Made by a program: the position numbers and the translations under genes. Below are positions 1-64,000 of a DNA stretch of 64,000 nt, piece after piece (positions within the stretch are counted from its first letter, which is position 1; the number at the start of each line of letters is the position of its first letter). Below the pieces are notes generated by a model, which ran no database searches, was not told the origin of the DNA, and saw only the letters and a program-made list of their open reading frames with translations. The stretch is from an uncultured Bacteroidota bacterium (lineage in GTDB: Bacteria > Bacteroidota > Bacteroidia > AKYH767-A > OLB10): contig CAADHD010000006.1 of NCBI GenBank assembly GCA_900696575.1, positions 1-64,000 on the forward strand. The letters are read 5' to 3'.

Positions 1-182
1 ATAAACATGGCATATTTGAAATGTATGATATTACAGGCAAGGTGGTTTTCAGATACACGCTTCCGCCATGGAGTAATTATCAAAATTTTAAGTTGCCGCA
101 ATTGAGCGATGGCATTTATCAATGCGTGATAACAAGCGATGGAAAGCGGGCGGTGAAGAAGGTGGCGGTTATAAAAGAATAG
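1..182 (+). CDS. C-terminal end of a T9SS-secreted protein (partial)
   Basis: The gene enters from the left edge (first complete codon at base 3) and stops with TAG at 180-182. The visible ~59 residues include MYDITGKVVF, then LPQLSDGIYQCVI and a basic end ending in VAVIKE. This is the layout of a type A sorting domain: a beta-strand with a D-x-x-G-K turn, an L-x-x-G-x-Y strand and a lysine-rich terminal strand. Such a tail directs export by the type IX system and is removed or used for surface anchoring by PorU. The cargo domain lies outside the window, so its function is unknown. Confidence 0.85.
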   Translation, partial: KHGIFEMYDITGKVVFRYTLPPWSNYQNFKLPQLSDGIYQCVITSDGKRAVKKVAVIKE

Positions 183-600
183 AGATGCTATGAGAGCGGC
201 ATTGTAGTACATGAAACGATTATCTTTACAGTTCTGCAAGAGCTTACAGCAATAGTAAAGGTTTGGTAAAGATTGAATTCTTATTATCAGTTTGAATTTC
301 TTATGTCAACATTTTCGTCTCTCACGCTTTCGCGACAGACGATACGAGTGGAGTCTTTCTCCGCCTTTACGCCCCCCCCCGGACGCGCAATGATGGAAGA
401 AAAAATGACATCATCCGGAAAAAATTCTTTTACTTTCAGCATTGCTTCGCTGAATATAAGGCATTTATTTGCCGGAGACCGAGATTCATGGAGTAAAAAA
501 AGAGGAAGGTTTGTGAAAGGAAATTAAAAGCCGGAATGCAAAATGCAAATCCCTCAAATTACAATGGAGAATTAGAGAGTTAACCTAAATCATAATCACA
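183..600. other. Intergenic stretch, no convincing gene
   Basis: About 418 bases separate the T9SS cargo end from the AraC-type gene. A short reading frame at 273-527 has low-complexity composition and resembles no family I know. A run of nine C residues lies at 372-380. No clear TAnnTTTG box was found close to 601. I see no RNA gene here. Confidence 0.5.
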
Positions 601-1410
601 GTGTTACTATCTGCCTGCCATTATCAGCCTGAGCGATTTCCTGAAAACCTTCTTCTTAATTGTATATGGCGGATAACTGATAATAATTGTCATGTAAGGG
701 ATGAAATCATTCTTCCGAAAGGAACCGCTGAAATTATCTTCAATTTTTCTGATCCGGTCATTTACAGGAATGAAGCTGCCGGTGTTAATGAAAAACTTCC
801 GGTTGTATTTATAAACGGCATAAACACCAGACCTTTTTTACTCCGTAAAAACGGCAGGCAGAATTTTCTGGGAATTCAATTAACCAGCCTTGGTATCCGT
901 TTTCTCTTTGATGTTCCTGCTGAAGAGCTCAATAACGGTGTCGTTGATATAAGCCTCCTTTGCAAACATCTTGGCGCTCTCTCTTCCGAACTATATGCAA
1001 AGCCTTTCAGCAACCAGGTTCTTTCCATCCTGAACTGGCTGAATAAAAAAATTTCAACGATACCCGACAACAGACAATTGCTGAGAGCCGAAAGACTGAA
1101 ATGCCTTACTGCTTACCATAACCGTACGATCGGAATGCTGAGCCGCGAATTAAGCCTCTCCCAACGGCAGATAAGACGTATTTCCCATGAATGGCTGGGC
1201 ATGTCAACCGAAGAGTTTGTGCAATACCATAAATACCTCGCCTCTCTTCAGCTTCTGCATGATTCCTATCAATCGCTTACCCAAATAGGACTGGAAGCCG
1301 GCTACTACGACCAGTCGCATTTTATCCGCGAATTCAAATCGTACACTAATCTCACCCCTTCGCAATACCGCAAGGCAAACAAAGGCATCCCCGGGCATAT
1401 CTATTTCTGA
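601..1410 (+). CDS. AraC-family transcriptional regulator
   Basis: A 269-residue regulator. The N-terminal ~130 residues resemble the sensor domain of Bacteroidota AraC proteins (DUF6597-like): a segment DEIILPKGTAEIIFNFSDP, then a mid-domain LGIQLTSLGIRFLF. The C-terminal ~100 residues hold the double helix-turn-helix: LSRELSLSQRQIRRISHEW, and the signature second helix LTQIGLEAGYYDQSHFIREFK followed by LTPSQYRK. The start is GTG at 601; no better start lies nearby. It precedes two membrane-protein genes and a cytochrome gene on the same strand. A 22-bp sequence that begins 2 bp after its stop recurs near 3.86 kb with matching spacing to a -7-like box, so this regulator is the natural candidate to bind it. 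The ligand is unknown. Confidence 0.9.
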   Translation: MLLSACHYQPERFPENLLLNCIWRITDNNCHVRDEIILPKGTAEIIFNFSDPVIYRNEAAGVNEKLPVVFINGINTRPFLLRKNGRQNFLGIQLTSLGIRFLFDVPAEELNNGVVDISLLCKHLGALSSELYAKPFSNQVLSILNWLNKKISTIPDNRQLLRAERLKCLTAYHNRTIGMLSRELSLSQRQIRRISHEWLGMSTEEFVQYHKYLASLQLLHDSYQSLTQIGLEAGYYDQSHFIREFKSYTNLTPSQYRKANKGIPGHIYF

Positions 1411-1412
1411 AA

Positions 1413-1434
1413 TGTCCGATTTATACAATTTCAA
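1413..1434 (+). promoter_or_regulatory. Putative AraC operator, copy 1, with downstream -7 box
   Basis: The 22 bases beginning TGTCCGATTTATACA are identical to 3859-3880. The copy lies between the AraC-type gene and the membrane-protein gene at 1475. It ends 19 bp before a TTTG (1454-1457, in AATCTTTG), which looks like the end of a Bacteroidota -7 element, leaving a leader of roughly 13 nt. The position just upstream of a weak promoter fits an activator site. Binding is inferred. Confidence 0.5.
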
Positions 1435-1474
1435 TTCAACTCATCAGCCAATCTTTGTATGACAAATCTTCGCC

Positions 1475-2167
1475 ATGTCATTAAACAAAAAACTGGCAGG
1501 ATGGACTACCATCCTTTCCGGCATCATTGCCTTCATCAGTTACACATTGGTAGCTGCTGCCGTCAATTTCAACTTTGAGTTTTTCTCTGATGCCACTCTG
1601 ATTTTTTCTACCGAAGGAGTGAGCAGCATCCTGCTCCGCTGGAGCATGATTACCGATATTTTCGGTTATTATCTGTTATTGCTTCCTGTATTGTTTTTGA
1701 TTTATGAATGGATGAAAACAAAAACTGCCTGGGCTGAAGTGTTCACCACCTGCGGAGGCATATATATTATTGCCGGAGCAGCAGGCGCTGCCATACTCGG
1801 CTCGGCATGGCCTGCATTGCTCGATAAATACCAGGCTGCTTCACCCGAACAGCAGGAAATCATCCGGCAGAATTTTGAAACACTTGCTCTTGTCATAGTA
1901 AATGGAATATGGAATCTGCTGGATGCGCTGATGTTTGGAGTATGGTTCATCGCTTTTGGTTTTCTGCTCAAAAAGCAACACGTATTTCTTGGTTGGTTCA
2001 CACTGTTTACCGGCCTCTGTTCTGCTTTTGATTTTACCGGAAACATGCTCGGCATAAAAGCCATTGCCGATACTGCGCTCAATCTCTATTTGGTGCTGGC
2101 TCCGCTCTGGGCTATTGTTTTTGGAGTTGCGTTGCTGCGCAATCCATCGCTATTGAAAACAAACTGA
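1475..2167 (+). CDS. DUF4386-like multi-pass membrane protein
   Basis: A 230-residue inner-membrane protein with about six hydrophobic segments, the first at residues ~8-30 (TTILSGIIAFISYTLV). The overall pattern, including the KLAGW start, an acidic loop between the middle helices (DKYQAASPEQQEI) and the NGIWNLLDALMFGVWF segment, resembles DUF4386-type membrane proteins. No catalytic motif is visible. It is the first gene after the putative AraC operator. The next gene starts one base after its stop, so they are probably co-transcribed with the cytochrome gene. Biochemical role unknown. Confidence 0.75.
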   Translation: MSLNKKLAGWTTILSGIIAFISYTLVAAAVNFNFEFFSDATLIFSTEGVSSILLRWSMITDIFGYYLLLLPVLFLIYEWMKTKTAWAEVFTTCGGIYIIAGAAGAAILGSAWPALLDKYQAASPEQQEIIRQNFETLALVIVNGIWNLLDALMFGVWFIAFGFLLKKQHVFLGWFTLFTGLCSAFDFTGNMLGIKAIADTALNLYLVLAPLWAIVFGVALLRNPSLLKTN

Positions 2168-2168
2168 T

Positions 2169-2717
2169 ATGACCGCACAACTGGAAAACCGCATCATGAT
2201 GGCACTGATTGGAGTTGGATTTGTTTCCAACTTCGCAGTAAGTTTTATCGGATGGCTTTTCCCCCCGCTCAGTTATCCGCAAATGACCTGCTGGCAGATT
2301 GCCGACTCTATGGCGGTGATGGCCAGTGTGCTGATGACCCGTTATGCAGGCAGCCGCAGCCAGAATATTGCTGCAGCAGGATTTACCATGCTGGCTATTG
2401 CTTATGGCATATCGTTTGGCTCCAGTAATATGAATGCCATCAATGTAGAGAAAATGGCTATGGTGGTGCTGCCATTGGTTCCCGCAACATTCCTAATCAG
2501 CTTTTGTCGCCTGTTTCCGCTATGGCTTCGCTATGGTTCATTGCTTATTGTTGTTCCTTTTTTCTTTATGTATAAGCATGTGATAGAAGGAACCTACGCT
2601 CATGATGATTTGGCTAATGCCTTTGCCTACATGGGCCTGCAGATATTGGGCCTATTGTGGTTTGTGTTTGCACTTAAAGATTACCGGAGGCAACAAATGA
2701 CTTCAAATAACTCTTAA
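2169..2717 (+). CDS. Conserved membrane protein, unknown function
   Basis: A 182-residue protein with about five or six hydrophobic helices (for example MMALIGVGFVSNFAVSFIGW at ~10-30, FPLWLRYGSLLIVVPFFFMY at ~115-135, and YMGLQILGLLWFVFAL near the end). It has no signal-peptide cleavage pattern, cofactor motif or recognisable domain. The gene begins immediately after the DUF4386-like gene and ends 14 bp before the cytochrome gene, so it is probably part of the same transcript. The partners suggest a membrane electron-transfer or small-molecule context, but that is inference only. Confidence 0.7.
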   Translation: MTAQLENRIMMALIGVGFVSNFAVSFIGWLFPPLSYPQMTCWQIADSMAVMASVLMTRYAGSRSQNIAAAGFTMLAIAYGISFGSSNMNAINVEKMAMVVLPLVPATFLISFCRLFPLWLRYGSLLIVVPFFFMYKHVIEGTYAHDDLANAFAYMGLQILGLLWFVFALKDYRRQQMTSNNS

Positions 2718-2731
2718 TTAAATCTGTCTTT

Positions 2732-3730
2732 ATGAAAAAGTTTCTCAAATTTTTGAAATGGGCAGGTGTCATACTCGTTGTAGTTGTTGGTGGCCTGTAT
2801 TCATTTGTCCAACTCACCTGGGACAAAAAGATTGATGCACCTTTTCCTGACATCAAAGCCACCACCGACAGCGCGGTAATTGCCCGCGGGAAGTACCTGG
2901 TAGAAGGACCGGCTCATTGCATCGGCTGCCATGTGCCAAACGAAAAACTGAAGCAGGTTTATACCGGAGAAATCATTCCCTTGTCGGGCGGGGGGGAAGC
3001 AACCTTCCCCGGTTTCGGAACTTTCAGAGCGCCTAATCTGACGCCTGACATGGAAACAGGAATCGGCAAAAGGACAGATGCCGAGTTGGCAAGGAGCATA
3101 CGCTATGGCGTACGTCCGGATGGAACTCCCATGATGCCGTTTATGAATTTTCAGGGCATGAGCGATGATGACCTCACGGCCATCATCTCCTTCCTGCGCT
3201 CGCAAACTGCCGTGAAGCATGAAATATTACCCAACGAAATAGGATTTATGGCAAAAGCTGTTTACGCTTTCGGGTTAATGAAAGCAGAAGGACCTAAAAG
3301 CACCCCGCCAAAGCATGTAGTTATAGATACTTCTATAGCTTACGGGCAATATGTGGCGAACAATGTGGCGCAGTGCCGAAACTGCCACGTAGAATACGAT
3401 ATGGTTACCGGTGAACAAATCGGTGCTGACTTTGCCGGCAAGGGCCTTTTCCCGGCCAATGATCATACAGACGGTTACTCTTTCATTTCACCCAACATTA
3501 CACCCCACCCCGAAACCGGCATCATGGCCCATTGGAACGAAGAGGCATTTGTATCCAGATTCAAAGCCGGGCCGGTGCACAATACTTCTCCTATGCCCTG
3601 GGCAATGATGGCTCGCATGAATGATGTTGAATTGAAAGCCGTGTATCGTTTCCTTCAATCGCTGGAACCGGTAGAGAATAAAATTGAAAAAACTGTTTAT
3701 GCTCCGGGAGAAAAACTGCCTGAGCAATGA
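2732..3730 (+). CDS. Di-haem cytochrome c family protein
   Basis: A 332-residue protein with an uncleaved N-terminal hydrophobic helix (residues ~10-28) that would anchor it in the inner membrane, facing the periplasm. Two covalent haem c sites are visible: CIGCH at residues 63-67 and CRNCH at 215-219. Downstream methionines (TPMMPF and PMPWAMM) are likely axial ligands. Each half also has the NLTP / ITPHPETGI motif seen in the cytochrome subunits of membrane alcohol and aldehyde dehydrogenases. It probably passes electrons from a periplasmic oxidase or dehydrogenase to the respiratory chain; no dehydrogenase subunit lies nearby. Last gene of the putative AraC-controlled run. Confidence 0.88.
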   Translation: MKKFLKFLKWAGVILVVVVGGLYSFVQLTWDKKIDAPFPDIKATTDSAVIARGKYLVEGPAHCIGCHVPNEKLKQVYTGEIIPLSGGGEATFPGFGTFRAPNLTPDMETGIGKRTDAELARSIRYGVRPDGTPMMPFMNFQGMSDDDLTAIISFLRSQTAVKHEILPNEIGFMAKAVYAFGLMKAEGPKSTPPKHVVIDTSIAYGQYVANNVAQCRNCHVEYDMVTGEQIGADFAGKGLFPANDHTDGYSFISPNITPHPETGIMAHWNEEAFVSRFKAGPVHNTSPMPWAMMARMNDVELKAVYRFLQSLEPVENKIEKTVYAPGEKLPEQ

Positions 3731-3858
3731 AACAGTGGTGTTGCATGGCTAAAAATACTTTTTCACCACATAGAAGCAGCATGAGTTGTAGTCGGATAAC
3801 TGACAGGTTGAGTTGAAAATGATGCAACCAGTCGAATGGAAATTCTCATCAGTAAACT

Positions 3859-3880
3859 TGTCCGATTTATACAATTTCAA
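3859..3880 (+). promoter_or_regulatory. Putative AraC operator, copy 2, with -7-like box
   Basis: All 22 bases match 1413-1434. Here TTTG (3901-3904) follows the site after 20 bp, against 19 bp in copy 1, so site and promoter look duplicated together. The next in-frame ATG is at 3926. This appears to be a working promoter in front of what is now only a very short gene. Confidence 0.5.
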
Positions 3881-3925
3881 AAAGCACAGTGTAGATCATT
3901 TTTGACTCAGCAAAACCTGAGCAAT

Positions 3926-4075
3926 ATGATTTACAAATTTTCGCTGATTGAAAAAATTCTTCTTTCAAACGACATCATTCCGTATCCGTTTGCCGATGCA
4001 TCCTCATCGGTAGGTTTGGGCTTTGCGCTGGGAAGTGCCATTAAATTGAAAAATGAAAAAACTGAATGCTCCTGA
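3926..4075 (+). pseudogene. Short ORF, possibly a truncated gene start
   Basis: A 49-codon frame starts with ATG 22 bp after the -7-like box of the second operator copy. It encodes a plausible folded N-terminus (MIYKFSLIEKILLSNDI, then IPYPFADASSSVGLGFALG) and then runs into a lysine-rich end and TGA. The opening reminds me of N-terminal helices of some SAM-dependent methyltransferases, but I cannot confirm this. No continuation is visible in other frames before the asparaginase gene end at 4108. It may be a remnant of a target gene of the AraC regulator, or a real small protein. Confidence 0.35.
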
Positions 4076-4107
4076 GTTTGGAGTAATCATGTGTTATAAA
4101 TGACCGG

Positions 4108-5127
4108 CTACACCGTCAATTCCCCTCTTAAATCCTTCTGAAATTGTTCTTTCAGTCGCAGGCCCGCATATTTCCTTCCCATAAGGTACATCAGTTTGGC
4201 AAGTGCAGCTTCAGTAGTCATATCAAAACCGCTAACCACACCGGCTGCTTCAAGATGCCTACTGGTTTCGTAGCGCCCTTGCTCTACTCTTCCGCCACCG
4301 CATTGAGTAACATTGACCACTACCCTGCCCGACTGAACTGTTTTTGTAACAGCATCAATAAACCAATTGTCGGTAGGAGCATTGCCGGCACCAAAAGTTT
4401 CGAGAATAATAGCGCGGATGCCGGGCGCCATCAGCGCAGATTCTGTCCAGCTTTTGCTGATACCCGGAAAAATTTTCAATATGCCTACGCTGCTGTCCAG
4501 TTCTGTATGAACGATCAGATTTTTACCGGATGCTTTCATGATGACCTGCTGATTAAATTTAATGTGTACCCCTGCTTCGGCCAGCACAGGGTAATTGACT
4601 GACTGAAAGGCTTCAAATTTCTCAGAGTTGTATTTGCTGGTGCGGTTTCCGCGGTACAGGTTGTAATCAAAATAGATGCACACTTCCGGAACGGCCGCTT
4701 TGCCTTTTATTTCGCTGGCGGCAATTTCAATTGCGGTAATCAGGTTTTCTTTGGCATCCGTCCTTATCTCTCCAACCGGCAACTGCGAACCGGTAAACAC
4801 TACAGGTTTCGAAAGATTTTCGAGCATAAAACTGAGCGCAGAGGCGGTGTAGGCCATAGTATCACTGCCATGCAGCACCACGAAACCGTCATACTTTTCG
4901 TAATTATTTTCAATGGCTTTGGCTAACTGAATCCAGTGATGCGGCTGCATATTGCTTGAATCCAGTGGCGGATTAAACGACTGCACGGATAAATTCACCT
5001 GAATCTTTTTAAGCTCTGGAACCTGGTTGAAAATCTGTTTGAAATCGAAGGGCTGATAGGATTTATTCGATTCATCATACACCATTCCGATGGTGCCGCC
5101 TGTATAAATGATTAGTATTTTTTTCAT
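4108..5127 (-). CDS. ansA: Type I (cytoplasmic) L-asparaginase
   Basis: Hydrolyses L-asparagine to aspartate and ammonia. The 339-residue length fits the bacterial type I enzyme, and no signal peptide is present. The first catalytic threonine lies in YTGGTIGM (residues ~9-16), and the second catalytic segment is HGSDTMAYTASAL (residues ~84-96; the usual HGTDTM with Ser in place of Thr). A VFTGSQLPVGEIRTDA segment follows, as in the family. Its ATG overlaps the tatD stop by 4 bp, so it is translated with tatD, downstream of asnS. This groups an asparagine-degrading enzyme with the asparaginyl-tRNA synthetase. Confidence 0.95.
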   Translation of the reverse strand: MKKILIIYTGGTIGMVYDESNKSYQPFDFKQIFNQVPELKKIQVNLSVQSFNPPLDSSNMQPHHWIQLAKAIENNYEKYDGFVVLHGSDTMAYTASALSFMLENLSKPVVFTGSQLPVGEIRTDAKENLITAIEIAASEIKGKAAVPEVCIYFDYNLYRGNRTSKYNSEKFEAFQSVNYPVLAEAGVHIKFNQQVIMKASGKNLIVHTELDSSVGILKIFPGISKSWTESALMAPGIRAIILETFGAGNAPTDNWFIDAVTKTVQSGRVVVNVTQCGGGRVEQGRYETSRHLEAAGVVSGFDMTTEAALAKLMYLMGRKYAGLRLKEQFQKDLRGELTV

Positions 5128-5897
5128 GAAAGAAGATTAAAAATTCTGAGTGCATTGGATGTTGTTTTTTCCGCTACCTCAACGATGCTTACTTGTTTGA
5201 CCTCAGCTAACTTTTCAGCAATTAAAGAAAGGTATTCGGGAATGTTGCGCTTGCCGCGGTGTGGCGCTGGCGCTAAGTATGGGGCATCGGTCTCGAGTAC
5301 GCAATTACTAAGCGGAATTTTTTCAATCACCTTATCAAGACCGCTGTTTTTAAACGTAAGCACTCCGCCAATTCCCAGATACATTCCCATCGCTATAATT
5401 TCACCGGCCTGATTTTCATCTCCAGAAAAACAATGAAAGATGCCTTTTATGCTGAGGTGTTTCTGCCGCTGAATGATTTCAATTATCCTGTCAACACTTT
5501 CGCGCGAGTGAATGACAACGGGCAGGTTCATTTCATGAGCTAAATGCAACTGACGGATAAACACTTCTTCCTGCTCGCGGATAAAAGTTTTGTCCCGGTA
5601 AAAATCAAGACCGATTTCGCCCACTGCATAAAATTTTCTTTTGGAGAATTCCGATTCTATCACGTCCATCTCTGCTTTGAAATTTTCCTTAACCGAGCAG
5701 GGATGTAAACCCATCATCGGAAAACAATTCGCGGGATGAGCATCGCACAAATCAAACATCGGCTGTATGGAATGGCTGTCAATGTTGGGAAGAAAAAAAT
5801 TTGAAATGCCTTTGCTGACAGCGTTTTCAATCAAACACTTTCTGTCATCATTAAACTCATCTGCATAAAGATGAATGTGGGTATCAACAAGATGCAT
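5124..5897 (-). CDS. tatD: TatD-family metal-dependent hydrolase/DNase
   Basis: A 257-residue TIM-barrel hydrolase of the TatD family, whose members act as 3'-5' exonucleases on DNA and RNA. Metal-binding motifs are in order: THIHLYADEF (HxH, residues ~6-15), GEIGLDFYRD (Glu ligand, ~93), VVIHSRES (His, ~127), FHCFSGDENQAGE (His, ~153) and ETDAPYLAP (Asp, ~203). The spacing and length are normal. It ends in a 4-bp overlap with ansA and starts 9 bp after asnS. The closeness suggests one transcript; the biological link to asparagine metabolism is unclear. Confidence 0.93.
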   Translation of the reverse strand: MHLVDTHIHLYADEFNDDRKCLIENAVSKGISNFFLPNIDSHSIQPMFDLCDAHPANCFPMMGLHPCSVKENFKAEMDVIESEFSKRKFYAVGEIGLDFYRDKTFIREQEEVFIRQLHLAHEMNLPVVIHSRESVDRIIEIIQRQKHLSIKGIFHCFSGDENQAGEIIAMGMYLGIGGVLTFKNSGLDKVIEKIPLSNCVLETDAPYLAPAPHRGKRNIPEYLSLIAEKLAEVKQVSIVEVAEKTTSNALRIFNLLS

Positions 5898-5906
5898 GAC
5901 GGAAAA

Positions 5907-7292
5907 TCAGAATTCGGCATTGCCGGGTGTTCGCGGAAAAGGAATTACATCGCGGATGTTGGTCATGCCGGTTACAAACAATACCAATCTCTCAAATCCC
6001 AACCCGAACCCAGCATGAGGTACGGTTCCGTACTTGCGCGTTTCAAGATACCACCACAATCCATCTTCAGGCATTTTCATTTCGCGGATGCGGTTAAGCA
6101 GTTTATCGTAATTCTCTTCGCGCTGCGAGCCTCCTATTATCTCTCCAATCCACGGAAAAAGAATATCCATGGCACGTACGGTTTTTCCGTCATTGTTCTG
6201 TTTCATGTAAAACGCTTTGATGTCTTTCGGATAATCGGTAATGATAACCGGAGCGTTAAAGTGAGCTACCAACCAGTTCTCATGCTCTTTCTGTAAATCA
6301 GTACCCCATGTTACGGGAAATTCAAACTTTTCGCCTGAGTGTTGAAGCAATTCTATTCCTTCGGTATAAGTAATCCGTTTAAACGGAACCGCCACAACAG
6401 ACTGCAGGCGATCAATCAGTTCCTTGTCATACATCTTATTGAGGAACTGCAAATCGTCCATGCAGTTATCCAGTGCATACTTCACCAGATACTTCAGCAT
6501 TTCTTCCGCCAAATCCATGTTGTCATGAATATCATAAAATGCCATTTCCGGTTCAATCATCCAGAACTCGGCAAGGTGGCGCGGAGTATTTGAATTTTCG
6601 GCACGAAAGGTTGGCCCGAAGGTGTAAATCAATCCGAGAGCAAGAGCAGCTAACTCGCCTTCTAATTGCCCGGAAACCGTAAGGTTGGTTTCGCGCTCAA
6701 AAAAATCTTTCTTGAAATCCACCTTCCCTTCCGGAGTACGGGGAACGTTGTGCAGATCCAGTGTGGTAACATGAAACATTTCACCGGCCCCTTCGGCATC
6801 CGAGGCTGTGATGATGGGCGTATGGATGTAGTAAAAATTTCTGTCGTTGAAAAATTTATGGATAGCAAAGGCCAGCGCATGACGGATGCGGAAAACAGCG
6901 CCAAACGTATTGGTACGCGGACGCAGATGCGCAATTTCGCGCAGGAATTCAAGCGTATGCCCTTTCTTCTGCAACGGATACTTGTCGGCATCGGCTGTTC
7001 CATATACTTCCAGTTCCTTTACCTGAATTTCTACCGGCTGCTCCTGCCCTTTCGACTCGGTTAAGGTTCCGTTTACGGATAAGGCCGAACCGGTTGTTAT
7101 CAGCTTAAGTAAATCTTCACTGAAGTCATTGGGGTTTACCACGCATTGCATGTTGTGAATGGTGCTGCCGTCATTTAAGGCAATAAACTGCACGTTTTTA
7201 TTTCCTCTTCGCGTGCGAACCCATCCTTTAATGTTCACATCACTTCCCGTTTCAGGCGAAGTAAAAATTTCCCTGATTAGTTTTCTTTTCAT
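5907..7292 (-). CDS. asnS: Asparaginyl-tRNA synthetase
   Basis: A class II aminoacyl-tRNA synthetase charging tRNA-Asn, 461 residues from the ATG at 7292 (an in-frame ATG also exists at 7316; the later one gives the usual [10 protein letters not shown] start). An N-terminal OB-fold anticodon-binding domain ([21 protein letters not shown]-type) spans roughly residues 10-110. Class II motif 2 is visible as [20 protein letters not shown], and motif 3 as [15 protein letters not shown] near the C-terminus, which ends in [12 protein letters not shown] as in Bacteroidota AsnRS. The gene sits between a short conserved gene (16-nt gap) and tatD. Confidence 0.97.
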
Positions 7293-7308
7293 GATTTCAT
7301 TTCTTTTC

Positions 7309-7992
7309 TCACGCAAATTTTCTTCCTATCAAAGCCGTGAGCGACTGATAAGTTTCTTCTTCTTTGTTCCAGCCTAACCTTGCTGCATATTCTTCTTCCA
7401 TTAGCCTGAAAGCCTCATCGGAAGAGGTGCAGGCATTCAGCCTTTCGATAAACTGATTGTATTCGGCTGTGCTGCTTTCAAATAATTCGTTGATGAATTT
7501 AAACCGCTCATTGATGCCGATGCTTTTTTTTAAATCGCCAACCGGAAGGCTGGAAAATTTGTCGGCAAGGCTTTTCTCTTCTTTCCTTTTGCTGAGTTTT
7601 TCAAGCAGGGTTTCTTCCGGCTGCTGCGGCTTATCGCTTACCGTATCAAACAAGGTAACAGGCTGTTCCTGCTTTGCAAATGTTTTGGCGCGGTTGCGTT
7701 GCTGTTTTTCGGCTTCAACATTCATAGCAGCCGTTTCCTCAACTTTTACCGGAGCAATTGCCGGAGGCGCATCAATAATTATTTCAGACATTGATTCCTT
7801 AACTAAGGGTATTGGTTCAGTTTCGCTCTCCATAGTTACTGACTTCAATTGAACATAGAGTTCCTGCATGATGCGCAAAACGGAATCTTTTTCAATTTCG
7901 GGGATGGCCGGTAAATTATTCCATGACTGAATCTGTTCCTGAAGGGTTTTCAGTTCACGGAGAATATTTTTAATCTTTTCTTCTTTCATCAT
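7309..7992 (-). CDS. Conserved Bacteroidota protein of unknown function
   Basis: A 227-residue soluble protein without signal peptide or membrane segments. The first ~50 residues are a predicted coiled coil ([17 protein letters not shown]). A charged, low-complexity middle follows, and the C-terminal ~75 residues are the conserved part: [17 protein letters not shown], a segment [18 protein letters not shown] and a final [20 protein letters not shown]. The tail pattern is familiar from unnamed Bacteroidota proteins. It starts the operon with asnS, tatD and ansA. No activity can be proposed from the sequence. Confidence 0.85.
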
Positions 7993-8128
7993 AAAAAATT
8001 TAAGGCGGCTAATTTCGGAAATGGGATGAGATTGAAGTGAAACGCCCGGCTTGTCATTAAATTGTCAAATCGGAGGCCGGTTCATTTCAAAACTGACAAA
8101 AGCAAACATCAACTGCAAAAGCCGCGGA

Positions 8129-8136
8129 TAGATTTG
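8129..8136 (+). promoter_or_regulatory. -7 box (TAGATTTG) of the haem-uptake operon
   Basis: TAGATTTG matches the Bacteroidota TAnnTTTG element and ends 6 nt before GTG at 8143. It decides the start of the TonB receptor gene: the alternative TTG at 8062 would lie upstream of the promoter. The transcript would be leaderless or nearly so. Confidence 0.5.
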
Positions 8137-8142
8137 CGCCCC

Positions 8143-10317
8143 GTGAGAAAAATCGCATTTCTGTTTTTATGGTTTACCGGTTTTCTTCCGTCTGATGCGC
8201 AACCTTTTTTAGTTACCGATTCTTCGGGCCGCGCACTTGAAGGGGCTGTTGTCATTATTAAAGATGCAGGAGGAAAAAACTTTTTTACGGTAACCGGAAA
8301 AGACGGAAAAACAGAAACTCTCAACCGGATTTCGTTTCCGGCTGTTGCTGAAATTTCCATGCTGGGTTATCATACGCAAATGATGACTCTGTATGCCAAC
8401 GAATCACTTTTCAGAATTTCATTACCATCAAAACAGTATCAGTTGCAGGATGTAATGATAACCGGCCAGGCTGCACCGGTTACTGTAAATGAAATCATGC
8501 AGGATGCCCTAATCATCAGCAGGGATAAAATGCAACTCCTCACTGCTTCCGGCCTTGAAAGCATCATGCAATACGAATCAACAGCCGCGATCAGCCGCGA
8601 TCCGGTACTGGGCAGCAACCTCAGCCTGCGCGGACTCTCAGGCAACAACATTAAATACCTTGTGGATGGCGTGCCTGTTACAGGCAGGATGAACGGTTTT
8701 GTTGACCTCTCTCAACTGAATATTGAAAACGCACGGCAGGTTGAAATTATCAATGGCCCTATGGCTGTCAATTACGGCAGCGATGCCCATGGCGGAGTGA
8801 TTAACATCATCACCAACGGAAAAAAAGAAAGCAAGGCAAGCATTTCAGGAATGGCAGAAACATCCGGAAGGTTTAATACAAACGCTATGGCTGATTACAC
8901 TTCAGGAAAATCATCTTTCGGAATCCATGCAGGCCGCGATTTTTTTGAAGGCTGGAATGCTGCACAGGAAACCCGCTGGAAACTTTGGAAACCTAAAACT
9001 CAATACACGGCCGCAATAAATACTTCGCACCGGTTTTCAGGATTAGTGCTTTCTGCTTCGGTTGATCTTCTGGATGAAAAACTTTCCAACAAAGGCGAAC
9101 CTGTCATTACCCCTTATTATGCTTATGCTTTTGATGAATATTACATCACACGCAGATGGATAAACCGTATTACTGCCGATTACATGATTCATAACGATTC
9201 GCGGATTAACACCACTCTGGCGTATTCGCTCTTCGACAGAATTAAAAACCGTTACCGCAAAGACATGGTGTCGCTGCAGGAAACAATGACCGGTCAGGCT
9301 GAGCAGGATACTTCATCTCTTAACTCACTTCACTTCAGAACAGATTACAGTTTTAAATCACCCGATAAAAAAATTTCATTCCTTACCGGAACGGAGTATA
9401 ACCATGAAACGGCAGAAGGAAAACGAACAGGCGGTAAACAAACCGAATACAATGCAGCCGCTTACGGTACTGCCGAATGGCAGGCAATGGTGAACTGGAG
9501 AATTATGCCCGGCATCCGATTTAATTATTTAAGTACTGTATCCTTCCGGCTGATTCCCGCCATGAGCATTCGCTATGATATAACGGAAAAATTATTTCTG
9601 CGCAGTAATTATTCCATGGGCTTCCGTCAGCCTTCGCTAAAGGAGCGGTTTATGGATTTTCAGGATGTGAATCACCACATCAGCGGAAATGAACACCTGC
9701 TTCCCGAAACTTCGCACAACTTTACCCTCTCTGTTAATGCCGAAAAACAAACCGGAAAAATTTTGCTTACTGCCGCTCCGCAGTTTTATTTCACCTCCAT
9801 CAGCGATATGATTACGCTGGCACAAGTAAATGAAAACAGCAATCTATACTCCTACATTAACATCGGCAAATTTCAGACTCAGGGCGTTACTGTTTCGCTG
9901 AGTGCAAGAGCCGGGAAACTGAATGCGAATGCCGGAATGTCAATTAACGGAATCAGAGATGATCTGATGAATAAAACCAATTACTCGCCCGGAGTTAACG
10001 GTTCGGTTATGTTCAAGCATGAAAAATCAGGCATAAGCACTGGCATGTTTATCCGCTGGTCGGGCCGCAGTTATGTTTATGCCACCGGTAATGCAGGAAT
10101 TACCTCACTCAGGCAGGAATCTTTTACGATGGCCGAAACTTCCGTATCAAAAAATTTTTTCAATAACAGAATCACTTTTCAAACTGGAATAAAAAATCTG
10201 TTTGATGTAAAACGCATTGAAACTTCAGGAACCGGTGGCATTCATTCCACTAACAGCCTGCTTGCCGGAACGGGTAGAAGCTATTTTGTAAAACTCACTT
10301 TAAGCACAGGAAAATGA
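8143..10317 (+). CDS. TonB-dependent outer-membrane receptor, haem-receptor (HmuR) type
   Basis: From the GTG start the product has 724 residues and opens with a signal peptide (VRKIAFLFLWFTGFLPSDA). A short carboxypeptidase-regulatory-like beta domain follows (~25-100), then a plug with SLRGLSGNNIKYLVDGVPV and VEIINGPMAVNYGSDAHGGVINI, then the barrel. In the barrel, FRQPSLKERF and GNEHLLPETS correspond to the FRAP and NPNL motifs of haem receptors, and a His pair lies between them. Two HmuY-type genes follow, the first overlapping by 4 bp. I infer haem or haemoprotein-iron uptake across the outer membrane, powered by TonB. A siderophore or other substrate cannot be excluded. Confidence 0.85.
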   Translation: MRKIAFLFLWFTGFLPSDAQPFLVTDSSGRALEGAVVIIKDAGGKNFFTVTGKDGKTETLNRISFPAVAEISMLGYHTQMMTLYANESLFRISLPSKQYQLQDVMITGQAAPVTVNEIMQDALIISRDKMQLLTASGLESIMQYESTAAISRDPVLGSNLSLRGLSGNNIKYLVDGVPVTGRMNGFVDLSQLNIENARQVEIINGPMAVNYGSDAHGGVINIITNGKKESKASISGMAETSGRFNTNAMADYTSGKSSFGIHAGRDFFEGWNAAQETRWKLWKPKTQYTAAINTSHRFSGLVLSASVDLLDEKLSNKGEPVITPYYAYAFDEYYITRRWINRITADYMIHNDSRINTTLAYSLFDRIKNRYRKDMVSLQETMTGQAEQDTSSLNSLHFRTDYSFKSPDKKISFLTGTEYNHETAEGKRTGGKQTEYNAAAYGTAEWQAMVNWRIMPGIRFNYLSTVSFRLIPAMSIRYDITEKLFLRSNYSMGFRQPSLKERFMDFQDVNHHISGNEHLLPETSHNFTLSVNAEKQTGKILLTAAPQFYFTSISDMITLAQVNENSNLYSYINIGKFQTQGVTVSLSARAGKLNANAGMSINGIRDDLMNKTNYSPGVNGSVMFKHEKSGISTGMFIRWSGRSYVYATGNAGITSLRQESFTMAETSVSKNFFNNRITFQTGIKNLFDVKRIETSGTGGIHSTNSLLAGTGRSYFVKLTLSTGK

Positions 10318-11324
10318 AACGGCTGATCGGATTCGGATTACTGATTTTACTTTTTGCTTCCTGCGAAAAAGAAGATACGGCTATTACACTTCCTCCGCCT
10401 GGCGATTTACAACTGATGACTGCCCGCATGGGGGTGAATTACGACACGATGGTATTCGTAAGCCTGAAAACAGGATTGGCTTTTTCACACTTTAACCGCA
10501 GTTATGATTTAGCATTTGAATCAACGGCTGACGGCTGGCGCATTTACCTGAACAGCGCACAATTAATGTTGGCAGGTTCCAAACCGGTGTTTGATTTAAC
10601 AGCAGCCGATACTGCCGGCATAATCTGGAAACCCGATGATGCTTCCCTGCATGATGATTCGCTGGCCATCGGAAAATGGTGTAACGATGCAGGACAAAAC
10701 ATAAAAGGCGTGGTATTCATTGACCGCGGCAAACCCTTCTTTACAGGTTCTGACCGTTTTCGCAAAATGCTGATTGATGAAGTGTCAGGCAATGAGTACA
10801 AAATCCGCTTTTCAAAACTGAATAATACCGGACTGACAGATTTTTTCCTTCCGAAAAATGCTGCTTATTCGCTTGTCTATTTTTCATTTGATAACAACGG
10901 TGAAATTAAAACGCTTGCTCCTCCCCGCAATGACTGGGATTTTGTTTTTACACGCTATACGCATACCTATTACGATGAGCCTCTCTCCTCGCCTTTCCGT
11001 TATTACTTAGTGAGTGGCGCAGTGCTCAACAAATGGAACGGCAGTCTTAATGAACTGGTAAAAAAAGACAGTACGGCAGGATACATTCCGTTTGAAGAAG
11101 CAAGCTATCCGGCCATTCTCGGCATTCCGCTGAATAACCGTGCCGATGCTGTGGGTTTTGACTGGAAATACTTTGACTTCAACAACAACACGTATTACAT
11201 CCGGCAGAATCAATGGTACCTGCTGAAAAATTTTGAAAGCATTTATTACAAACTGCGCTTTATTGATTTTTATGACGAAGCCGGCAACAAAGGCGCAGCC
11301 CGTTTTGAATTTCAACGCTTATAA
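10314..11324 (+). CDS. HmuY-family haem-binding lipoprotein
   Basis: A 336-residue lipoprotein with lipobox LLFASC (Cys at residue 17), so it is likely exposed at the outer membrane. The body follows HmuY-family patterns: YDTMVFVSLKTGLAFSHFNR followed by YDLAFE, a second strand set WDFVFTRYTHTYYDEPLS, and the diagnostic ending IYYKLRFIDFYDEAGNKG and FEFQRL. HmuY of Porphyromonas takes haem from host proteins and hands it to HmuR. The gene overlaps the receptor gene by 4 bp. Haem ligands cannot be assigned by eye. Being longer than the roughly 215-residue Porphyromonas protein, it may carry an extra domain. Confidence 0.82.
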   Translation: MKRLIGFGLLILLFASCEKEDTAITLPPPGDLQLMTARMGVNYDTMVFVSLKTGLAFSHFNRSYDLAFESTADGWRIYLNSAQLMLAGSKPVFDLTAADTAGIIWKPDDASLHDDSLAIGKWCNDAGQNIKGVVFIDRGKPFFTGSDRFRKMLIDEVSGNEYKIRFSKLNNTGLTDFFLPKNAAYSLVYFSFDNNGEIKTLAPPRNDWDFVFTRYTHTYYDEPLSSPFRYYLVSGAVLNKWNGSLNELVKKDSTAGYIPFEEASYPAILGIPLNNRADAVGFDWKYFDFNNNTYYIRQNQWYLLKNFESIYYKLRFIDFYDEAGNKGAARFEFQRL

Positions 11325-11352
11325 CTCACATACACCTTTAACATTTACACCA

Positions 11353-12591
11353 ATGAAAAAATCAATCGCACTGCTCGCATTTTTTACTCAGGCTGCCCTT
11401 GCTCAGCAAAATGAAACCGTAACCATCAATCCGGGCTATACCCATCAGGCTTTTTACAGCATGGGTAATGGAACAGTGGTTACTCCGGTTAATACAGACT
11501 GGGATCTGGCTTTTCAGATTTCGGGATTTGAAGCTTCCATACTTGTTAACTCCAAAAACAATGTAAGATTGTTTAATGCCGATCGGGAAGCTTCTGAATG
11601 GAATCAGATCACTCCTCTTGATACCATCGGTTATCTCAATTCATCCAATGAACTGTTTAACAGCGATACAAGCTGGAGGCGTGGCGCTTTCAATCAGACC
11701 AACAACCCGGCTGACCAGTTTGATCTTGGCTGGGGCAATTATGATTTTGCCACGCATATCGTAACCGGTGATTCGCTTTATTATATCCGCCTTGCTAACG
11801 GGCAGGTAAAAAAACTGCAGATTATCAATCTGGCGAATGGCGCATACAACTTCCGCTTTGCCGATACCGATGGCAGCAATGAAGTAACTGCTTCTCTCAG
11901 TAAATCTGCTTTTCAGGGAAAGCTGTTCGGCTACTATTCCATCGTAAATCAAACTACGCTTGACCGCGAGCCGCTGAAAAATGATTTTGATTTGGTGTTT
12001 ACTCAGTACTTGGCTGTGTTTCCGCTTACTTACAAAGTAACCGGTGTGTTGCAGAATGACAGCGTGCCGGCCATTAAAGTTTATCCTGTGGATGTTGCTG
12101 CTGCTACCACCAACGGACAGAATTATTCCTATCACATCAATACAATTGGTTACGACTGGAAAGCATTTGACCTTAACAACAACCAGTGGGTAATTGAAGA
12201 CTCACTGGTGTATTTTTTGAAAGACCGTAGCGGTAATTACTGGAAACTATGGTTTACCGGCTTTGGCGGATCAGCTAATGGAAATTTCCATTTCACCAAG
12301 GAGCAGGTTACTCCGCTCAACATATCAGAACCTCAATCGCTGAATATCATTTCTGTTTATCCCAATCCCGCCAATGATTTACTCAACTTGATAGTTGACG
12401 GAATGAATGCAGCAGCCATACAATTGATTATTGCTGACATGAGCGGACGCAAGGTGCAGGAGCAAACACTTACGAACCATGCCGGATGGAATCATCATCA
12501 GATAAATTTGAAAAAACTTACCGGTGGGATGTATTCCGTGCAATTGATTTCAGAAGGGTACATTACCATGCTTAAGGTGATGAAGGAGTAA
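11353..12591 (+). CDS. HmuY-like protein with T9SS sorting domain
   Basis: The ATG at 11353 gives a clean signal peptide (MKKSIALLAFFTQAALAQ) and a 412-residue product; an upstream in-frame ATG lies inside the previous gene. Residues ~20-315 repeat the HmuY pattern: NTDWDLAFQISGFE, a central NDFDLVFTQYL, and the ending YFLKDRSGNYWKLWFTGFGG. Residues ~330-412 form a type A sorting domain (VYPNPANDLLNL, IADMSGRKVQEQ, LTGGMYSVQL, ending KVMKE). The protein should therefore be exported by the type IX system and be released or attached to the cell surface, unlike its lipid-anchored neighbour. Its role as a secreted haem scavenger is inferred. Confidence 0.82.
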   Translation: MKKSIALLAFFTQAALAQQNETVTINPGYTHQAFYSMGNGTVVTPVNTDWDLAFQISGFEASILVNSKNNVRLFNADREASEWNQITPLDTIGYLNSSNELFNSDTSWRRGAFNQTNNPADQFDLGWGNYDFATHIVTGDSLYYIRLANGQVKKLQIINLANGAYNFRFADTDGSNEVTASLSKSAFQGKLFGYYSIVNQTTLDREPLKNDFDLVFTQYLAVFPLTYKVTGVLQNDSVPAIKVYPVDVAAATTNGQNYSYHINTIGYDWKAFDLNNNQWVIEDSLVYFLKDRSGNYWKLWFTGFGGSANGNFHFTKEQVTPLNISEPQSLNIISVYPNPANDLLNLIVDGMNAAAIQLIIADMSGRKVQEQTLTNHAGWNHHQINLKKLTGGMYSVQLISEGYITMLKVMKE

Positions 12592-12630
12592 TTTAATTGT
12601 TATTTGTCGATTTGCTTCTGATAATCTGTC

Positions 12631-12658
12631 TGGGGATGCCTCGCTTCCCGGCTTGTCA
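12631..12658. repeat. Half-copy of a dispersed palindromic repeat
   Basis: The sequence GGGATGCCTCGCTTCCCGGC, followed by TTGTCA, resembles the right arm of the palindrome at 23842-23869 (GGGAGATGCCTCGTTCCTCG). No matching left arm is seen. It probably represents a decayed member of a small intergenic repeat family. Confidence 0.4.
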
Positions 12659-12676
12659 AACTCTGTTCTGAATGCA

Positions 12677-12697
12677 GCTGGTGTGCTTTCACCAGCC
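12677..12697 (+). terminator. Hairpin after the HmuY-like gene
   Basis: GCTGGTG and CACCAGC form a 7-bp stem around a six-base loop, followed a few bases on by CTTTTATTT. It lies between the convergent HmuY-like and LytTR genes and may end the haem operon. The T-tract is weak. Confidence 0.45.
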
Positions 12698-12703
12698 TGA
12701 CTT

Positions 12704-13594
12704 TTATTTCCTGATTCTTTTCTTCAATTCCTCATTCATGCTGCGGGCTACCGGAACAGTTTCTTGTACTTCATCGAAACATAAACGGTAACCCTGCGAA
12801 TTGCCTCTGACAGAAACCACTTTATCAACGTTGACAATGTAGCCGCGATGGCAGCGGAAAAATGAAGCATGTGTGTTGCATTGCTCTTGCATTCTTTTCA
12901 AAGTGTTGCGAATCATGACCTGCTTCGTACCATGATTTTCAATCGTTACTACTTTGGAATAGTTATCGGCTGATTCGATGTAGAGAATTTCTTCAGGACT
13001 AAAAGCATATTCATCCTTTCCGTTCTCCGCAACAAAAAAAAGTTTACCGGGTTCCTTTGGTTTCACTTCAGGAGTTTCAATGGCTGCCTTTATCTGATTC
13101 TTTTCATGTTGCAGAAGTTCATGATTCAATTCTGCTGCCCCGGTTTCGTTTTGTTTCAGTAATCGTTTGTAATAAAACATGCTGAATGCTCCGTTAACCA
13201 GAAAACCAATGCCTGCCGTGTAGTAAAACCATTTGAACATGGAAGCTGCCGAAAGCGGTACATGGTACAGGTAATGCGCCAGCAACAGGTTACCAATGGT
13301 AATCATCAGCATTAACAATGTCCAGAACAGAATGTTCTTGCTGACAGTCCACCTTTCTTCGCTGAAATAATTTCTGAATACAGCCGGAAGCAGCATTTCA
13401 AATAATGCCATTGAAACAGATGTTACCGCACCGAACAACAAGAAATTACCAATCATCACAGCGCTTATTCCGGAACGGATTGAAAAAATAAAAATAAGTA
13501 TTACCGATACGAGCAAACCACTGAAAAGCGTAATCCTCAGCCGGTGATTGAAATCATTGTTACGGGGATAAGGGTTGTGAAGAAACTGAAACAT
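12704..13594 (-). CDS. Membrane-bound LytTR-family DNA-binding regulator
   Basis: A 296-residue protein with four hydrophobic helices in the first ~140 residues (around 22-42, 46-70, 86-110 and 118-145), a charged linker, and a LytTR DNA-binding domain at ~195-295. In that domain the segments ILYIESADNYSKVV, TLKRMQEQ, FFRCHRGYIVNVDKV and VARSMNEELKKRI are typical. No receiver aspartate domain is present, so it belongs to the class with membrane segments fused to LytTR rather than to classical response regulators. The stimulus is unknown. It starts 16 bp after the M28 peptidase gene stop on the same strand. Confidence 0.88.
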   Translation of the reverse strand: MFQFLHNPYPRNNDFNHRLRITLFSGLLVSVILIFIFSIRSGISAVMIGNFLLFGAVTSVSMALFEMLLPAVFRNYFSEERWTVSKNILFWTLLMLMITIGNLLLAHYLYHVPLSAASMFKWFYYTAGIGFLVNGAFSMFYYKRLLKQNETGAAELNHELLQHEKNQIKAAIETPEVKPKEPGKLFFVAENGKDEYAFSPEEILYIESADNYSKVVTIENHGTKQVMIRNTLKRMQEQCNTHASFFRCHRGYIVNVDKVVSVRGNSQGYRLCFDEVQETVPVARSMNEELKKRIRK

Positions 13595-13610
13595 CCGGAA
13601 TGCTTAAAAA

Positions 13611-15287
13611 TCAAAACTCCACTTCTGCTTCTTTCTCTTCTTCTCCGCGTTTGAATTTTACGATAGCCTTTTCGCCTTTTTTGAATTTGCCGAGCGCCTG
13701 CATGTAGCTCATCATGTCATGCACTTTTTGCTCGCCAATGGCAAGAATGATGTCGCCAGCTTTCAGCCCGGCTTTGGCAGCAGGTTTGCCATCGCTTACT
13801 CCGTCAATGCGCATGCCTGTGCCGTCATATACATAATCCGGAACAACGCCCAGAGTTACTTTAAAGCGCGGGGTATCGCGGCTGTCGGCATCCTGTGTTT
13901 TGGCAAATGCGATTTTGCCTTTGCTGTCTAATCGCGAAATCAGTTCGAGTATTATTTTCAATACGGAAACCTGTCCGTCATAGTTGATTTTGTCTTCATC
14001 ATCGGATGGTTTGTGATAATCTTCGTGAGTACCCGAGAAGAAATGAATGGCCGGAATACCGGCAAGATAAAATGAAGTATGGTCAGATGGGCCGATACCG
14101 CTTTCCGAAGTTTTAATAGTGATGGAATCAATCATCAATCCATCAAATGCCGATTTCCATTCAGGCGAAGTACCGGCACCAAGAACCTGAAGGATTTTTG
14201 TATCGGATTTCAGGCGGCCAACCATATCCATGTTGAGCATGTAATTAATGCGCGAAGTATCAATGGTCGGGTTTTTAACAAAGTGAGAAGAGCCGAGCAA
14301 TCCCATCTCTTCGCCACTGAAAGCAATGAACAGGTAATTATTATTCCTGCCAACAGGCTGGCTGAGCAGACGCGCTAATTCAATCAATGCTGCTGTTCCG
14401 CTGGCATTATCATCGGCTCCGTTATGAATGGCGGGTTTGCCGCGGTAGAGAGAGCCATCATGACCGTAACCGAGGTGGTCGTAATGCGCACCAATGACAA
14501 CAGTATTGCTTGCACCTTTATCAAGCAAGGCAACAACATTATGCCCGGTTTTTTCTTCTTTCATCAATTCGGTTGTGATATCGGCATTCACTACGGTGGC
14601 ATCAAGTAAGGTTTTTAATGCTTTGCCTGTGGCGAATACTACAGGAATTTTGGAAGGAGCAATTCTGCGCGAGTAAGATGCAGGCGGATTCTCTACCTCT
14701 TTTTTTGTGTTGATGAAAATGATACCTGCTGCTCCCTGTTCAATGGCTTTGTCAATTTTGGCGCGCAGGTCAATATGCATGGCAAACTTGCTGTGAGGAT
14801 TGTTGCCTTCGGGCGAAGAGATTTCAAGCATCACAATTTTTCCTTTCACGTCTTTGCCTTCGTAGTCGTTATGGTTAAGGTCGTGGGCAATAATTCCGTA
14901 ACCTGCTTTCATCACTTCACCCTTTACTGATGCATTGGCCGAGTAAGCCAACGGATAAAAGTCTTTACCCGGGCTGAATTTTTTTCCATTCAATACCATG
15001 CTGTTGTTCTTACCCATCAGAATGCGGGCAGTGAAGGTGAACGGCTGCAGATAATCCTGAGTGCCGGCAGCAAGTAAACCGAGTTTACGGAACTGTTGAC
15101 TCAAATAGCGGTAAGCTTTTTCTTCACCGGCAGAACCGGTTTCGCGGCCTTCGAGCGAATCGTGAGCCAGAATGGTGATGTGTTTTTTAAGACTGTCTTT
15201 TACGGCTGGTACGTTAACAGCAGGCGGCTGTGCCTGCAGGCAAAGGCTTACAATAAAAAGAAAGGAGAATGCGAAAACTTTTTTCAT
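13611..15287 (-). CDS. Secreted M28-family zinc aminopeptidase with PA and PDZ domains
   Basis: A 558-residue protein with signal peptide MKKVFAFSFLFIVSLCLQAQ. A protease-associated insert (~120-240) precedes the catalytic part. Zinc-site motifs are all present: VVIGAHYDHLG (His), HNGADDNASGTAAL (bridging Asp), FIAFSGEEMGLLGS (catalytic Glu-Glu), MLNMDMVGR (Asp) and GTHEDYHKPSDD (His). The last ~90 residues are a PDZ domain (GMRIDGVSDGKPAAKAGLK, then DIILAIGEQKV). It is expected to release N-terminal amino acids from peptides in the periplasm or outside. A CAAANNTA (minus-strand TAAGTTTG) lies 25 bp upstream of its start. Confidence 0.93.
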   Translation of the reverse strand: MKKVFAFSFLFIVSLCLQAQPPAVNVPAVKDSLKKHITILAHDSLEGRETGSAGEEKAYRYLSQQFRKLGLLAAGTQDYLQPFTFTARILMGKNNSMVLNGKKFSPGKDFYPLAYSANASVKGEVMKAGYGIIAHDLNHNDYEGKDVKGKIVMLEISSPEGNNPHSKFAMHIDLRAKIDKAIEQGAAGIIFINTKKEVENPPASYSRRIAPSKIPVVFATGKALKTLLDATVVNADITTELMKEEKTGHNVVALLDKGASNTVVIGAHYDHLGYGHDGSLYRGKPAIHNGADDNASGTAALIELARLLSQPVGRNNNYLFIAFSGEEMGLLGSSHFVKNPTIDTSRINYMLNMDMVGRLKSDTKILQVLGAGTSPEWKSAFDGLMIDSITIKTSESGIGPSDHTSFYLAGIPAIHFFSGTHEDYHKPSDDEDKINYDGQVSVLKIILELISRLDSKGKIAFAKTQDADSRDTPRFKVTLGVVPDYVYDGTGMRIDGVSDGKPAAKAGLKAGDIILAIGEQKVHDMMSYMQALGKFKKGEKAIVKFKRGEEEKEAEVEF

Positions 15288-15311
15288 GATGGTTTAAAAA
15301 GGATGGGATGG

Positions 15312-15319
15312 CAAACTTA
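15312..15319 (-). promoter_or_regulatory. -7 box of the M28 peptidase gene
   Basis: The minus strand reads TAAGTTTG, a match to TAnnTTTG, 25 bp before the peptidase ATG at 15287. The spacing gives a leader of roughly 20 nt. Confidence 0.4.
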
Positions 15320-15488
15320 GGGGATGGGAAGGAGAAACGGAATGCAGAATCTTTCAGGAATCGTTTGTGAGAACACAAACGATTTGTTGATTCTATAAAC
15401 AGACGGTGAAATTTTTCATGCGGTTTACTGATGACATAATGAAACACGCTTAGGGCCGTTTTAATGTCAGTTTGGTAAAGCATTATCC

Positions 15489-16217
15489 TCACCCTCCAAA
15501 CACCTCCTGCAGCACTTCCAATGAACGTATCTGCACGGGCTGCGGAAGATGGTGTGAAAAATACTCGGTAAGTGTTTTAAGAACGGCCGTGCGCTGCCGA
15601 GCAGTCATCAGTACCATATCAAAATTTTCAATGTCGCTCTGCTGAAGCAGATAGATAAACTTAGCCGTTTCGGGTGTGGTGGAGTGCATGGCTGATTCAT
15701 CGGCAAGATGAAATTGTCCTGTGGAAAGATTGAACACACAGCCATCGCTGTAGCCTTTTTTATCAGGATAAAAACCAAGGTAACGCATCAGCCGCAGAAG
15801 ATAAAAATGATGAAACGTATGATAGCCCTGTGGCATCAAATCGAAATAACGGACAGACTGCGCAGTGAAATCGAATAAATCAAGGTGAGGGTCGCTGTCC
15901 TGAAGAGAACGGTAGAGAATTTCAGAAATAAAAATGGCAATGGATGTTTTTGCCGGATTGGTAATTACATCATTCATCGGAAAAACCTGCTGAATTTCTT
16001 TGAACCGTTTGAGCGCTGTGGTGTTTTTACGGTACACCACCATCTCCACCATGCTCAAAGGCTGAAATAAAGAACTGCTGAACCGCGGTTTTGATTTACG
16101 TACTCCGTTTACCATGTACGACTGCATTCCGTATTGACGCGTAAACACATGCGCCACCATACTGGTTTCGCTGTACGGAACCGTATGCAGCACTATTCCC
16201 TGCGTTTTTTCGAGCAT
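15489..16217 (-). CDS. recO: DNA repair protein RecO
   Basis: A 242-residue RecO homologue, which helps load RecA onto SSB-coated single-stranded DNA in the RecFOR pathway. The N-terminal OB-fold begins MLEKTQGIVLHTVPYSETS, with VFTRQYGMQSYMVNGVRKSK following, as in Bacteroidota RecO. The C-terminal helical part contains FHHFYLLRLMRYLGFYPD and the ending VQIRSLEVLQEVF. As in many Bacteroidota RecO proteins, no zinc-binding Cys cluster is obvious. Its start codon lies 4 nt from a TACCTTTG box, suggesting a leaderless mRNA. recO next to porZ is a neighbourhood I recognise from this phylum. Confidence 0.93.
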   Translation of the reverse strand: MLEKTQGIVLHTVPYSETSMVAHVFTRQYGMQSYMVNGVRKSKPRFSSSLFQPLSMVEMVVYRKNTTALKRFKEIQQVFPMNDVITNPAKTSIAIFISEILYRSLQDSDPHLDLFDFTAQSVRYFDLMPQGYHTFHHFYLLRLMRYLGFYPDKKGYSDGCVFNLSTGQFHLADESAMHSTTPETAKFIYLLQQSDIENFDMVLMTARQRTAVLKTLTEYFSHHLPQPVQIRSLEVLQEVFGG

Positions 16218-16221
16218 GGGG

Positions 16222-16229
16222 CAAAGGTA
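16222..16229 (-). promoter_or_regulatory. -7 box of recO
   Basis: The minus strand reads TACCTTTG, then CCCC, then the recO ATG. The perfect box with 4-nt spacing predicts transcription starting at or near the start codon. Confidence 0.5.
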
Positions 16230-16388
16230 GAGGGTGTAGTGGGGAGTTCGTAGTGGAGAGAAAAGGAGTAATTAGCAGAGCGTTTTTAGAGAAAAGACCG
16301 GAGACCAGTGAAACTTCCAATCCGAACTCCCTGCCAATTGTTACCAACTGAATTATAAACCTCAATGAGATTCATAACCGCCAATAAC

Positions 16389-18695
16389 TCAATTCATCAA
16401 CAGCAACTTGGTAATGCACGTATTCTTTCCTTCGGTATCGGAGCTGAAGATGAGATACACTCCGCTTTTTACTTTCTGGCCTTCAAAGTTTTTTCCGTAC
16501 CAGATGGCTTGCCCGCCCAATGCATTGGATTCGTAAACCAGCGTACCTGATACATCGGTAATTTTAAACCGTCCGTTATTCACCAATCCGGTAATTGCAA
16601 TCGGCCCTTCATAACCCGGACGAACAGGATTAGGGTAAGCATACGTGTTATCGCAAAACTCTTTTCCAAGCGTAGCATCGCTGCGGTAACTCATCATGCC
16701 CTTATCTGTGCCTATGAAAACTTCGCCTGAATTCTGGTTGATGCCAAGCGCTGTAATGTTATTCGATGGCAACGGGCTGTTGCTCATGTTAAAGCGAAGC
16801 AGTTCTTCCGTACCGTCAGCCGAAACAAGAAATACACCTGAGTTTTCAGTGCCGAACCATTTGCGGTTGGCGCCATCAATGGCAATGGCTGAGACCACTT
16901 CCGTTTCGAGCAGATACTGATACGAGCCATCGGCATAAATCAACACCTGTTGTGCATCAGCGCTTATACCACCCTGCAACACACTGCCCGGTGAATAATA
17001 TACAGCCACGCCTTTGGCTGTGCCAACCCATAGCTGACCTTGCTGGTCTTCTGCAATGCAGCGTACATCAGCGCTGGGCAATCCTCCTGTACCGGTACCT
17101 GCACTCAACAAGCGGTAACGTGTGCTACCTGTTGGTTTTGTATCATCAAAAACAAGGATACCGCTTTCATTGAAATCAGCCCATTTCTGGTTGTAACTGT
17201 CAATCAGTAATTCTCCGGCAAAAATATTTCCGGTGATAGCGCCCGGAAAACTGAATGACTGCCATGTACCATCCGTTTTGTAAACCGACAAAGGAGCAGC
17301 CGCTGAATTGACAACCCAAAGATTATTGTTGCTGTCAAAAGCCATGTCGCCTATTTCGCATACACCGGGATTGCCCGCGGGAACCTGCAGCGAAGAATTC
17401 TGCTCATTGAAAAAGCCTTTTACGTTTCCGTTTTCAAATTCAAGAACTCCCACCACCTTACTGCCTATGAAAAGATGTTCGCTGTTGCGTTTATCAACGG
17501 CAATAGACATGGGGTCGAAAAACGTATCGAGGCTGGCTATGGTGGAAGAAACCGATTTGGAATTAAAGGTTGTCCATTGCTCGTCTTTGAATCGTGAGAA
17601 GCCGTCTTTTGAATAGGTAGTATTCCATTTTCGGCCGCGCTCGCTGTGACAAACCCACAGTACATCATTCACAACTTCAATTTCTGCCGACATGGCCGAC
17701 CTCGGTCCGTTAGGAACAATGCCGGTGTACTGCTGCGAATTAACAGCACGAACCAAACCTTTCTCATTGTCGGCAATCCACACCGTAAGATTATCATCCG
17801 TCAGTGCATCGCGCATGTTGTTTACTTCATTGGGAATGTTGATCTGCAGAATTTCCTGCAGGCTCTGGTCAATCACTTTTACATCGTAAGTTCCGGTAAA
17901 AATCAGTTTACCTGATGACTGGCGAAGCGTTCTTCCATCATAAGAGCCGATACCGGTGTTGTTCCATGCTGATCCGTTGTATTCATATAAGCGGTCATCC
18001 GGTCCGCTGCGGTAATTCACCAATAAACGGTTGGAATACCAGATGATATTCTTGTAAACAATTCCCGATTGCGGAGCAAGAATCTGCGACCATGACCCGA
18101 GAAAATTAAGATTGGGAGAATTAATGGGCGCTGAATAAACGCCTGAGTCGGTGGCGGCATACAGAAGATTTCCATCGGTGGCCGTTCCGTAAATTTTATT
18201 GATGCTGCCGGTAAAAGTCATCTGATAGGTTTCTTTGATTTCGCTTTTTACCATGTCAAGTTTTATCAATCCGAAATCGGCTGACAGGTAGGCAAAGTTT
18301 CCGGCAAACAGAATGTCATTTACTTTTTTGGAGCCGATGATATTTTTCCGTTTGATATCGGAAATGTTTACTGTATTGTCTCCGAAAATCAAATCGAGAT
18401 TTCCGTTTTCGTAGTAAATCACCAGCACACCCATGGAGGCATGGTAACGCATGAAACTGATGCCTACATCCGACAGGGCATTGACTTTTGAAAGAAGTTC
18501 CAGACTGTTGTCGGAGGTATTGAAAATAAAAATGCCGTCAGTGGCAGCGCAGATGATTTTATCATTCTGGCGGTCAACAAAGCGGCCTTTGTTTAAGGGA
18601 AGATGCGAGCGCCACTGGCCGATGGCCGTTTGTGCAATAGAAATGTTTTGAGCAGAAAGAAAAATCAGAAAGAAAAAAATCCTGAGCAGTTGCAT
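16389..18695 (-). CDS. porZ: T9SS component PorZ
   Basis: A 768-residue protein with a signal peptide (FFFLIFLSAQNISIAQ) followed by AIGQWRSHLPLNKG. Two beta-propeller domains come next; repeat-like blades include NALSDVGISFMRYH, the segment NISDIKRKNIIGSKKVNDI, and FAYLSADFGLIKLD, which fit PorZ. The C-terminus (from ~685) is a type A sorting domain: YAYPNPVRPGYEG, FKITDVSGTLVYES, KSGVYLIFSSD. In Porphyromonas, PorZ sits on the cell surface, binds anionic lipopolysaccharide and delivers it to the PorU sortase complex. It is upstream of recO on the same strand, separated by about 170 bp. Confidence 0.9.
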   Translation of the reverse strand: MQLLRIFFFLIFLSAQNISIAQTAIGQWRSHLPLNKGRFVDRQNDKIICAATDGIFIFNTSDNSLELLSKVNALSDVGISFMRYHASMGVLVIYYENGNLDLIFGDNTVNISDIKRKNIIGSKKVNDILFAGNFAYLSADFGLIKLDMVKSEIKETYQMTFTGSINKIYGTATDGNLLYAATDSGVYSAPINSPNLNFLGSWSQILAPQSGIVYKNIIWYSNRLLVNYRSGPDDRLYEYNGSAWNNTGIGSYDGRTLRQSSGKLIFTGTYDVKVIDQSLQEILQINIPNEVNNMRDALTDDNLTVWIADNEKGLVRAVNSQQYTGIVPNGPRSAMSAEIEVVNDVLWVCHSERGRKWNTTYSKDGFSRFKDEQWTTFNSKSVSSTIASLDTFFDPMSIAVDKRNSEHLFIGSKVVGVLEFENGNVKGFFNEQNSSLQVPAGNPGVCEIGDMAFDSNNNLWVVNSAAAPLSVYKTDGTWQSFSFPGAITGNIFAGELLIDSYNQKWADFNESGILVFDDTKPTGSTRYRLLSAGTGTGGLPSADVRCIAEDQQGQLWVGTAKGVAVYYSPGSVLQGGISADAQQVLIYADGSYQYLLETEVVSAIAIDGANRKWFGTENSGVFLVSADGTEELLRFNMSNSPLPSNNITALGINQNSGEVFIGTDKGMMSYRSDATLGKEFCDNTYAYPNPVRPGYEGPIAITGLVNNGRFKITDVSGTLVYESNALGGQAIWYGKNFEGQKVKSGVYLIFSSDTEGKNTCITKLLLMN

Positions 18696-18754
18696 AGGTT
18701 GGGAAGATAAAAGTAAAAACTGATTTCGCAGTAAATTATTTTATGGCAAAGGTA

Positions 18755-20887
18755 TTAAAGGCGCTTTGCCATCAGCAGAATTGCTGCAATAACAACAACA
18801 ATCAAACTGATAAGGCTTACCCAACAGGCAATGACTCCGGCAGGATTTTTTACTTCAAAAGTTATTTCATGCTTCCCCTCCATTACCGGAACGGTCATCA
18901 TCAGGTAATTTGAAATGAAATAAGAAGCAGGTACATTATCCGCACTAACTTTCCAGTACGGATGAAAATGCTGCATAAGCGTAACAAGCTGTGGAAAGGA
19001 TGATTGGGTTTCCATCACCATTCTGTCAGGAGAAAAATGAGTGAACCGGATGGAGGCGCTGTTGTCGAATTGAAAAGACGGAATTTTATTTTTAAGGGAA
19101 TCATGAAAGTACAGATGGTTTTTTTCATCGGTTGAAGAAATACTGCCGCTGTAAAATGAAACAGTAGAAGCATTGAAAGCCACAGGATTTTTTAGCACCT
19201 TATTCAACAGTGAATGATTATCGGCAAGGCTGTCGTAATACAACATGCGGAAGGAATTATATCCGTCAAATCCCGGCTGTTTGCGCAGCAATGAAAGATT
19301 GCGCCAGAAGGGAGTTTTAAATCCCGTTGAATCAGAAAAAGATTTTGACGGCAGGTTCTCAGGGACGGGAAATCCTTCAGGTAATTCTGCCAATGTTTCA
19401 TCAAGGTAAGATGTTCTGAATTCGCTGTAAACGGTTTTTGGTGCATTGATTTGTGCAGCAAGAATCATTTCAGTAAAAACAAAAGCAATGAGAATAGTTG
19501 ACGGGTTCTTCCTCATTAAAATAAAAACGCCCATCAGCATTGACATGGTCATCAGTAAAATTGACTGAAACATCATGGCATCAAAAAATCCCTGCTTCTG
19601 AATGAAATCATAAAATCCATTGGCTGACCAGTTTTTCCATTGGATGGTTCCTCCATTCATGGCTGATAAAATCAATCCAATTATGGAAACAGAAAACATC
19701 AACAGAAAAACCCACCGGACAAACTTTTTGGCAAGCACTTCATCAGCAAAAATTTTTTTCAGGTACTGTGCTCCTATCAGCAGAAAACAGACAAGGGCAA
19801 ACAGGCGGAAGATGGATGGAAAGCGGAACAAATCCATCATCGGCACAAAATCATAGAGCCATTTTCTTACCGGTGTGTATTCACCGAAGGAAGCAAGCAG
19901 GAAAAAAATTCCGGCTGCAAGCAACAGCCATTCTCTTTTGTTTTTTTTCTGGGTGAATGAAAACAGCAAAGCAGCAAACAATACCAGTCCGCAATGCATG
20001 TTGGCCATACTCATGTCGGTAATGAAAAATGAATAGTCGGTGGTGGTAACCAATGGCCATAAAAGCGAAATCAACGACTGAGGCGAAAACGGATTGAACT
20101 GCGCCACTTTTAAAGGCAATGCCGAACTTTTCGCAATCAGATTCACATTCTGCCAAAGGCTGACAATAACAAAAGAAGAAAGCAGGCTCAGCATAACGAA
20201 TGCAAAAAAGTTGATGCGGAAGAACTTCCATAAGTCACTTTTCCTGCTTTTAAAAACTGTGCTGAGTTTATACAGAAACAGAAAAATGAGAATGTAAGCG
20301 GTGATGATGGTAAATGCCGGATAACCACCGGCTGTCATTAAAAAAAGAAAAAGCGAAAAAAGCAGTGCCTCGCTCCAACGAAGCCGGTTTGACATTTTCA
20401 AAAAAAAATAAATGACCCACGGAAACCATGCTCCGCTGATGATGTAGGTAAGGTGCTGTGCATTGCCGATAAAAAAACCTGAGAGCATATATACCGCTCC
20501 GGCTGCCAATGAAGATTTGCGGCAATTGGTAAAATGCCTTGTTAGAAAGTATATACCTGCTCCGCCAATGAAAACATGAATGAAAAATTCAAGCTGGTTA
20601 GCATACACGCTGTAGCTGCCAAACAGGGAACACAGCCAAACAAACGGATACCATGCCCCGCTTTGCGGATCGGCAGTAAAAGCATAACCGAAATGCTGGT
20701 AAGGATTCCAGAATGGAATGATGATGTTGTGATAACACTCGGCTGCAAACCGCCTCCATGGAAAATACTGGTCAATAACGTCAAACTTGAGTGCATTCTG
20801 CATCAGGATAACCTGAGCATAGCCAATGGCACACATTAACAAAAGAACAGTAAGGTCTTTCAGAACATGAGGGCGGCCGGCTGGCAT
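18755..20887 (-). CDS. YfhO-like multi-pass membrane protein (GT-C fold type)
   Basis: A 710-residue inner-membrane protein from the ATG at 20887; an in-frame TTG at 20896 lies inside the promoter box. About a dozen hydrophobic helices fill residues ~10-480 (for example LTVLLLMCAIGYAQVILMQN), followed by a C-terminal extracytoplasmic region of ~200 residues and a last helix (VIACWVSLISLIVVVIAAILLM). The first loop has FDVIDQYFPWRRFAAE, and the segment FWNPYQHFGYAFTADPQSGAWYP matches the conserved luminal loop of YfhO-like proteins. These are thought to transfer sugars to lipid-linked or cell-wall polymers; the substrate here is unknown. Confidence 0.8.
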   Translation of the reverse strand: MPAGRPHVLKDLTVLLLMCAIGYAQVILMQNALKFDVIDQYFPWRRFAAECYHNIIIPFWNPYQHFGYAFTADPQSGAWYPFVWLCSLFGSYSVYANQLEFFIHVFIGGAGIYFLTRHFTNCRKSSLAAGAVYMLSGFFIGNAQHLTYIISGAWFPWVIYFFLKMSNRLRWSEALLFSLFLFLMTAGGYPAFTIITAYILIFLFLYKLSTVFKSRKSDLWKFFRINFFAFVMLSLLSSFVIVSLWQNVNLIAKSSALPLKVAQFNPFSPQSLISLLWPLVTTTDYSFFITDMSMANMHCGLVLFAALLFSFTQKKNKREWLLLAAGIFFLLASFGEYTPVRKWLYDFVPMMDLFRFPSIFRLFALVCFLLIGAQYLKKIFADEVLAKKFVRWVFLLMFSVSIIGLILSAMNGGTIQWKNWSANGFYDFIQKQGFFDAMMFQSILLMTMSMLMGVFILMRKNPSTILIAFVFTEMILAAQINAPKTVYSEFRTSYLDETLAELPEGFPVPENLPSKSFSDSTGFKTPFWRNLSLLRKQPGFDGYNSFRMLYYDSLADNHSLLNKVLKNPVAFNASTVSFYSGSISSTDEKNHLYFHDSLKNKIPSFQFDNSASIRFTHFSPDRMVMETQSSFPQLVTLMQHFHPYWKVSADNVPASYFISNYLMMTVPVMEGKHEITFEVKNPAGVIACWVSLISLIVVVIAAILLMAKRL

Positions 20888-20893
20888 GGCTGA

Positions 20894-20901
20894 CAAAAGT
20901 A
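20894..20901 (-). promoter_or_regulatory. -7 box of the YfhO-like gene
   Basis: The minus strand reads TACTTTTG, 6 nt before ATG at 20887. This favours the ATG over the overlapping TTG and predicts a leaderless or very short-leader mRNA. Confidence 0.45.
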
Positions 20902-20993
20902 ATGGAGGTAAAACATTCCTTTAATCTTACCTCGTTATCTTCAGCAATCAGCTGCAAACCGGAGGCTAACAATTGAAAAAACTTTGATGACCA

Positions 20994-21182
20994 TTTCCTC
21001 ACCGTAATTATTCCTCTTGATTTATTCCCTGCCCTATTAAGCTGAAAGAAGTATAAACCGCTGTTGCTGTGGTTAGTTTCCCAAATAATTTTATCTGAAG
21101 GCTCTGCTAAAAAGAACTTCAGTTTCCGATGCTGACTGTATTGCCTGATGAAATGTAAAAGTTCTGATGAAGAAAAGGAAAC
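20994..21182 (-). pseudogene. Possible remnant of a T9SS-type C-terminal domain
   Basis: The minus strand is open from a stop at 21183-21185 and encodes a stretch containing SDKIIWETNHSNSGLYFFQL, followed by NRAGNKSRGIITVRK. The pattern W-x-T, S-G-L-Y-x-x-x-L and a basic strand near the end is that of the last strands of a type A sorting domain. There is no start codon, signal peptide or cargo domain, and the frame runs on beyond the point where such a domain would stop. It lies in a 400-bp divergent intergenic region otherwise without genes, so a decayed secreted-protein gene is the simplest reading. Confidence 0.35.
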
Positions 21183-21275
21183 TTAGAAGCAGGTTGGTTT
21201 TCATGAGGATTACAAGTGAAAAAATGTTGGTTAATCAGCAAATAACGATTTTCAATCCGACCGTTTCCGAAATTC

Positions 21276-21283
21276 TACCTTTG
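21276..21283 (+). promoter_or_regulatory. -7 box of the threonine dehydrogenase gene
   Basis: TACCTTTG lies 15 nt before ATG at 21299. It supports that start over in-frame upstream codons, which would be before the transcription start. Confidence 0.5.
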
Positions 21284-21298
21284 CCCTTCTTAAAACCT

Positions 21299-22264
21299 AT
21301 GCCTTCCGATACCATTCTCATCATCGGCTCCTCAGGTCAGATTGGCCTTGAACTGACCGATGCCCTGCGTAAAATTTACGGTGATGACCGTGTAATTGCT
21401 GCTGATATAAAAAAATCGCCTAACGAAAAAGGGCTGTATGTACATCTCGATGCACTCGACTTTAATGCCATTGCCCGCACCATTGACCGGTATAAAGTAA
21501 CACAGGTATATCTGCTGGCAGCTCTGCTTTCGGCCACTGCAGAGCAAAAGCCAAAACTCGGATGGAAACTCAACATGGAAAGTCTCTTCCATGTACTTGA
21601 CCTTGCTGCCGAGAAAAAACTAAAGGTTTACTGGCCGAGTTCTATTGCTGCTTTCGGGCCTACTACGCCCAAAGAGAATACTCCGCAGATGACGATTATG
21701 GAACCCGCTTCTGTGTATGGCATCAGCAAGCAGGCAGGCGAGCGCTGGTGCGAATACTATCATGACCGCTACGGAGTAGATGTACGCAGCATCCGTTATC
21801 CCGGTTTGATAAGCTACAAATCTCCGCCCGGTGGCGGCACTACCGATTATGCTATTCACATTTTTCACGAAGCCTTGAAACATGGGTCTTATGAATGTTT
21901 TTTAAAAGCCGACACCATGCTGCCCATGATGTACATGCCTGATGCCATCCGTGCTACCATTGAACTAATGGAAGCGCCTGCCGATAAAATAAAAATACGC
22001 AGCAGTTACAACCTTGCTGCTTTCAGTTTTACTCCGCAAATGCTGGCTGAAGAAATACAAAAACACATGCCTGATTTTAAAATCACTTATGCCCCCGATT
22101 TCCGACAGCAGTTAGCCGACTCATGGCCCCGGAGCATTGACGATTCTGCAGCCCGCAAACACTGGGGGTGGAAACATCAGTACGGCCTGAGCGAAATGAC
22201 AACCGATATGCTGAACAATCTTAAAACCATTGCCGTAAACAACCCCGTTTCTTTTAATCAATGA
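21299..22264 (+). CDS. SDR-type L-threonine 3-dehydrogenase
   Basis: NAD-dependent oxidation of L-threonine to 2-amino-3-ketobutyrate, the first step of conversion to glycine and acetyl-CoA. The ATG at 21299 gives 321 residues, the normal length for this extended short-chain dehydrogenase type, and starts [20 protein letters not shown] with the Rossmann G-x-x-G-x-x-G. The catalytic Tyr-Lys is in [11 protein letters not shown] (YxxxK), with [13 protein letters not shown] carrying the Ser/Thr of the triad. [19 protein letters not shown] is characteristic of TDH rather than of UDP-sugar epimerases. No Kbl ligase gene is next to it; cysS follows with a 4-bp overlap. Confidence 0.88.
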
Positions 22265-23739
22265 CACAACAACTTTTTCTTACGAACTCATTAACTCGAA
22301 CAAAGGAACTTTTCACTCCGCTTAATCCACCGCATGTAGGTATGTATGTATGCGGCCCTACGGTTTACGGTCCGGCTCACCTTGGCCATGGAAGACCTTA
22401 CATCACCTTTGATGTCTTGTTCCGTTACCTGCAGCATCTCGGCTACAAGGTTCGTTATGTACGCAACATTACCGATGTAGGCCATCTGGAAGATGAAGTA
22501 GAGGGCATTGGCGAAGACCGCATTCAGAAACGGGCACGGCTTGAAAAATTAGAGCCAATGGAAATTGCCAAACTCTTTACCGATGAGTTTCACCGCTGCA
22601 TGAGATTGCTCAACAACCTGCCGCCCTCCATTGAACCGCAGGCCAGCGGCCACATCATCGAACAGATTGAAATGATTAAGAAAATCATAGCCAACGGATT
22701 TGCTTATGAGAGCAATGGTTCGGTTTATTTTGATGTGATTAAATACTCTCAGGCGCATGACTATGGAAAACTTTCAGGCCGTATCATTGATGAACTGATT
22801 GCCGGTGCCGGCAACGAAAGACGCGAACTGGAAGGACAGCTAGAAAAACACCACCCGGCCGATTTTGCCCTCTGGAAAAAAGCTCAGCCCAATCACATTA
22901 TGCGCTGGCCCTCGCCCTGGAGCGAAGGATTTCCGGGCTGGCATATTGAATGTTCGGCCATGAGCAGAAAATACCTTGGCGAAACTTTTGACATTCACGG
23001 TGGAGGAATGGATTTACTTTTTCCACATCATGAAAGTGAAATTGCCCAAAGCAAAGGCTGCTGCGGAAAGCCTCCTGTCCGTTACTGGCTGCACAACAAC
23101 CTGATTACCATCAACGGTCAGAAGATGGGACGCTCGCTGAATAACTTCATCAACCTCGAACAGTTTTTTACGGGCAATCATCCGCTGCTGCAACAGCCTT
23201 ATGCCCCTATGACCATCCGCTTTTACATGCTGCAGGCGCACTACCGCAGTACACTCGACTTTTCCAACGAAGCATTGCAGGCAGCCGAAAAAGCTTTGGC
23301 CAAACTGATGAACAGCTACAAAGCCATTTCACAGGTAAAACCTACATCATCATCATCGGTGGATATAGCCTCCCTTCAACAAAAATGCTACGATGCCATG
23401 AATGATGATTTGAATACTGCCATTGTGCTTTCGCACCTGTTTGAAGCTTCAAGGCTTATCAATTCCTCCGTTGCCGGCACAGAAAAAATGACTGCCAGGG
23501 ATATGGAAGAAATGAAAAAACTGTTTGATGATTTCTTTTTCGGCATTCTTGGAATGAAAGAAGAAAAAACCGCAGACGATAATTCCGTAGAGGGTTTGAT
23601 GAATCTGATTCTCGCCATCCGGCAGGAAGCCAAATCAAAAAAAGACTTTGCCGCCAGCGACCGCATACGCGATGAGTTGGTAAAACTCAATTTCGAAATA
23701 AAAGACAGCAAAGACGGAGTTACGTGGTGTAAAATGTGA
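22261..23739 (+). CDS. cysS: Cysteinyl-tRNA synthetase
   Basis: A 492-residue class I synthetase that charges tRNA-Cys. The HIGH motif appears as HLGH (residues 40-43) after the zinc-ligand Cys31 in [20 protein letters not shown]. The other zinc ligands lie in [12 protein letters not shown] and HHESEIAQ. The KMSKS loop is KMGRSLNN (residues ~288-295), with Gly-Arg for Ser-Lys. This form is seen in some Bacteroidota CysRS but is worth noting. The C-terminal helical DALR-type domain ([17 protein letters not shown]) and the ending [11 protein letters not shown] are normal. It begins within the end of the threonine dehydrogenase gene (ATGA overlap). Confidence 0.97.
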
Positions 23740-23790
23740 TGTATTGACGGGCGGGCCCTTGCATGACAAGGATTATCATTGCTCAGAAGT

Positions 23791-23869
23791 TGTCATGCCG
23801 ACCAAAGGAAGGTATCTCCCGGTGTTTTTTTCTTTTTTAAAGGGAGATGCCTCGTTCCTCGGTATGACA
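23791..23869. repeat. Intergenic palindromic repeat element
   Basis: Left arm TGTCATGCCGACCAAAGGAA plus GGTATCTCCC pairs with right arm GGGAGATGCCTCGTTCCTCG plus GTATGACA around a T-rich 21-bp spacer. The whole makes an imperfect hairpin of about 28 bp between cysS and pgk. Partial relatives are at 12631 and 29530. Such elements are widespread REP-like sequences in environmental Bacteroidota genomes; no coding capacity. Confidence 0.6.
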
Positions 23870-23899
23870 TAATCAATTATAATGGCATCTTCTCTCACT

Positions 23900-23907
23900 T
23901 ATATTTG
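23900..23907 (+). promoter_or_regulatory. -7 box of pgk
   Basis: TATATTTG matches TAnnTTTG and lies 23 nt before the pgk ATG at 23931, downstream of the palindromic repeat. It would give a short leader of about 18 nt and drive pgk-tatC. Confidence 0.5.
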
Positions 23908-23930
23908 CCTCCCTCATTTTCATTTTCCTT

Positions 23931-25151
23931 ATGCCCGACATTCAATCTTTTAATTTCAGCAACATACGTGCTTTAATCCGTGTTGATTTTAATGTTCCGC
24001 TTGATAAAAAAACATTACAGGTAACCGACAACATGCGCATACGCGCTGCCTTGCCAACCATCAACAAAATTCTGCGAGATGGCGGCTCGGTGGTATTGAT
24101 GAGCCATCTTGGAAGGCCTCTGAAAAAACTGAAAGAAGACGGAACAGTGGATGTACTGAAACATTCATTGAAAAATATTGTATCCGAACTTTCAAAACTG
24201 CTGAACCGAGAAGTAAAATTTGCAGATGACTGCATCAGCGAAGAGGCTTTCAGCCTTTCATCCTGTTTGAAAAGCGGAGAAGTACTGCTCTTAGAAAATC
24301 TGCGCTTTTACAAAGAAGAAGAAAAAGGCGATAAGACGTTTGCAGAAAAATTATCGAAACACGGGCAGGTCTATGTAAACGATGCATTCGGCACGGCTCA
24401 CCGCGCTCATGCCAGCACGGCTGTGATTGCTGAATTTTATCCGAAAGAAAAAAGAATGTTTGGTTACCTGATGGCTGCCGAAATTGAAAATGCCGACCGT
24501 GTGATGAAAAACTCGGTAAAACCATTTACAGCCATCATGGGCGGAGCCAAAGTGTCTGATAAAATTCTCATCATCGAACAACTGATGAAAAAAGCAGATC
24601 ACCTGATCATTGGTGGCGGCATGGCTTATACTTTCTTCCGTGCATTGGGTGGAAAAACCGGAGCCTCCTTGTGCGAAGAAGATAAACTTGATCTGGCAAA
24701 CGATATTCTGTCAAAGGCAAAAGCTGCCGGAGTAAGCATTCACCTTCCTGATGATTCTGTACTGGGCGATAAGTTTGATGCCGAAGCAAACACTCAGACT
24801 ACTGACAGTAATACCATTCCTGACGGCTGGATGGGATTGGACATAGGCCCGAAGGCCATTCAGAAGTTTTCAGAAGTCATCCTTCAATCAAAAACTATTT
24901 TATGGAATGGCCCGATGGGCGTTTTTGAAATGGAAAAATTTCAAAACGGCACTAAATCTATTGGCGAAGCCGTAGCCAAGGCAACTTCCAATGGTGCTTT
25001 TTCATTAATTGGCGGTGGAGATTCGGCTGCGGCTGTCATGAAGTTCAACATGACCGATAAAATGAGTTATGTAAGCACAGGCGGTGGTGCCCTGCTCGAG
25101 TACTTTGAAGGAAAAGAACTGCCCGGCATAAAAATGATGCTGGAAAGCTGA
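23931..25151 (+). CDS. pgk: Phosphoglycerate kinase
   Basis: Glycolytic enzyme interconverting 1,3-bisphosphoglycerate plus ADP and 3-phosphoglycerate plus ATP in the cytoplasm. The 406 residues include the signature ALIRVDFNVPLDK (~13-25), substrate-binding SHLGRPLKK and ENLRFYKEE, NDAFGTAHRAHAS, the hinge-lysine segment FTAIMGGAKVSDK, WNGPMGVFE, and the nucleotide loop LIGGGDSAAAV. Length and motif order are standard. The stop codon overlaps the tatC start by one base (TGATG), so the two are translationally coupled, an arrangement with no obvious functional meaning. Confidence 0.98.
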   Translation: MPDIQSFNFSNIRALIRVDFNVPLDKKTLQVTDNMRIRAALPTINKILRDGGSVVLMSHLGRPLKKLKEDGTVDVLKHSLKNIVSELSKLLNREVKFADDCISEEAFSLSSCLKSGEVLLLENLRFYKEEEKGDKTFAEKLSKHGQVYVNDAFGTAHRAHASTAVIAEFYPKEKRMFGYLMAAEIENADRVMKNSVKPFTAIMGGAKVSDKILIIEQLMKKADHLIIGGGMAYTFFRALGGKTGASLCEEDKLDLANDILSKAKAAGVSIHLPDDSVLGDKFDAEANTQTTDSNTIPDGWMGLDIGPKAIQKFSEVILQSKTILWNGPMGVFEMEKFQNGTKSIGEAVAKATSNGAFSLIGGGDSAAAVMKFNMTDKMSYVSTGGGALLEYFEGKELPGIKMMLES

Positions 25152-25969
25152 TGACCAAAAGCAAGAAAGACCCGAATAAAGAAATGTCGTTTCTTGACCA
25201 TCTCGAAGCATTGAGATGGCATCTGGTACGTACAGCCATTTTTATGGTCGTGATGATGGTGGTTGCTTTTGCCAACAAATCTTTTTTGTTTGATACCGTC
25301 ATTTTCGGTCCGATGAACAGCAATTTTATTACTTACCGCTGGCTCTGTGAGCTTTCTGAAAAACTCAGTATTGATTTATGCATTACGCAGTTCGGATTTT
25401 CGCTTATTGCCGTTGAATTAGCGGCACAGTTTACCACACACATCTGGGTTTCTTTTATAGCAGCGCTGATTGTCGGTTTTCCTTACTTAGCCTGGGAATT
25501 GTGGCGTTTTGTAAAACCTGCTCTCACCCATAATGAACTGAAGTACACACGCGGAGTAGTATTCTTTGTTACGCTGCTTTTTGTTTCAGGTGTGTTGTTC
25601 GGCTATTACCTGTTAGCTCCGCTTTCCATTAACTTTCTCGGAACGTATCAGGTAAGTGAATCTGTTAAAAATACCATTACCATTAACAGTTACATTTCCA
25701 TTCTCACTACACTTACGCTTGCATCAGGCCTGGTATTTCAGTTGCCGGTGGTGGTATTCTTTTTATCCAAGGTTGGAATTATTACTCCCAAATTCATGCG
25801 CACCTACAGACGCCATGCTATGGTGGTTATTCTCATTATTGCAGCACTCATAACGCCCTCGCCCGATGTAAGCAGCCAATTACTGGTTTCACTCCCGTTG
25901 TTTCTGCTTTATGAATTGAGCATTTTTATTTCGGGATATGTTACAAGGAAGCCCGGTGCTGAGAGTTAG
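25151..25969 (+). CDS. tatC: Sec-independent protein translocase TatC
   Basis: The receptor subunit of the twin-arginine translocase, which recognises RR signal peptides of folded proteins at the inner membrane. The 272 residues carry the N-terminal signature MSFLDHLEALRWHLVRTAIF, where the Glu and following Arg are conserved for signal binding, and six predicted helices. The cytoplasmic-loop motif FPYLAWELWRFVKPALTHNE is present, and LLAPLSINFLGTY and ALITPSPDVSSQLLVSLPL are typical. No tatA gene lies in the window. Translationally coupled to pgk. Confidence 0.96.
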   Translation: MTKSKKDPNKEMSFLDHLEALRWHLVRTAIFMVVMMVVAFANKSFLFDTVIFGPMNSNFITYRWLCELSEKLSIDLCITQFGFSLIAVELAAQFTTHIWVSFIAALIVGFPYLAWELWRFVKPALTHNELKYTRGVVFFVTLLFVSGVLFGYYLLAPLSINFLGTYQVSESVKNTITINSYISILTTLTLASGLVFQLPVVVFFLSKVGIITPKFMRTYRRHAMVVILIIAALITPSPDVSSQLLVSLPLFLLYELSIFISGYVTRKPGAES

Positions 25970-26077
25970 GAGTTTTATTCATTTATTCATACAGAATATT
26001 ATTGTCGGTTGATAACTCAGTACTGTTGCCGTTTTACTTTTTCTTTCAGTTCTCTTTTTTTGTTCCGCTTTCATTTC

Positions 26078-26698
26078 ATGACCATTGAAAAAATCAGAAC
26101 CGGCCTTGCCAGGTATGTTCCCGAACCGGCACTTGATTACTGTGTTAAATGGATAATGCAATATCGTTTTCATCTGCAGATAACCCGCGGACGGCACAGC
26201 AAGTATGGCGATTACCGTCCGCCAAAAAACGGAAAAGGTCATATCATTACTGTTAACCATGATTTAAACAAGTATGCCTTTCTGATTACTTACGTTCATG
26301 AAGTGGCTCATCTGGCAACATTTCTCAGAACCAAAACCCTTCGCGACCCGCACGGCCCGGAATGGAAAAAGGAATTTAAAAATCTGATTTTTCCGCTACT
26401 CAACACTCATGTTTTTCCCGAAGATTTATTGCCGCATGTTCGCAAGTACATCAGCAATCCGGCTGCTACCAGTTGTACCGATGTGGATATGCTGCGTGCA
26501 TTAAAAAAATACAATCACGATGCGGGGCAGTGGCAACACCTCGAAGATCTGGAAGAAGGAACCCTGTTTCGCATAAGAACCGGCAGAATGTTTATTAAAA
26601 AACATTTAGTGAGAAAAAATTTTCTCTGCATTGACCCCCGCACAAAACATAAATACACCATCAATCCGCTGATGGAAGTGCAGGCATTGGAAGGATAA
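26078..26698 (+). CDS. SprT-like zinc metallopeptidase-domain protein
   Basis: A 206-residue protein from the ATG at 26078; an upstream in-frame ATG at 26009 adds 23 poor-quality residues. The zinc motif is HEVAHLATF (HExxH) with a likely third ligand in PHGPEWKKEF, the arrangement of SprT/Spartan domains. The C-terminal ~60 residues contain GTLFRIRTGRMFIKKHLVRK, possibly a nucleic-acid-binding part. No zinc-ribbon cysteines are seen. SprT-like proteins can cleave DNA-bound proteins; that function is an inference here. The gene follows tatC by about 100 bp. Confidence 0.85.
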   Translation: MTIEKIRTGLARYVPEPALDYCVKWIMQYRFHLQITRGRHSKYGDYRPPKNGKGHIITVNHDLNKYAFLITYVHEVAHLATFLRTKTLRDPHGPEWKKEFKNLIFPLLNTHVFPEDLLPHVRKYISNPAATSCTDVDMLRALKKYNHDAGQWQHLEDLEEGTLFRIRTGRMFIKKHLVRKNFLCIDPRTKHKYTINPLMEVQALEG

Positions 26699-26773
26699 TT
26701 TTTTTATCCTTGCATTAAACTTTTAAAACCGGGCTCTGTCTGAATACCTGCTGAATCCAAAAAAAACTTTTGT

Positions 26774-29107
26774 ATGAAATTAAAAATTTTATTTCCGGCC
26801 TTTCTGCTGATAGCCGCTGCCGGATATTCTCAAAACCTGCCGGCTGAATGGCGGCTTACACCCGATGGCCGCAAAATCATCCTTGGCGATAAAGCCCATG
26901 AAGGCATTTACCGCACAGATACGGTTCGCTCCATTTACCTCACCTTTACCCAACCCAATTACTGGACCTTGCTGCAAAACAATTATGCCAGTAAAACCAA
27001 TTTAGCTGCCACCATGACCATGGATGGAATAACTTATGACAGCGTAGGCGTACGGTTTAAGGGCCAGACTTCTTACATGAATACTCAAAACTCGCAGAAA
27101 AAATCATTCAACATTGAAATAGACTGGATTCATGATAACCAAAGCGTAGAAGGATATAAAACTTTCAACCTTAATAATTGCTATCAGGATGAATCCTTCC
27201 TTCGCGAAGTTTTTTACCTTCATTGCATTAAGAATCATATTCCGGCTGCCAAAGCGGCCTTCACCAAACTTTATATCAATGGAGCCAATTGGGGAGTGTA
27301 TCCTAATGTTCAGCAATTGAACAAAGTCTTTCTGAAAGAATGGTACCTGAGCAATGACGGAACACATTGGCGTTGCGACCGGCCGCCCGGTTCAGGTGGA
27401 GGTATGGGGGGAGGCTGGGGCGATGGCACTACGGCCCTTAACTACCTCGGCCCTGATACCAACACTTACAAAACATACTACGACCTAAAGTCAACCGATA
27501 AAGTAAATCCATGGACTGATTTGGTAACAACCTGTTTTTATCTGAATCAAACTTCCATTGCCAATCTTCCAAATGTAATTCCCACCTATCTTGATGTAGA
27601 CCGCACACTTTGGTTCCTTGCTTCTGAAGTGTTGTTTTCTGATGATGACAGTTACATTTACAAAGGCAAAATGGATTATTATGCCCATTGGGAAAAAGAA
27701 ACCGGGCGTATGGTTCCACACGAATATGACGGCAACAGCACTATGGAAACAAGCCGCCAAAGCTGGAGCCCGTTTTATAATGAAACAAATATTAACTATC
27801 CGCTGATGAATAAACTCTTTCAGGTGCCGCAGTACCGCCAGCGTTATCTGGCTCACCTGAGAACTTTAATCAATGAGTATTTTACAGTTGCTTCGGCCAA
27901 TACCATCATTGACCAGTACAAAGCCTTGATTGATACCATGGTTCAGAATGACCCTAAAAAACTGTATCCCTACACTGCTTTCACTAATGAAATAAATACT
28001 TTGAAAAGTTTTATTTCGGGGCGCAGAAATTTTCTGTTAGCCAACAGCGAAGTAGCACAGCCATCACCCGCCATTACGGATGCTGCTTATTGGGTAAACG
28101 GAGTTCAGTGGGCACAGCCATCTTCCAATGATGATGTAACCGTAAGAGCTACCGTTAGTTTTACCACCGGTGTTTTTGGTGTTAAACTGTATTATGCCAA
28201 TGGCCTGGTGGGCAATTTTACAGCCGTTAATATGTTTGATGATGGCGCTCATGATGATGGCGCTGCCGGTGATGGTATTTATGGCGGAACCATTCCTGCC
28301 CAACAGGCCGGCTCATGGATTCGTTTTTACATTGAAGCTACAGCCAACAACCCTGCAAAATCTGTTAAATATGAACCCGAAGGCGCTGAACACAATGTGT
28401 ATGTGTATATCATCAATCCGGTTTCTTCTAATGATAATGATGTTGTCATCAATGAACTGATGGCCTCCAACAGCACCACCATGCAGGATCCCAATGGCGA
28501 ATATGACGATTGGATTGAGCTATACAACAACAGCAATCAACCAAAAGATATCAGCGGTTTTTTCCTCACCGACAATCCAACAAATCTTGACAAATGGGAG
28601 TTCCCGGCCAATACCGTCATCCCTCCGGGAGGATATTTCATTGTGTGGGCAGATGAAGACAGCAGCCAGGGCGCTTATCACTGCAACTTTAAACTGTCTG
28701 CTTCGGGCGAACAACTCTGGTTGTTAAATGCTGCTCAGGAAGTTGTTGATTCCGTTTCCTGGGGTCAACAGGTTACCGATATGGGCTATGCCCGCGTACC
28801 AAACGGCACAGGGCCTTTCATCATTCAGCAACCTACCTTTAGTTACAATAACAACTTAACAGGTATCACTGAGTTTACTGATGAAATTGAAATGCAACTT
28901 TATCCAAATCCTGCCCGCGATTATGTGCGAATAAACCTCAGTCAGGTTCAAAATAATTTACAATTAAAGATTTTCAACATAGCAGGACAATTGGTTTACA
29001 CAGCCACAGCTAAAAACAAAATGGCCATTAATACAGCTACATGGGATGGAGGTGTTTATTTCATCCGCTATGGAAGCATCAATAAACGGCTGGTGGTAAC
29101 TCACTAA
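26774..29107 (+). CDS. CotH-kinase-like secreted protein with lamin-tail and T9SS domains
   Basis: A 777-residue protein with signal peptide MKLKILFPAFLLIAAAGYSQ. Residues ~50-400 are a CotH-type domain: YDSVGVRFKGQTSY, KKSFNIEID, FNLNNCYQDESFLREVFYLH, YINGANWGVYPNVQQ, and RMVPHEYDGNSTME. A Gly-rich loop (GSGGGMGGGWGDG) is usual in this group. Residues ~550-680 resemble a lamin-tail domain (VVINELMASNSTT, YDDWIELYNNSN, YFIVWADED). The end (~700-777) is a type A sorting domain (MQLYPNPARDYVRINL, IFNIAGQLVY). It should be exported by the type IX system. CotH proteins are atypical kinases in spore coats; the substrate of secreted forms is unknown. Confidence 0.88.
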   Translation: MKLKILFPAFLLIAAAGYSQNLPAEWRLTPDGRKIILGDKAHEGIYRTDTVRSIYLTFTQPNYWTLLQNNYASKTNLAATMTMDGITYDSVGVRFKGQTSYMNTQNSQKKSFNIEIDWIHDNQSVEGYKTFNLNNCYQDESFLREVFYLHCIKNHIPAAKAAFTKLYINGANWGVYPNVQQLNKVFLKEWYLSNDGTHWRCDRPPGSGGGMGGGWGDGTTALNYLGPDTNTYKTYYDLKSTDKVNPWTDLVTTCFYLNQTSIANLPNVIPTYLDVDRTLWFLASEVLFSDDDSYIYKGKMDYYAHWEKETGRMVPHEYDGNSTMETSRQSWSPFYNETNINYPLMNKLFQVPQYRQRYLAHLRTLINEYFTVASANTIIDQYKALIDTMVQNDPKKLYPYTAFTNEINTLKSFISGRRNFLLANSEVAQPSPAITDAAYWVNGVQWAQPSSNDDVTVRATVSFTTGVFGVKLYYANGLVGNFTAVNMFDDGAHDDGAAGDGIYGGTIPAQQAGSWIRFYIEATANNPAKSVKYEPEGAEHNVYVYIINPVSSNDNDVVINELMASNSTTMQDPNGEYDDWIELYNNSNQPKDISGFFLTDNPTNLDKWEFPANTVIPPGGYFIVWADEDSSQGAYHCNFKLSASGEQLWLLNAAQEVVDSVSWGQQVTDMGYARVPNGTGPFIIQQPTFSYNNNLTGITEFTDEIEMQLYPNPARDYVRINLSQVQNNLQLKIFNIAGQLVYTATAKNKMAINTATWDGGVYFIRYGSINKRLVVTH

Positions 29108-29126
29108 ACCAAAAAATAAAAAATGG

Positions 29127-29157
29127 AAGCTCCGTCTTATAAAAGGCGGGGCTTTTT
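29127..29157 (+). terminator. Intrinsic terminator of the CotH-like gene
   Basis: AAGCTCCGTCTT and AAGGCGGGGCTT form a 12-bp stem with G-T pairs around a four-base loop, followed by a run of six T residues. It lies about 20 bp after the stop codon at 29107. Confidence 0.85.
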
Positions 29158-29240
29158 TATGGAATTTAGTTACCCTATTTTGAAGTTCATTTCCAAAAGT
29201 TTTTACATTTGCTGCCCCAAACAAAGTTCTTTACATAAAA

Positions 29241-29313
<73 letters not shown>

Positions 29314-29362
29314 CAAGAGTCATGATGAGAGTTGGTGTGATGAGTAAAATACTAAAAGACAT

Positions 29363-29398
29363 AAGGTTGATTTGACCTTCAAATCAGCCTTTTTTTAT
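29363..29398 (+). terminator. Terminator after tRNA-Gly
   Basis: AAGGTTGATTTGA and TCAAATCAGCCT form a long stem around a three-base loop, followed by seven or more T residues. It separates the tRNA-Gly and tRNA-Leu transcripts. Confidence 0.8.
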
Positions 29399-29423
29399 TG
29401 AGAAGAAATGAAACATACTGATT

Positions 29424-29508
29424 GCCCGGGTGGTGGAATTGGTAGACACGCAGGACTTAAAATCCTGTGGCCGTTGAGGCCGTGCGGGTTCAACTCCCGC
29501 CTCGGGTA
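29424..29508 (+). tRNA. tRNA-Leu (anticodon TAA)
   Basis: The 85-nt class II tRNA has acceptor GCCCGGG pairing with CTCGGGT (two G-U pairs) and discriminator A. Anticodon stem CAGGA/TCCTG holds loop CTTAAAA, with anticodon TAA reading UUA/UUG. A long variable arm (GTGGCCGTTGAGGCCGT) and T-arm GGGTTCAACTCCC follow. The long variable arm and A73 are typical of leucine tRNA. Confidence 0.97.
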
Positions 29509-29529
29509 CATAGTTTCGTGATGGTGAAG

Positions 29530-29650
29530 AGAAGATTCCTGCTTCTCAGGAATGACAATGATGGTGCCGGCTTAACCGTGATTGGTTCTTTGGTTGCTTT
29601 ACTTTGCCGCTGCCGTTGTTCCTTCCTTAGGAAGCAGGCATCTCAAACAC
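29530..29650. repeat. Degenerate inverted repeat after tRNA-Leu
   Basis: AGATTCCTGCTTCTCAGGAA followed by TGACA (29532 on) is matched in inverted form by TTCCTTCCTTAGGAAGCAGG followed by CATCTC (29619 on), about 65 bp away. The arms resemble those of the palindrome at 23791. The remaining bases up to mqnA at 29799 hold nothing I can identify. Confidence 0.45.
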
Positions 29651-29798
29651 CTTCAAATTCATGGTAAATTCCCGGGCAGTGTTACTCTGCCGCTAAAGAT
29701 TTACAAAAATTCATTTACTCACTGCCTTTATTATTTCTACAGAAGTGCGATTCTCCCGATAATTCGCTCTACATTTATTTTCAGTAAGCAATTAGCGA

Positions 29799-30533
29799 CT
29801 ATTTAATCATCTCCAAAAACCTGTTCATCCCTTTCCTCATCTCCTCATTCAATTCATAACGGATTATGTTGTTCAGGTAATTTGACTTCACAGCAGGAGA
29901 AATTTCAGGAGAATAATTTTCAAGTGATAAACGATTTCTCAATTCAACTCCTGCTTTTAATACCTCATTAAACCGGCTCACAAATTCATTTTCCAATTTA
30001 CGGTTGCTTACCCAGCAGGCAAACACAAATGGCAAACCTGTCATCTCAAACCATGCAGTAGCCAGATCAAACTGAAAAGGAAATTTATCCTGCATGGCCA
30101 ATGCACGGTCGCCAATAACCAGGGCGGCCGTTTTTCCTTCCATCATCTTCTCATTCGTCTCTGCCTCTTGAACAAACTGCGGAGAAATTTTCCAATGATA
30201 TTCAGCAAGCAGTTGAATCAGCATAGCTGATGTGCGCGAATGATGATCGAGCAGGATGGTATTAATTTCTTTTAGCGGGACTCTGCTGTACAGCATAACC
30301 GACAGCACCTCTTTAAAAGCGCCTATGCAGTAATCCGAAATGATGTAAGACTCGTTCAACTGCGGAATAACCGCTACCGGGATTAAGCCAATATCGGTTT
30401 CACCGGTTAAAAGTTTCCGGGCGCATTCAGACGGAAAATCTTTCGACAGAATGATTTGCTCTGCTTCTGTAAACTTTTCAAGTCCGATAATAAACGGCAA
30501 AGAATTTAAATAAGAAACAACGGAGATACGCAC
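29799..30533 (-). CDS. mqnA: Chorismate dehydratase MqnA (futalosine menaquinone pathway)
   Basis: A 244-residue cytoplasmic enzyme that dehydrates chorismate to 3-enolpyruvylbenzoate at the start of the futalosine route to menaquinone. The fold is a periplasmic-binding-protein type. Visible family features are the opening ISVVSYLNSLPFIIGLE, the segment FPSECARKLLTGETDIGLIP, ILLDHHSRTSAMLIQLL and AALVIGDRALAM, then GLPFVFACWV. Length is normal. It is the last gene of a minus-strand run with amn and holA (4-bp gap from holA). The other mqn genes are not in the window. Confidence 0.93.
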   Translation of the reverse strand: MRISVVSYLNSLPFIIGLEKFTEAEQIILSKDFPSECARKLLTGETDIGLIPVAVIPQLNESYIISDYCIGAFKEVLSVMLYSRVPLKEINTILLDHHSRTSAMLIQLLAEYHWKISPQFVQEAETNEKMMEGKTAALVIGDRALAMQDKFPFQFDLATAWFEMTGLPFVFACWVSNRKLENEFVSRFNEVLKAGVELRNRLSLENYSPEISPAVKSNYLNNIIRYELNEEMRKGMNRFLEMIK

Positions 30534-30536
30534 CGG

Positions 30537-31565
30537 TTAATGTAAAATTTTAAATACAAGTTCTTTCATCAACGCGCTGCTTTCTGCGCTTTCATTATTC
30601 ACGCCTTTACTGCGGAGGTCATATTCTGAAAGCTCATTGAAAATAGTCTTCAGCTTCTCAAAAGGATAATTACGTGCTGCTGTTGTATAGTCTTTCACAA
30701 AAAAAGGATTTACACCCAGCAACGAAGCTAAAGCAGCCTGGTCTTTGGCAATAGCTGTATGGCATTTCATTACTTTAACAAAATAGCTGTACAACAATGC
30801 TACCACCATAACCATTGGATTGTCCTTTTCATTTGCAGCAAAATAATTGATGATGCGGTTAACCTTCAGTACATTTTTTACTCCAAGCGCGCTCTGTAAT
30901 TCAAACACATTGTATTCCCTGCTTATGCCTACATACTTTTCAATCATGTCGGCATTAATAATTTTTGTTTTTCCTGCATGAAGCAGAAGTTTGTCAATTT
31001 CATTGGCAATACGTGAAAGGTCATTACCTAAATGTTCTGCTAACAGGATACACGACTGCTGGTCAATCTTTACTCCTTCCGAAGCGGCATAATTACTTAT
31101 CCATCCCGGCAATTGGTTGTCATACAATTTATCCGACTTAAACACCACTCCGTTTTTGGCAAATGCTTTTACCAGTTTGGTACGGCTGTCGGCCGTTTTG
31201 TATTTATAGCAAATCACCAAAACGGTTGATTTCTGCGGGGCCATCACATAATCAAGCAATGGATTTTTAGTATCCTCTGTATCATCCGTTTTAAAAAGAT
31301 TTCTGATTTCCTGCGCTTCGCGTACTATGATTACCTGTCTTTCGGCCATCATCGGATAACGTTTGGCCATGCTGATAAGAGAAAGAACATCCGTGTCCTT
31401 TCCGTAAACCACCGTTTGGTTAAACTCTTTTTCATGTTCCTGCAAAACACTTTGTTCCATCTGCTCAGCAATCCGGTCAATAAAAAAAGGCTCTGCGCCA
31501 TGCAACAGATAAAGAGGCAAGTACTTACCCTTCTTCAAATCAGCAAGAACAGATTCAAAAGTCAT
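30537..31565 (-). CDS. holA: DNA polymerase III subunit delta
   Basis: The clamp-loader wrench subunit that opens the beta sliding clamp. The 342-residue protein begins MTFESVLADLKKGKYLPLYL, then LHGAEPFFIDRIAE as in Bacteroidota HolA; a segment FPMMAERQVIIVREAQ-like (YPMMAERQVIIV) and the middle helical segment LAEHLGNDLSRIANEIDKL are hallmark features. The C-terminal collar domain (EYDLRSKGVNNESAE) is complete. It lies 6 bp after amn and 3 bp before mqnA. Confidence 0.95.
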   Translation of the reverse strand: MTFESVLADLKKGKYLPLYLLHGAEPFFIDRIAEQMEQSVLQEHEKEFNQTVVYGKDTDVLSLISMAKRYPMMAERQVIIVREAQEIRNLFKTDDTEDTKNPLLDYVMAPQKSTVLVICYKYKTADSRTKLVKAFAKNGVVFKSDKLYDNQLPGWISNYAASEGVKIDQQSCILLAEHLGNDLSRIANEIDKLLLHAGKTKIINADMIEKYVGISREYNVFELQSALGVKNVLKVNRIINYFAANEKDNPMVMVVALLYSYFVKVMKCHTAIAKDQAALASLLGVNPFFVKDYTTAARNYPFEKLKTIFNELSEYDLRSKGVNNESAESSALMKELVFKILH

Positions 31566-31571
31566 GTAATG

Positions 31572-32342
31572 TCAGAAGCGGAGATGTTTAACAGTAAGTC
31601 CGTTATTGATAAGTTCTTTGAGCGAATCTATGCCGATACGCACATGACGTTCAACAAATTTTTTGGTAATCAGTTCATCGCTTTTATCTGTTTTTACCCC
31701 TGCAGAAATCATGGGCTGGTCCGAAACAAGCAGCAAGGCACCGGTTGGAATTTCATTTACAAATCCGGTAATGAAAAGCGTAGCTGTTTCCATGTCAATT
31801 CCCATAGCGCGTATTTCACGTAAATAATTTTTGAATCCGGAATCGTGTTCCCAAACTCTGCGATTGGTTGTGTAAACAGTGCCAGTCCAGTAATCGCATT
31901 TAAAATTTCGGATGGTTGTTGAAACCGCTTTCTGTAAACTGAAGGCAGGAAGGGCAGGAACTTCAGGCGGCAAATAATCATCCGATGTTCCTTCGCCCCG
32001 TATGGCCGCAATAGGAAGAATCAGATCACCCAGTTTGTTCTTCTTTTTTAATCCACCGCATTTGCCAAGGAACAAGCAGGCTTTGGGTTCTACGGCATTC
32101 AGCAAGTCCATAATGGTAGCGGCATTAGCGCTTCCCATTCCGAAGTTGATAATAGTGATATTCTCTGCTGTGGCATTCGGCATTTGTTTGTCCTGCCCTT
32201 TAATTTCTACATTGTGAAACTGTGCAAACAGTTTTACATAATTGGTAAAATTGGTAAGCAGGATGTACTGCCCGAAGTCTTTTAAAGCGGTGCCTGTATA
32301 TCGCGGCAACCAGTTTTCAATAATTTCTTTTTTACTTTTCAT
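31572..32342 (-). CDS. amn: AMP nucleosidase
   Basis: A 256-residue member of the short Bacteroidota AMP nucleosidase type, hydrolysing AMP to adenine and ribose 5-phosphate, built on the purine nucleoside phosphorylase fold. Family features are IINFGMGSANAATIMDLL, the segment ACLFLGKCGGLKKKNKLGDL, LILPIAAIRGEGTSDDYLPP and the substrate region IRAMGIDMETATLFITGF, followed by LLVSDQPM. The length is about half that of the Escherichia coli enzyme, which has an added regulatory domain. First gene of the amn-holA-mqnA run, divergent from the HsdR-N-like gene. Confidence 0.9.
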   Translation of the reverse strand: MKSKKEIIENWLPRYTGTALKDFGQYILLTNFTNYVKLFAQFHNVEIKGQDKQMPNATAENITIINFGMGSANAATIMDLLNAVEPKACLFLGKCGGLKKKNKLGDLILPIAAIRGEGTSDDYLPPEVPALPAFSLQKAVSTTIRNFKCDYWTGTVYTTNRRVWEHDSGFKNYLREIRAMGIDMETATLFITGFVNEIPTGALLLVSDQPMISAGVKTDKSDELITKKFVERHVRIGIDSLKELINNGLTVKHLRF

Positions 32343-32369
32343 TATTATTGCTCATTGATAAAAAACCGG

Positions 32370-32816
32370 ATGCCATTTTCAGAGTTAAATCTACCGTCAT
32401 TCGAATTCCGCATCCGCGAGGAGGGACAAAGGAAACAAATTTTTGACAGCCTCCGCAAAAGGTTCGTGGCGCTTACTCCCGAAGAATGGGTACGGCAGCA
32501 TTTCATTCGCTTTCTGACGGAAGCAAAAAGATATCCGGCTTCACTTATCAATGTGGAAAGGGGTGTTAAAATCATATCTGGAACAAAGCGCACCGACATT
32601 GTTGTTCACAACCGGCAGGGAAAGCCCTGGATGATTGTGGAATGCAAGGCCCCTGATATGCCTGTTACTGAAGATGCACTATTGCAGGCAGCCCGTTACA
32701 ACATGGCACTACAGGCTACTTTTCTTGTGCTAACTAACGGTATGGAACATTACTGCTGCACCTTGCAGAATAAGCAAATTGAGTTTTTAGATGATTTGCC
32801 GGAATTTGAAGCGTAA
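32370..32816 (+). CDS. HsdR-N-like (type I restriction R-subunit N-terminal domain) protein
   Basis: A 148-residue single-domain protein from ATG 32370; an in-frame TTG at 32355 is a poor alternative. It contains the PD-(D/E)xK-type nuclease core of HsdR N-terminal domains: VKIISGTKRTDIVV (Asp), then PWMIVECKAPDMPV (ExK). A Q-rich motif (LLQAARYNMALQATFLVLTNG) follows. No ATPase or methylase partner is present, so it is not a restriction system. In Bacteroidota such orphan proteins are commonly next to holA, as here in divergent orientation. Its role is unknown; a DNA-processing function is plausible. Confidence 0.88.
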   Translation: MPFSELNLPSFEFRIREEGQRKQIFDSLRKRFVALTPEEWVRQHFIRFLTEAKRYPASLINVERGVKIISGTKRTDIVVHNRQGKPWMIVECKAPDMPVTEDALLQAARYNMALQATFLVLTNGMEHYCCTLQNKQIEFLDDLPEFEA

Positions 32817-32862
32817 CTTAACTGGCACGCGTTTATATAGCGCGACTCCTCTTTATAAAAAT

Positions 32863-32965
32863 TGTCCTTGATCAGGTGTCCTGCGCATTGACTGTCCTTG
32901 GTAAGGCGTCCTTGCCCATCAACCTCTAAAAAACGGGATGGGACACCCTTGTCTTACAAGAACAG
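32863..32965. repeat. Tandem plus inverted repeat element
   Basis: Two 30-bp direct units start at 32863 (TGTCCTTGATCAGGTGTCCT) and 32893 (TGTCCTTGGTAAGGCGTCCT). An inverted, diverged copy follows at 32937-32965 (GATGGGACACC, CTTGTCTTACAAGAACAG). The arms could fold into a hairpin across about 14 bp. It occupies most of the gap between the HsdR-N-like gene and the cytochrome gene; no coding sequence is seen. Confidence 0.55.
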
Positions 32966-33055
32966 TGCAACCAGCCTCCAAGGGAATTGAAACATCATGG
33001 AGACTGTGATCTCACGGAAACACCTTACGTTTGCCCGACCAAAAAATCAAAACTT

Positions 33056-33679
33056 ATGTTCACCGGAATGCTTCATACACACACGCTAACCGTGATGTTG
33101 TTTCTTGTTTTATACCTTATAAAAACCGCTTTACTGGTTTCAGGCATGAACAATGCGCTGGATAAATTCACTGCCAAAACCAAAGTAGCAGAAATGATCA
33201 TTAGTACATTATTTCTGCTTACAGGTATATACCTTGCTTTTAATTCAGGACAATTAGGAAGCTGGTTTTGGATTAAACTGATTGCCGTATTCACCTCTAT
33301 ACCATTGGCCATCATTGCTTTCAAAAGAAAAAGAAAGCCGCTTGCTTTACTTGCTTTAATTTTTCTGGTATATTCTTATGGTATATCCGAAACCAAAAGC
33401 CCGTACTTTAAAAAAGAATTAACAGGAAATTTTGCGGGATTAAGCGGAACGGAATTGGGAAAAAAAGTTTACGAAAGTAATTGCATTGCCTGCCATGGCA
33501 GCGATGGTAAATTAGGCTTAAGCGGTGCCAAAGATTTAACAGCTTCTCCAATGTCATTTGATGAGCAATTAGAGACTGTGAGGAATGGCAAGAACAGTAT
33601 GATGGCATATCAGAAACTGCTTACAGACGAACAGATACAAGCGGTTACCGAATATGTGCATTCGATGAAACAACAATAA
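33056..33679 (+). CDS. SirB2-like membrane domain fused to cytochrome c
   Basis: The ATG at 33056 gives 207 residues (an in-frame ATG at 32987 adds 23 unlikely residues). Residues ~5-115 form four hydrophobic helices with the pattern LHTHTLTVMLFLVLYLIKTA, KTKVAEMIISTLFLLTGIYL and WIKLIAVFTSIPLAIIAFKR, resembling SirB2-type proteins. The C-terminal ~90 residues are a class I cytochrome c domain: haem site CIACH at residues 143-147 and likely axial Met in SMMAYQKLLTDEQI. The haem domain would face the periplasm. Partner and substrate are unknown. It ends 6 bp before hflX. Confidence 0.85.
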   Translation: MFTGMLHTHTLTVMLFLVLYLIKTALLVSGMNNALDKFTAKTKVAEMIISTLFLLTGIYLAFNSGQLGSWFWIKLIAVFTSIPLAIIAFKRKRKPLALLALIFLVYSYGISETKSPYFKKELTGNFAGLSGTELGKKVYESNCIACHGSDGKLGLSGAKDLTASPMSFDEQLETVRNGKNSMMAYQKLLTDEQIQAVTEYVHSMKQQ

Positions 33680-33685
33680 TTATTA

Positions 33686-34858
33686 ATGAAGCATCAGGTT
33701 GATTCAACCCTTTTGAAATCCGAAGAGGCTGTACTGATAAGTGTTGTTAAGAAAGGTGATGATATTTTAAAAGCTGAAGAATATCTTGAAGAACTGGCAT
33801 TTCTTGCCGAAACGGCCGGTGCGGTAACTTCAAAAAAATTTTTACAGAAACTGGAGCATCCTGATCCGCGCACCTATGTAGGCAAAGGAAAACTTTCTGA
33901 AATCGGTGAATACATCAAGACAAACGGTATTAACCTGGCCATTTTTGATGATGAGCTTTCACCTTCGCAAATCAGGAATCTTGAAAAAGAATTAAAAGTC
34001 AGAATTGTTGACCGCACCAATCTGATACTCGACATTTTTGCAAAACGTGCACGTACGGCTCAGGCGCGTGTTCAAGTGGAATTAGCGCAGTACCAATACC
34101 TCATGCCGCGCCTTACACGCATGTGGACTCACCTTGAAAAACAACAGGGAGGAATTGGTACACGCGGCCCGGGCGAAAAAGAAATTGAAACTGATAAGCG
34201 GGTAATCCGCGACCGGCTGGCGAAGCTGAAAATTGAACTTGAAAATATTTCAAAACAGGCAGCTGTTCAGCGTAAGAAAAGAAGCGACATGATAAGAGTA
34301 GCTTTGGTGGGTTATACCAATGCCGGCAAAAGCACCTTGATGAATGTTCTGAGCAAGGCCGATGTATTTGCCGAAAACAAACTTTTTGCTACGCTTGATA
34401 CCACTGTAAGAAAAGTAGTGATGAATGATAAACCATTTCTGCTGGCTGACACCGTTGGTTTTATCCGTAAACTTCCCCATCAGTTGGTCGAATCTTTTAA
34501 ATCAACGTTGGAGGAAGTGAGAGAAGCCGATTTGCTATTACATGTAGTGGATGTTTCGCATCCCGCATTTGAAGAGCAGATTCAGGTGGTCAATCAAACA
34601 TTGATTGAAATCGGGGCAGGTGATAAACCGGTTATCCTGGTGATGAATAAATCCGATGCATTTCTGATGAAAGATGAGAATGAGCAGAAAACAAGTACGG
34701 ATGATTTAAAAAAAACATGGATAAATAAACTGAACCATCAGGTTGTTTTCATTTCGGCATTAAAAAAATTAAACCTTGATGAGCTGCGCGAAATGGTTTA
34801 CGAAAGGATTGCTGACTTATACGCTCATCGCTATCCCGAAAACAAAAAGTCCGTTTAG
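33686..34858 (+). CDS. hflX: Ribosome-associated GTPase HflX
   Basis: A 390-residue translation factor that splits stalled or heat-damaged 70S ribosomes. The N-terminal domain has DPRTYVGKGKLSEI and FDDELSPSQIRNLEKEL; the conserved loop GGIGTRGPGEKEIETDKR follows. The G domain (~205 on) contains the P-loop ALVGYTNAGKST, switch II LADTVGFIRKLPHQLVESFK, the NKSD motif (VMNKSDAF) and ISALKKLNLDEL. All G motifs are intact. It converges on murF with a 4-bp overlap of the two stop regions. Confidence 0.96.
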   Translation: MKHQVDSTLLKSEEAVLISVVKKGDDILKAEEYLEELAFLAETAGAVTSKKFLQKLEHPDPRTYVGKGKLSEIGEYIKTNGINLAIFDDELSPSQIRNLEKELKVRIVDRTNLILDIFAKRARTAQARVQVELAQYQYLMPRLTRMWTHLEKQQGGIGTRGPGEKEIETDKRVIRDRLAKLKIELENISKQAAVQRKKRSDMIRVALVGYTNAGKSTLMNVLSKADVFAENKLFATLDTTVRKVVMNDKPFLLADTVGFIRKLPHQLVESFKSTLEEVREADLLLHVVDVSHPAFEEQIQVVNQTLIEIGAGDKPVILVMNKSDAFLMKDENEQKTSTDDLKKTWINKLNHQVVFISALKKLNLDELREMVYERIADLYAHRYPENKKSV

Positions 34859-36156
34859 TTAAGTAACCTGTCAGCCACTGCTTCCATTTTAGAGCCGCGC
34901 GAGCCTTTTATCAATACAGTATAGCCCTCAAGAGAAACGGTGTTAAGGTAAGCGGCTGCTTCGGCAGAAGTCTGAAAGTGATGTCCGTTTAATTTTTTTT
35001 CCAAACCTTTAAAATTTTCTCCGATCAGCACAGCTTCAATAGCAGAGGTTTTAAGCAGGGATGAAATAAAGGCATGTTCTTTTTCGGCATGGTTACCCAA
35101 TTCAAGCATTTCGCCCAGTATGGCCATTTTCCTTCCTGAAAAATTTTCTTTCAGATTTTTAATGGCTGCCTCCATGCTGGTAGGGTTGGCATTGTAATAA
35201 TCAAGAATAAAAGTAGTTTTGTTTTTTACCAACATTTGCGATCGTTTATTTTCCGGAAAGTAGCTTTCAATTCCATGGCGGATGTTGGCTGCGCTCACTC
35301 TGAAATAACAACCAATGCAAACGGCACATAACAGGTTTTCAAAATTGTAAGCGCCAGCCAAATTCGATTGGGCATTGCCTGCATTTCCTTCGGCATTCCA
35401 TTTCACTATGATTTTATCACCATTCAACTCATACGATCCGCGGCAAAAATTATTATCTGAAATACCGTAGGTAATGAGCTTATCATATTCCCCGCAACGC
35501 TCTGTTAACTGTGCATTATCCGAATTGATAAAAATCTGGCGTTGATGTTTTTTCAGAAAATCATACATCTCGCCTTTGCCTTTAATCACTCCTTCAAAAC
35601 CACCAAATCCTTCCAGATGAGCTTTACCTACATTGGTAACTAGTCCAAAATCCGGTAATGCAATTTCGCAGAGCTGCTCAATTTCTTTCTGATGATTAGC
35701 TCCCATTTCAATAATGGCAAATTCATGCTGCTCGTTCACATCAAGCAATGTTAATGGAACTCCGATATGATTATTCAGATTACCCTGAGTGGCTAAAACC
35801 CTGTATTGCTGCGACAGGATGCATCTAATCAGTTCTTTGGTTGTTGTTTTTCCGTTGCTACCGGTAAGAGCGATAAACTTTGTGTTTATAAACTGAAGAC
35901 GGTGATGAGTGGCTAATTGTTGTAAAGCCGTGAGCACATCTTTTACAAGAATCGTTCTTTCATTAAGAACATACTTCTCCTCATCTACCACGCAATAAGA
36001 AGCCCCTTTACTCAATGCTTCGGCAGCAAATTCATTTCCGTTAAAGTTAGCTCCTTTCAGGGCGAAAAAAAATCCGCCCACTGCTATTTTTCTTGAATCG
36101 GTTGAATGTCTTCTATCGCATTCATTCCACAGTTTGTAAATTTTTTTGATGTCCAT
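34855..36156 (-). CDS. murF: UDP-MurNAc-tripeptide:D-Ala-D-Ala ligase
   Basis: Adds D-alanyl-D-alanine to the UDP-MurNAc peptide in the last cytoplasmic step of peptidoglycan precursor synthesis. The 433 residues begin with a short Mur ligase N-domain (TDSRKIAVGGFFFALKGANFNGN), then the ATP loop ALTGSNGKTTTKELI, GNLNNHIGVPLTLL, EMGANHQKEIEQLCEIALP, and the C-domain LDYYNANPTSMEAAI and KGSRGSKME. All are standard for MurF. It lies downstream of gldJ on the same strand beyond a terminator-like hairpin. The gldJ-murF order is one I recognise from other Bacteroidota. Confidence 0.95.
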   Translation of the reverse strand: MDIKKIYKLWNECDRRHSTDSRKIAVGGFFFALKGANFNGNEFAAEALSKGASYCVVDEEKYVLNERTILVKDVLTALQQLATHHRLQFINTKFIALTGSNGKTTTKELIRCILSQQYRVLATQGNLNNHIGVPLTLLDVNEQHEFAIIEMGANHQKEIEQLCEIALPDFGLVTNVGKAHLEGFGGFEGVIKGKGEMYDFLKKHQRQIFINSDNAQLTERCGEYDKLITYGISDNNFCRGSYELNGDKIIVKWNAEGNAGNAQSNLAGAYNFENLLCAVCIGCYFRVSAANIRHGIESYFPENKRSQMLVKNKTTFILDYYNANPTSMEAAIKNLKENFSGRKMAILGEMLELGNHAEKEHAFISSLLKTSAIEAVLIGENFKGLEKKLNGHHFQTSAEAAAYLNTVSLEGYTVLIKGSRGSKMEAVADRLLN

Positions 36157-36174
36157 TGCCGCTACAAAATAAAA

Positions 36175-36202
36175 CAGCCTCTATGCAAAGGCACAGAGGC
36201 TG
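36175..36202 (-). terminator. Terminator-like hairpin after gldJ
   Basis: CAGCCTCT and AGAGGCTG form an 8-bp stem around a 12-base loop. On the minus strand the stem is followed by TTTTATTTTG. It falls between gldJ and murF, so murF may have its own promoter or depend on read-through. Confidence 0.65.
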
Positions 36203-36223
36203 ATCAGTTATTTTCAAACAAAT

Positions 36224-37663
36224 TTATCTCTTCTGTTTTCTTTTTTTGAAATCAAAACCTACAGGGCTGCCAACGCGCGCCATGGCACAACGGAAGCCTA
36301 TAAAATCAGTGGAAAGGCGTTCGTCCAAATAACGTCTTGACCCCGGAGACATCCAGTAAGCACGGTCTTTCCATGAGCCGCCTTTGTAAACGCGTGCATG
36401 GTCATCAACCATTGAGGTCTGACCGTAATTATAAACCACTTCGGGCTCATCGCCATCGAGAAAGTTTCTGTTATCGGCTTTCCGGTAATTTCTGCGGCCT
36501 TCGTTTTCCTGTTCGGTTACATCACGGTACATAATCCTGCCAAGACTGTCTTTTTCTGCAATCTGACCTTCTTCATCGGTCAACTGGGTTTTGAAAACGT
36601 TTCCGCGATATGAATTGAAATCGTCTTTATCTTCAGGTGAAAGCGGACGGTAAACATCAGCTACCCATTCGGAAACATTGCCTCCCATGTTATACAAGCC
36701 ATAATCATTGGGAATAAAACTGATGACCGGAGCAGTAATATCAGCATTATCATTCAGAAAACCGGCAGTACCCATATTATCTCCTCTTCCTCGTTTGAAA
36801 TTGGCAAGCATTTGTCCTTTATATTTTTCAGAAGCATCGCGAACTATGTGTCCATTCCAGGGATATTGTTTACGGCTGGTTACACGCTCATAAACTGTAT
36901 TTCCGATTTGAGCAAGAGAAGCATATTCCCATTCTGCTTCGGTGGGCAGTCGATAGCGGGGTAAAAGGATACCGTCTTCCATTCTAACTTTACGGGTATC
37001 GCGGTTTGGATTGTAATCATGCAGATCGCTTTTTACTAAACCTTCGTATTGAGCGGCAAGGTAGGCATCGGTATTAAAATTATCTTCGTTAACCTGAGCC
37101 GGGTTGACGCGAAGAATTCCTTCGCGAATCAGGATGGCTTCGTTTACTCTGTCGGTACGCCAGGCTGCGAAATCATTTGCCTGAAGCCAGTTAACTCCAA
37201 CAACAGGATACTGTTGATAGGCCGGATGGCGCAGGTAATTCTCAACCAGTGGTTCAAGGTAGGCAAGTTTTGAGCGCCAAACCAGGGTATCTGGCAATGC
37301 TTTACGGTAAACTTCAGGATAATCGGTACCGAAAACACGATCGAGCCAATAAAGGTATTCAAGGTAATGGATATTGGCAATTTCAGTTTCGTCCATATAA
37401 AAGGATGAAACCGTCATTCTGCGCGGAATGTTATCCCAGTCAATAGTAATATCCTGTTCTGTACGCCCCATGGTAAAAGTTCCTCCTTCAACAAGAATTA
37501 ACCCCGGACCGGTTTCCTGTTCTGTATAAGGAACCACTTCAAAACCTCCGTTTTTTTCATTGTTATACTCCCAGGCAGTAACAGCAGATTGCTGTTTGGT
37601 GCAGGAAGTGGTAATAAGCATGCCTGCTGAGAGTATGGTGCTGAAAATGATGGATTTTTTCAT
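36224..37663 (-). CDS. gldJ: Gliding/T9SS lipoprotein GldJ
   Basis: A 479-residue outer-membrane lipoprotein (lipobox LITTSC, Cys at residue ~21) with a formylglycine-generating-enzyme (SUMF1) fold that is not known to be catalytic. The match is to GldJ rather than GldK: LVEGGTFTMGRTEQDITIDW, NIPRRMTVSSFYMDETEIAN, then PDTLVWRSKLAYLEPLVENY, LRHPAYQQYPVVGVNW, and AWRTDRVNEA. A long insert precedes RYRLPTEAEWEYAS, and the end has ARVYKGGSWKDRAYWMSPGS. In Flavobacterium GldJ is needed for T9SS function and stabilises GldK. It has its own -7 box and lies next to the porP-like gene and near porU/porV. Confidence 0.85.
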   Translation of the reverse strand: MKKSIIFSTILSAGMLITTSCTKQQSAVTAWEYNNEKNGGFEVVPYTEQETGPGLILVEGGTFTMGRTEQDITIDWDNIPRRMTVSSFYMDETEIANIHYLEYLYWLDRVFGTDYPEVYRKALPDTLVWRSKLAYLEPLVENYLRHPAYQQYPVVGVNWLQANDFAAWRTDRVNEAILIREGILRVNPAQVNEDNFNTDAYLAAQYEGLVKSDLHDYNPNRDTRKVRMEDGILLPRYRLPTEAEWEYASLAQIGNTVYERVTSRKQYPWNGHIVRDASEKYKGQMLANFKRGRGDNMGTAGFLNDNADITAPVISFIPNDYGLYNMGGNVSEWVADVYRPLSPEDKDDFNSYRGNVFKTQLTDEEGQIAEKDSLGRIMYRDVTEQENEGRRNYRKADNRNFLDGDEPEVVYNYGQTSMVDDHARVYKGGSWKDRAYWMSPGSRRYLDERLSTDFIGFRCAMARVGSPVGFDFKKRKQKR

Positions 37664-37692
37664 GTTTTAATGATGTTTTTTAAAATGGTCAG

Positions 37693-37700
37693 CAAATGTA
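37693..37700 (-). promoter_or_regulatory. -7 box of gldJ
   Basis: The minus strand reads TACATTTG, 29 nt before the gldJ ATG at 37663, giving a leader of about 25 nt. Confidence 0.45.
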
Positions 37701-37725
37701 TATTTCCTTAATTGATTTACCAAAA

Positions 37726-38724
37726 CTAAAATGCAGGACAGCTTATTGTGCGGAAACGCTTCTTTTTGGGCCTGCATTCGAACTGCATTCCGAAACTGAT
37801 TTCATGCGAACCGGCTGTGGTATTATTAGTAAGTTTGGAAATGGTGATGTCGTAGCTGTAGCCAAATTTAAATACTCCGCGCTGGAAGCCAATTAAGGCA
37901 ATAGCTGATTCAGCAGAAAAACCATCAGTCATGTTGCAACGGAACCATAAACCACCTACAACAGGAGAGTGAAGGATATAGGCTCCGAGATTCAGGTAGT
38001 TAAAACCTGCTTGCTGCTGAAAAATTGCATTGGGTGATAAATAGGTTCCGTTATCGCGGTTTGAGCTGAATTTGTAACTGCCTGTATTACCTAATGGAAG
38101 CATTGCTCCGGCATGAGCGGTAATTTTCATAGGCAGTTCGCTGGTTCCCTGAACAATGAATGCTTCATCAGGTTGAGTAAGGTGATGCACGGCAATGCCT
38201 CCGTAAAATGAGCTTGAATAAGCGAGAATTCCGGCAGAGAAATCGGCAAATGAGCGGCTTTCACTCGGGCGGGTTTCCTGAGTGGCATAGATATATCCGT
38301 AACGAGGGTCAATCATATCGCCAAAGGTTAGTTTATCCCAGTCTAATTTTTTCTGAACATACGTGGCCTGCAACCCGAAGCGGACTGAAAAATCTCTTGC
38401 AATGTTCAACTGGTAAGCATAAACACCGGCTATGTTGGTGGTGGAAATTGTTCCTTCACCGGCTTTATCATTCAGAATGTTAAGAGCTACACCGCCATTA
38501 AGCAAATCCACATGCTGATCATAAGAAGCGCTATAGGTAATGTAGGTTTTGGCAAGTGCCGGCCATTGATTGCGGTAGTTCATGTTGATACGCGGGCAAC
38601 GCACTGAACCGGCAAAGGCAGGGTTAATGTAGATGGGATTGGCATAGAACTGAGTGAAAAGCGGGTCCTGCGCACTTACGCTTGCACTGAGCATAACCAT
38701 CACGGCAATTAGAATCTTTCTCAT
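37726..38724 (-). CDS. PorP/SprF-family T9SS outer-membrane protein
   Basis: From ATG 38724 the product has 332 residues with signal peptide MRKILIAVMVMLSASVSAQ; a longer reading frame upstream has no coding character. The mature start QDPLFTQFYANPIYINPAFA, then GSVRCPRINMNYRNQWPAL, is the signature of PorP/SprF proteins, which form an outer-membrane barrel associated with T9SS. Family members bind SprB-like adhesins or link PorE to the peptidoglycan. This may be the PorP of the machine or a cargo-specific SprF; the absence of a neighbouring adhesin argues for the former but does not prove it. Confidence 0.87.
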   Translation of the reverse strand: MRKILIAVMVMLSASVSAQDPLFTQFYANPIYINPAFAGSVRCPRINMNYRNQWPALAKTYITYSASYDQHVDLLNGGVALNILNDKAGEGTISTTNIAGVYAYQLNIARDFSVRFGLQATYVQKKLDWDKLTFGDMIDPRYGYIYATQETRPSESRSFADFSAGILAYSSSFYGGIAVHHLTQPDEAFIVQGTSELPMKITAHAGAMLPLGNTGSYKFSSNRDNGTYLSPNAIFQQQAGFNYLNLGAYILHSPVVGGLWFRCNMTDGFSAESAIALIGFQRGVFKFGYSYDITISKLTNNTTAGSHEISFGMQFECRPKKKRFRTISCPAF

Positions 38725-38850
38725 GGTAGGTTTCACAATTGAAAACTTATACGCAGTATCTCTGATAGGTTTCAAAAAAAGGGATTTTCTTGCAATAATT
38801 TTTTTGGGCAATGCGTTAATCCGGCTGTGGAAATGAATTTTAACTTTCGA

Positions 38851-38858
38851 CAAAAGTA
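38851..38858 (-). promoter_or_regulatory. Likely -7 box of the porP-like gene
   Basis: The minus strand reads TACTTTTG in the divergent region between porP and porU. It would give a leader of about 120 nt before ATG 38724. The porU promoter on the other strand is less clear; TAACTTTC near 38841 is a weak candidate. Confidence 0.4.
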
Positions 38859-38937
38859 ATTGTTACAACTGAAACCACTAAATGATAAACAATTGCTCAT
38901 TTTTCAGTTACTTAATTTTGACCTGTTATCAACCAGT

Positions 38938-41900
38938 ATGAATCTCAACCCGAAAAGTTTATTTGCAGTGTCTTTACTGTTTACCTCTGTTTATGGCTAT
39001 TCTCAATCTCAAAAAACAGCAAGTAACCGTGAATTATCGTTTGAACTGCAATGGAAACAACCGTTACGCGTTCAAATTGCAGAAAATGAATGGATAGATG
39101 TATTAAGTTTTGACGGAGGCACCTACAATCAACAGAACAATCATCTTCCCTCCTTTTCTTTCTCCTTCTCTTCTCCGGCAGTATTTGATTATGATGAACT
39201 GAGCGGCAGTATTGAAAATGCCGTTTACCAGCCTTTGAGCGAAAGCCAGCTGATCAGAAATGCCGAACTGATAAAAAATGATGTGATCCCCGATGTTCAA
39301 ACAGGCCTTACGCGCAAAGTTGCCTACACCACCATCAGCTTTATTCCCATCAGAAAAACAGCAGGTGGATTTGAAAAGTTGATTTCATTCTCTTTGAAGC
39401 TTTATTCAACCGGAAGAAGAATAGCTGAAAAAACCTCTGTAACTCCCTGGGCAGCTCATTCTGTTCTTGCCTCAGGCAAATGGTATAAAGTGGCTGTTAA
39501 AGACGATGGCATTTATAAACTTGATTACAACTTTTTCCGTCAGCTTGGATTTGATATGGCTACACTTGACCCGCGTACCATCCGTGTGTTTGGAAATGGA
39601 ACCGGCATGTTGCCCGAGGCCAACAGCGCATGGCGCCCAGATGATTTGATGGAAAATGCTATTGAAGTAATTGGCGAAGCCGATGGAATATTCAACCCTT
39701 CTGATTACGTACTGTTTTTTGGCCGATCGCCTGACCGGTGGACATTCAATCCGTCAACTTCGAGGTACAGCCACAGCAAACATCTGTATCACGATTACAA
39801 CCATTACTTCATCACGGCTGATTACCGTTCAGGTATTCCGAAACGAGTGCCATCGCAGCCTTCCCTTCAGCCTCAGCCTAATGATTTTAATGTTACTACG
39901 GTTGATCATTTAGCCTTTCATCACAACAATCTTAAAAATTTTATCAAGTCAGGCCGTCATGCCTACGGTGAAACCTTCGATATAAATCTGTCTCAGAGTT
40001 TCGGGTTCAATGTGCCCTCCGTTTCAACTGCTGAGCAGGTATGGTATAACATCAACTTTATGGCGCGTTCAACTTTACCCAGCAGTTTTACTATTTCGCA
40101 CACAGGCCAGTTATTATGTACAGCCAGCATGGCGGCCGTTAGTACCGGTACATATGCCGATTATGGAACACTCAAAGACTGCAAAGGAAATTTTAACCCT
40201 TCCGGAAATGCCGTTACTTTCGACATCACTTATAATTTCAATCCCTCCGCTCCTTCTTCAGTCGGATATCTTGATTACATTGAAATAAATGCCCGTAAAC
40301 AATTGGCCGTACAAACCAATGCATACACCTTCCGCGACAAGGCTGCTTTTTTGAATAACGCTTCGCAGGCACGTTATACCATTCAGGGTTACAATAACGC
40401 TTATCGGGTTTGGGATGTAACCGATCCTTACAACATCACAGAACAGCAGGTAAATCAGGACGGCTCGTTCATTGCAGATGCAACCGTCTTAAAAGAATTT
40501 ATTCTCTTCCGCAATCAGAATGCTGTTGCTCCGGTAAACAAAGGACTTGTACCCAATCAGGATTTGCATGGTCTGGATGCAGCAGAAATGATCATCATCA
40601 GTCATCCGTTATTTCTTTCACAAGCAAACCGCCTTGCCGATATGCACCGCCAGCATGATGGCCTCAGTATTCATGTAGTTGACATCAACCAGGTTTACAA
40701 TGAATTTTCATCCGGCACACGCGATGTGCCTTCCCTGCGCGATTTTCTTAAAATGATGTACGACCGCAGCGGTGGGCAGTATCCGAAATATCTATTGCTT
40801 TTTGGTGATGGCTCTTATGATAACAAAGGCGAGTATGCTTCCAACACCAATTTTATTCCTACCTATCAGAGCGAAAACAGCATCAGCGTTCTCAGCTCTT
40901 ACCAGTCGGATGATTTCTTCGGTTTTCTTGATGACAACGAAGGTTTCTGGCCTCCGGGCAATACATCCAACCTGCTTGATTTAGGCATTGGCAGGCTACC
41001 GGCAAAATCCGTAGCCGAAGCTACCGCTATGGTTGATAAAATAAGCCGCTACATGACAACAGGAAATCTTGGTAATCCAACAGCATGCAATGAAGCCAAT
41101 TCAAGCCTTGGTGACTGGAGAAATATAATCTGTCTTGTTGCCGATGATGAAGACAGCGGTGCTTACCTTGATCAGTCTGACACCTTGATGAAAAACCTGA
41201 ATGCATATACCCTGCGCTTCAACCTTGATAAAATTTATATTGATGCTTATCCGCAAATTTCAACAGCAGGCGGGCAGCGTTATCCTGATGTTAATACCGC
41301 TATCAGTAATCGCATAAATAAAGGCGCATTGGTGATTAACTATGTTGGTCATGGAGGTGAGATTGGCTGGGCACATGAAAAAATTCTTGACAACAATATG
41401 ATTGGTAACTGGCAGAATCCTTATCGTATGCCTTTGTTTGTTACTGCTACCTGCGAATTCAGCCGTTTTGATGATCCGGGAAGGACTTCTTCAGGCGAAT
41501 ATGTTTTACTGAAAGGCGATGGCGGAGGAATAGGCCTTTATACTACAACACGTTTAGTGTATGCCTATCAGAATGCAGTGTTGAACAAGTTTGTGTTCAG
41601 GCGGTTATTTGAACCTGTTAATGGAGAAATGCCAAGGCTTGGCGATATATACCGCCTCTCGAAACTCGATTTTATAAATGACAACACCCGTAACTTCTGC
41701 ATGCTTGGCGATCCTGCTTTGCGCCTGGCTTATCCAAAATATGATATTGTAGCAACCGGCATCAATAATCAGCCATTGAATGGGGTGAATGATACCATCA
41801 ATGCTCTAAGCAAGGTTACCATTTCGGGCGAAGTAAGAAACAACGGGGTGAAGATGCATGACTTTAACGGGGTGATTTATCCTACAGTGTATGATAAAGC

Positions 41901-42816
41901 CTCACTCATGAAAAGCCTGAGCAACGACAGCGGCAGCCCGCAACGAACATTCTCCTTACAGAAAAATATTCTCTTTAAAGGAAAAGCGCAGGTTACTAAT
42001 GGCCATTTCAGTTTTACGTTTATAGTTCCGAAAGATATTGCCTACAACTTCGGCAAAGGAAGGTTGAGTTTTTATGCTCAAAATGGGAAGGAAGATGCAT
42101 CAGGATTTTATGACGAATTGATTGTCGGGGGAATTAATCCCAATGCTGCTGCCGATGATAAAGGCCCCGAAATAAAACTTTATATGAACGATGAGAAATT
42201 CGTTTTTGGCGGAATTACCAATGAGAATCCCGTAATCTATGCCGTAGCTTCCGATGAAAGCGGAATCAATACCGTTGGCAATGGAATAGGCCATGACATT
42301 GTTGCCGTGCTTGACAATAAAATAGATCCTGTATATGTGCTGAATGATTTTTACGAAGCTGATATGGATGATTACACAAAAGGAAAAGTCATTTACAGGC
42401 TTGAAAACCTTGAGGAAGGAAATCATTCATTAAAACTTAAAATCTGGGACATTTACAATAACTCCAGCGATGCCTATACCGAATTTACAGTAGCCGGCTC
42501 TGCTGAAATTGCTTTAAAACATGTTTTGAATTATCCTAATCCGTTCACCACTCATACATCCTTTTTCTTTGAACATAATCAGGCTTGTAACGGAATGGAT
42601 GTTCAGGTGCAGATTTTTACAGTAAGCGGTAAACTGGTAAAAACGCTGAATCAGCGTATAATCTGCGATGGATTCCGGAGTGATTCCATTTCGTGGAATG
42701 GTACTGATGAATATGGCGACCGGATTGGTCGCGGGGTTTATATTTATCGTCTTAAAGTGAGAAATGATAAGGGCGCTACGGCAGATAAATACGAGAAACT
42801 CGTGCTACTCAGGTAA
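38938..42816 (+). CDS. porU: T9SS C-terminal signal peptidase (sortase) PorU
   Basis: From ATG 38938, 1292 residues with signal peptide MNLNPKSLFAVSLLFTSVYG (the frame is open from 38860). It is a C25 (gingipain-like) cysteine peptidase that removes the sorting domain from T9SS cargo and attaches A-LPS to it. The domain order is an N-terminal beta region (~25-560) and a caspase-like catalytic domain (~580-960) with KYLLLFGDGSYDNKG. His805 lies in YVGHGGEIGW and Cys839 in TATCEFSRFDDPGR. Ig-like domains then lead to a C-terminal domain with LNYPNPFTTHTSFFFEHNQA, TVSGKLVKTL and GRGVYIYRLKV. Start of the porU-porV pair. Confidence 0.95.
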   Translation: MNLNPKSLFAVSLLFTSVYGYSQSQKTASNRELSFELQWKQPLRVQIAENEWIDVLSFDGGTYNQQNNHLPSFSFSFSSPAVFDYDELSGSIENAVYQPLSESQLIRNAELIKNDVIPDVQTGLTRKVAYTTISFIPIRKTAGGFEKLISFSLKLYSTGRRIAEKTSVTPWAAHSVLASGKWYKVAVKDDGIYKLDYNFFRQLGFDMATLDPRTIRVFGNGTGMLPEANSAWRPDDLMENAIEVIGEADGIFNPSDYVLFFGRSPDRWTFNPSTSRYSHSKHLYHDYNHYFITADYRSGIPKRVPSQPSLQPQPNDFNVTTVDHLAFHHNNLKNFIKSGRHAYGETFDINLSQSFGFNVPSVSTAEQVWYNINFMARSTLPSSFTISHTGQLLCTASMAAVSTGTYADYGTLKDCKGNFNPSGNAVTFDITYNFNPSAPSSVGYLDYIEINARKQLAVQTNAYTFRDKAAFLNNASQARYTIQGYNNAYRVWDVTDPYNITEQQVNQDGSFIADATVLKEFILFRNQNAVAPVNKGLVPNQDLHGLDAAEMIIISHPLFLSQANRLADMHRQHDGLSIHVVDINQVYNEFSSGTRDVPSLRDFLKMMYDRSGGQYPKYLLLFGDGSYDNKGEYASNTNFIPTYQSENSISVLSSYQSDDFFGFLDDNEGFWPPGNTSNLLDLGIGRLPAKSVAEATAMVDKISRYMTTGNLGNPTACNEANSSLGDWRNIICLVADDEDSGAYLDQSDTLMKNLNAYTLRFNLDKIYIDAYPQISTAGGQRYPDVNTAISNRINKGALVINYVGHGGEIGWAHEKILDNNMIGNWQNPYRMPLFVTATCEFSRFDDPGRTSSGEYVLLKGDGGGIGLYTTTRLVYAYQNAVLNKFVFRRLFEPVNGEMPRLGDIYRLSKLDFINDNTRNFCMLGDPALRLAYPKYDIVATGINNQPLNGVNDTINALSKVTISGEVRNNGVKMHDFNGVIYPTVYDKASLMKSLSNDSGSPQRTFSLQKNILFKGKAQVTNGHFSFTFIVPKDIAYNFGKGRLSFYAQNGKEDASGFYDELIVGGINPNAAADDKGPEIKLYMNDEKFVFGGITNENPVIYAVASDESGINTVGNGIGHDIVAVLDNKIDPVYVLNDFYEADMDDYTKGKVIYRLENLEEGNHSLKLKIWDIYNNSSDAYTEFTVAGSAEIALKHVLNYPNPFTTHTSFFFEHNQACNGMDVQVQIFTVSGKLVKTLNQRIICDGFRSDSISWNGTDEYGDRIGRGVYIYRLKVRNDKGATADKYEKLVLLR

Positions 42817-42843
42817 GTAAAGCCTGCTATTTATACCGCTTTC

Positions 42844-42851
42844 TATATTTG
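42844..42851 (+). promoter_or_regulatory. -7 box of porV
   Basis: TATATTTG matches TAnnTTTG and lies 28 bp after the porU stop and 80 bp before the porV ATG. porV can therefore be transcribed separately from porU. Confidence 0.45.
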
Positions 42852-42931
42852 CCCCCCGTTTTGCAACAATATCCGCTTTTATCCGTTAATAGCCCCATCT
42901 GACTTTACTCTTTAATCTGAATTTTTTACTG

Positions 42932-44131
42932 ATGAATCATATCCATAAAAAAACAGCAGCCGCATTTATGTTCGCTGCTTTGATCTTTTCTCAAACCCAG
43001 GCACAGGACAAATCAAACCTTCTTGGCCAGTTAAACACCATTACCACTGCCGTTCCTTTTCTGATGATATCGCCTGATGCCCGTGCAGGCGGAATGGGCG
43101 ATGCCGGTGTTGCCTCAGAACCTGATGCACATGCCATACATTGGAACCCTGCTAAAATGTCTTTTTATAATGGCAAGGGAATAGGTTCAGTATCATACAC
43201 ACCCTGGCTACGCAGCCTGGTAAACGATATTTATCTTGCTTATGCTACCGGATATATTAAGCCCAGCCCCGATCAGGCCATTGGCGGTTCTATCCGTTAC
43301 TTCTCACTCGGGCAAATTGATTTTACCGATGTAAATGGCGGCTCGCTAGGCTCTTTTAACCCCAGCGAATTTGCTTTGGATGTTGCCTACTCTCGCAAAC
43401 TCAGCGAAGATTTTTCAGGTGGAATTGCCTTGCGGTACATCCACTCCAACCTTACCGGTGGTATTCCCGTGCCCGGAGGTATCTCTTCTAAAGCAGGAAA
43501 TTCTGTTGCCGCTGATATTGCCGTGTATTATCAGAAAGATGTAGAAGTTGGTAAGAAACCCGCTGTGTTTTCATGGGGCTTAGCTATAACTAACATTGGC
43601 TCAAAAATTTCTTATACCGAAACCGGTGATAAAGATTTTATTCCTATTAACCTTCGTTTTGGCCCTTCGCTAAAACTGAAACTGAACGATTACAATGAAC
43701 TTACCATTAACCTTGACTTTAATAAACTGCTGGTACCAACACCCCCGATTTATTCTTCAGACTCAGCAGGTAATAATCTTATTTTATATGGTAAAGATCC
43801 GAAAGTGGGAGTTGCTGCCGGCATTTTTCAATCATTCAGTGATGCGCCTGACGGATTTAAAGAAGAGTTGAAAGAAATAAACATTGCAGGCGGCTTAGAA
43901 TACTGGTACGATAAACAATTTGCATTCCGCACAGGATATTTCTTTGAATCGGCTCAGAAAGGAAACCGTAAATACTTCACCCTGGGTGCCGGTTTACGTT
44001 ACAGCGTTTTCGGACTTGACTTCTCTTACCTTATTCCGACACAGCAGCGCAATCCGCTTGAAAACACTTTGCGCTTCAGCCTTTCCTTCAAATTCGGAGA
44101 TACAGGCAAAGAGCGCGAAAGCGGTGAGTAA
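42932..44131 (+). CDS. porV: T9SS outer-membrane protein PorV
   Basis: A 399-residue FadL-like outer-membrane barrel that binds T9SS cargo at the translocon and shuttles it to the PorU complex. The signal peptide is AAFMFAALIFSQTQAQ, and the mature part has the family motif PFLMISPDARAGGMGDAGVA, followed by AHAIHWNPAKMSF and VSYTPWLRSLVNDI. The C-terminal strand LRFSLSFKFGD is barrel-like. It sits directly downstream of porU, the usual Bacteroidota order. Confidence 0.94.
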   Translation: MNHIHKKTAAAFMFAALIFSQTQAQDKSNLLGQLNTITTAVPFLMISPDARAGGMGDAGVASEPDAHAIHWNPAKMSFYNGKGIGSVSYTPWLRSLVNDIYLAYATGYIKPSPDQAIGGSIRYFSLGQIDFTDVNGGSLGSFNPSEFALDVAYSRKLSEDFSGGIALRYIHSNLTGGIPVPGGISSKAGNSVAADIAVYYQKDVEVGKKPAVFSWGLAITNIGSKISYTETGDKDFIPINLRFGPSLKLKLNDYNELTINLDFNKLLVPTPPIYSSDSAGNNLILYGKDPKVGVAAGIFQSFSDAPDGFKEELKEINIAGGLEYWYDKQFAFRTGYFFESAQKGNRKYFTLGAGLRYSVFGLDFSYLIPTQQRNPLENTLRFSLSFKFGDTGKERESGE

Positions 44132-44477
44132 TAATAAATTACCAGATTAACAGTCCATTGGTTAAATACCCAGTGTAAATTTTTTTGTTTTGGTTTTTGG
44201 GCAATAAATATATTTTTAACAATGCTTTAAGTCCCATCCAGAAAGATATTCTTGATTCGCTGCACCATTGCTTTGAATCATTTACTGATGATACGTTTTT
44301 CAGATAAAGTTCTTTAGAGCCCCGTGAAAAATGCATCAGGCTTAATATCACAATTTTAAGAGTGATTCCAGATAGTTAGGATAACTCAGTTTTGTTTTTT
44401 ACTCATTACTCGTAACAAGAACTGTTTTATTTTATACATCCGGATTTTCTGAATTTTCCTAATTCATGAGATCTGCC
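44132..44477. other. Intergenic region after porV, no gene seen
   Basis: About 350 bases of AT-rich sequence separate porV from the terminator of the minus-strand outer-membrane protein gene. A 70-codon minus-strand frame at 44139-44351 looks random. No tRNA, terminator for porV or clear promoter box could be assigned. Confidence 0.4.
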
Positions 44478-44510
44478 AAAAAAAACCCGGACAAATTTGT
44501 CCGGGCGGGA
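44478..44510 (-). terminator. Intrinsic terminator of the stress-type operon
   Basis: CCCGGACAAATTTGTCCGGG (44486-44505) is a perfect 20-bp palindrome. On the minus strand it is followed by a run of nine T residues, so it terminates the transcript that includes the outer-membrane barrel gene. Confidence 0.85.
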
Positions 44511-44533
44511 GATTTATGTAAGTTGAATGGAAA

Positions 44534-44580
44534 GAATAATCAAATTGATGGTATTCCCATCAATACTCTTTTGATTATTC
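44534..44580. repeat. Nested palindrome just downstream of the barrel gene
   Basis: Outer arms GAATAATCAAA and TTTGATTATTC enclose inner arms ATTGATGG and CCATCAAT. The whole folds into a long hairpin that begins 5 bp beyond the minus-strand stop codon at 44585, before the true terminator. It could be an mRNA 3'-end stabiliser or a protein-binding site. Confidence 0.6.
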
Positions 44581-44584
44581 TACG

Positions 44585-45286
44585 TCAGAAAAGTATAGAT
44601 AACCCTGCATAAACAGCATGTGTTCTTAGCTTTGTACGATCCAGAACATAATAAGAATTTGTAATAACCGTATTACTTTTATTACTGATGTCAAGCAAAC
44701 CAAAAACACCCCTGTAACCTAAACCAAGCCGAACTGTACGCGCAGCATTAAGTCCGAAATCAACACCAGCTCCGTATGCAAAGCCCAGATCGCCTTTTTT
44801 TACTGACAACACAGGTTGAGGATTATTTATATCTGTTACTCCCGAAACAGTCAAACTACTGCCCAAATTAAAACCAATTTGAGGTCCGGCAACGAGGTTC
44901 AAATTGATTACTTTTGACTTGCCTGTATTCACAGAAAATAACAATGGTACATTTACATACTTTAACGTGATTTTACGGTCAGATTGAGCATCTTTTGATT
45001 TTTGCGAAAGAGAATTATAAATTACCTCTGTTTGTACTCCGATGTGATTTGAGAAATTAAAGCCGAGCAAGACTCCTAATCCGAAACCTAAAGTAACATC
45101 ACCGCTTACAGTTCCTCCTTCTGCAGTTTTTAACGTAAGGGAGGTAAATGCCGGCATAAACCGGATTCCGAATTCAGCCTTTTTTTGCATATCTGAATTC
45201 TGTGCATGTGTTTGAATGGTGCTCACAAAGAAAGTAAGCGAAGCAGCCACCACAAGTATGGAAGCCTTATTTTTGAATGATTTCAT
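44585..45286 (-). CDS. Outer-membrane beta-barrel protein (OMP_b-brl family)
   Basis: A 233-residue protein with signal peptide ending STIQTHAQ. The rest alternates hydrophobic strands and polar turns typical of PorT-type eight-stranded barrels: FGIRFMPAFTSLTLK, GFGLGVLLGFNFSNHIGVQT, LKYVNVPLLFSV, LNLVAGPQIGFNLGS, FAYGAGVDFGL, and the final AVYAGLSILF with terminal aromatic. Function within this large family varies and cannot be told. It is the last gene of the csbD-like operon, 52 bp after the 51-aa membrane peptide gene; no promoter box was found in that gap. Confidence 0.85.
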   Translation of the reverse strand: MKSFKNKASILVVAASLTFFVSTIQTHAQNSDMQKKAEFGIRFMPAFTSLTLKTAEGGTVSGDVTLGFGLGVLLGFNFSNHIGVQTEVIYNSLSQKSKDAQSDRKITLKYVNVPLLFSVNTGKSKVINLNLVAGPQIGFNLGSSLTVSGVTDINNPQPVLSVKKGDLGFAYGAGVDFGLNAARTVRLGLGYRGVFGLLDISNKSNTVITNSYYVLDRTKLRTHAVYAGLSILF

Positions 45287-45338
45287 GGTCTTATTTTTAA
45301 ACTTTTATTTTAAATGTGATAATTACTGTTTGAGTGTG

Positions 45339-45494
45339 TTAACTGATTCTTTTTCCCCGAATAACTCGAAGTATGATAGTGATTAAAGCGACTACAAGAA
45401 GAATGTGAATTAATCCGCCCACGTTCAGAGCAAAGAATCCGATTGCCCAGCCTACAATGAGAATAAGTGCTATGAGATAAAGATGGTTTTCCAT
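45339..45494 (-). CDS. lmo0937-type small membrane protein
   Basis: A 51-residue peptide with ATG at 45494 and TAA at 45339-45341. It reads MENHLYLIALILIVGWAIGF, then FALNVGGLIHILLVVALITI and a basic tail ending RGKRIS. Two hydrophobic helices with a glycine turn and a basic C-terminus match the lmo0937 family of small membrane proteins, which often occur beside CsbD-type and other general-stress genes in Bacteroidota. It lies between the csbD-like gene and the barrel gene on the same strand. Function is not known. Confidence 0.85.
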   Translation of the reverse strand: MENHLYLIALILIVGWAIGFFALNVGGLIHILLVVALITIILRVIRGKRIS

Positions 45495-45537
45495 AATTTA
45501 TGTTTTTATTATTTAAGGTTTTTGTTTTAATAAATAA

Positions 45538-45558
45538 GCAAGGGCTATTAACCCTTGC
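45538..45558 (-). terminator. Hairpin after csbD-like gene 1
   Basis: GCAAGGG and CCCTTGC make a 7-bp stem around a seven-base loop, 17 bp downstream of the csbD stop. On the minus strand the following bases are TTATTTATTAAAAC, a weak T-tract. It may attenuate rather than end transcription, since no separate promoter is visible for the next gene. Confidence 0.5.
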
Positions 45559-45574
45559 CATAATCACGACTCAA

Positions 45575-45805
45575 TTAATCAATTTCTGTTTGATTTTTTG
45601 TGATAATACTAATCATTTCCTCACGACTTTTGCTTAGTTTGTTTTGAAGTCTTTTAAGCAGTTCTTCGTCTTTACCTGACTCCATTTTAAGATCAGAATC
45701 GGTTAATTGAGTGAACTTAGTTTTCAGTTTAGAGGATTGTGTTTTCCAATCTCCCTTGATTTTGAAAGCATCCATGGCTTTGTTTGTTTCAGAATTTGTA
45801 CTCAT
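45575..45805 (-). CDS. CsbD-like stress protein 1
   Basis: A 76-residue acidic/basic, hydrophilic protein from ATG 45805. The frame is open upstream to a GTG at 45862, but that would include the conserved leader element. The CsbD-type core is FKIKGDWKTQSSKLKTKFTQ, LTDSDLKMESGKDEELLKRL, then QNKLSKSREEM. CsbD proteins are induced by general stress (sigma-B in Bacillus) and form small helical bundles of unknown action. The control region upstream is a near-copy of that of the second csbD gene at 46791. Confidence 0.85.
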   Translation of the reverse strand: MSTNSETNKAMDAFKIKGDWKTQSSKLKTKFTQLTDSDLKMESGKDEELLKRLQNKLSKSREEMISIITKNQTEID

Positions 45806-45828
45806 AATTTTAATGGTTTTATTATTCA

Positions 45829-45904
45829 CCGCATCTGGCGGAACAGTTTGTGATTTTTTCACATCGCAAAGATGAGCTTGACGTTTTGATAAAGTATTAC
45901 ATAA
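45829..45904 (-). promoter_or_regulatory. Compound promoter/leader of csbD-like gene 1
   Basis: Reading on the minus strand: TTATGTAATACTTTATC (45904-45888), 15 bp, TCTTTGCG (-7 region, 45872-45865), a hairpin GTGA-5 nt-TCAC (45862-45850), then ACTGTTCCGCCAGATGCGG (45847-45829), in which CCGC and GCGG can pair. Exactly 24 nt follow from the GCG to ATG. Every element recurs at 46690-46767 in front of the second csbD gene. Confidence 0.6.
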
Positions 45905-46021
45905 TTAAATAGTTATCTTACAACTTTAACATAAGAAAGTCCATATTTTACAACTCTTTCTTTTTTATACTTACTCTAATACATGAATTTTCCTATGTTT
46001 CTTTAATAGCATAAAAATAAA

Positions 46022-46067
46022 TTAGCATTACTAAAGTTAGCATACACTTAAATCATCGAATTAGCTA
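46022..46067 (+). promoter_or_regulatory. TTAGC repeats upstream of the AraC-type gene
   Basis: TTAGCAT occurs at 46022-46028 and 46037-46043, and TTAGCTA at 46061-46067, on the same strand. They lie upstream of the -7 box at 46080 and may form an operator, for example for autoregulation. This is inference from position only. Confidence 0.35.
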
Positions 46068-46079
46068 AAAGTTTTTATC

Positions 46080-46087
46080 TACCTTTG
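46080..46087 (+). promoter_or_regulatory. -7 box of the AraC-type gene
   Basis: TACCTTTG is followed by AAGC and then ATG at 46092. The 4-nt gap implies a leaderless transcript, in contrast to the long structured leaders of the flanking csbD genes. Confidence 0.5.
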
Positions 46088-46091
46088 AAGC

Positions 46092-46667
46092 ATGTATCCA
46101 AGTAAGAATAAAATTTATATTAGGCACATGGTCAGTATGCGTTGCAAGCTGTTTGTAGCTGATGTACTGGAGATGCTTTCCATTCCCTACCTTGCTATTA
46201 ACCTTGGTGAAGTAATTCTTGCCAGAAAACTTGCTAAACAGGAAAGCGAGAAGCTAAATTTAGAGCTTAAACGAAGGGGACTTGAGCTTATGGACAAAAA
46301 GAAATCCATACTCATTGAAAAAATCAAGACAGTAGTTATCGAGATGGTACATTACTCCGATGATCCTCCCAAGGTGAACTTTTCTGATTATTTGAGCGAA
46401 AAGATTAAATTAAATTATGCATATCTGGCAAATCTGTTTTCAGAAACTGAAGGCATTACAATTGAGCATTTTATCATCCTTCATAAAATTGAGCGGGTCA
46501 AGGAATTAATAATTTATGATGAACTGAACTTGTCGGAAATAGCCTGGAAAATGCATTACAGCAGTGCGGCTCATCTGTCAAGCCAGTTTAAAAAGGTAAC
46601 TGGCCTCACTCCTACCTACTTCAAATCGCTGAAGAATAAAAGACGAAAACTTCTGGAAGATGTATGA
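46092..46667 (+). CDS. AraC-family regulator with HMA-like N-terminus
   Basis: A 191-residue regulator. Residues ~8-70 resemble the heavy-metal-associated-like domain found in a Bacteroidota AraC group, but the usual MVCxRC is here MVSMRC, so only one Cys of the metal pair remains. Residues ~85-185 are the double helix-turn-helix: VNFSDYLSEKIKLNYAYLAN, LFSETEGITIEHFIILHKIE, LNLSEIAWKMHYSSAAHLSS, and QFKKVTGLTPTYFK. The gene lies between two divergent csbD-type operons with a shared control region, and is the obvious candidate regulator. Signal and binding site are unproven. Confidence 0.88.
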   Translation: MYPSKNKIYIRHMVSMRCKLFVADVLEMLSIPYLAINLGEVILARKLAKQESEKLNLELKRRGLELMDKKKSILIEKIKTVVIEMVHYSDDPPKVNFSDYLSEKIKLNYAYLANLFSETEGITIEHFIILHKIERVKELIIYDELNLSEIAWKMHYSSAAHLSSQFKKVTGLTPTYFKSLKNKRRKLLEDV

Positions 46668-46689
46668 ATCATATAACTTTTTAATAGAG

Positions 46690-46767
46690 TTATGTAATGA
46701 TTTATCCTTATAACAGTTCCACCTTTGCGGTGTAATAAAATTATTACGACTGTGCCGCCAGATGCGG
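46690..46767 (+). promoter_or_regulatory. Compound promoter/leader of csbD-like gene 2
   Basis: TTATGTAATGATTTATC (46690-46706), 15 bp, CCTTTGCG (46722-46729), a hairpin built on GTAATAA/TTATTAC (46732-46747), then ACTGTGCCGCCAGATGCGG (46749-46767). ATG follows 24 nt after the GCG. The first hairpin differs in sequence from copy 1 but keeps pairing; the terminal element differs at one base of 19. Confidence 0.6.
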
Positions 46768-46790
46768 AAATTAAATTATACCAAAATAAA

Positions 46791-46976
46791 ATGAATAAAA
46801 CAGAATTAAAAGGAAACTGGAATGAGCAAAAAGGCAAACTCAAACAAAAATTTGCAACCTTAACAGACAATGACCTTATGTATGAAGAAGGAAAACGAGA
46901 AGAAATGCTGGGCAAATTACAGGTAAAGCTAGGCAAGACTAAAGAAGAATTGCTCGACATCATTTCAGCGCTTTAA
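46791..46976 (+). CDS. CsbD-like stress protein 2
   Basis: A 61-residue hydrophilic protein from ATG 46791; a TTG further upstream in frame lies inside the -7 box and cannot be the start. The core [37 protein letters not shown] and [12 protein letters not shown] is a canonical CsbD domain and aligns with csbD-like protein 1, which is longer at its N-terminus. The lipoprotein gene follows after ~100 bp that contain a small CGGC/GCCG hairpin (47013-47025). Probable general-stress protein; molecular action unknown. Confidence 0.88.
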
Positions 46977-47079
46977 TGACTTCTAAGCCGAACAAATAAA
47001 TAGAAGACTTAACGGCAAGCTGCCGAAGGTTACTTGAAGAACATTTATTAATTAAAAAAACAATTAAAACACAACAACA

Positions 47080-47523
47080 ATGAAACAAACAAAATTATTA
47101 CTGACATCATTATTAATCGCTGCAACAGCCCTCTTCTCAACAAGCTGTAACTCGCAGGAAACAAAAGTTAAAGCAGAAGAAGAAAATCTGAAACAAGCAA
47201 AAACCAATTTAACTGCCGCTGAAAACGAATTTGCAGTCGAAGTCGCAAAGTTTAAAGCAGAAACAAATGATAAGATTAAGGCAAACGAAAACAGCATTCA
47301 CGCCATCAAAGAAAAAATGAAAGGCGAAGGGGGCGAAGTGAAAGCGGACTTTAAACAACAAGTGGAAACCCTTGAGAACCGGAATAATGATTTAAGGAAA
47401 AGATTGGATGCGTACAAGCCGGTGAAAATGAATGATTGGCAGTCTTTCAAAAGCGAATTCAGTCATGATCTCAGTGACCTCGGAACATCTATAAAAGACT
47501 TTTTTGTTGACAGTAAGAAGTAA
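47080..47523 (+). CDS. Coiled-coil lipoprotein, stress-associated family
   Basis: A 147-residue lipoprotein: signal peptide MKQTKLLLTSLLIAATALFS with lipobox LFSTSC (Cys ~23). The mature part is nearly all charged helix: ENLKQAKTNLTAAENEFAVE, KFKAETNDKIKANENSIHAI and VETLENRNNDLRKRLDAY, ending in NDWQSFKSEFSHDLSDLGTS. It resembles the group annotated as sll1863-type stress response proteins in Bacteroidota, though I can only judge by pattern. It is downstream of csbD-like gene 2 and followed by a clear terminator. Confidence 0.82.
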   Translation: MKQTKLLLTSLLIAATALFSTSCNSQETKVKAEEENLKQAKTNLTAAENEFAVEVAKFKAETNDKIKANENSIHAIKEKMKGEGGEVKADFKQQVETLENRNNDLRKRLDAYKPVKMNDWQSFKSEFSHDLSDLGTSIKDFFVDSKK

Positions 47524-47535
47524 ATTTCTCTCTGT

Positions 47536-47567
47536 GAAATGGCGGTATGAAACTCCGCCATTTTTAT
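47536..47567 (+). terminator. Terminator after the lipoprotein gene
   Basis: AAATGGCGG and CCGCCATTT form a perfect 9-bp stem around a nine-base loop, followed by T residues (TTTTTATT overlapping the stem end). It closes the csbD2-lipoprotein transcript. Confidence 0.85.
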
Positions 47568-47606
47568 TAATGAACGATCGTTACTTTATGCATAAAATAA
47601 AAAAGA

Positions 47607-47945
47607 ATGGACACTGCGGAACTTGAAAAATCCAAAGCCTACATCACAGTAGAGATAATTGAATATCTACCCAATTCCGTTGTTATAAAAACAATACTTA
47701 AGAAATCAACCGGAAATATCAGTGTGATGTCATTTGATGTGGGAGAAGGATTAACCGAGAAGATTTCACCCTTCGACACATTTGTTCAGATAATTGAAGG
47801 AGAAGCTGAACTATTTATTGATGGGAACTCTTTTCTTCTTTCAATAGGAGAATCCATTATTATTCCTGCGCATCGTTCGCATCGAATCAGCCCCAACGGG
47901 CGCTTCAAAATGATTATGACCGTTATAAAAAGCGGATATGAATAA
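47607..47945 (+). CDS. Small cupin-domain protein
   Basis: A 112-residue single cupin barrel. The first motif region is VGEGLTEKISPFDTFVQIIE, followed by GEAELFIDGNSFLLSIGESI and IIPAHRSHRISPNGRFKMIM. The motif 1 histidines are largely missing (P-F-D in place of H-x-H); the second motif keeps PAHxxH. Metal binding is therefore uncertain. Similar proteins are common in Bacteroidota as unnamed cupins, sometimes with stress genes. A terminator separates it from the lipoprotein gene, so it likely has its own promoter (AT-rich TTACTTTATG at 47580). Confidence 0.8.
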   Translation: MDTAELEKSKAYITVEIIEYLPNSVVIKTILKKSTGNISVMSFDVGEGLTEKISPFDTFVQIIEGEAELFIDGNSFLLSIGESIIIPAHRSHRISPNGRFKMIMTVIKSGYE

Positions 47946-48033
47946 AATAAACTAAAATAACCCATTGATAAGTTGAACCCTTAATGCTATTTTAAAATCT
48001 GAACGGATTTTAATTAGCCACATACAAAGCAAT

Positions 48034-48297
48034 ATGACAGCATTAATCCGAGTCAAGGTAAATTTAGAAAAAAAATTGTGCAGGATAGTGGGGCACACCT
48101 GGCGTTATAAGGAATATACCCATTGGATCAAAGAGACCGGTGAAAAATATGAATTTAAAGCCTCTCGCTATTGTCTCCGATGCAAACAGTCGGAATATTT
48201 CTATGAAAACTGGATAGTTGAAAATAAAAGTTCCTTTTATGATGTAGCTAGTGATTCTGAATCAACAAGAAAAGCCCCTATATTTATACCGAAGTGA
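48034..48297 (+). CDS. Conserved small cysteine-containing protein
   Basis: An 87-residue soluble protein. Conserved-looking features are LCRIVGHTWRYKEYTHWIKE followed by KASRYCLRCKQSEYF; Cys and His in CRIVGH plus CLRC could form a zinc-ribbon-like site. Similar short proteins are widespread in Bacteroidota without a name. No signal peptide or membrane segment. Next gene follows after about 100 bp on the same strand. Function unknown. Confidence 0.75.
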   Translation: MTALIRVKVNLEKKLCRIVGHTWRYKEYTHWIKETGEKYEFKASRYCLRCKQSEYFYENWIVENKSSFYDVASDSESTRKAPIFIPK

Positions 48298-48402
48298 TTG
48301 ATTGTTTTAAGGGCTTCAAAAATTCTTTTTTCAGATCATAAAAAGTTAAACCCTTTTTATTTTATTTTCTCCGCAGCAGTTCCGGTTTGCTATTTTTATC
48401 GA

Positions 48403-49749
48403 GTGAAAAAAATCTTCCAACTGAAAATTGCTTTTCTGCTGTGCTGCTTGTTTTCTGTTCCGCTTTCTGTTTCCGGACAATACAGCCATCATCCTGCACT
48501 TACTGAAACATATTTCACATACCGCGAACGGCTGAAATCTCAATTCATGCTGTGCACCGGAAGCGGACCGGGATGCAGCTTACCGGCTTCCATCCGAAAT
48601 ACCTATGATGAAAACTACAGCGGGCGAGAAACCATCAAGTGGGGTGATGGCACTATTGATCTCGGCATTTATATCAGCGTACTGGCTACTGAATTTAAAT
48701 TGTTGCATGATGAAAATAAAAACACGAAAGAAACATTAACCGAACTTTATGATGCACTCGAAGCTTTTAACCGACTTGATTATTATGGCGATACCTGCTT
48801 CGGAATGCCGCCATCATTGAATGGCTTTTTCATACGCAGTGATGCAGGTGCCGGTATTTTTAATAACCTGCAGAAAAAACAAGAAACATTAAACAGGCTT
48901 AACCAAACCGGAAACGATGTGAACAACATAAGTTCCGAATTTTTAAATTATCTGAAAGGCGATATCCGGCTATTCGCCATGAGTAAAGACCAGGTGTTTG
49001 TATTGCTGATGGCCATGAAACTTATCACACATTACATTCCGGGGTATATACATTCATCAACCGGAAAATTTATGGATGGCGAAACTTCCTTTTCAAAAGA
49101 AGCAAAAAACATTTCCAACCGGATGATTGAATGGATTCATCCGGCAGATCAATCAAACTTTTTTACCAACTGGAAAATCCGCACACCCTCAGGAGGAAAA
49201 GTAAAAGCCGGCAGTAATGCATGGACGTATGCGCCTTTACTCAGCGAAACATTGAAAAATATCTCCGGAAGCGAGAACCCACAGCAAAAAGGATTTTCAT
49301 GGATGATGGCAAAAGGGATACGTGAGTTTTCATGGCTTGCTTACAAACCCATTTTCTTTTTTAACCGCTCCGAAAGTTTTAAAACCCTGCTGATGGAAAC
49401 GCTTGCCGGAAAAAAGAAAAACAAACATGTTAAATTTTTCAGACGCTCTCATGCCTTCTCTCCCTACCACTGGTATTTGATTCCGTTGCTTTACGGATGT
49501 CTGAATAATTCCCGGCCTGTAGATTTTGATTGGAAGTTTTATGAATCGCTTTTACGGAATGCGCCACCGGAAGGGCCGCATTATTTTACTGAAGAAGGAT
49601 ATGCAAGCCGGCAATGGTCATCCACATCGCTCATAATTCATCCAAGAAGAACCACACATGATGTTCCGCATTTTCCGGGCAGCTACAATGGACTGGATTA
49701 TATGCTGCTATACAATTTGTTTCTGATTGGCGACTGTATGGCTGAGTAA
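48403..49749 (+). CDS. Secreted protein of unknown family
   Basis: From GTG 48403 the product has 448 residues with a good signal peptide (VKKIFQLKIAFLLCCLFSVP, ending VSGQ). The frame extends upstream to 48298, but that part is not protein-like. The mature protein is rich in aromatics: YFTYRERLKSQFMLCTGSGP, then IKWGDGTIDLGIYISVLATE, LNRLDYYGDTCFGMPPSLNG-like segments, and a C-terminal FYESLLRNAPPEGPHYFTEE with LDYMLLYNLFLIGD. The helix content and repeated Trp/Tyr motifs suggest an alpha/alpha-toroid-like enzyme, but I cannot assign a family. Two or more Cys pairs fit an extracytoplasmic location. Confidence 0.75.
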   Translation: MKKIFQLKIAFLLCCLFSVPLSVSGQYSHHPALTETYFTYRERLKSQFMLCTGSGPGCSLPASIRNTYDENYSGRETIKWGDGTIDLGIYISVLATEFKLLHDENKNTKETLTELYDALEAFNRLDYYGDTCFGMPPSLNGFFIRSDAGAGIFNNLQKKQETLNRLNQTGNDVNNISSEFLNYLKGDIRLFAMSKDQVFVLLMAMKLITHYIPGYIHSSTGKFMDGETSFSKEAKNISNRMIEWIHPADQSNFFTNWKIRTPSGGKVKAGSNAWTYAPLLSETLKNISGSENPQQKGFSWMMAKGIREFSWLAYKPIFFFNRSESFKTLLMETLAGKKKNKHVKFFRRSHAFSPYHWYLIPLLYGCLNNSRPVDFDWKFYESLLRNAPPEGPHYFTEEGYASRQWSSTSLIIHPRRTTHDVPHFPGSYNGLDYMLLYNLFLIGDCMAE

Positions 49750-49754
49750 AAAAC

Positions 49755-50453
49755 TTAATTCTCCACCGGGCTGCGCTTCACCAGCGTTTTCAATTCCTTT
49801 TCAATGATGATACAGCGGGGCAGTAATACCGATTCTTCAAGGCTGCCATGCACGGCAAGGTCATTTCTGAAATTCAGAATCTGCTGTTGAAACACATTGT
49901 AGAGTGAGCGGTTGGTCGAAGAGGGTTCGTAATGCTTTAAAGCGAGCAGTACTTTCTCAAATTCCAGTTCATGGTCATCGTCATGATGATTCATGTAATG
50001 TTTCAGGTTAACCGGATTTCGGTATTCGATAAAATCCATGAGCCGAGATTTTTTTTCATTCACATGATTCAGCATTTTCAAATATGGAAAAAGAATCTCT
50101 TCCTCTTCCCGAATATGCAGCAGCAGAGATTGCGAAAAACGGGCAAAGAAATTGGGCAGCAGGTAAAGCAACGGATGGTCATCATCCCAGTCTTGTTTCA
50201 TCTGCTCTATGGTTTGCTCAATACGGGCCAGACGGTTAAAACGGTAATAATGATGTGTGCATTCAAGATAACGGAATATGATAACCAAAGGCACATTATT
50301 GAATTCATCCTTACGGACAGAGCGGAAACTGCGGTAACAATCGCACATGTCAATAACAAAATTCAATTCCGCCTCATTGAGCCACGGCCGGTTTTTCCTG
50401 CCGAAAAGAAGCTCATAACGCTCGAGGATAATATCAAAAAAATCATCATTCAT
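49755..50453 (-). CDS. Hemerythrin-like domain protein
   Basis: A 232-residue cytoplasmic protein. Putative di-iron ligands follow the RIC/YtfE order: ECTHHYYRFNRLAR, then LLLHIREEEEILFPYLKML, HHDDDHELEFEKVLLALKHY and LAVHGSLEESVLLPR. RIC proteins repair nitrosylated or oxidised iron-sulphur centres. The usual N-terminal ScdA domain with its CC motif is missing; the first ~70 residues are instead a charged helical region. The gene is convergent with the secreted-protein gene (5-bp gap). Repair function is inferred from the fold. Confidence 0.8.
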   Translation of the reverse strand: MNDDFFDIILERYELLFGRKNRPWLNEAELNFVIDMCDCYRSFRSVRKDEFNNVPLVIIFRYLECTHHYYRFNRLARIEQTIEQMKQDWDDDHPLLYLLPNFFARFSQSLLLHIREEEEILFPYLKMLNHVNEKKSRLMDFIEYRNPVNLKHYMNHHDDDHELEFEKVLLALKHYEPSSTNRSLYNVFQQQILNFRNDLAVHGSLEESVLLPRCIIIEKELKTLVKRSPVEN

Positions 50454-50501
50454 GGTACAAACAAAACGAATCTAAAAATAAAACGGAGGATGTGTGAAAA
50501 A

Positions 50502-50639
50502 TTATTTCTGAATCGTCATGTACGCCCAAACGCCAAGGGCAATCCAAACCAGTCCTTTAATAAGAAAGAAAAGGAATGCCGCTACTCCCATTTTGCGAAG
50601 CATGGGCTTCTTCATCCATTCGGCAAACTTCTTTTTCAT
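50502..50639 (-). CDS. 45-residue membrane peptide
   Basis: ATG at 50639 and TAA at 50502-50504 give MKKKFAEWMKKPMLRKMGVA followed by AFLFFLIKGLVWIALGVWAY and MTIQK. The pattern is a basic amphipathic start and one hydrophobic helix of ~20 residues. I recognise similar short unnamed Bacteroidota proteins (KP-x-L-R-K, then L-x-KGLxW). It lies upstream of and co-directional with the hemerythrin-like gene (about 48 bp), so they may share a transcript. Function unknown. Confidence 0.7.
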   Translation of the reverse strand: MKKKFAEWMKKPMLRKMGVAAFLFFLIKGLVWIALGVWAYMTIQK

Positions 50640-50733
50640 AACGGAGGCAAGTATAGAAAAAAGCCATTAAAATTATTTGAAAAGCCCCTTAAGCTACAGA
50701 ATTAAAATTGACGGCAAATTCACCGAAAAACTT

Positions 50734-50741
50734 TAGGTTTG
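50734..50741 (+). promoter_or_regulatory. -7 box of the large TonB receptor gene
   Basis: TAGGTTTG matches TAnnTTTG and ends 15 nt before ATG 50757. The in-frame TTG at 50739 lies inside the box, so ATG 50757 is the likely start. Confidence 0.5.
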
Positions 50742-50756
50742 GCTCAACTTTCCTTT

Positions 50757-53606
50757 ATGCTCCGAAAACTGCTCCTTTTCTGCCTGCTTGTTACTTTTCA
50801 TTATCCATTGTTTTCGCAAAACATTATTTCCGGAACCGTGCGCGATTACAATAATGGTGAATTGCTTTTTGGCGCTAACGTTTTAATTAAAGGTACAACC
50901 ACAGGTGCAGTAACCGATATGGATGGCAAATTCAGTATTAACGCAGCAGATGATGTTCCGATTACGCTCGTAGCTTCTTACATTGGTTATGTAAAGCAGG
51001 AAATAGTTATTCGCAATTATACTCCGGTTATCATCCGTCTTAAACCGGATAAAGTAATGCTTAGCAGTGTGGAAATAACCGGTAGCCGCATTTCGGAAAA
51101 ACAAAAAGAAGCACCTCTTACGGTTGAAGCCATGGATTTAATAGCTATTAAAGAAACACCGGCTACGGGTTTTTACGAAGGGCTTGGCCAATTGAAAGGA
51201 GTTGATCTTACCTCGGCAAGTTTCGGATTTAAAATCATCAACACGCGCGGGTTTAACAGCAGTTCGCCTGTTCGTTCTTTGCAGATTATTGACGGGGTGG
51301 ATAATCAATCGCCCGGTTTGAATTTTTCGCTTGGTAATTTTCTTGGCGCTCCTGAACTGGATGTGCAGAAAGTGGAAATCATTCAGGGAGCAAGCTCTGC
51401 TTTTTACGGGCCTAACGCTTTTAATGGGGTGATAAGCATGACCACGCGCAGCCCGTTTGTTAATCCCGGACTTGAAGTGAGTTTTAAAGTTGGAGAACGC
51501 GACCTGACAGAAGTATCTTTTCGCTGGGCGGAATATTTCAAAAATAAGAGAGGTGAGCCGAAGTTTGGTTACAAGCTGAACATGTATTTTCTTCAGGCGC
51601 GCGACTGGGAAGCCAATAATCTTTCCGCTACTCCTCAATCGCGTTCATCCGAAACCAACCCTGGCGGATACGATGCCGTAAATATCTATGGCGATGAATA
51701 CAAAAACGGATACGACCAGAATGCAGTGGCCAAAGATTATCCCGGTCTTGGCATCTGGGCGCGCAGAGGTTACTACGAAAAAGATTTGGTGGATTACGAC
51801 ACGAAAAACGGAAAGATTGGCACAGCCTTTCATTACAGAATTACAAAAGATATGGAAGCCATTGCAGCCACCAACTTCGGAACCGGCACTACCATATATC
51901 AGGGTGATAATCGTTACAGCCTTAAAGACATTTTATTTTTACAGAACCGTTTGGAGATAAAACGAGATGACCGCTGGTTCGTTCGCGGATATGCCACACA
52001 TGAAGATGCCGGAAAATCATACGATGCATTTTTCACGGCATTGCTTCTGCAGGAATCAGCCAAACCTGAAAGCAAATGGTATCAGGACTATGTGAACTAC
52101 TGGTACACCACACCGCGACCTGCACTTACTTCATTGCCCGGTTATCCTCAACCTCCTGTTCCTCCTTTTACTCCTGAACAATTCACTGCTTATGTAAACT
52201 CCATCAATCCATGGTTGCTTGCCAATTATTACGATACATTGGTTTACTTCCATAATCAGGCGCAAATATTTGCCAATGGAATCGGCAATCCATTAAATGC
52301 AGCAAATCCTTTTTTCGAGCCGGGCAGCTATCAGTTCGATACTGCTTTTGCAGGAATCACCTCGCGAAAAACATTCGGGCAAGGCGGCAGCCGTTTTTTC
52401 GACCGCTCTGCTTTGTATCATGTTCATGGAGAATACAAGTTCACTCCCAAGTGGGCAGAGATTACGGTAGGAGCAAATCACCGCTGGTATAAGCCCTATT
52501 CGCAAGGTACCATCTTCAGCGATACTTCTTATGTTCAGTTCCGTGTTGAAGGAAATGACACCATCAGCAAAGACACGGTTTACCGAAAAATCACCAACAA
52601 TGAATTCGGTATTTATGCAGGCATTGAAAAGCGCGTGATGGATGACAAACTACGGTTCAATGTTACCTGCAGAATGGATAAAAATCAGAATTTCGATTAC
52701 CTGTTTTCACCGGCTGCATCGGTGGTTTTTATACCGAATAAAAACCAAATGGTGCGAACTTCTTTTTCATCCGCCATCCGTAATCCTACGCTTACCGACC
52801 AGTATCTGTATTATCAGGTAGGAAGAGCTATTCTTATCGGTAATAAAGACGGCTACGAAAAATTAGTTACCATTCCATCACTCATCAGCTTTTTCAATTA
52901 CAACAAAAGTTTTGATTCACTTTCTTTCTTCAATGTAAAAGCCGTCCGTCCCGAAGAAGTAAAAACGGTTGAGCTTGGCTACCGCGCCACGCTTTTCAAA
53001 AATCTATATCTCGACATTGGCGGGTATCACAGTTGGTATAAATACTTCATCGGTTTTAAATTTGGTGCTGATGTAGATACCTTTTCCATCACCAACATTT
53101 TCGGAACGTACAAAGACCTGCTGTTTAACAACGTGCTTCGTGTGGCTACCAATTCGGAAGACGAAGTAGTTACAATGGGCTTCAATGCCGGATTGAATTA
53201 TTACTACGGCCATTACCTGTCGTTAACAGGAAATTATTCCTGGAACAAACTCGACCGCAAAGGCTCGGAAGACCCGCTCATACCGGCTTTTAATACACCG
53301 GAGCACAAATTCAACATCGGAATGACCGTGCGCGATTTTAAAAACTGGGGATTCAGCATCAATTATAAATGGATTGACGGATTCCTGTTTGAAGGCTCGC
53401 CTCAATTCAGCGGATACATTGATGCTTACAATATGGTGGATGTACAGATTAGCCGTTATTTGCCTGAAATGTTCACTACGCTGAAACTTGGTGCATCAAA
53501 TATTCTTGACAACAAGCATTATGAAATTTATGGCGGACCTTTGGTTGGCCGCGTGGCTTACTTCAGTATCATAGTGGAACTGAGCGAAAGAAAAATTTCT
53601 AAATAA
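50757..53606 (+). CDS. TonB-dependent outer-membrane receptor
   Basis: A 949-residue receptor with signal peptide MLRKLLLFCLLVTFHYPLFS. Residues ~22-105 are a carboxypeptidase-regulatory-like domain (ISGTVRDYNNGELLFGANVL, IKGTTTGAVTDMDGKFSI, VASYIGYVKQEI). The plug follows (EITGSRISEKQKEAPLTVEA, QIIDGVDNQSPGLNF, VEIIQGASSAFYGPNAFNGV). The barrel includes VRTSFSSAIRNPTLTDQYLY and ends AYFSIIVELSERKISK. No SusD partner or siderophore gene lies nearby, so the substrate is unknown. The N-terminal ISGTVRD domain is the usual one of Bacteroidota receptors. Single-gene unit with its own promoter. Confidence 0.92.
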   Translation: MLRKLLLFCLLVTFHYPLFSQNIISGTVRDYNNGELLFGANVLIKGTTTGAVTDMDGKFSINAADDVPITLVASYIGYVKQEIVIRNYTPVIIRLKPDKVMLSSVEITGSRISEKQKEAPLTVEAMDLIAIKETPATGFYEGLGQLKGVDLTSASFGFKIINTRGFNSSSPVRSLQIIDGVDNQSPGLNFSLGNFLGAPELDVQKVEIIQGASSAFYGPNAFNGVISMTTRSPFVNPGLEVSFKVGERDLTEVSFRWAEYFKNKRGEPKFGYKLNMYFLQARDWEANNLSATPQSRSSETNPGGYDAVNIYGDEYKNGYDQNAVAKDYPGLGIWARRGYYEKDLVDYDTKNGKIGTAFHYRITKDMEAIAATNFGTGTTIYQGDNRYSLKDILFLQNRLEIKRDDRWFVRGYATHEDAGKSYDAFFTALLLQESAKPESKWYQDYVNYWYTTPRPALTSLPGYPQPPVPPFTPEQFTAYVNSINPWLLANYYDTLVYFHNQAQIFANGIGNPLNAANPFFEPGSYQFDTAFAGITSRKTFGQGGSRFFDRSALYHVHGEYKFTPKWAEITVGANHRWYKPYSQGTIFSDTSYVQFRVEGNDTISKDTVYRKITNNEFGIYAGIEKRVMDDKLRFNVTCRMDKNQNFDYLFSPAASVVFIPNKNQMVRTSFSSAIRNPTLTDQYLYYQVGRAILIGNKDGYEKLVTIPSLISFFNYNKSFDSLSFFNVKAVRPEEVKTVELGYRATLFKNLYLDIGGYHSWYKYFIGFKFGADVDTFSITNIFGTYKDLLFNNVLRVATNSEDEVVTMGFNAGLNYYYGHYLSLTGNYSWNKLDRKGSEDPLIPAFNTPEHKFNIGMTVRDFKNWGFSINYKWIDGFLFEGSPQFSGYIDAYNMVDVQISRYLPEMFTTLKLGASNILDNKHYEIYGGPLVGRVAYFSIIVELSERKISK

Positions 53607-53673
53607 AATTCTTCAAAAGTTATTTCGTGCCTAAGCAACCTTAGGAGTTACGGGTGAGCGGGAACTGATGAAT

Positions 53674-54006
53674 TCACTTCTTCAGTAATCCTGTTTCAGT
53701 ACCGAACTGAGTAGCCATGGCTCTCAGTTTATCGGCTGCTTCTTTATCGTTAGTGGCATTCTGATACGTGTTGGCCATGCTCTGCATGGTTTCATAGATG
53801 AATTGCTGCATTTCATCCACACGCATTTCTTTAGTCCATAAATCAATTCGAAGAGTGCCGCTGTCAGCTTTATCAAAAATGGAAAGCATAATGCTTTTGC
53901 ATGGATTCATTCCCTGCATGCCGGAGCCTTCGGCCTGCCATTGAATTTTTTCAGGATGATTCCTTTCATCCAATTCTACGCTGATAACGATGTCTGATTT
54001 TTTCAT
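53674..54006 (-). CDS. gldC: Gliding motility protein GldC
   Basis: A 110-residue cytoplasmic protein. It starts MKKSDIVISVELDERNHPEK, then IQWQAEGSG, with the strongly conserved TLRIDLWTKEMRVDEMQQF, a helix YETMQSMANTYQNATNDKEA, and a short tail ending LLKK, as in GldC. Flavobacterium gldC mutants glide poorly, and the protein is widespread even in non-gliding Bacteroidota. Its exact role is unknown. It is the last of three minus-strand genes with small gaps (32 bp to the barrel gene). Confidence 0.93.
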   Translation of the reverse strand: MKKSDIVISVELDERNHPEKIQWQAEGSGMQGMNPCKSIMLSIFDKADSGTLRIDLWTKEMRVDEMQQFIYETMQSMANTYQNATNDKEAADKLRAMATQFGTETGLLKK

Positions 54007-54038
54007 TCGGATGTTTATGATTGTCTGAATACAGAAAA

Positions 54039-54698
54039 CTATTTCATGTTTTCTGCTGAAGGTTTGAATTTGTAACGCATAGCAAAGCGCAACAGTGAAT
54101 TAAACTGGTCGCGGTCGAGACGGTAAATTTCAGTTCCATCATTTTTTCTTACAGGCAGAACAGAATTTTCCATTCCAAACTGCAATTGAAAATTTTCAAA
54201 GAGCATGTAATTAAAACTTAAACCGGCAGTCCACTCCCATTTACTGAATTCTTTACGGTTTAGAATTTTGCCATACTCATCTTCCTCTTCCTGAGAAAGC
54301 AGAGCGGCAATTCCGGTAAAAGTGTCAAAAGATATTTTTTTTGAGAACTTATACTCAAGAACAAAAGGAACCTGAATGTAATTGAGCCTTGAGCGGTAAA
54401 AGGTAAAATCACCAATGTCGGGGTTTGAAGTTTTGCGACTGCCTTTCTGAATGTAGGAAATCTGAAAACCGGCATTGAATTTTTCGTTTAATGAAGTGGC
54501 AACAAAGCCGCCTGCTTCAAAACCCGGCTTATCATAGCCGGCAGCCCGGTCGCCCGAAAGCTGGCTGGCAATGGCACCAACAGTAATTCCTGCTTCAAAG
54601 CGTTGGGCAGAGGCGAACTGGAAAAAAATCAGGAAAGTAATTAATAGTCTTACGCGTACCCGTGACCCTGAAGGGTTCCTGCGCAGAATTAATCTCAT
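54039..54698 (-). CDS. PorT-like outer-membrane beta-barrel protein
   Basis: A 219-residue protein; ATG 54698 gives a basic start (MRLILRRNPSGSRVRVRLLI) before the hydrophobic signal part LLITFLIFFQFASAQ. The mature barrel has FEAGITVGAIASQLSGDRAA, the segment GFEAGGFVATSLNEKFNAGF, SYIQKGSRKTSNPD, RLNYIQVPFVLEYKFS and the end FNSLLRFAMRYKF. The motif GxxQISYIQKGS and YIQVPxxLEYKF is typical of the OMP_b-brl/PorT group. Substrate or partner unknown. It lies between gldC and the Omp28-like gene, so a link to the secretion machinery is possible. Confidence 0.83.
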   Translation of the reverse strand: MRLILRRNPSGSRVRVRLLITFLIFFQFASAQRFEAGITVGAIASQLSGDRAAGYDKPGFEAGGFVATSLNEKFNAGFQISYIQKGSRKTSNPDIGDFTFYRSRLNYIQVPFVLEYKFSKKISFDTFTGIAALLSQEEEDEYGKILNRKEFSKWEWTAGLSFNYMLFENFQLQFGMENSVLPVRKNDGTEIYRLDRDQFNSLLRFAMRYKFKPSAENMK

Positions 54699-54767
54699 CG
54701 AAATAAATTTGGTGTAAAAAAATTAGTAATGTTTAATGGTAAAATAAACCGATGTATGAGCCATGCA

Positions 54768-55658
54768 TTATTTTATTTTAACCTCTTCGGCCTGCACAAT
54801 TTCTTTGGTTGTGGTGTTGTAAACAAAGGCAACAACGGAGCAGTTGTTTTCATTCCAGGCAGATGGTATTCCGTAGCTGTATGATTTCGAGGCGGTGAAT
54901 CCAACATCGGCATTTCCGGCAATGATTTGTTCGCCAAATCCGTTTACTCCGTTTATCGCTCCTCTGAAAACATGCCGGTGATTAAAGTTTGGATTATTCT
55001 GATAATTCGGAGGAACAGATGGCAGAATTTTATAATCCAATTGCCAGTCAATAATGTTGTCTTCGCTAATGCCGAGAACGATGTTATAATTGCCTGTCAT
55101 GGTTTTTACGGTTTTTATTTCTGCCGTAACATCAAGCTGTCGTGTAGCTGTGTTGTAAGATGGATTGAGTTTGATACCCAGTTCAGGTTCCTGTTGCATA
55201 ATCAGATTAACACGCGTTGCCCAATTGCCGGGAGCAATGGCAAAGGAACTTCCCACCTTAACACGGTTCACCATTCCATTAGGACTTAACTGAATGTTGA
55301 AATCGTTAAACCATTGCGTACCGGCCGGAGTGTTAAAATCAGTTGAATAAGCAGGGAAAGAAGAATTACTCGGGTACGTGTGAGGAGGACAAGGCTCTGC
55401 AAAATATCCTGCATGGATTCCAAGTACAATCAGCCTGTCGCCAAACAAAGGTTTTATGGTGTCATTAAGATTACGTGCAGCAGCCGGACAGTTGCCACAG
55501 GTATGACCCGTGTAATCTTCAACCAATACTTTTTTTACAACATTATCACCTGAGGGCGGTGGGGTAACGATGGGTTGCCGTGTAGGTCCGCTGATTTCAT
55601 CGCATCCGGCCACCATCAGCATGGTAATAGCCAGCAAGGAATAAATACTGTTTTTCAT
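54768..55658 (-). CDS. Omp28-related lipoprotein
   Basis: A 296-residue protein with lipobox MLMVAGC (Cys at residue ~19). After a Pro-rich linker comes VLVEDYTGHTCGNCPAAARN, a thioredoxin-like CxxC (CGNC), followed by DRLIVLGIHAGYFAEPCPPH, GTQWFNDFNIQLSPNGMVNR, and a C-terminal beta domain with DVTAEIKTVKTMTGNYNIVL. The gene family is Omp28 of Porphyromonas. The CxxC suggests redox or disulphide function in the envelope, which is an inference. First gene of the minus-strand group with the barrel protein and gldC. Confidence 0.88.
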   Translation of the reverse strand: MKNSIYSLLAITMLMVAGCDEISGPTRQPIVTPPPSGDNVVKKVLVEDYTGHTCGNCPAAARNLNDTIKPLFGDRLIVLGIHAGYFAEPCPPHTYPSNSSFPAYSTDFNTPAGTQWFNDFNIQLSPNGMVNRVKVGSSFAIAPGNWATRVNLIMQQEPELGIKLNPSYNTATRQLDVTAEIKTVKTMTGNYNIVLGISEDNIIDWQLDYKILPSVPPNYQNNPNFNHRHVFRGAINGVNGFGEQIIAGNADVGFTASKSYSYGIPSAWNENNCSVVAFVYNTTTKEIVQAEEVKIK

Positions 55659-55748
55659 TTATTTATACTTGAATGGCAAATGTAAGACAAGCAGTCTTTA
55701 TTCTCACCGGCTGCATTTGCCTACTTTCGGGCAATCATTTTTTTAAAA

Positions 55749-56444
55749 TTGACGGAAGGAAAAAGAAAAGCATTTAAGAGCCTGTTACTGCCTTTGTTGT
55801 TTGTTTCCGTTCTATGGATTGTGAAAGCAGCGGAGGAATGGATGCACCTTCCTTTAGATGGATGGGGCGTTTATCCGCGAACACTGAGCGGACTGAAAGG
55901 CATCTTCACATCGCCTTTTATCCATGGCGACTGGCAGCACTTGTTTTCCAATTCCATTCCAATGATAGTATTGGGGGCCTTACTCATTTACTTTTATGAG
56001 GAGGTTTGGCTCCGTGCCTTTCTGTGGATCTATCTGTTGAGCGGATTCTGGCTTTGGCTCAGCGGACGAGAAGCCTATCACATAGGTGCCAGCGGAATTG
56101 TTTACGGTCTTACGGCTTTTCTCTTTTTCAGCGGAATCATTCGCAGGCATACCGGGCTGATGGCAGTTTCGCTTGTAGTGGTTTTTCTTTATGGCGGTTT
56201 GGTTTGGGGCATTCTTCCGTTATTTGTCAAGATGAGTTGGGAAGCGCACCTTGCAGGCCTGATGGCCGGAACGCTGATGGCATTTTATTTTCGCAAAGAA
56301 GGAACTCAACGTAAAGTATATGAATGGGATGACGAAGATGAAAACAGTGATGACCCAAATCAAAACGTTACCGGTGAACCTCATGAAACCGTAATCCGTT
56401 ATCTGTATAAACCCGAAGAAAAAAATGACGATGAAAAAAATTGA
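55749..56444 (+). CDS. Rhomboid-family intramembrane serine protease
   Basis: A 231-residue membrane protein with about six helices. The catalytic dyad is Ser115 in HIGASGIVYGL and His167 in SWEAHLAGLMAG; His64 and Asn68 of HLFSNS form the oxyanion site. A L-x-G-x-WxxxP loop precedes. The start must be TTG 55749, because the first ATG lies after the first helix (residue 32). The C-terminal ~50 residues are an acidic cytoplasmic tail (EWDDEDENSDDPNQ). It overlaps the epimerase gene by 14-20 bp. Substrates unknown. Confidence 0.92.
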   Translation: MTEGKRKAFKSLLLPLLFVSVLWIVKAAEEWMHLPLDGWGVYPRTLSGLKGIFTSPFIHGDWQHLFSNSIPMIVLGALLIYFYEEVWLRAFLWIYLLSGFWLWLSGREAYHIGASGIVYGLTAFLFFSGIIRRHTGLMAVSLVVVFLYGGLVWGILPLFVKMSWEAHLAGLMAGTLMAFYFRKEGTQRKVYEWDDEDENSDDPNQNVTGEPHETVIRYLYKPEEKNDDEKN

Positions 56445-56832
56445 GCATCTCGGAATTGCCGTAAAGAATCTCGCCCAATCCATTAACCTGTATGAGAAAT
56501 TATTAGGAGTTCCCTGCTACAAAACCGAAACGGTAGAAAGCGAAGGAGTAACAACGGCCTTTTTCAAAACAGGGGAAAATAAAATTGAATTGCTTGAAGC
56601 TGCACACACTGAAAGCCCCATTGCAAAATTCATTGATAAAAAAGGAGAAGGCATACATCATGTTGCTTTCGATGTGGATGACATTTATGCTGAAATGAAA
56701 CGTCTTAAAAATTCAGGATTTCAATTACTGAATGAGGAGCCTAAACGCGGAGCCGATAATAAGCTTGTATGTTTCATTCATCCCAAATCAGCAGGAGGAG
56801 TGCTGGTAGAGCTGTGTCAGGAAATAAGGTAA
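56431..56832 (+). CDS. mce: Methylmalonyl-CoA epimerase
   Basis: Interconverts (R)- and (S)-methylmalonyl-CoA in propionyl-CoA metabolism. A 133-residue vicinal-oxygen-chelate fold from ATG 56431 (an ATG two codons earlier is possible). Metal ligands are visible: KKIEHLGIAV (His), GIHHVAFDVDD (His) and the Glu of GGVLVELCQE; the base Glu may be in TAFFKTGENKIELLE. PKRGADNKLVCFIHPKSAGG is typical of the family. The overlap with the rhomboid gene implies coupled translation. No mutase gene is in the window. Confidence 0.94.
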   Translation: MKKIEHLGIAVKNLAQSINLYEKLLGVPCYKTETVESEGVTTAFFKTGENKIELLEAAHTESPIAKFIDKKGEGIHHVAFDVDDIYAEMKRLKNSGFQLLNEEPKRGADNKLVCFIHPKSAGGVLVELCQEIR

Positions 56833-56931
56833 TCGTTGGCTTCGGGTAACAATACTCAGGAAATAAACTCTTTGCTTTGAAATCCTCTCTGTTTTTATGA
56901 CTTTTGAGCACTTAAATAAGAATAAGAAGCT

Positions 56932-58572
56932 ATGATAAGGAAATTTACTTTGTTTTTACTAACTGTTTTCACTGCGGGCGAAACCATCGCTCAGCCTTTT
57001 AATTATCAATGGGCAAATTCTTTTGGTGGCCGGTCTTCCTATTCAGGAAGAATTCAATCAGTTTACAGCGACTTCGGACTATTATATACCATTGGCGACT
57101 TTCAGAACTCGCAAACATTCGGCTCTACCACACTTACCATGACCGGTTATAATGATGCATACCTGGCTATTTACGATACAGCCGGCCAGTTTGTATTTGC
57201 CCGCAAATGGGGAGCGCCATTTTCTTATGTGTATGCGAGTTCTATCTGTATTGATAATGCCAGCTTTATTTATGTAGCCGGTTATTTTCTCAATCAATGC
57301 ATTATTGACGGACAAACAGTAACCTCGGCCGGACAAAATGATATTTATCTTGCCAAACTCGACCAGCTTGGCAATCTGGTTTGGTTAGTACGTGCCGGTG
57401 GTAACAGCTTTGACGAACCATCTTCCATCTGTTATTACAACAACACCATCTACATGACCGGAGCCTTTACCGGCAGCGCCACTTTTGGTACAGTAAACCT
57501 TTCATCCTCCGGGGTAGGTGATAAAGATATTTTTATTGCTTCTTACAACATCAATAACGGCAGTTGCAACTGGGCTGTAAAAGCCGGAGGCAGCGGTGAA
57601 GACCGCGGCCAGTGCATACGGGTTGACAATGCCGGCAGTCTGGTGGTGAGCGGATATTTCAACAATATCGGTTTTTTCGGCCCTAATTCGGTAACGAGCG
57701 TATTGGCGGCCGATGCATTCCTTGCGAAATACAGCCTATCAGGCGTCAATCAGTGGGTGCGCTCAGGCGGCAGCCGGGGTAATGATATAGCCGAGGCGTT
57801 TGGTTTTGACCAGAACAACAACTATTATATTACAGGTAACATTGCCGACACGGCCACTTTCGGTCCTTTTACACTTCCTGACAATGGTTACGGCAGTGCA
57901 TTCATTGCTAAATACAATTCTGCCGGAACCATACAATGGTTCAAAGCAGGAGGCAGCACTTCCAACGATGGCGCTTACGATATTGCTGTTTATCCAACCG
58001 GACATAGCTACATCACCGGTTATATGAATGGCACTTCCAACTTTTCGGGAACTATCATTCCTACCATCGGAGCAAATGATGTCTTTGTTGTTCATTATAA
58101 CAGCAGCGGGGGCGTTATTTTCGGAACTGCCGTAGGCGGGCCAAGTTTTGACCAGGGCAAATCCATCCTTTGTAATGAAGGCGGAGGCATAGTTTATTTA
58201 ATGGGTGAATATTCGCTAAATGTTAACTTCAGCGGAACAACACTCACCGCCCCGCTTGCCACCTGGCGCCAATTCCTCACCAAACTGAGCAGCGGAACAC
58301 TGGAAGTAATCGAAAACAATCTTTCCTTACTGCAGCTTTATTTCGATGCCGGAAACAATTTGCTTAACATCACCATGCCTGATAATGTAAAAGGCAACAG
58401 TGTATTGAAAGTAATTGACCTGCAGGGACGAACGGTTTATGGAAAAGAAATGTATCATTTTACTTCAGGTGAACAAATAATTATTCCTATGCCTGAATAT
58501 CAGAAAGGAATTTACCGTGTTGTGCTTTACAATGCTAAAGGAAATTTCTCTTCTGCCTTTCTGAAAAACTGA
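56932..58572 (+). CDS. SBBP-repeat beta-propeller protein with T9SS domain
   Basis: A 546-residue secreted protein with signal peptide ending TAGETIAQ. Residues ~25-450 consist of repeated ~55-residue blades with the pattern Y-x-x-G-x-F, FGxxxLxxxGxxDxFIAxY and WxxxAGGxxxDxxxxI: for example SATFGTVNLSSSGVGDKDIF, NWAVKAGGSGEDRGQCIRV and QWFKAGGSTSNDGAYDIAVY. The last ~80 residues form a sorting domain (LQLYFDAGNNLLNITMPDNV, VIDLQGRTVYGKEM, KGIYRVVLYN). SBBP repeats are structural or binding domains; the ligand is unknown. It lies just before a sugar-transferase run. Confidence 0.88.
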   Translation: MIRKFTLFLLTVFTAGETIAQPFNYQWANSFGGRSSYSGRIQSVYSDFGLLYTIGDFQNSQTFGSTTLTMTGYNDAYLAIYDTAGQFVFARKWGAPFSYVYASSICIDNASFIYVAGYFLNQCIIDGQTVTSAGQNDIYLAKLDQLGNLVWLVRAGGNSFDEPSSICYYNNTIYMTGAFTGSATFGTVNLSSSGVGDKDIFIASYNINNGSCNWAVKAGGSGEDRGQCIRVDNAGSLVVSGYFNNIGFFGPNSVTSVLAADAFLAKYSLSGVNQWVRSGGSRGNDIAEAFGFDQNNNYYITGNIADTATFGPFTLPDNGYGSAFIAKYNSAGTIQWFKAGGSTSNDGAYDIAVYPTGHSYITGYMNGTSNFSGTIIPTIGANDVFVVHYNSSGGVIFGTAVGGPSFDQGKSILCNEGGGIVYLMGEYSLNVNFSGTTLTAPLATWRQFLTKLSSGTLEVIENNLSLLQLYFDAGNNLLNITMPDNVKGNSVLKVIDLQGRTVYGKEMYHFTSGEQIIIPMPEYQKGIYRVVLYNAKGNFSSAFLKN

Positions 58573-58579
58573 TTGATGC

Positions 58580-59500
58580 ATGACTGCCTTATCAGTCATC
58601 ATTCCTATTTATAATGAAGAAGGAAACATACCGGCCCTTTACGAAAGGCTGAAAAAAGTTGTTTCTGCCATTACTCCTGAGCATGAATTGTTATTTGTAA
58701 ACGATGGCAGCCGCGACCGCTCCATTCAACTCATCAAAGAATTTACTGCAAAAGATTCGACTGTACGCTACATAGATTTCAGTCGCAACTTCGGTCATCA
58801 GATTGCTGTAACCGCAGGACTTGATCATGCAAAAGGTGATGCTGTAGTGATTATTGATGCTGATCTTCAGGACCCGCCTGAGCTGATTGCGGAGATGTAT
58901 AAAAAGATGAAACAGGGGTACGAAGTGGTTTATGCCCGAAGACGGAACCGCAAAGGCGAAGGATGGTTGAAAAAAACTACGGCCAAATATTTTTACCGGA
59001 TACTTGCTTCCATCACTTCCATTGATATTCCGCTTGATACCGGAGATTTCCGCATCATGCACCGCAGCATTGTTGATGTATTAAAACAAATGCCCGAGCA
59101 GCAAAAGTTTTTACGCGGACAAATTTCATGGGCGGGTTTCAACCAGACTTTTATAGAATATGACCGCGATGAACGCCATGCCGGTAAAACAGGATATACT
59201 TACAAGAAAATGATCCGCTTTGCATTGGATGGTATTACTTCCTTTTCTACCCTTCCCTTAAAATTTGCCTCAGCACTTGGATTCATTGTTTCCATTGCAG
59301 CCTTTGTAACAAGTCTTTATGTATTGTTTTCAAAATTTGTTATGCACGATGCCGTTCCCGGCTGGGCATCTTTAATGTTGGTAGTTCTGTTTCTTGGCGG
59401 TGTTCAGTTAATCTGCATTGGCATCATTGGAGAATACATCAGCCGAATGAGCGCCAACGTGAGAAACAGGCCGTTGTATGTGGTAAGGGAGATGAAATGA
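58580..59500 (+). CDS. GT2-family glycosyltransferase (dolichol-phosphate-mannose-synthase/GtrB type)
   Basis: A 306-residue membrane-associated enzyme. The GT-A domain starts LSVIIPIYNEEGNIPALYER, with FVNDGSRDRS (first Asp), the metal site VIIDADLQDPPELIAEM, and DTGDFRIMHRSIVDVLKQMP. Two C-terminal helices follow (LGFIVSIAAFVTSLYVLFS and SLMLVVLFLGGVQLICIGII) plus GEYISRMSANVRNRP. Such proteins load a sugar onto polyprenyl phosphate, which then donates to a membrane GT-C protein. The next gene overlaps by 4 bp and is such a multi-pass protein, making a two-part transfer system likely. Confidence 0.93.
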   Translation: MTALSVIIPIYNEEGNIPALYERLKKVVSAITPEHELLFVNDGSRDRSIQLIKEFTAKDSTVRYIDFSRNFGHQIAVTAGLDHAKGDAVVIIDADLQDPPELIAEMYKKMKQGYEVVYARRRNRKGEGWLKKTTAKYFYRILASITSIDIPLDTGDFRIMHRSIVDVLKQMPEQQKFLRGQISWAGFNQTFIEYDRDERHAGKTGYTYKKMIRFALDGITSFSTLPLKFASALGFIVSIAAFVTSLYVLFSKFVMHDAVPGWASLMLVVLFLGGVQLICIGIIGEYISRMSANVRNRPLYVVREMK

Positions 59501-61104
59501 ACTTCAGGCTTGTTTCCGAAAAAACTCTCTTTCTGCTCGTTGCAGGAATCCATCTGATACCGTTATTAAATAACCGGGTCTTTTTCACCATTGACGGGCC
59601 TGCACATATCTATAATGCAAAACTTATTTATCATTTGCTTTTTTCCGAAGGCATTTTTAATACAGCTTTCTGGATTAATCCCGAATCGGTTCCAAACTGG
59701 ACGGGGCACCTATTCCTTGTAATTCTCAATTTTATATTTAAGCCATTAGTATCTGAAAAACTGCTTCAAATCATTCTGGTAGCCGGCATTCCGTTGGCTT
59801 TCAGGTTTGCTGTGTCAAGAATTCACTTCCATGGAAGCTTGTGGAGCTATTTTATATTTCCCTTTTCTTACTCCTTTGTATTTATTAACGGATTTTACAA
59901 TTTCTGTTTTTCGCTGCTTTTTTTCTTTCTTGCCATTGGTGTAATAAGTTCCTTTTTTAATAAGTCATTCTCTTTTAAAAAGTCATTTTTACTTTTTTTG
60001 TTGTTTCTGCTTACTTACTTCAGCCATCCGTTTACCTTCTTGTTTCTGGTTATGGCGGCCGGATTATTTTATATGATTAGTTATCCGGTTGATTCTCCAT
60101 TATCAGACCTGGTTTTTATCAAAAAAAAAAGAAAAACTTATTTATTTAAAGGTTTGATATTAATACTTGTTTCAGCCATACCCATTTATCTTTTGTATTC
60201 TTTTTTGAGTGTCCGGGAGCACACCGAGGAATCCTTCCGGTATTCTTATACTGAACTTGTAAAATGGATATGGCAACTGAGGCCACTGATTCTATTCTCA
60301 TGGGATGAAGTAAAGTACACACAACCACTATTCTTTATCTTAATTTTTGGGTTTCTCGGGGTATTATTTGAGAGATGCCGGATTGGTTTCCGAACCGGAT
60401 GTAAAGTTGTAAAGAAATTAATGGCTGCAAGACTGTTAACCCCCGCCACTGTTTTTCTGATTCTAATGATCGTAAGTTTATGCTTATACTTTACTCTTCC
60501 GGATACCGACCGTAATGCCAGCTTTATTTCCGTCAGGCTTTGCATGATGTTTTTTTTATTTTTTATCATATGGCTTTCTCAAACTCAGATTAAGCGATGG
60601 ATCATGGTAAGTATGATTTATATTGTATTGTCCATCAGCTTCATAAGATTAAATCATATCAACCGTATAGCAGCGAATTTAAACAGGGATGTTGCTTCTT
60701 TAATTTACCTGGACCGTTTCATTCTGCCTGAAAAAGTTATTATTCCTTTAGATATTTCGGGTAATTGGCTATATGGTCATTTGATAAACTATATTGCCAT
60801 TCATAAACCTGTTTTACTATTGGAAAATTATGAGGCTTCTAAAAAATACTTTCCAGTCTTGTGGAAAGAAAAGTTATTACCTGATTATACTTTAGGAAAG
60901 CTGTCTCAAAGCAACCTTCCTTGTCTTTACTGGAAAACCAATCCGGATGGCCTCAAGCTGCCTGCAGATTATGTGCTTGTAAATGGCCATATTGCACGTT
61001 CAACCGATGATTGTATAGCTAAAGCTTATCAGGAAATTCTTTCGAGTTATGAATGGGTAACTAATTCAGAACCTTTTACCCTTTACCGATTAAAAGAACA
61101 ATAA
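59497..61104 (+). CDS. Multi-pass membrane protein, likely GT-C-type glycosyltransferase
   Basis: A 535-residue protein with 10-12 hydrophobic helices and many aromatic residues. The first periplasmic loop has TIDGPAHIYNAKLIYHLLFS, with Asp in the position where GT-C enzymes carry a catalytic acidic residue. WINPESVPNWTGHLFLVILN and a late extracytoplasmic part (LPADYVLVNGHIARSTDDCI) follow. Sequence identity to known families is low by eye. The ATGA overlap with the GT2 gene argues that it uses the lipid-linked sugar made by that enzyme. Acceptor unknown. Confidence 0.75.
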   Translation: MNFRLVSEKTLFLLVAGIHLIPLLNNRVFFTIDGPAHIYNAKLIYHLLFSEGIFNTAFWINPESVPNWTGHLFLVILNFIFKPLVSEKLLQIILVAGIPLAFRFAVSRIHFHGSLWSYFIFPFSYSFVFINGFYNFCFSLLFFFLAIGVISSFFNKSFSFKKSFLLFLLFLLTYFSHPFTFLFLVMAAGLFYMISYPVDSPLSDLVFIKKKRKTYLFKGLILILVSAIPIYLLYSFLSVREHTEESFRYSYTELVKWIWQLRPLILFSWDEVKYTQPLFFILIFGFLGVLFERCRIGFRTGCKVVKKLMAARLLTPATVFLILMIVSLCLYFTLPDTDRNASFISVRLCMMFFLFFIIWLSQTQIKRWIMVSMIYIVLSISFIRLNHINRIAANLNRDVASLIYLDRFILPEKVIIPLDISGNWLYGHLINYIAIHKPVLLLENYEASKKYFPVLWKEKLLPDYTLGKLSQSNLPCLYWKTNPDGLKLPADYVLVNGHIARSTDDCIAKAYQEILSSYEWVTNSEPFTLYRLKEQ

Positions 61105-61105
61105 T

Positions 61106-63190
61106 ATGCAGCTAAAAATAAAACGTTTCATAAACAGCACGCTTAATGCATTGACCAATGTCATTAAACTCTTGTTTGTATTAATCATATCGAATCACTT
61201 CATAGCATGCACCGGCTATAAAAGAAAACCGGGATTTACGATTATGGATTTCACCATGTTGTCTAACTGGCAGCCCGGTCAGCTTGAGAAAAAAATTTCA
61301 CTTGACTACCTTGATGCCATAGACAGCGGGTTTATTATTCCAACTCACCGGCAGGTTCCTGAGGGTTATTTTGACTTTACCTTTAAGTTTAATCCGCATA
61401 ATAAAAAGGGAAACTTTTACTACAAAATCTACTATCAGAATGAAACGTATAAGTATCCTGAAGACCAAGGGATGGGTTTAGTGAATCCGCTGTGCGAAGA
61501 AAATTTTTACGGGAGCTGGGAAGATACGGAAACAGGGTTTAAAAAAATTCCCGAGAACTCCAGTGGCGACAAGGAATATCTTGTAAAAGACTACTTCCGG
61601 ATTGCAGGTAACCCCAGAAGTGAAGAACGTTATTTTGGAAAAGTAAATGATGACAAGGCCATTACTGAAGATGAGATTTTAGTTATGTCTCAGGGAATTT
61701 ATAATGACAAAACTTGGTATGAAGATGTAATCCGCAAAGCAAAAGACAATAAAATTTCTGTTGAAGAACAAATCCGGCTGGATGCCATTTGGGTGATACG
61801 GGAAAACCGAAAGAAAAACCGATTGAACCAGCGCTGGAAGCGAAATCCAAGGGTGGGGCAATATTCTTTTCTGTTGGTAGTTACCCTAGAGGATGACCTG
61901 AACCGGATACCAACATCAGTAAAAATGATAGGAGAAAAATGGAACGGCCATTATTTAAATCCATACTGGTATTTTTTATACGGACCCGGGCAGGAACTTA
62001 AAAATACGGCAATTCTGATAAGTACAACCAAACTTTCGGTATCGGCACACCCCAGTACCGGGGCTGGGATTTACATCAATGAAAGGCATCTGCAAAATAA
62101 CGGTTTCAGTTATACCGATTCCTCCTTTAGAGAAGATTGCGGCAGTAGCACGTCTCTTTATTCTCAGGCACATTTTGAACAATATTTTCACTTTTTGCAT
62201 AGCTCAATGAGTATTAAAAACATTCCGGTAATCGGTAAACTGCAGGATTCTTATTTTACACGAAAAATGTACGATTCCTACCTTAAAAACTATCATCCTG
62301 ATAATATGGTAAATGCCGGTATTGCCAATTCCTATTGCCCATGTCAGGATGTGAAATCAGACCGAAATAAAAATCAAATTGAATTACAGAATCCACCGCC
62401 ACGCAAGGGACATTACGAAAAGGTGAATGTCGGAATAATTTCCCGGCATGGATTTACTTATGGTAAGTTTACGGCAAAAATCAAATTTCCCGAATTATTA
62501 AATGAGGAGCAGATGTGGAACGGAATTACCAACGCTTTCTGGATGTTAAACCAATCCAATGATGACTGGAACCGGTTAAGGGAGTGTAGAATTAAAGGTT
62601 TTATTCCAAAAGACCAGTCCGGTGAAAATGCCATACGGGTACCGTTTACCAGTTATTCAGAAATAGACATTGAGATTCGTAAGGCCAGTCCGGTGTGGCC
62701 TCATACCTCGTATAATCCGCCCCATGAAAGGCCGGCCTATTATGGCGATGATTATAAAGATGTGATCGTAACCTGCACCAATTGGGACCTGGCCTGCCAG
62801 AGTCCATTACGTTTTACTTCGGGCACCCAATACTCCAGACATAATGGAAAAGAATACCTGTTACACCGATGGAATCCATGGTATCAAGCCATCACTCTAA
62901 AGCATTCTGCAAAGGATGACTATTTATTTAAAAGAGATTACTTTTACTACCAGATAGAATGGAAACCCGATACTTTAATCTGGAGAATAGGTCCTGAAAA
63001 AAATCAGCTTACGGAAATATGTTTTATGAATTCAAAAGTAACCACGATACCCGATAATCAAATGTTAATGGTGGTAACACAGGAATACCATCCGTCTGTT
63101 TGGTGGCCGGAATCGCCCCAAATGCTGGAATATATTCCCTTTACAGAAACGCCCATTAAAGGTTATGTGCTGGAATTTGAGATTGAATAA
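61106..63190 (+). CDS. GH16-like lipoprotein with long N-terminal region
   Basis: A 694-residue lipoprotein: hydrophobic segment IKLLFVLIISNHFIAC with Cys at ~35. The first ~400 residues have no family I recognise (parts such as YLDAIDSGFIIPTHRQVPEG and NPHNKKGNFYYKIYY look beta-rich; an inserted charged helix lies near 210-250). From ~430 it resembles a GH16 jelly-roll: GIISRHGFTYGKFTAKIKFP, NAFWML, the catalytic motif SEIDIEIRK (Glu519, Asp521, Glu523), and YYQIEWKPDTLIWRIGPEKN. GH16 enzymes cleave beta-glucans, galactans and related polymers. It starts 1 bp after the membrane gene, in the same run. Confidence 0.72.
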   Translation: MQLKIKRFINSTLNALTNVIKLLFVLIISNHFIACTGYKRKPGFTIMDFTMLSNWQPGQLEKKISLDYLDAIDSGFIIPTHRQVPEGYFDFTFKFNPHNKKGNFYYKIYYQNETYKYPEDQGMGLVNPLCEENFYGSWEDTETGFKKIPENSSGDKEYLVKDYFRIAGNPRSEERYFGKVNDDKAITEDEILVMSQGIYNDKTWYEDVIRKAKDNKISVEEQIRLDAIWVIRENRKKNRLNQRWKRNPRVGQYSFLLVVTLEDDLNRIPTSVKMIGEKWNGHYLNPYWYFLYGPGQELKNTAILISTTKLSVSAHPSTGAGIYINERHLQNNGFSYTDSSFREDCGSSTSLYSQAHFEQYFHFLHSSMSIKNIPVIGKLQDSYFTRKMYDSYLKNYHPDNMVNAGIANSYCPCQDVKSDRNKNQIELQNPPPRKGHYEKVNVGIISRHGFTYGKFTAKIKFPELLNEEQMWNGITNAFWMLNQSNDDWNRLRECRIKGFIPKDQSGENAIRVPFTSYSEIDIEIRKASPVWPHTSYNPPHERPAYYGDDYKDVIVTCTNWDLACQSPLRFTSGTQYSRHNGKEYLLHRWNPWYQAITLKHSAKDDYLFKRDYFYYQIEWKPDTLIWRIGPEKNQLTEICFMNSKVTTIPDNQMLMVVTQEYHPSVWWPESPQMLEYIPFTETPIKGYVLEFEIE

Positions 63191-64000
63191 TACATTCCTG
63201 ATTGGGTGCATTCTTTTTTTTCAGGATAGTGAATTATACGGGCAAAAAATACTTCACTTTACAGCAACATCCGGTTACGATCATCAGACAAGGCTTGTAT
63301 CATACCAGATGTTTGATTCTATTGGCCAGCTTTCAGGAATTCAGGTAGATAATGATTCCACCGGATTAACTTTTAATTCCTTGATTGGTCTGTTGCAATA
63401 TGATGCAATTGTTTTTTCTAATACCTCCGGCAATGCCATTCTGACACCACAGGCCATGCAGCATTTCGAATGGTATATACAATCGGGGGGTAACCTGTTA
63501 GGCATTCATTCGGCCAGCGATACATACCGCCATTCCACTGCTAATGGGAACAATACGGGAACCTGGGATTTTTTTCCCGAAGTTCTTGGCGCCAGCGTTC
63601 AGCAATTCCCCAGTCATGTTGCAGGCATTCCCTTGTACCGCATTGATCAATCACAACCTCATCCGGTATTAAATTTTTTACCTGATCCCTGGTTTAAAGA
63701 GGAAGAGTATTATTACTGGGAACAAGGTTATTTCGATTCGTCAGTAAACGTGCTTCAAAAGGTTGAGGCAACCGTTGGGCCAAATGGACTGGTGAACAGT
63801 TATGACTCCAGTCGTGCTGTAACCTGGGTACGATTTACCCAGGCCGGTGGCAAAATTTTTTACACTTCTCTTGGACATTCACCAACAAATTTTACTTCTG
63901 ATAGCTCCTTTATCCGGCTAATCAGAAATGCAGTAGGCTGGTTAACCGGCACTTTATCTTTTCCATTTACACATTATACTCCCTGTAAAACTGCTTTACA
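63183..64000 (+). CDS. ThuA-like secreted protein (partial, runs off the window)
   Basis: No stop occurs from TTG 63183 to the window end (272 codons). The start overlaps the GH16-like gene by 8 bp and gives a signal peptide NNTFLIGCILFFQDSELYGQ. The following KILHFTATSGYDHQTRLVSY, then LLQYDAIVFSNTSGNAILTP, GNLLGIHSASDTYRHST, PHPVLNFLPDPWFKEEEYYY and KIFYTSLGHSPTNF match the ThuA (trehalose utilisation, class I glutamine amidotransferase-like) fold as found in secreted Bacteroidota proteins. FIRLIRNAVGWLTG is the usual end of the domain. A sorting domain may follow outside the window. Confidence 0.82.
   Translation, partial: MNNTFLIGCILFFQDSELYGQKILHFTATSGYDHQTRLVSYQMFDSIGQLSGIQVDNDSTGLTFNSLIGLLQYDAIVFSNTSGNAILTPQAMQHFEWYIQSGGNLLGIHSASDTYRHSTANGNNTGTWDFFPEVLGASVQQFPSHVAGIPLYRIDQSQPHPVLNFLPDPWFKEEEYYYWEQGYFDSSVNVLQKVEATVGPNGLVNSYDSSRAVTWVRFTQAGGKIFYTSLGHSPTNFTSDSSFIRLIRNAVGWLTGTLSFPFTHYTPCKTAL

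Follow-up and report, generated by a model that had tools for sequence, protein, structure and literature searches.

The window, that is the whole 64,000-nucleotide stretch of DNA that was analyzed, corresponds to contig 6 of a 2.87-Mb genome with a completeness score of 100%. It includes three co-directional genes, named here R, L and S, that form an operon-like cassette spanning nucleotides 8143 to 12591:

Nucleotides 8143 to 10317, + strand: R, a TonB-dependent receptor (HmuR-like in role), 724 amino acids, GTG start codon.
Nucleotides 10314 to 11324, + strand: L, an HmuY-family lipoprotein, 336 amino acids, with a lipobox leading to C17.
Nucleotides 11353 to 12591, + strand: S, an HmuY-family protein that begins with a Sec signal peptide and ends in a T9SS type A sorting domain, 412 amino acids.
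Nucleotides 12355 to 12588, + strand: the sorting domain at the C terminus of S (about residues 335-412), starting at YPNP.

The L start codon, at nucleotide 10314, lies inside the receptor stop codon (ATGA), and as a consequence the two genes overlap by 4 bp, as an earlier note on this DNA had described for the receptor and an HmuY lipoprotein. A gap of 28 nucleotides separates the L stop codon from the S start codon, the ATG at 11353, which is a better start than the mechanically assigned TTG at 11233. The R ORF is open from a TTG at nucleotide 8062, and the GTG at 8143 is a plausible start because a good signal peptide begins there (VRKIAFLFLWFTGFLPSDA, followed by Q). The ORF check returned the coordinates that had been proposed. 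No further HmuY matches besides L and S were found in the 2.87-Mb genome.

Both L (1.1e-10, 42.2 bits) and S (7.7e-8, 33.0 bits) match the Pfam HmuY family PF14064, for which the gathering cut-off is 27. The L lipobox reads FASC17 and is followed by E-K-E-D, generating the signal C-E-K-E-D. Mutagenesis in Capnocytophaga canimorsus identified C-X-K-(D/E)2 as the optimal signal for surface export of lipoproteins (PMC5080379), and the L sequence is an exact match to it. The pattern C-X-K-[DE][DE] is kept in 33 of the 57 L homologues with a recognised lipobox. By its lipobox and export signal L is therefore predicted to be a surface-exposed lipoprotein.

The sorting domain of S was identified as Por_Secre_tail (PF18962, 1.2e-13, above the cut-off) and as the NCBIfam T9SS type A domain (TIGR04183, 1.1e-10), in agreement with the earlier reading of this HmuY-like protein as carrying both a signal peptide and such a domain, and its model matches the C-terminal domain of mirolase (8qb1, Z 10.2). 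Together with the Sec signal peptide, which was read from the sequence, the domain makes S a predicted T9SS type A cargo. The window also includes a T9SS gene set, located at nucleotides 16389-18695 (- strand) and 36224-44131, in which the following genes were identified:

Nucleotides 16389 to 18695, - strand: PorZ, the T9SS anionic-LPS delivery protein (NF052228, 615.6 bits, cut-off 260).
Nucleotides 38860 to 42816, + strand: PorU, the T9SS sortase (NF033707, 1352 bits, cut-off 420).
Nucleotides 42932 to 44131, + strand: PorV, the T9SS shuttle/channel protein (NF033710, 507 bits, cut-off 250).

A PorP/SprF protein and GldJ, both with strong NCBIfam matches, are encoded in the window as well. 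The host thus encodes a predicted T9SS machinery able to serve S, and the proposal that one HmuY copy is built for type IX export is supported by both its sorting domain and the Por genes in the window.

Structural models of both proteins were generated with AlphaFold2 from alignments of 81 S homologues and 49 L homologues and were confident (pLDDT 92.3 for L and 92.1 for S). The top structural matches of both were PinO (6r2h), Porphyromonas gingivalis HmuY (3h8t), the Bacteroides vulgatus protein 3u22, BfrB (8b6a) and Tfo (6eu8), with Z values of about 12-15 over about 135-160 aligned residues. The L model gave Z 15.0 to PinO and 14.5 to HmuY, and for L the HmuY-type values were far above those of unrelated structures; the S model gave 13.2 and 13.0, respectively, and in each case about 135 residues could be superposed on HmuY. 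Foldseek ranked HmuY-type entries first for L and mixed with unrelated beta proteins for S, and for this reason the fold match of S rests on the VIA alignment, Pfam and the profile-sequence matches. Profiles were needed to reach HmuY among PDB sequences, since direct PDB searches from a single sequence found no HmuY: the L profile matched BfrB at 2.9e-11 and HmuY at 3.6e-6, and the S profile matched them at 9.8e-7 and 1.4e-3. The predicted folds of S and L, both matching solved HmuY-type proteins, speak for the HmuY reading in the earlier note. Comparison of S with L by hhalign (probability 100, E 1.2e-53, 277 columns) showed them to be full-length relatives, and therefore paralogues. An internal duplication was also considered but is not claimed, the hhalign support being moderate for S (94.7%) and absent for L (39%).

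S and L are larger than HmuY and include an extra middle region. The HmuY segment that carries the two His ligands is replaced in both by a stretch about 100 residues longer that is unalignable by sequence; His134 and His166 of HmuY could not be mapped onto either protein by sequence alignment, which reaches no further than the strands at the two termini, and because the ligand-bearing region is replaced these ligands are not transferable. HmuY-family proteins are expected to provide two axial haem ligands, either His-His or Met-Met. In S the candidate is H135, conserved in 73 of 81 homologues and hence not invariant, and the aromatic residues are also highly conserved. In L the candidates are M39, M85 and H217, each conserved in 33 of 49 homologues, none invariant, and all present in the L protein of the window. 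That the candidates differ is compatible with the two paralogues ligating haem in different ways, without demonstrating it.

R has Pfam matches above cut-off to the TonB-dependent receptor barrel (4.8e-24) and Plug (3.2e-17) domains. FRxP and NxxL-PE motifs occur in many TonB receptors. The FRQPS and GNEHLLPE motifs quoted in the earlier note are both found in R, the former at residue 494, but they say little by themselves; the stronger point is a histidine, H511, located between FRxP and NxxL, that is invariant in 71 of 71 aligned receptors and also in a 15-row alignment. H701 is invariant as well (numbering is from the GTG at 8143; from the TTG at 8062 these residues become H538 and H728). 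The presence of FRAP and NxxL boxes with a His in between has been singled out as a hallmark of receptors for haem and haemoglobin, and mutagenesis of the receptor His in other systems gave mixed outcomes (PMC9331221); R has this arrangement. The motif pattern matched no other ORF among the receptors in the fetched loci, hence there was no comparison set. Scores of R against TIGR01785 and TIGR01786 were 80 and 98 bits, below the curated cut-offs of 317 and 324, and R is therefore not filed in those subfamilies; its B12 and haem scores were close, and the family models fail to tell haem receptors apart from those for B12 or siderophores.

Every tetrapyrrole pathway includes the HemB step. No match to HemB (PF00490) or to the ferrochelatase HemH (PF00762) was found in the genome under study or in any of 24 family genomes, with positive controls for both searches. 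Since HemB is shared by all these pathways, the organism probably makes no haem, and haem synthesis appears to have been wholly lost across the family. The genome includes three haem-copper oxidase subunit I (COX1) genes, and two genes for cytochrome c proteins lie within the window:

Nucleotides 2732 to 3730, + strand: a cytochrome c protein.
Nucleotides 32987 to 33679, + strand: a SirB-like membrane domain joined to a cytochrome c domain.

From its gene content the host seems unable to make haem yet has respiratory haem enzymes. FecCD, HemS and CobN/HmuS-type genes were not found in this genome, and CobN/HmuS (PF02514) had no match in any of the 24 family genomes (positive control). Three family genomes (G001, G013 and G014), one of them from the same genus, have no HmuY match and also lack HemB and HemH matches, which argues that another haem route exists in the family; on these gene inventories, the R-L-S cassette is not the sole one.

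Scanning GTDB representatives with S yielded 80 loci across Bacteroidota. R, L and S were all present within the fetched stretch at 64 of them, a number that, as the loci were retrieved through S, measures how often S accompanies R and L. The arrangement is therefore not a chance one, and the triad is widespread in environmental Bacteroidota, Lishizhenia, Fluviicola and Taibaiella being examples of cultivable relatives that have it; the survey proposed in the earlier note, for HmuY domains with T9SS tails beside a receptor, thus had a positive outcome. The genes run SRL in 44 cases and RLS in 19; among the other loci, many are truncated where their contigs end. L037 and L080, which are of full length, have S without R or L. 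At about 10 loci genes for an IsdE-like binding protein, a FecCD permease, an ATPase and HemS/ChuX lie between S and R or adjoin them, and in other relatives the neighbours are a CbiX chelatase with PepSY, DUF2271 and PepSY-flavodoxin reductases. DUF6607 (PF20311), a domain of unknown function, is encoded near the cassette in 23 of the 80 loci (among them L012, L020, L030, L052, L059, L061 and L067), which hints at a haem-related role for it. As a separate observation, the lipoprotein of Flavobacteriaceae and Weeksellaceae is about 470 amino acids long, compared to 320-345 elsewhere, and scores weakly against L (loci L061, L066-L068, L070, L072, L073, L075, L078, L079 and L081).

Taken together, the HmuY fold, the HemS and haem-ABC neighbours, the invariant receptor histidine and the haem need of the host point to haem as the substrate. 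The cassette is probably a route for scavenging haem in this bacterium, and we consider it likely that it is an outer-membrane haem-acquisition system in which S is the outer and L the proximal binder and the haem is used intact. We infer haem binding, export, localization and direction of transfer for the three proteins as follows. S would cross the outer membrane via type IX secretion, after which it would be attached to the surface through A-LPS or released, and would capture haem from the surroundings. L would be a surface-exposed lipoprotein that binds haem while held beside the receptor, and R would import the haem through the outer membrane, powered by TonB. The haem could pass from S to L and then to R, or from either binder to R; a two-stage relay from S to L is possible. 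S and L would most likely descend from a single HmuY-type ancestor that was duplicated, the copies then taking on the roles of outer and proximal binder. Imported haem would probably go intact into cytochromes, given that the genome seems to lack the capacity for tetrapyrrole synthesis of any kind. A wider reading, that this is a phylum-wide two-haemophore system with different ligation in the two proteins and sequential handover, acting as a main supply of intact haem in an auxotrophic respiring environmental family, seems to us rather doubtful.

The main alternative, which we regard as a real possibility although short of an even chance, is that S and L bind haem as alternatives to each other, one cell-distal or soluble and the other on the surface, or each serving different haem sources, and that both deliver straight to R. 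The different candidate residues conserved in the two proteins and the occurrence of S without R and L at the two full-length loci mentioned above would fit such independence, as would the T9SS-exported HmuY of Flavobacterium columnare, which is described alone (PMC9618737); on the other hand, the retention of all three genes together at 64 of 80 loci suggests joint action. S could instead act with the receptor as a structural component or lid, as SusD and BtuG do with theirs, carrying no haem itself. A type A sorting domain can lead to attachment at the surface, the window encodes PorU, PorV and PorZ, and the genes are frequently adjacent, but S has a complete HmuY-type predicted fold with its own conserved aromatic residues and His, and we find this explanation unlikely. 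Import of some other porphyrin-like or metal ligand (cobalamin, a siderophore or protoporphyrin) is quite unlikely: although R scores for B12 models are near those for haem models and BtuC-like permeases and CbiX chelatases are found near the cassette in some relatives, the HmuY fold, the HemS neighbours, the invariant receptor His and the haem auxotrophy alongside haem oxidases all argue against it. Cobalamin uptake was rejected as a candidate; no cobalamin riboswitch was found in the window or in 14 relatives.

Most of what is known about haem uptake in Bacteroidota comes from pathogens of the mouth, the gut and fish. Fold, synteny, receptor His and auxotrophy uphold the central idea of the earlier note, haem uptake by a pair of lipid-anchored and T9SS-exported HmuY-family proteins, but its statement that known HmuY systems use a protease-released lipoprotein is outdated, since the F. 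columnare HmuY C6N29_01035 includes a Por_Secre_tail and is reported to be T9SS-secreted (PMC9618737). That protein resembles S in combining an HmuY domain with the sorting domain; unlike S, it is described there without a lipoprotein paralogue or a cognate receptor, and cells lacking it are reported to show normal growth and normal infection (PMC9618737). T9SS export of an HmuY protein has thus been reported before, and the novelty lies in the pairing within one cassette and in haem auxotrophy throughout the family: no description was found in the open-access literature of a conserved triad in which the two HmuY paralogues are exported differently, or of such a triad in an apparently wholly haem-auxotrophic family. 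If true, a conserved receptor with two export-distinct HmuY paralogues in environmental lineages would broaden the haemophore concept to include scavenging of haem from other microbes, and haem capture would become a nutritional function of the T9SS. The apparent loss of haem synthesis across the family, with haem oxidases in this member, makes haem dependence directly testable.

The cassette has the general organization of HmuY-HmuR of P. gingivalis, in which a TonB receptor adjoins a surface lipoprotein that shares the fold of L and the host is also a haem auxotroph. P. gingivalis, however, has hmuSTUV, no CobN/HmuS being found here, and a single HmuY of about 190 residues that is freed by proteolysis and not exported by the T9SS, in place of two paralogues, and the His134 and His166 ligands of that protein are not identifiable in S or L by sequence. 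HfpR-HfpY of Flavobacterium psychrophilum likewise consists of a receptor and a distant HmuY relative, and HfpY binds haem even though its sequence has very little in common with those of other HmuY proteins; there is one HmuY-type protein in that system, another gene lies between HfpY and the receptor, and no T9SS tail is mentioned (PMC9331221). In the Porphyromonas endodontalis hmu operon a T9SS type A protein, POREN0001_0445, is found alongside HmuY, as is the case here, but it is described as beta-barrel-like and not as an HmuY homologue (PMC11208336). RhuH of Riemerella anatipestifer is a secreted haemophore of the Flavobacteriales that is described as having a unique fold and is vesicle-borne (PMC11967795); its structure resembles that of L weakly (8xjc, Z 3.0).
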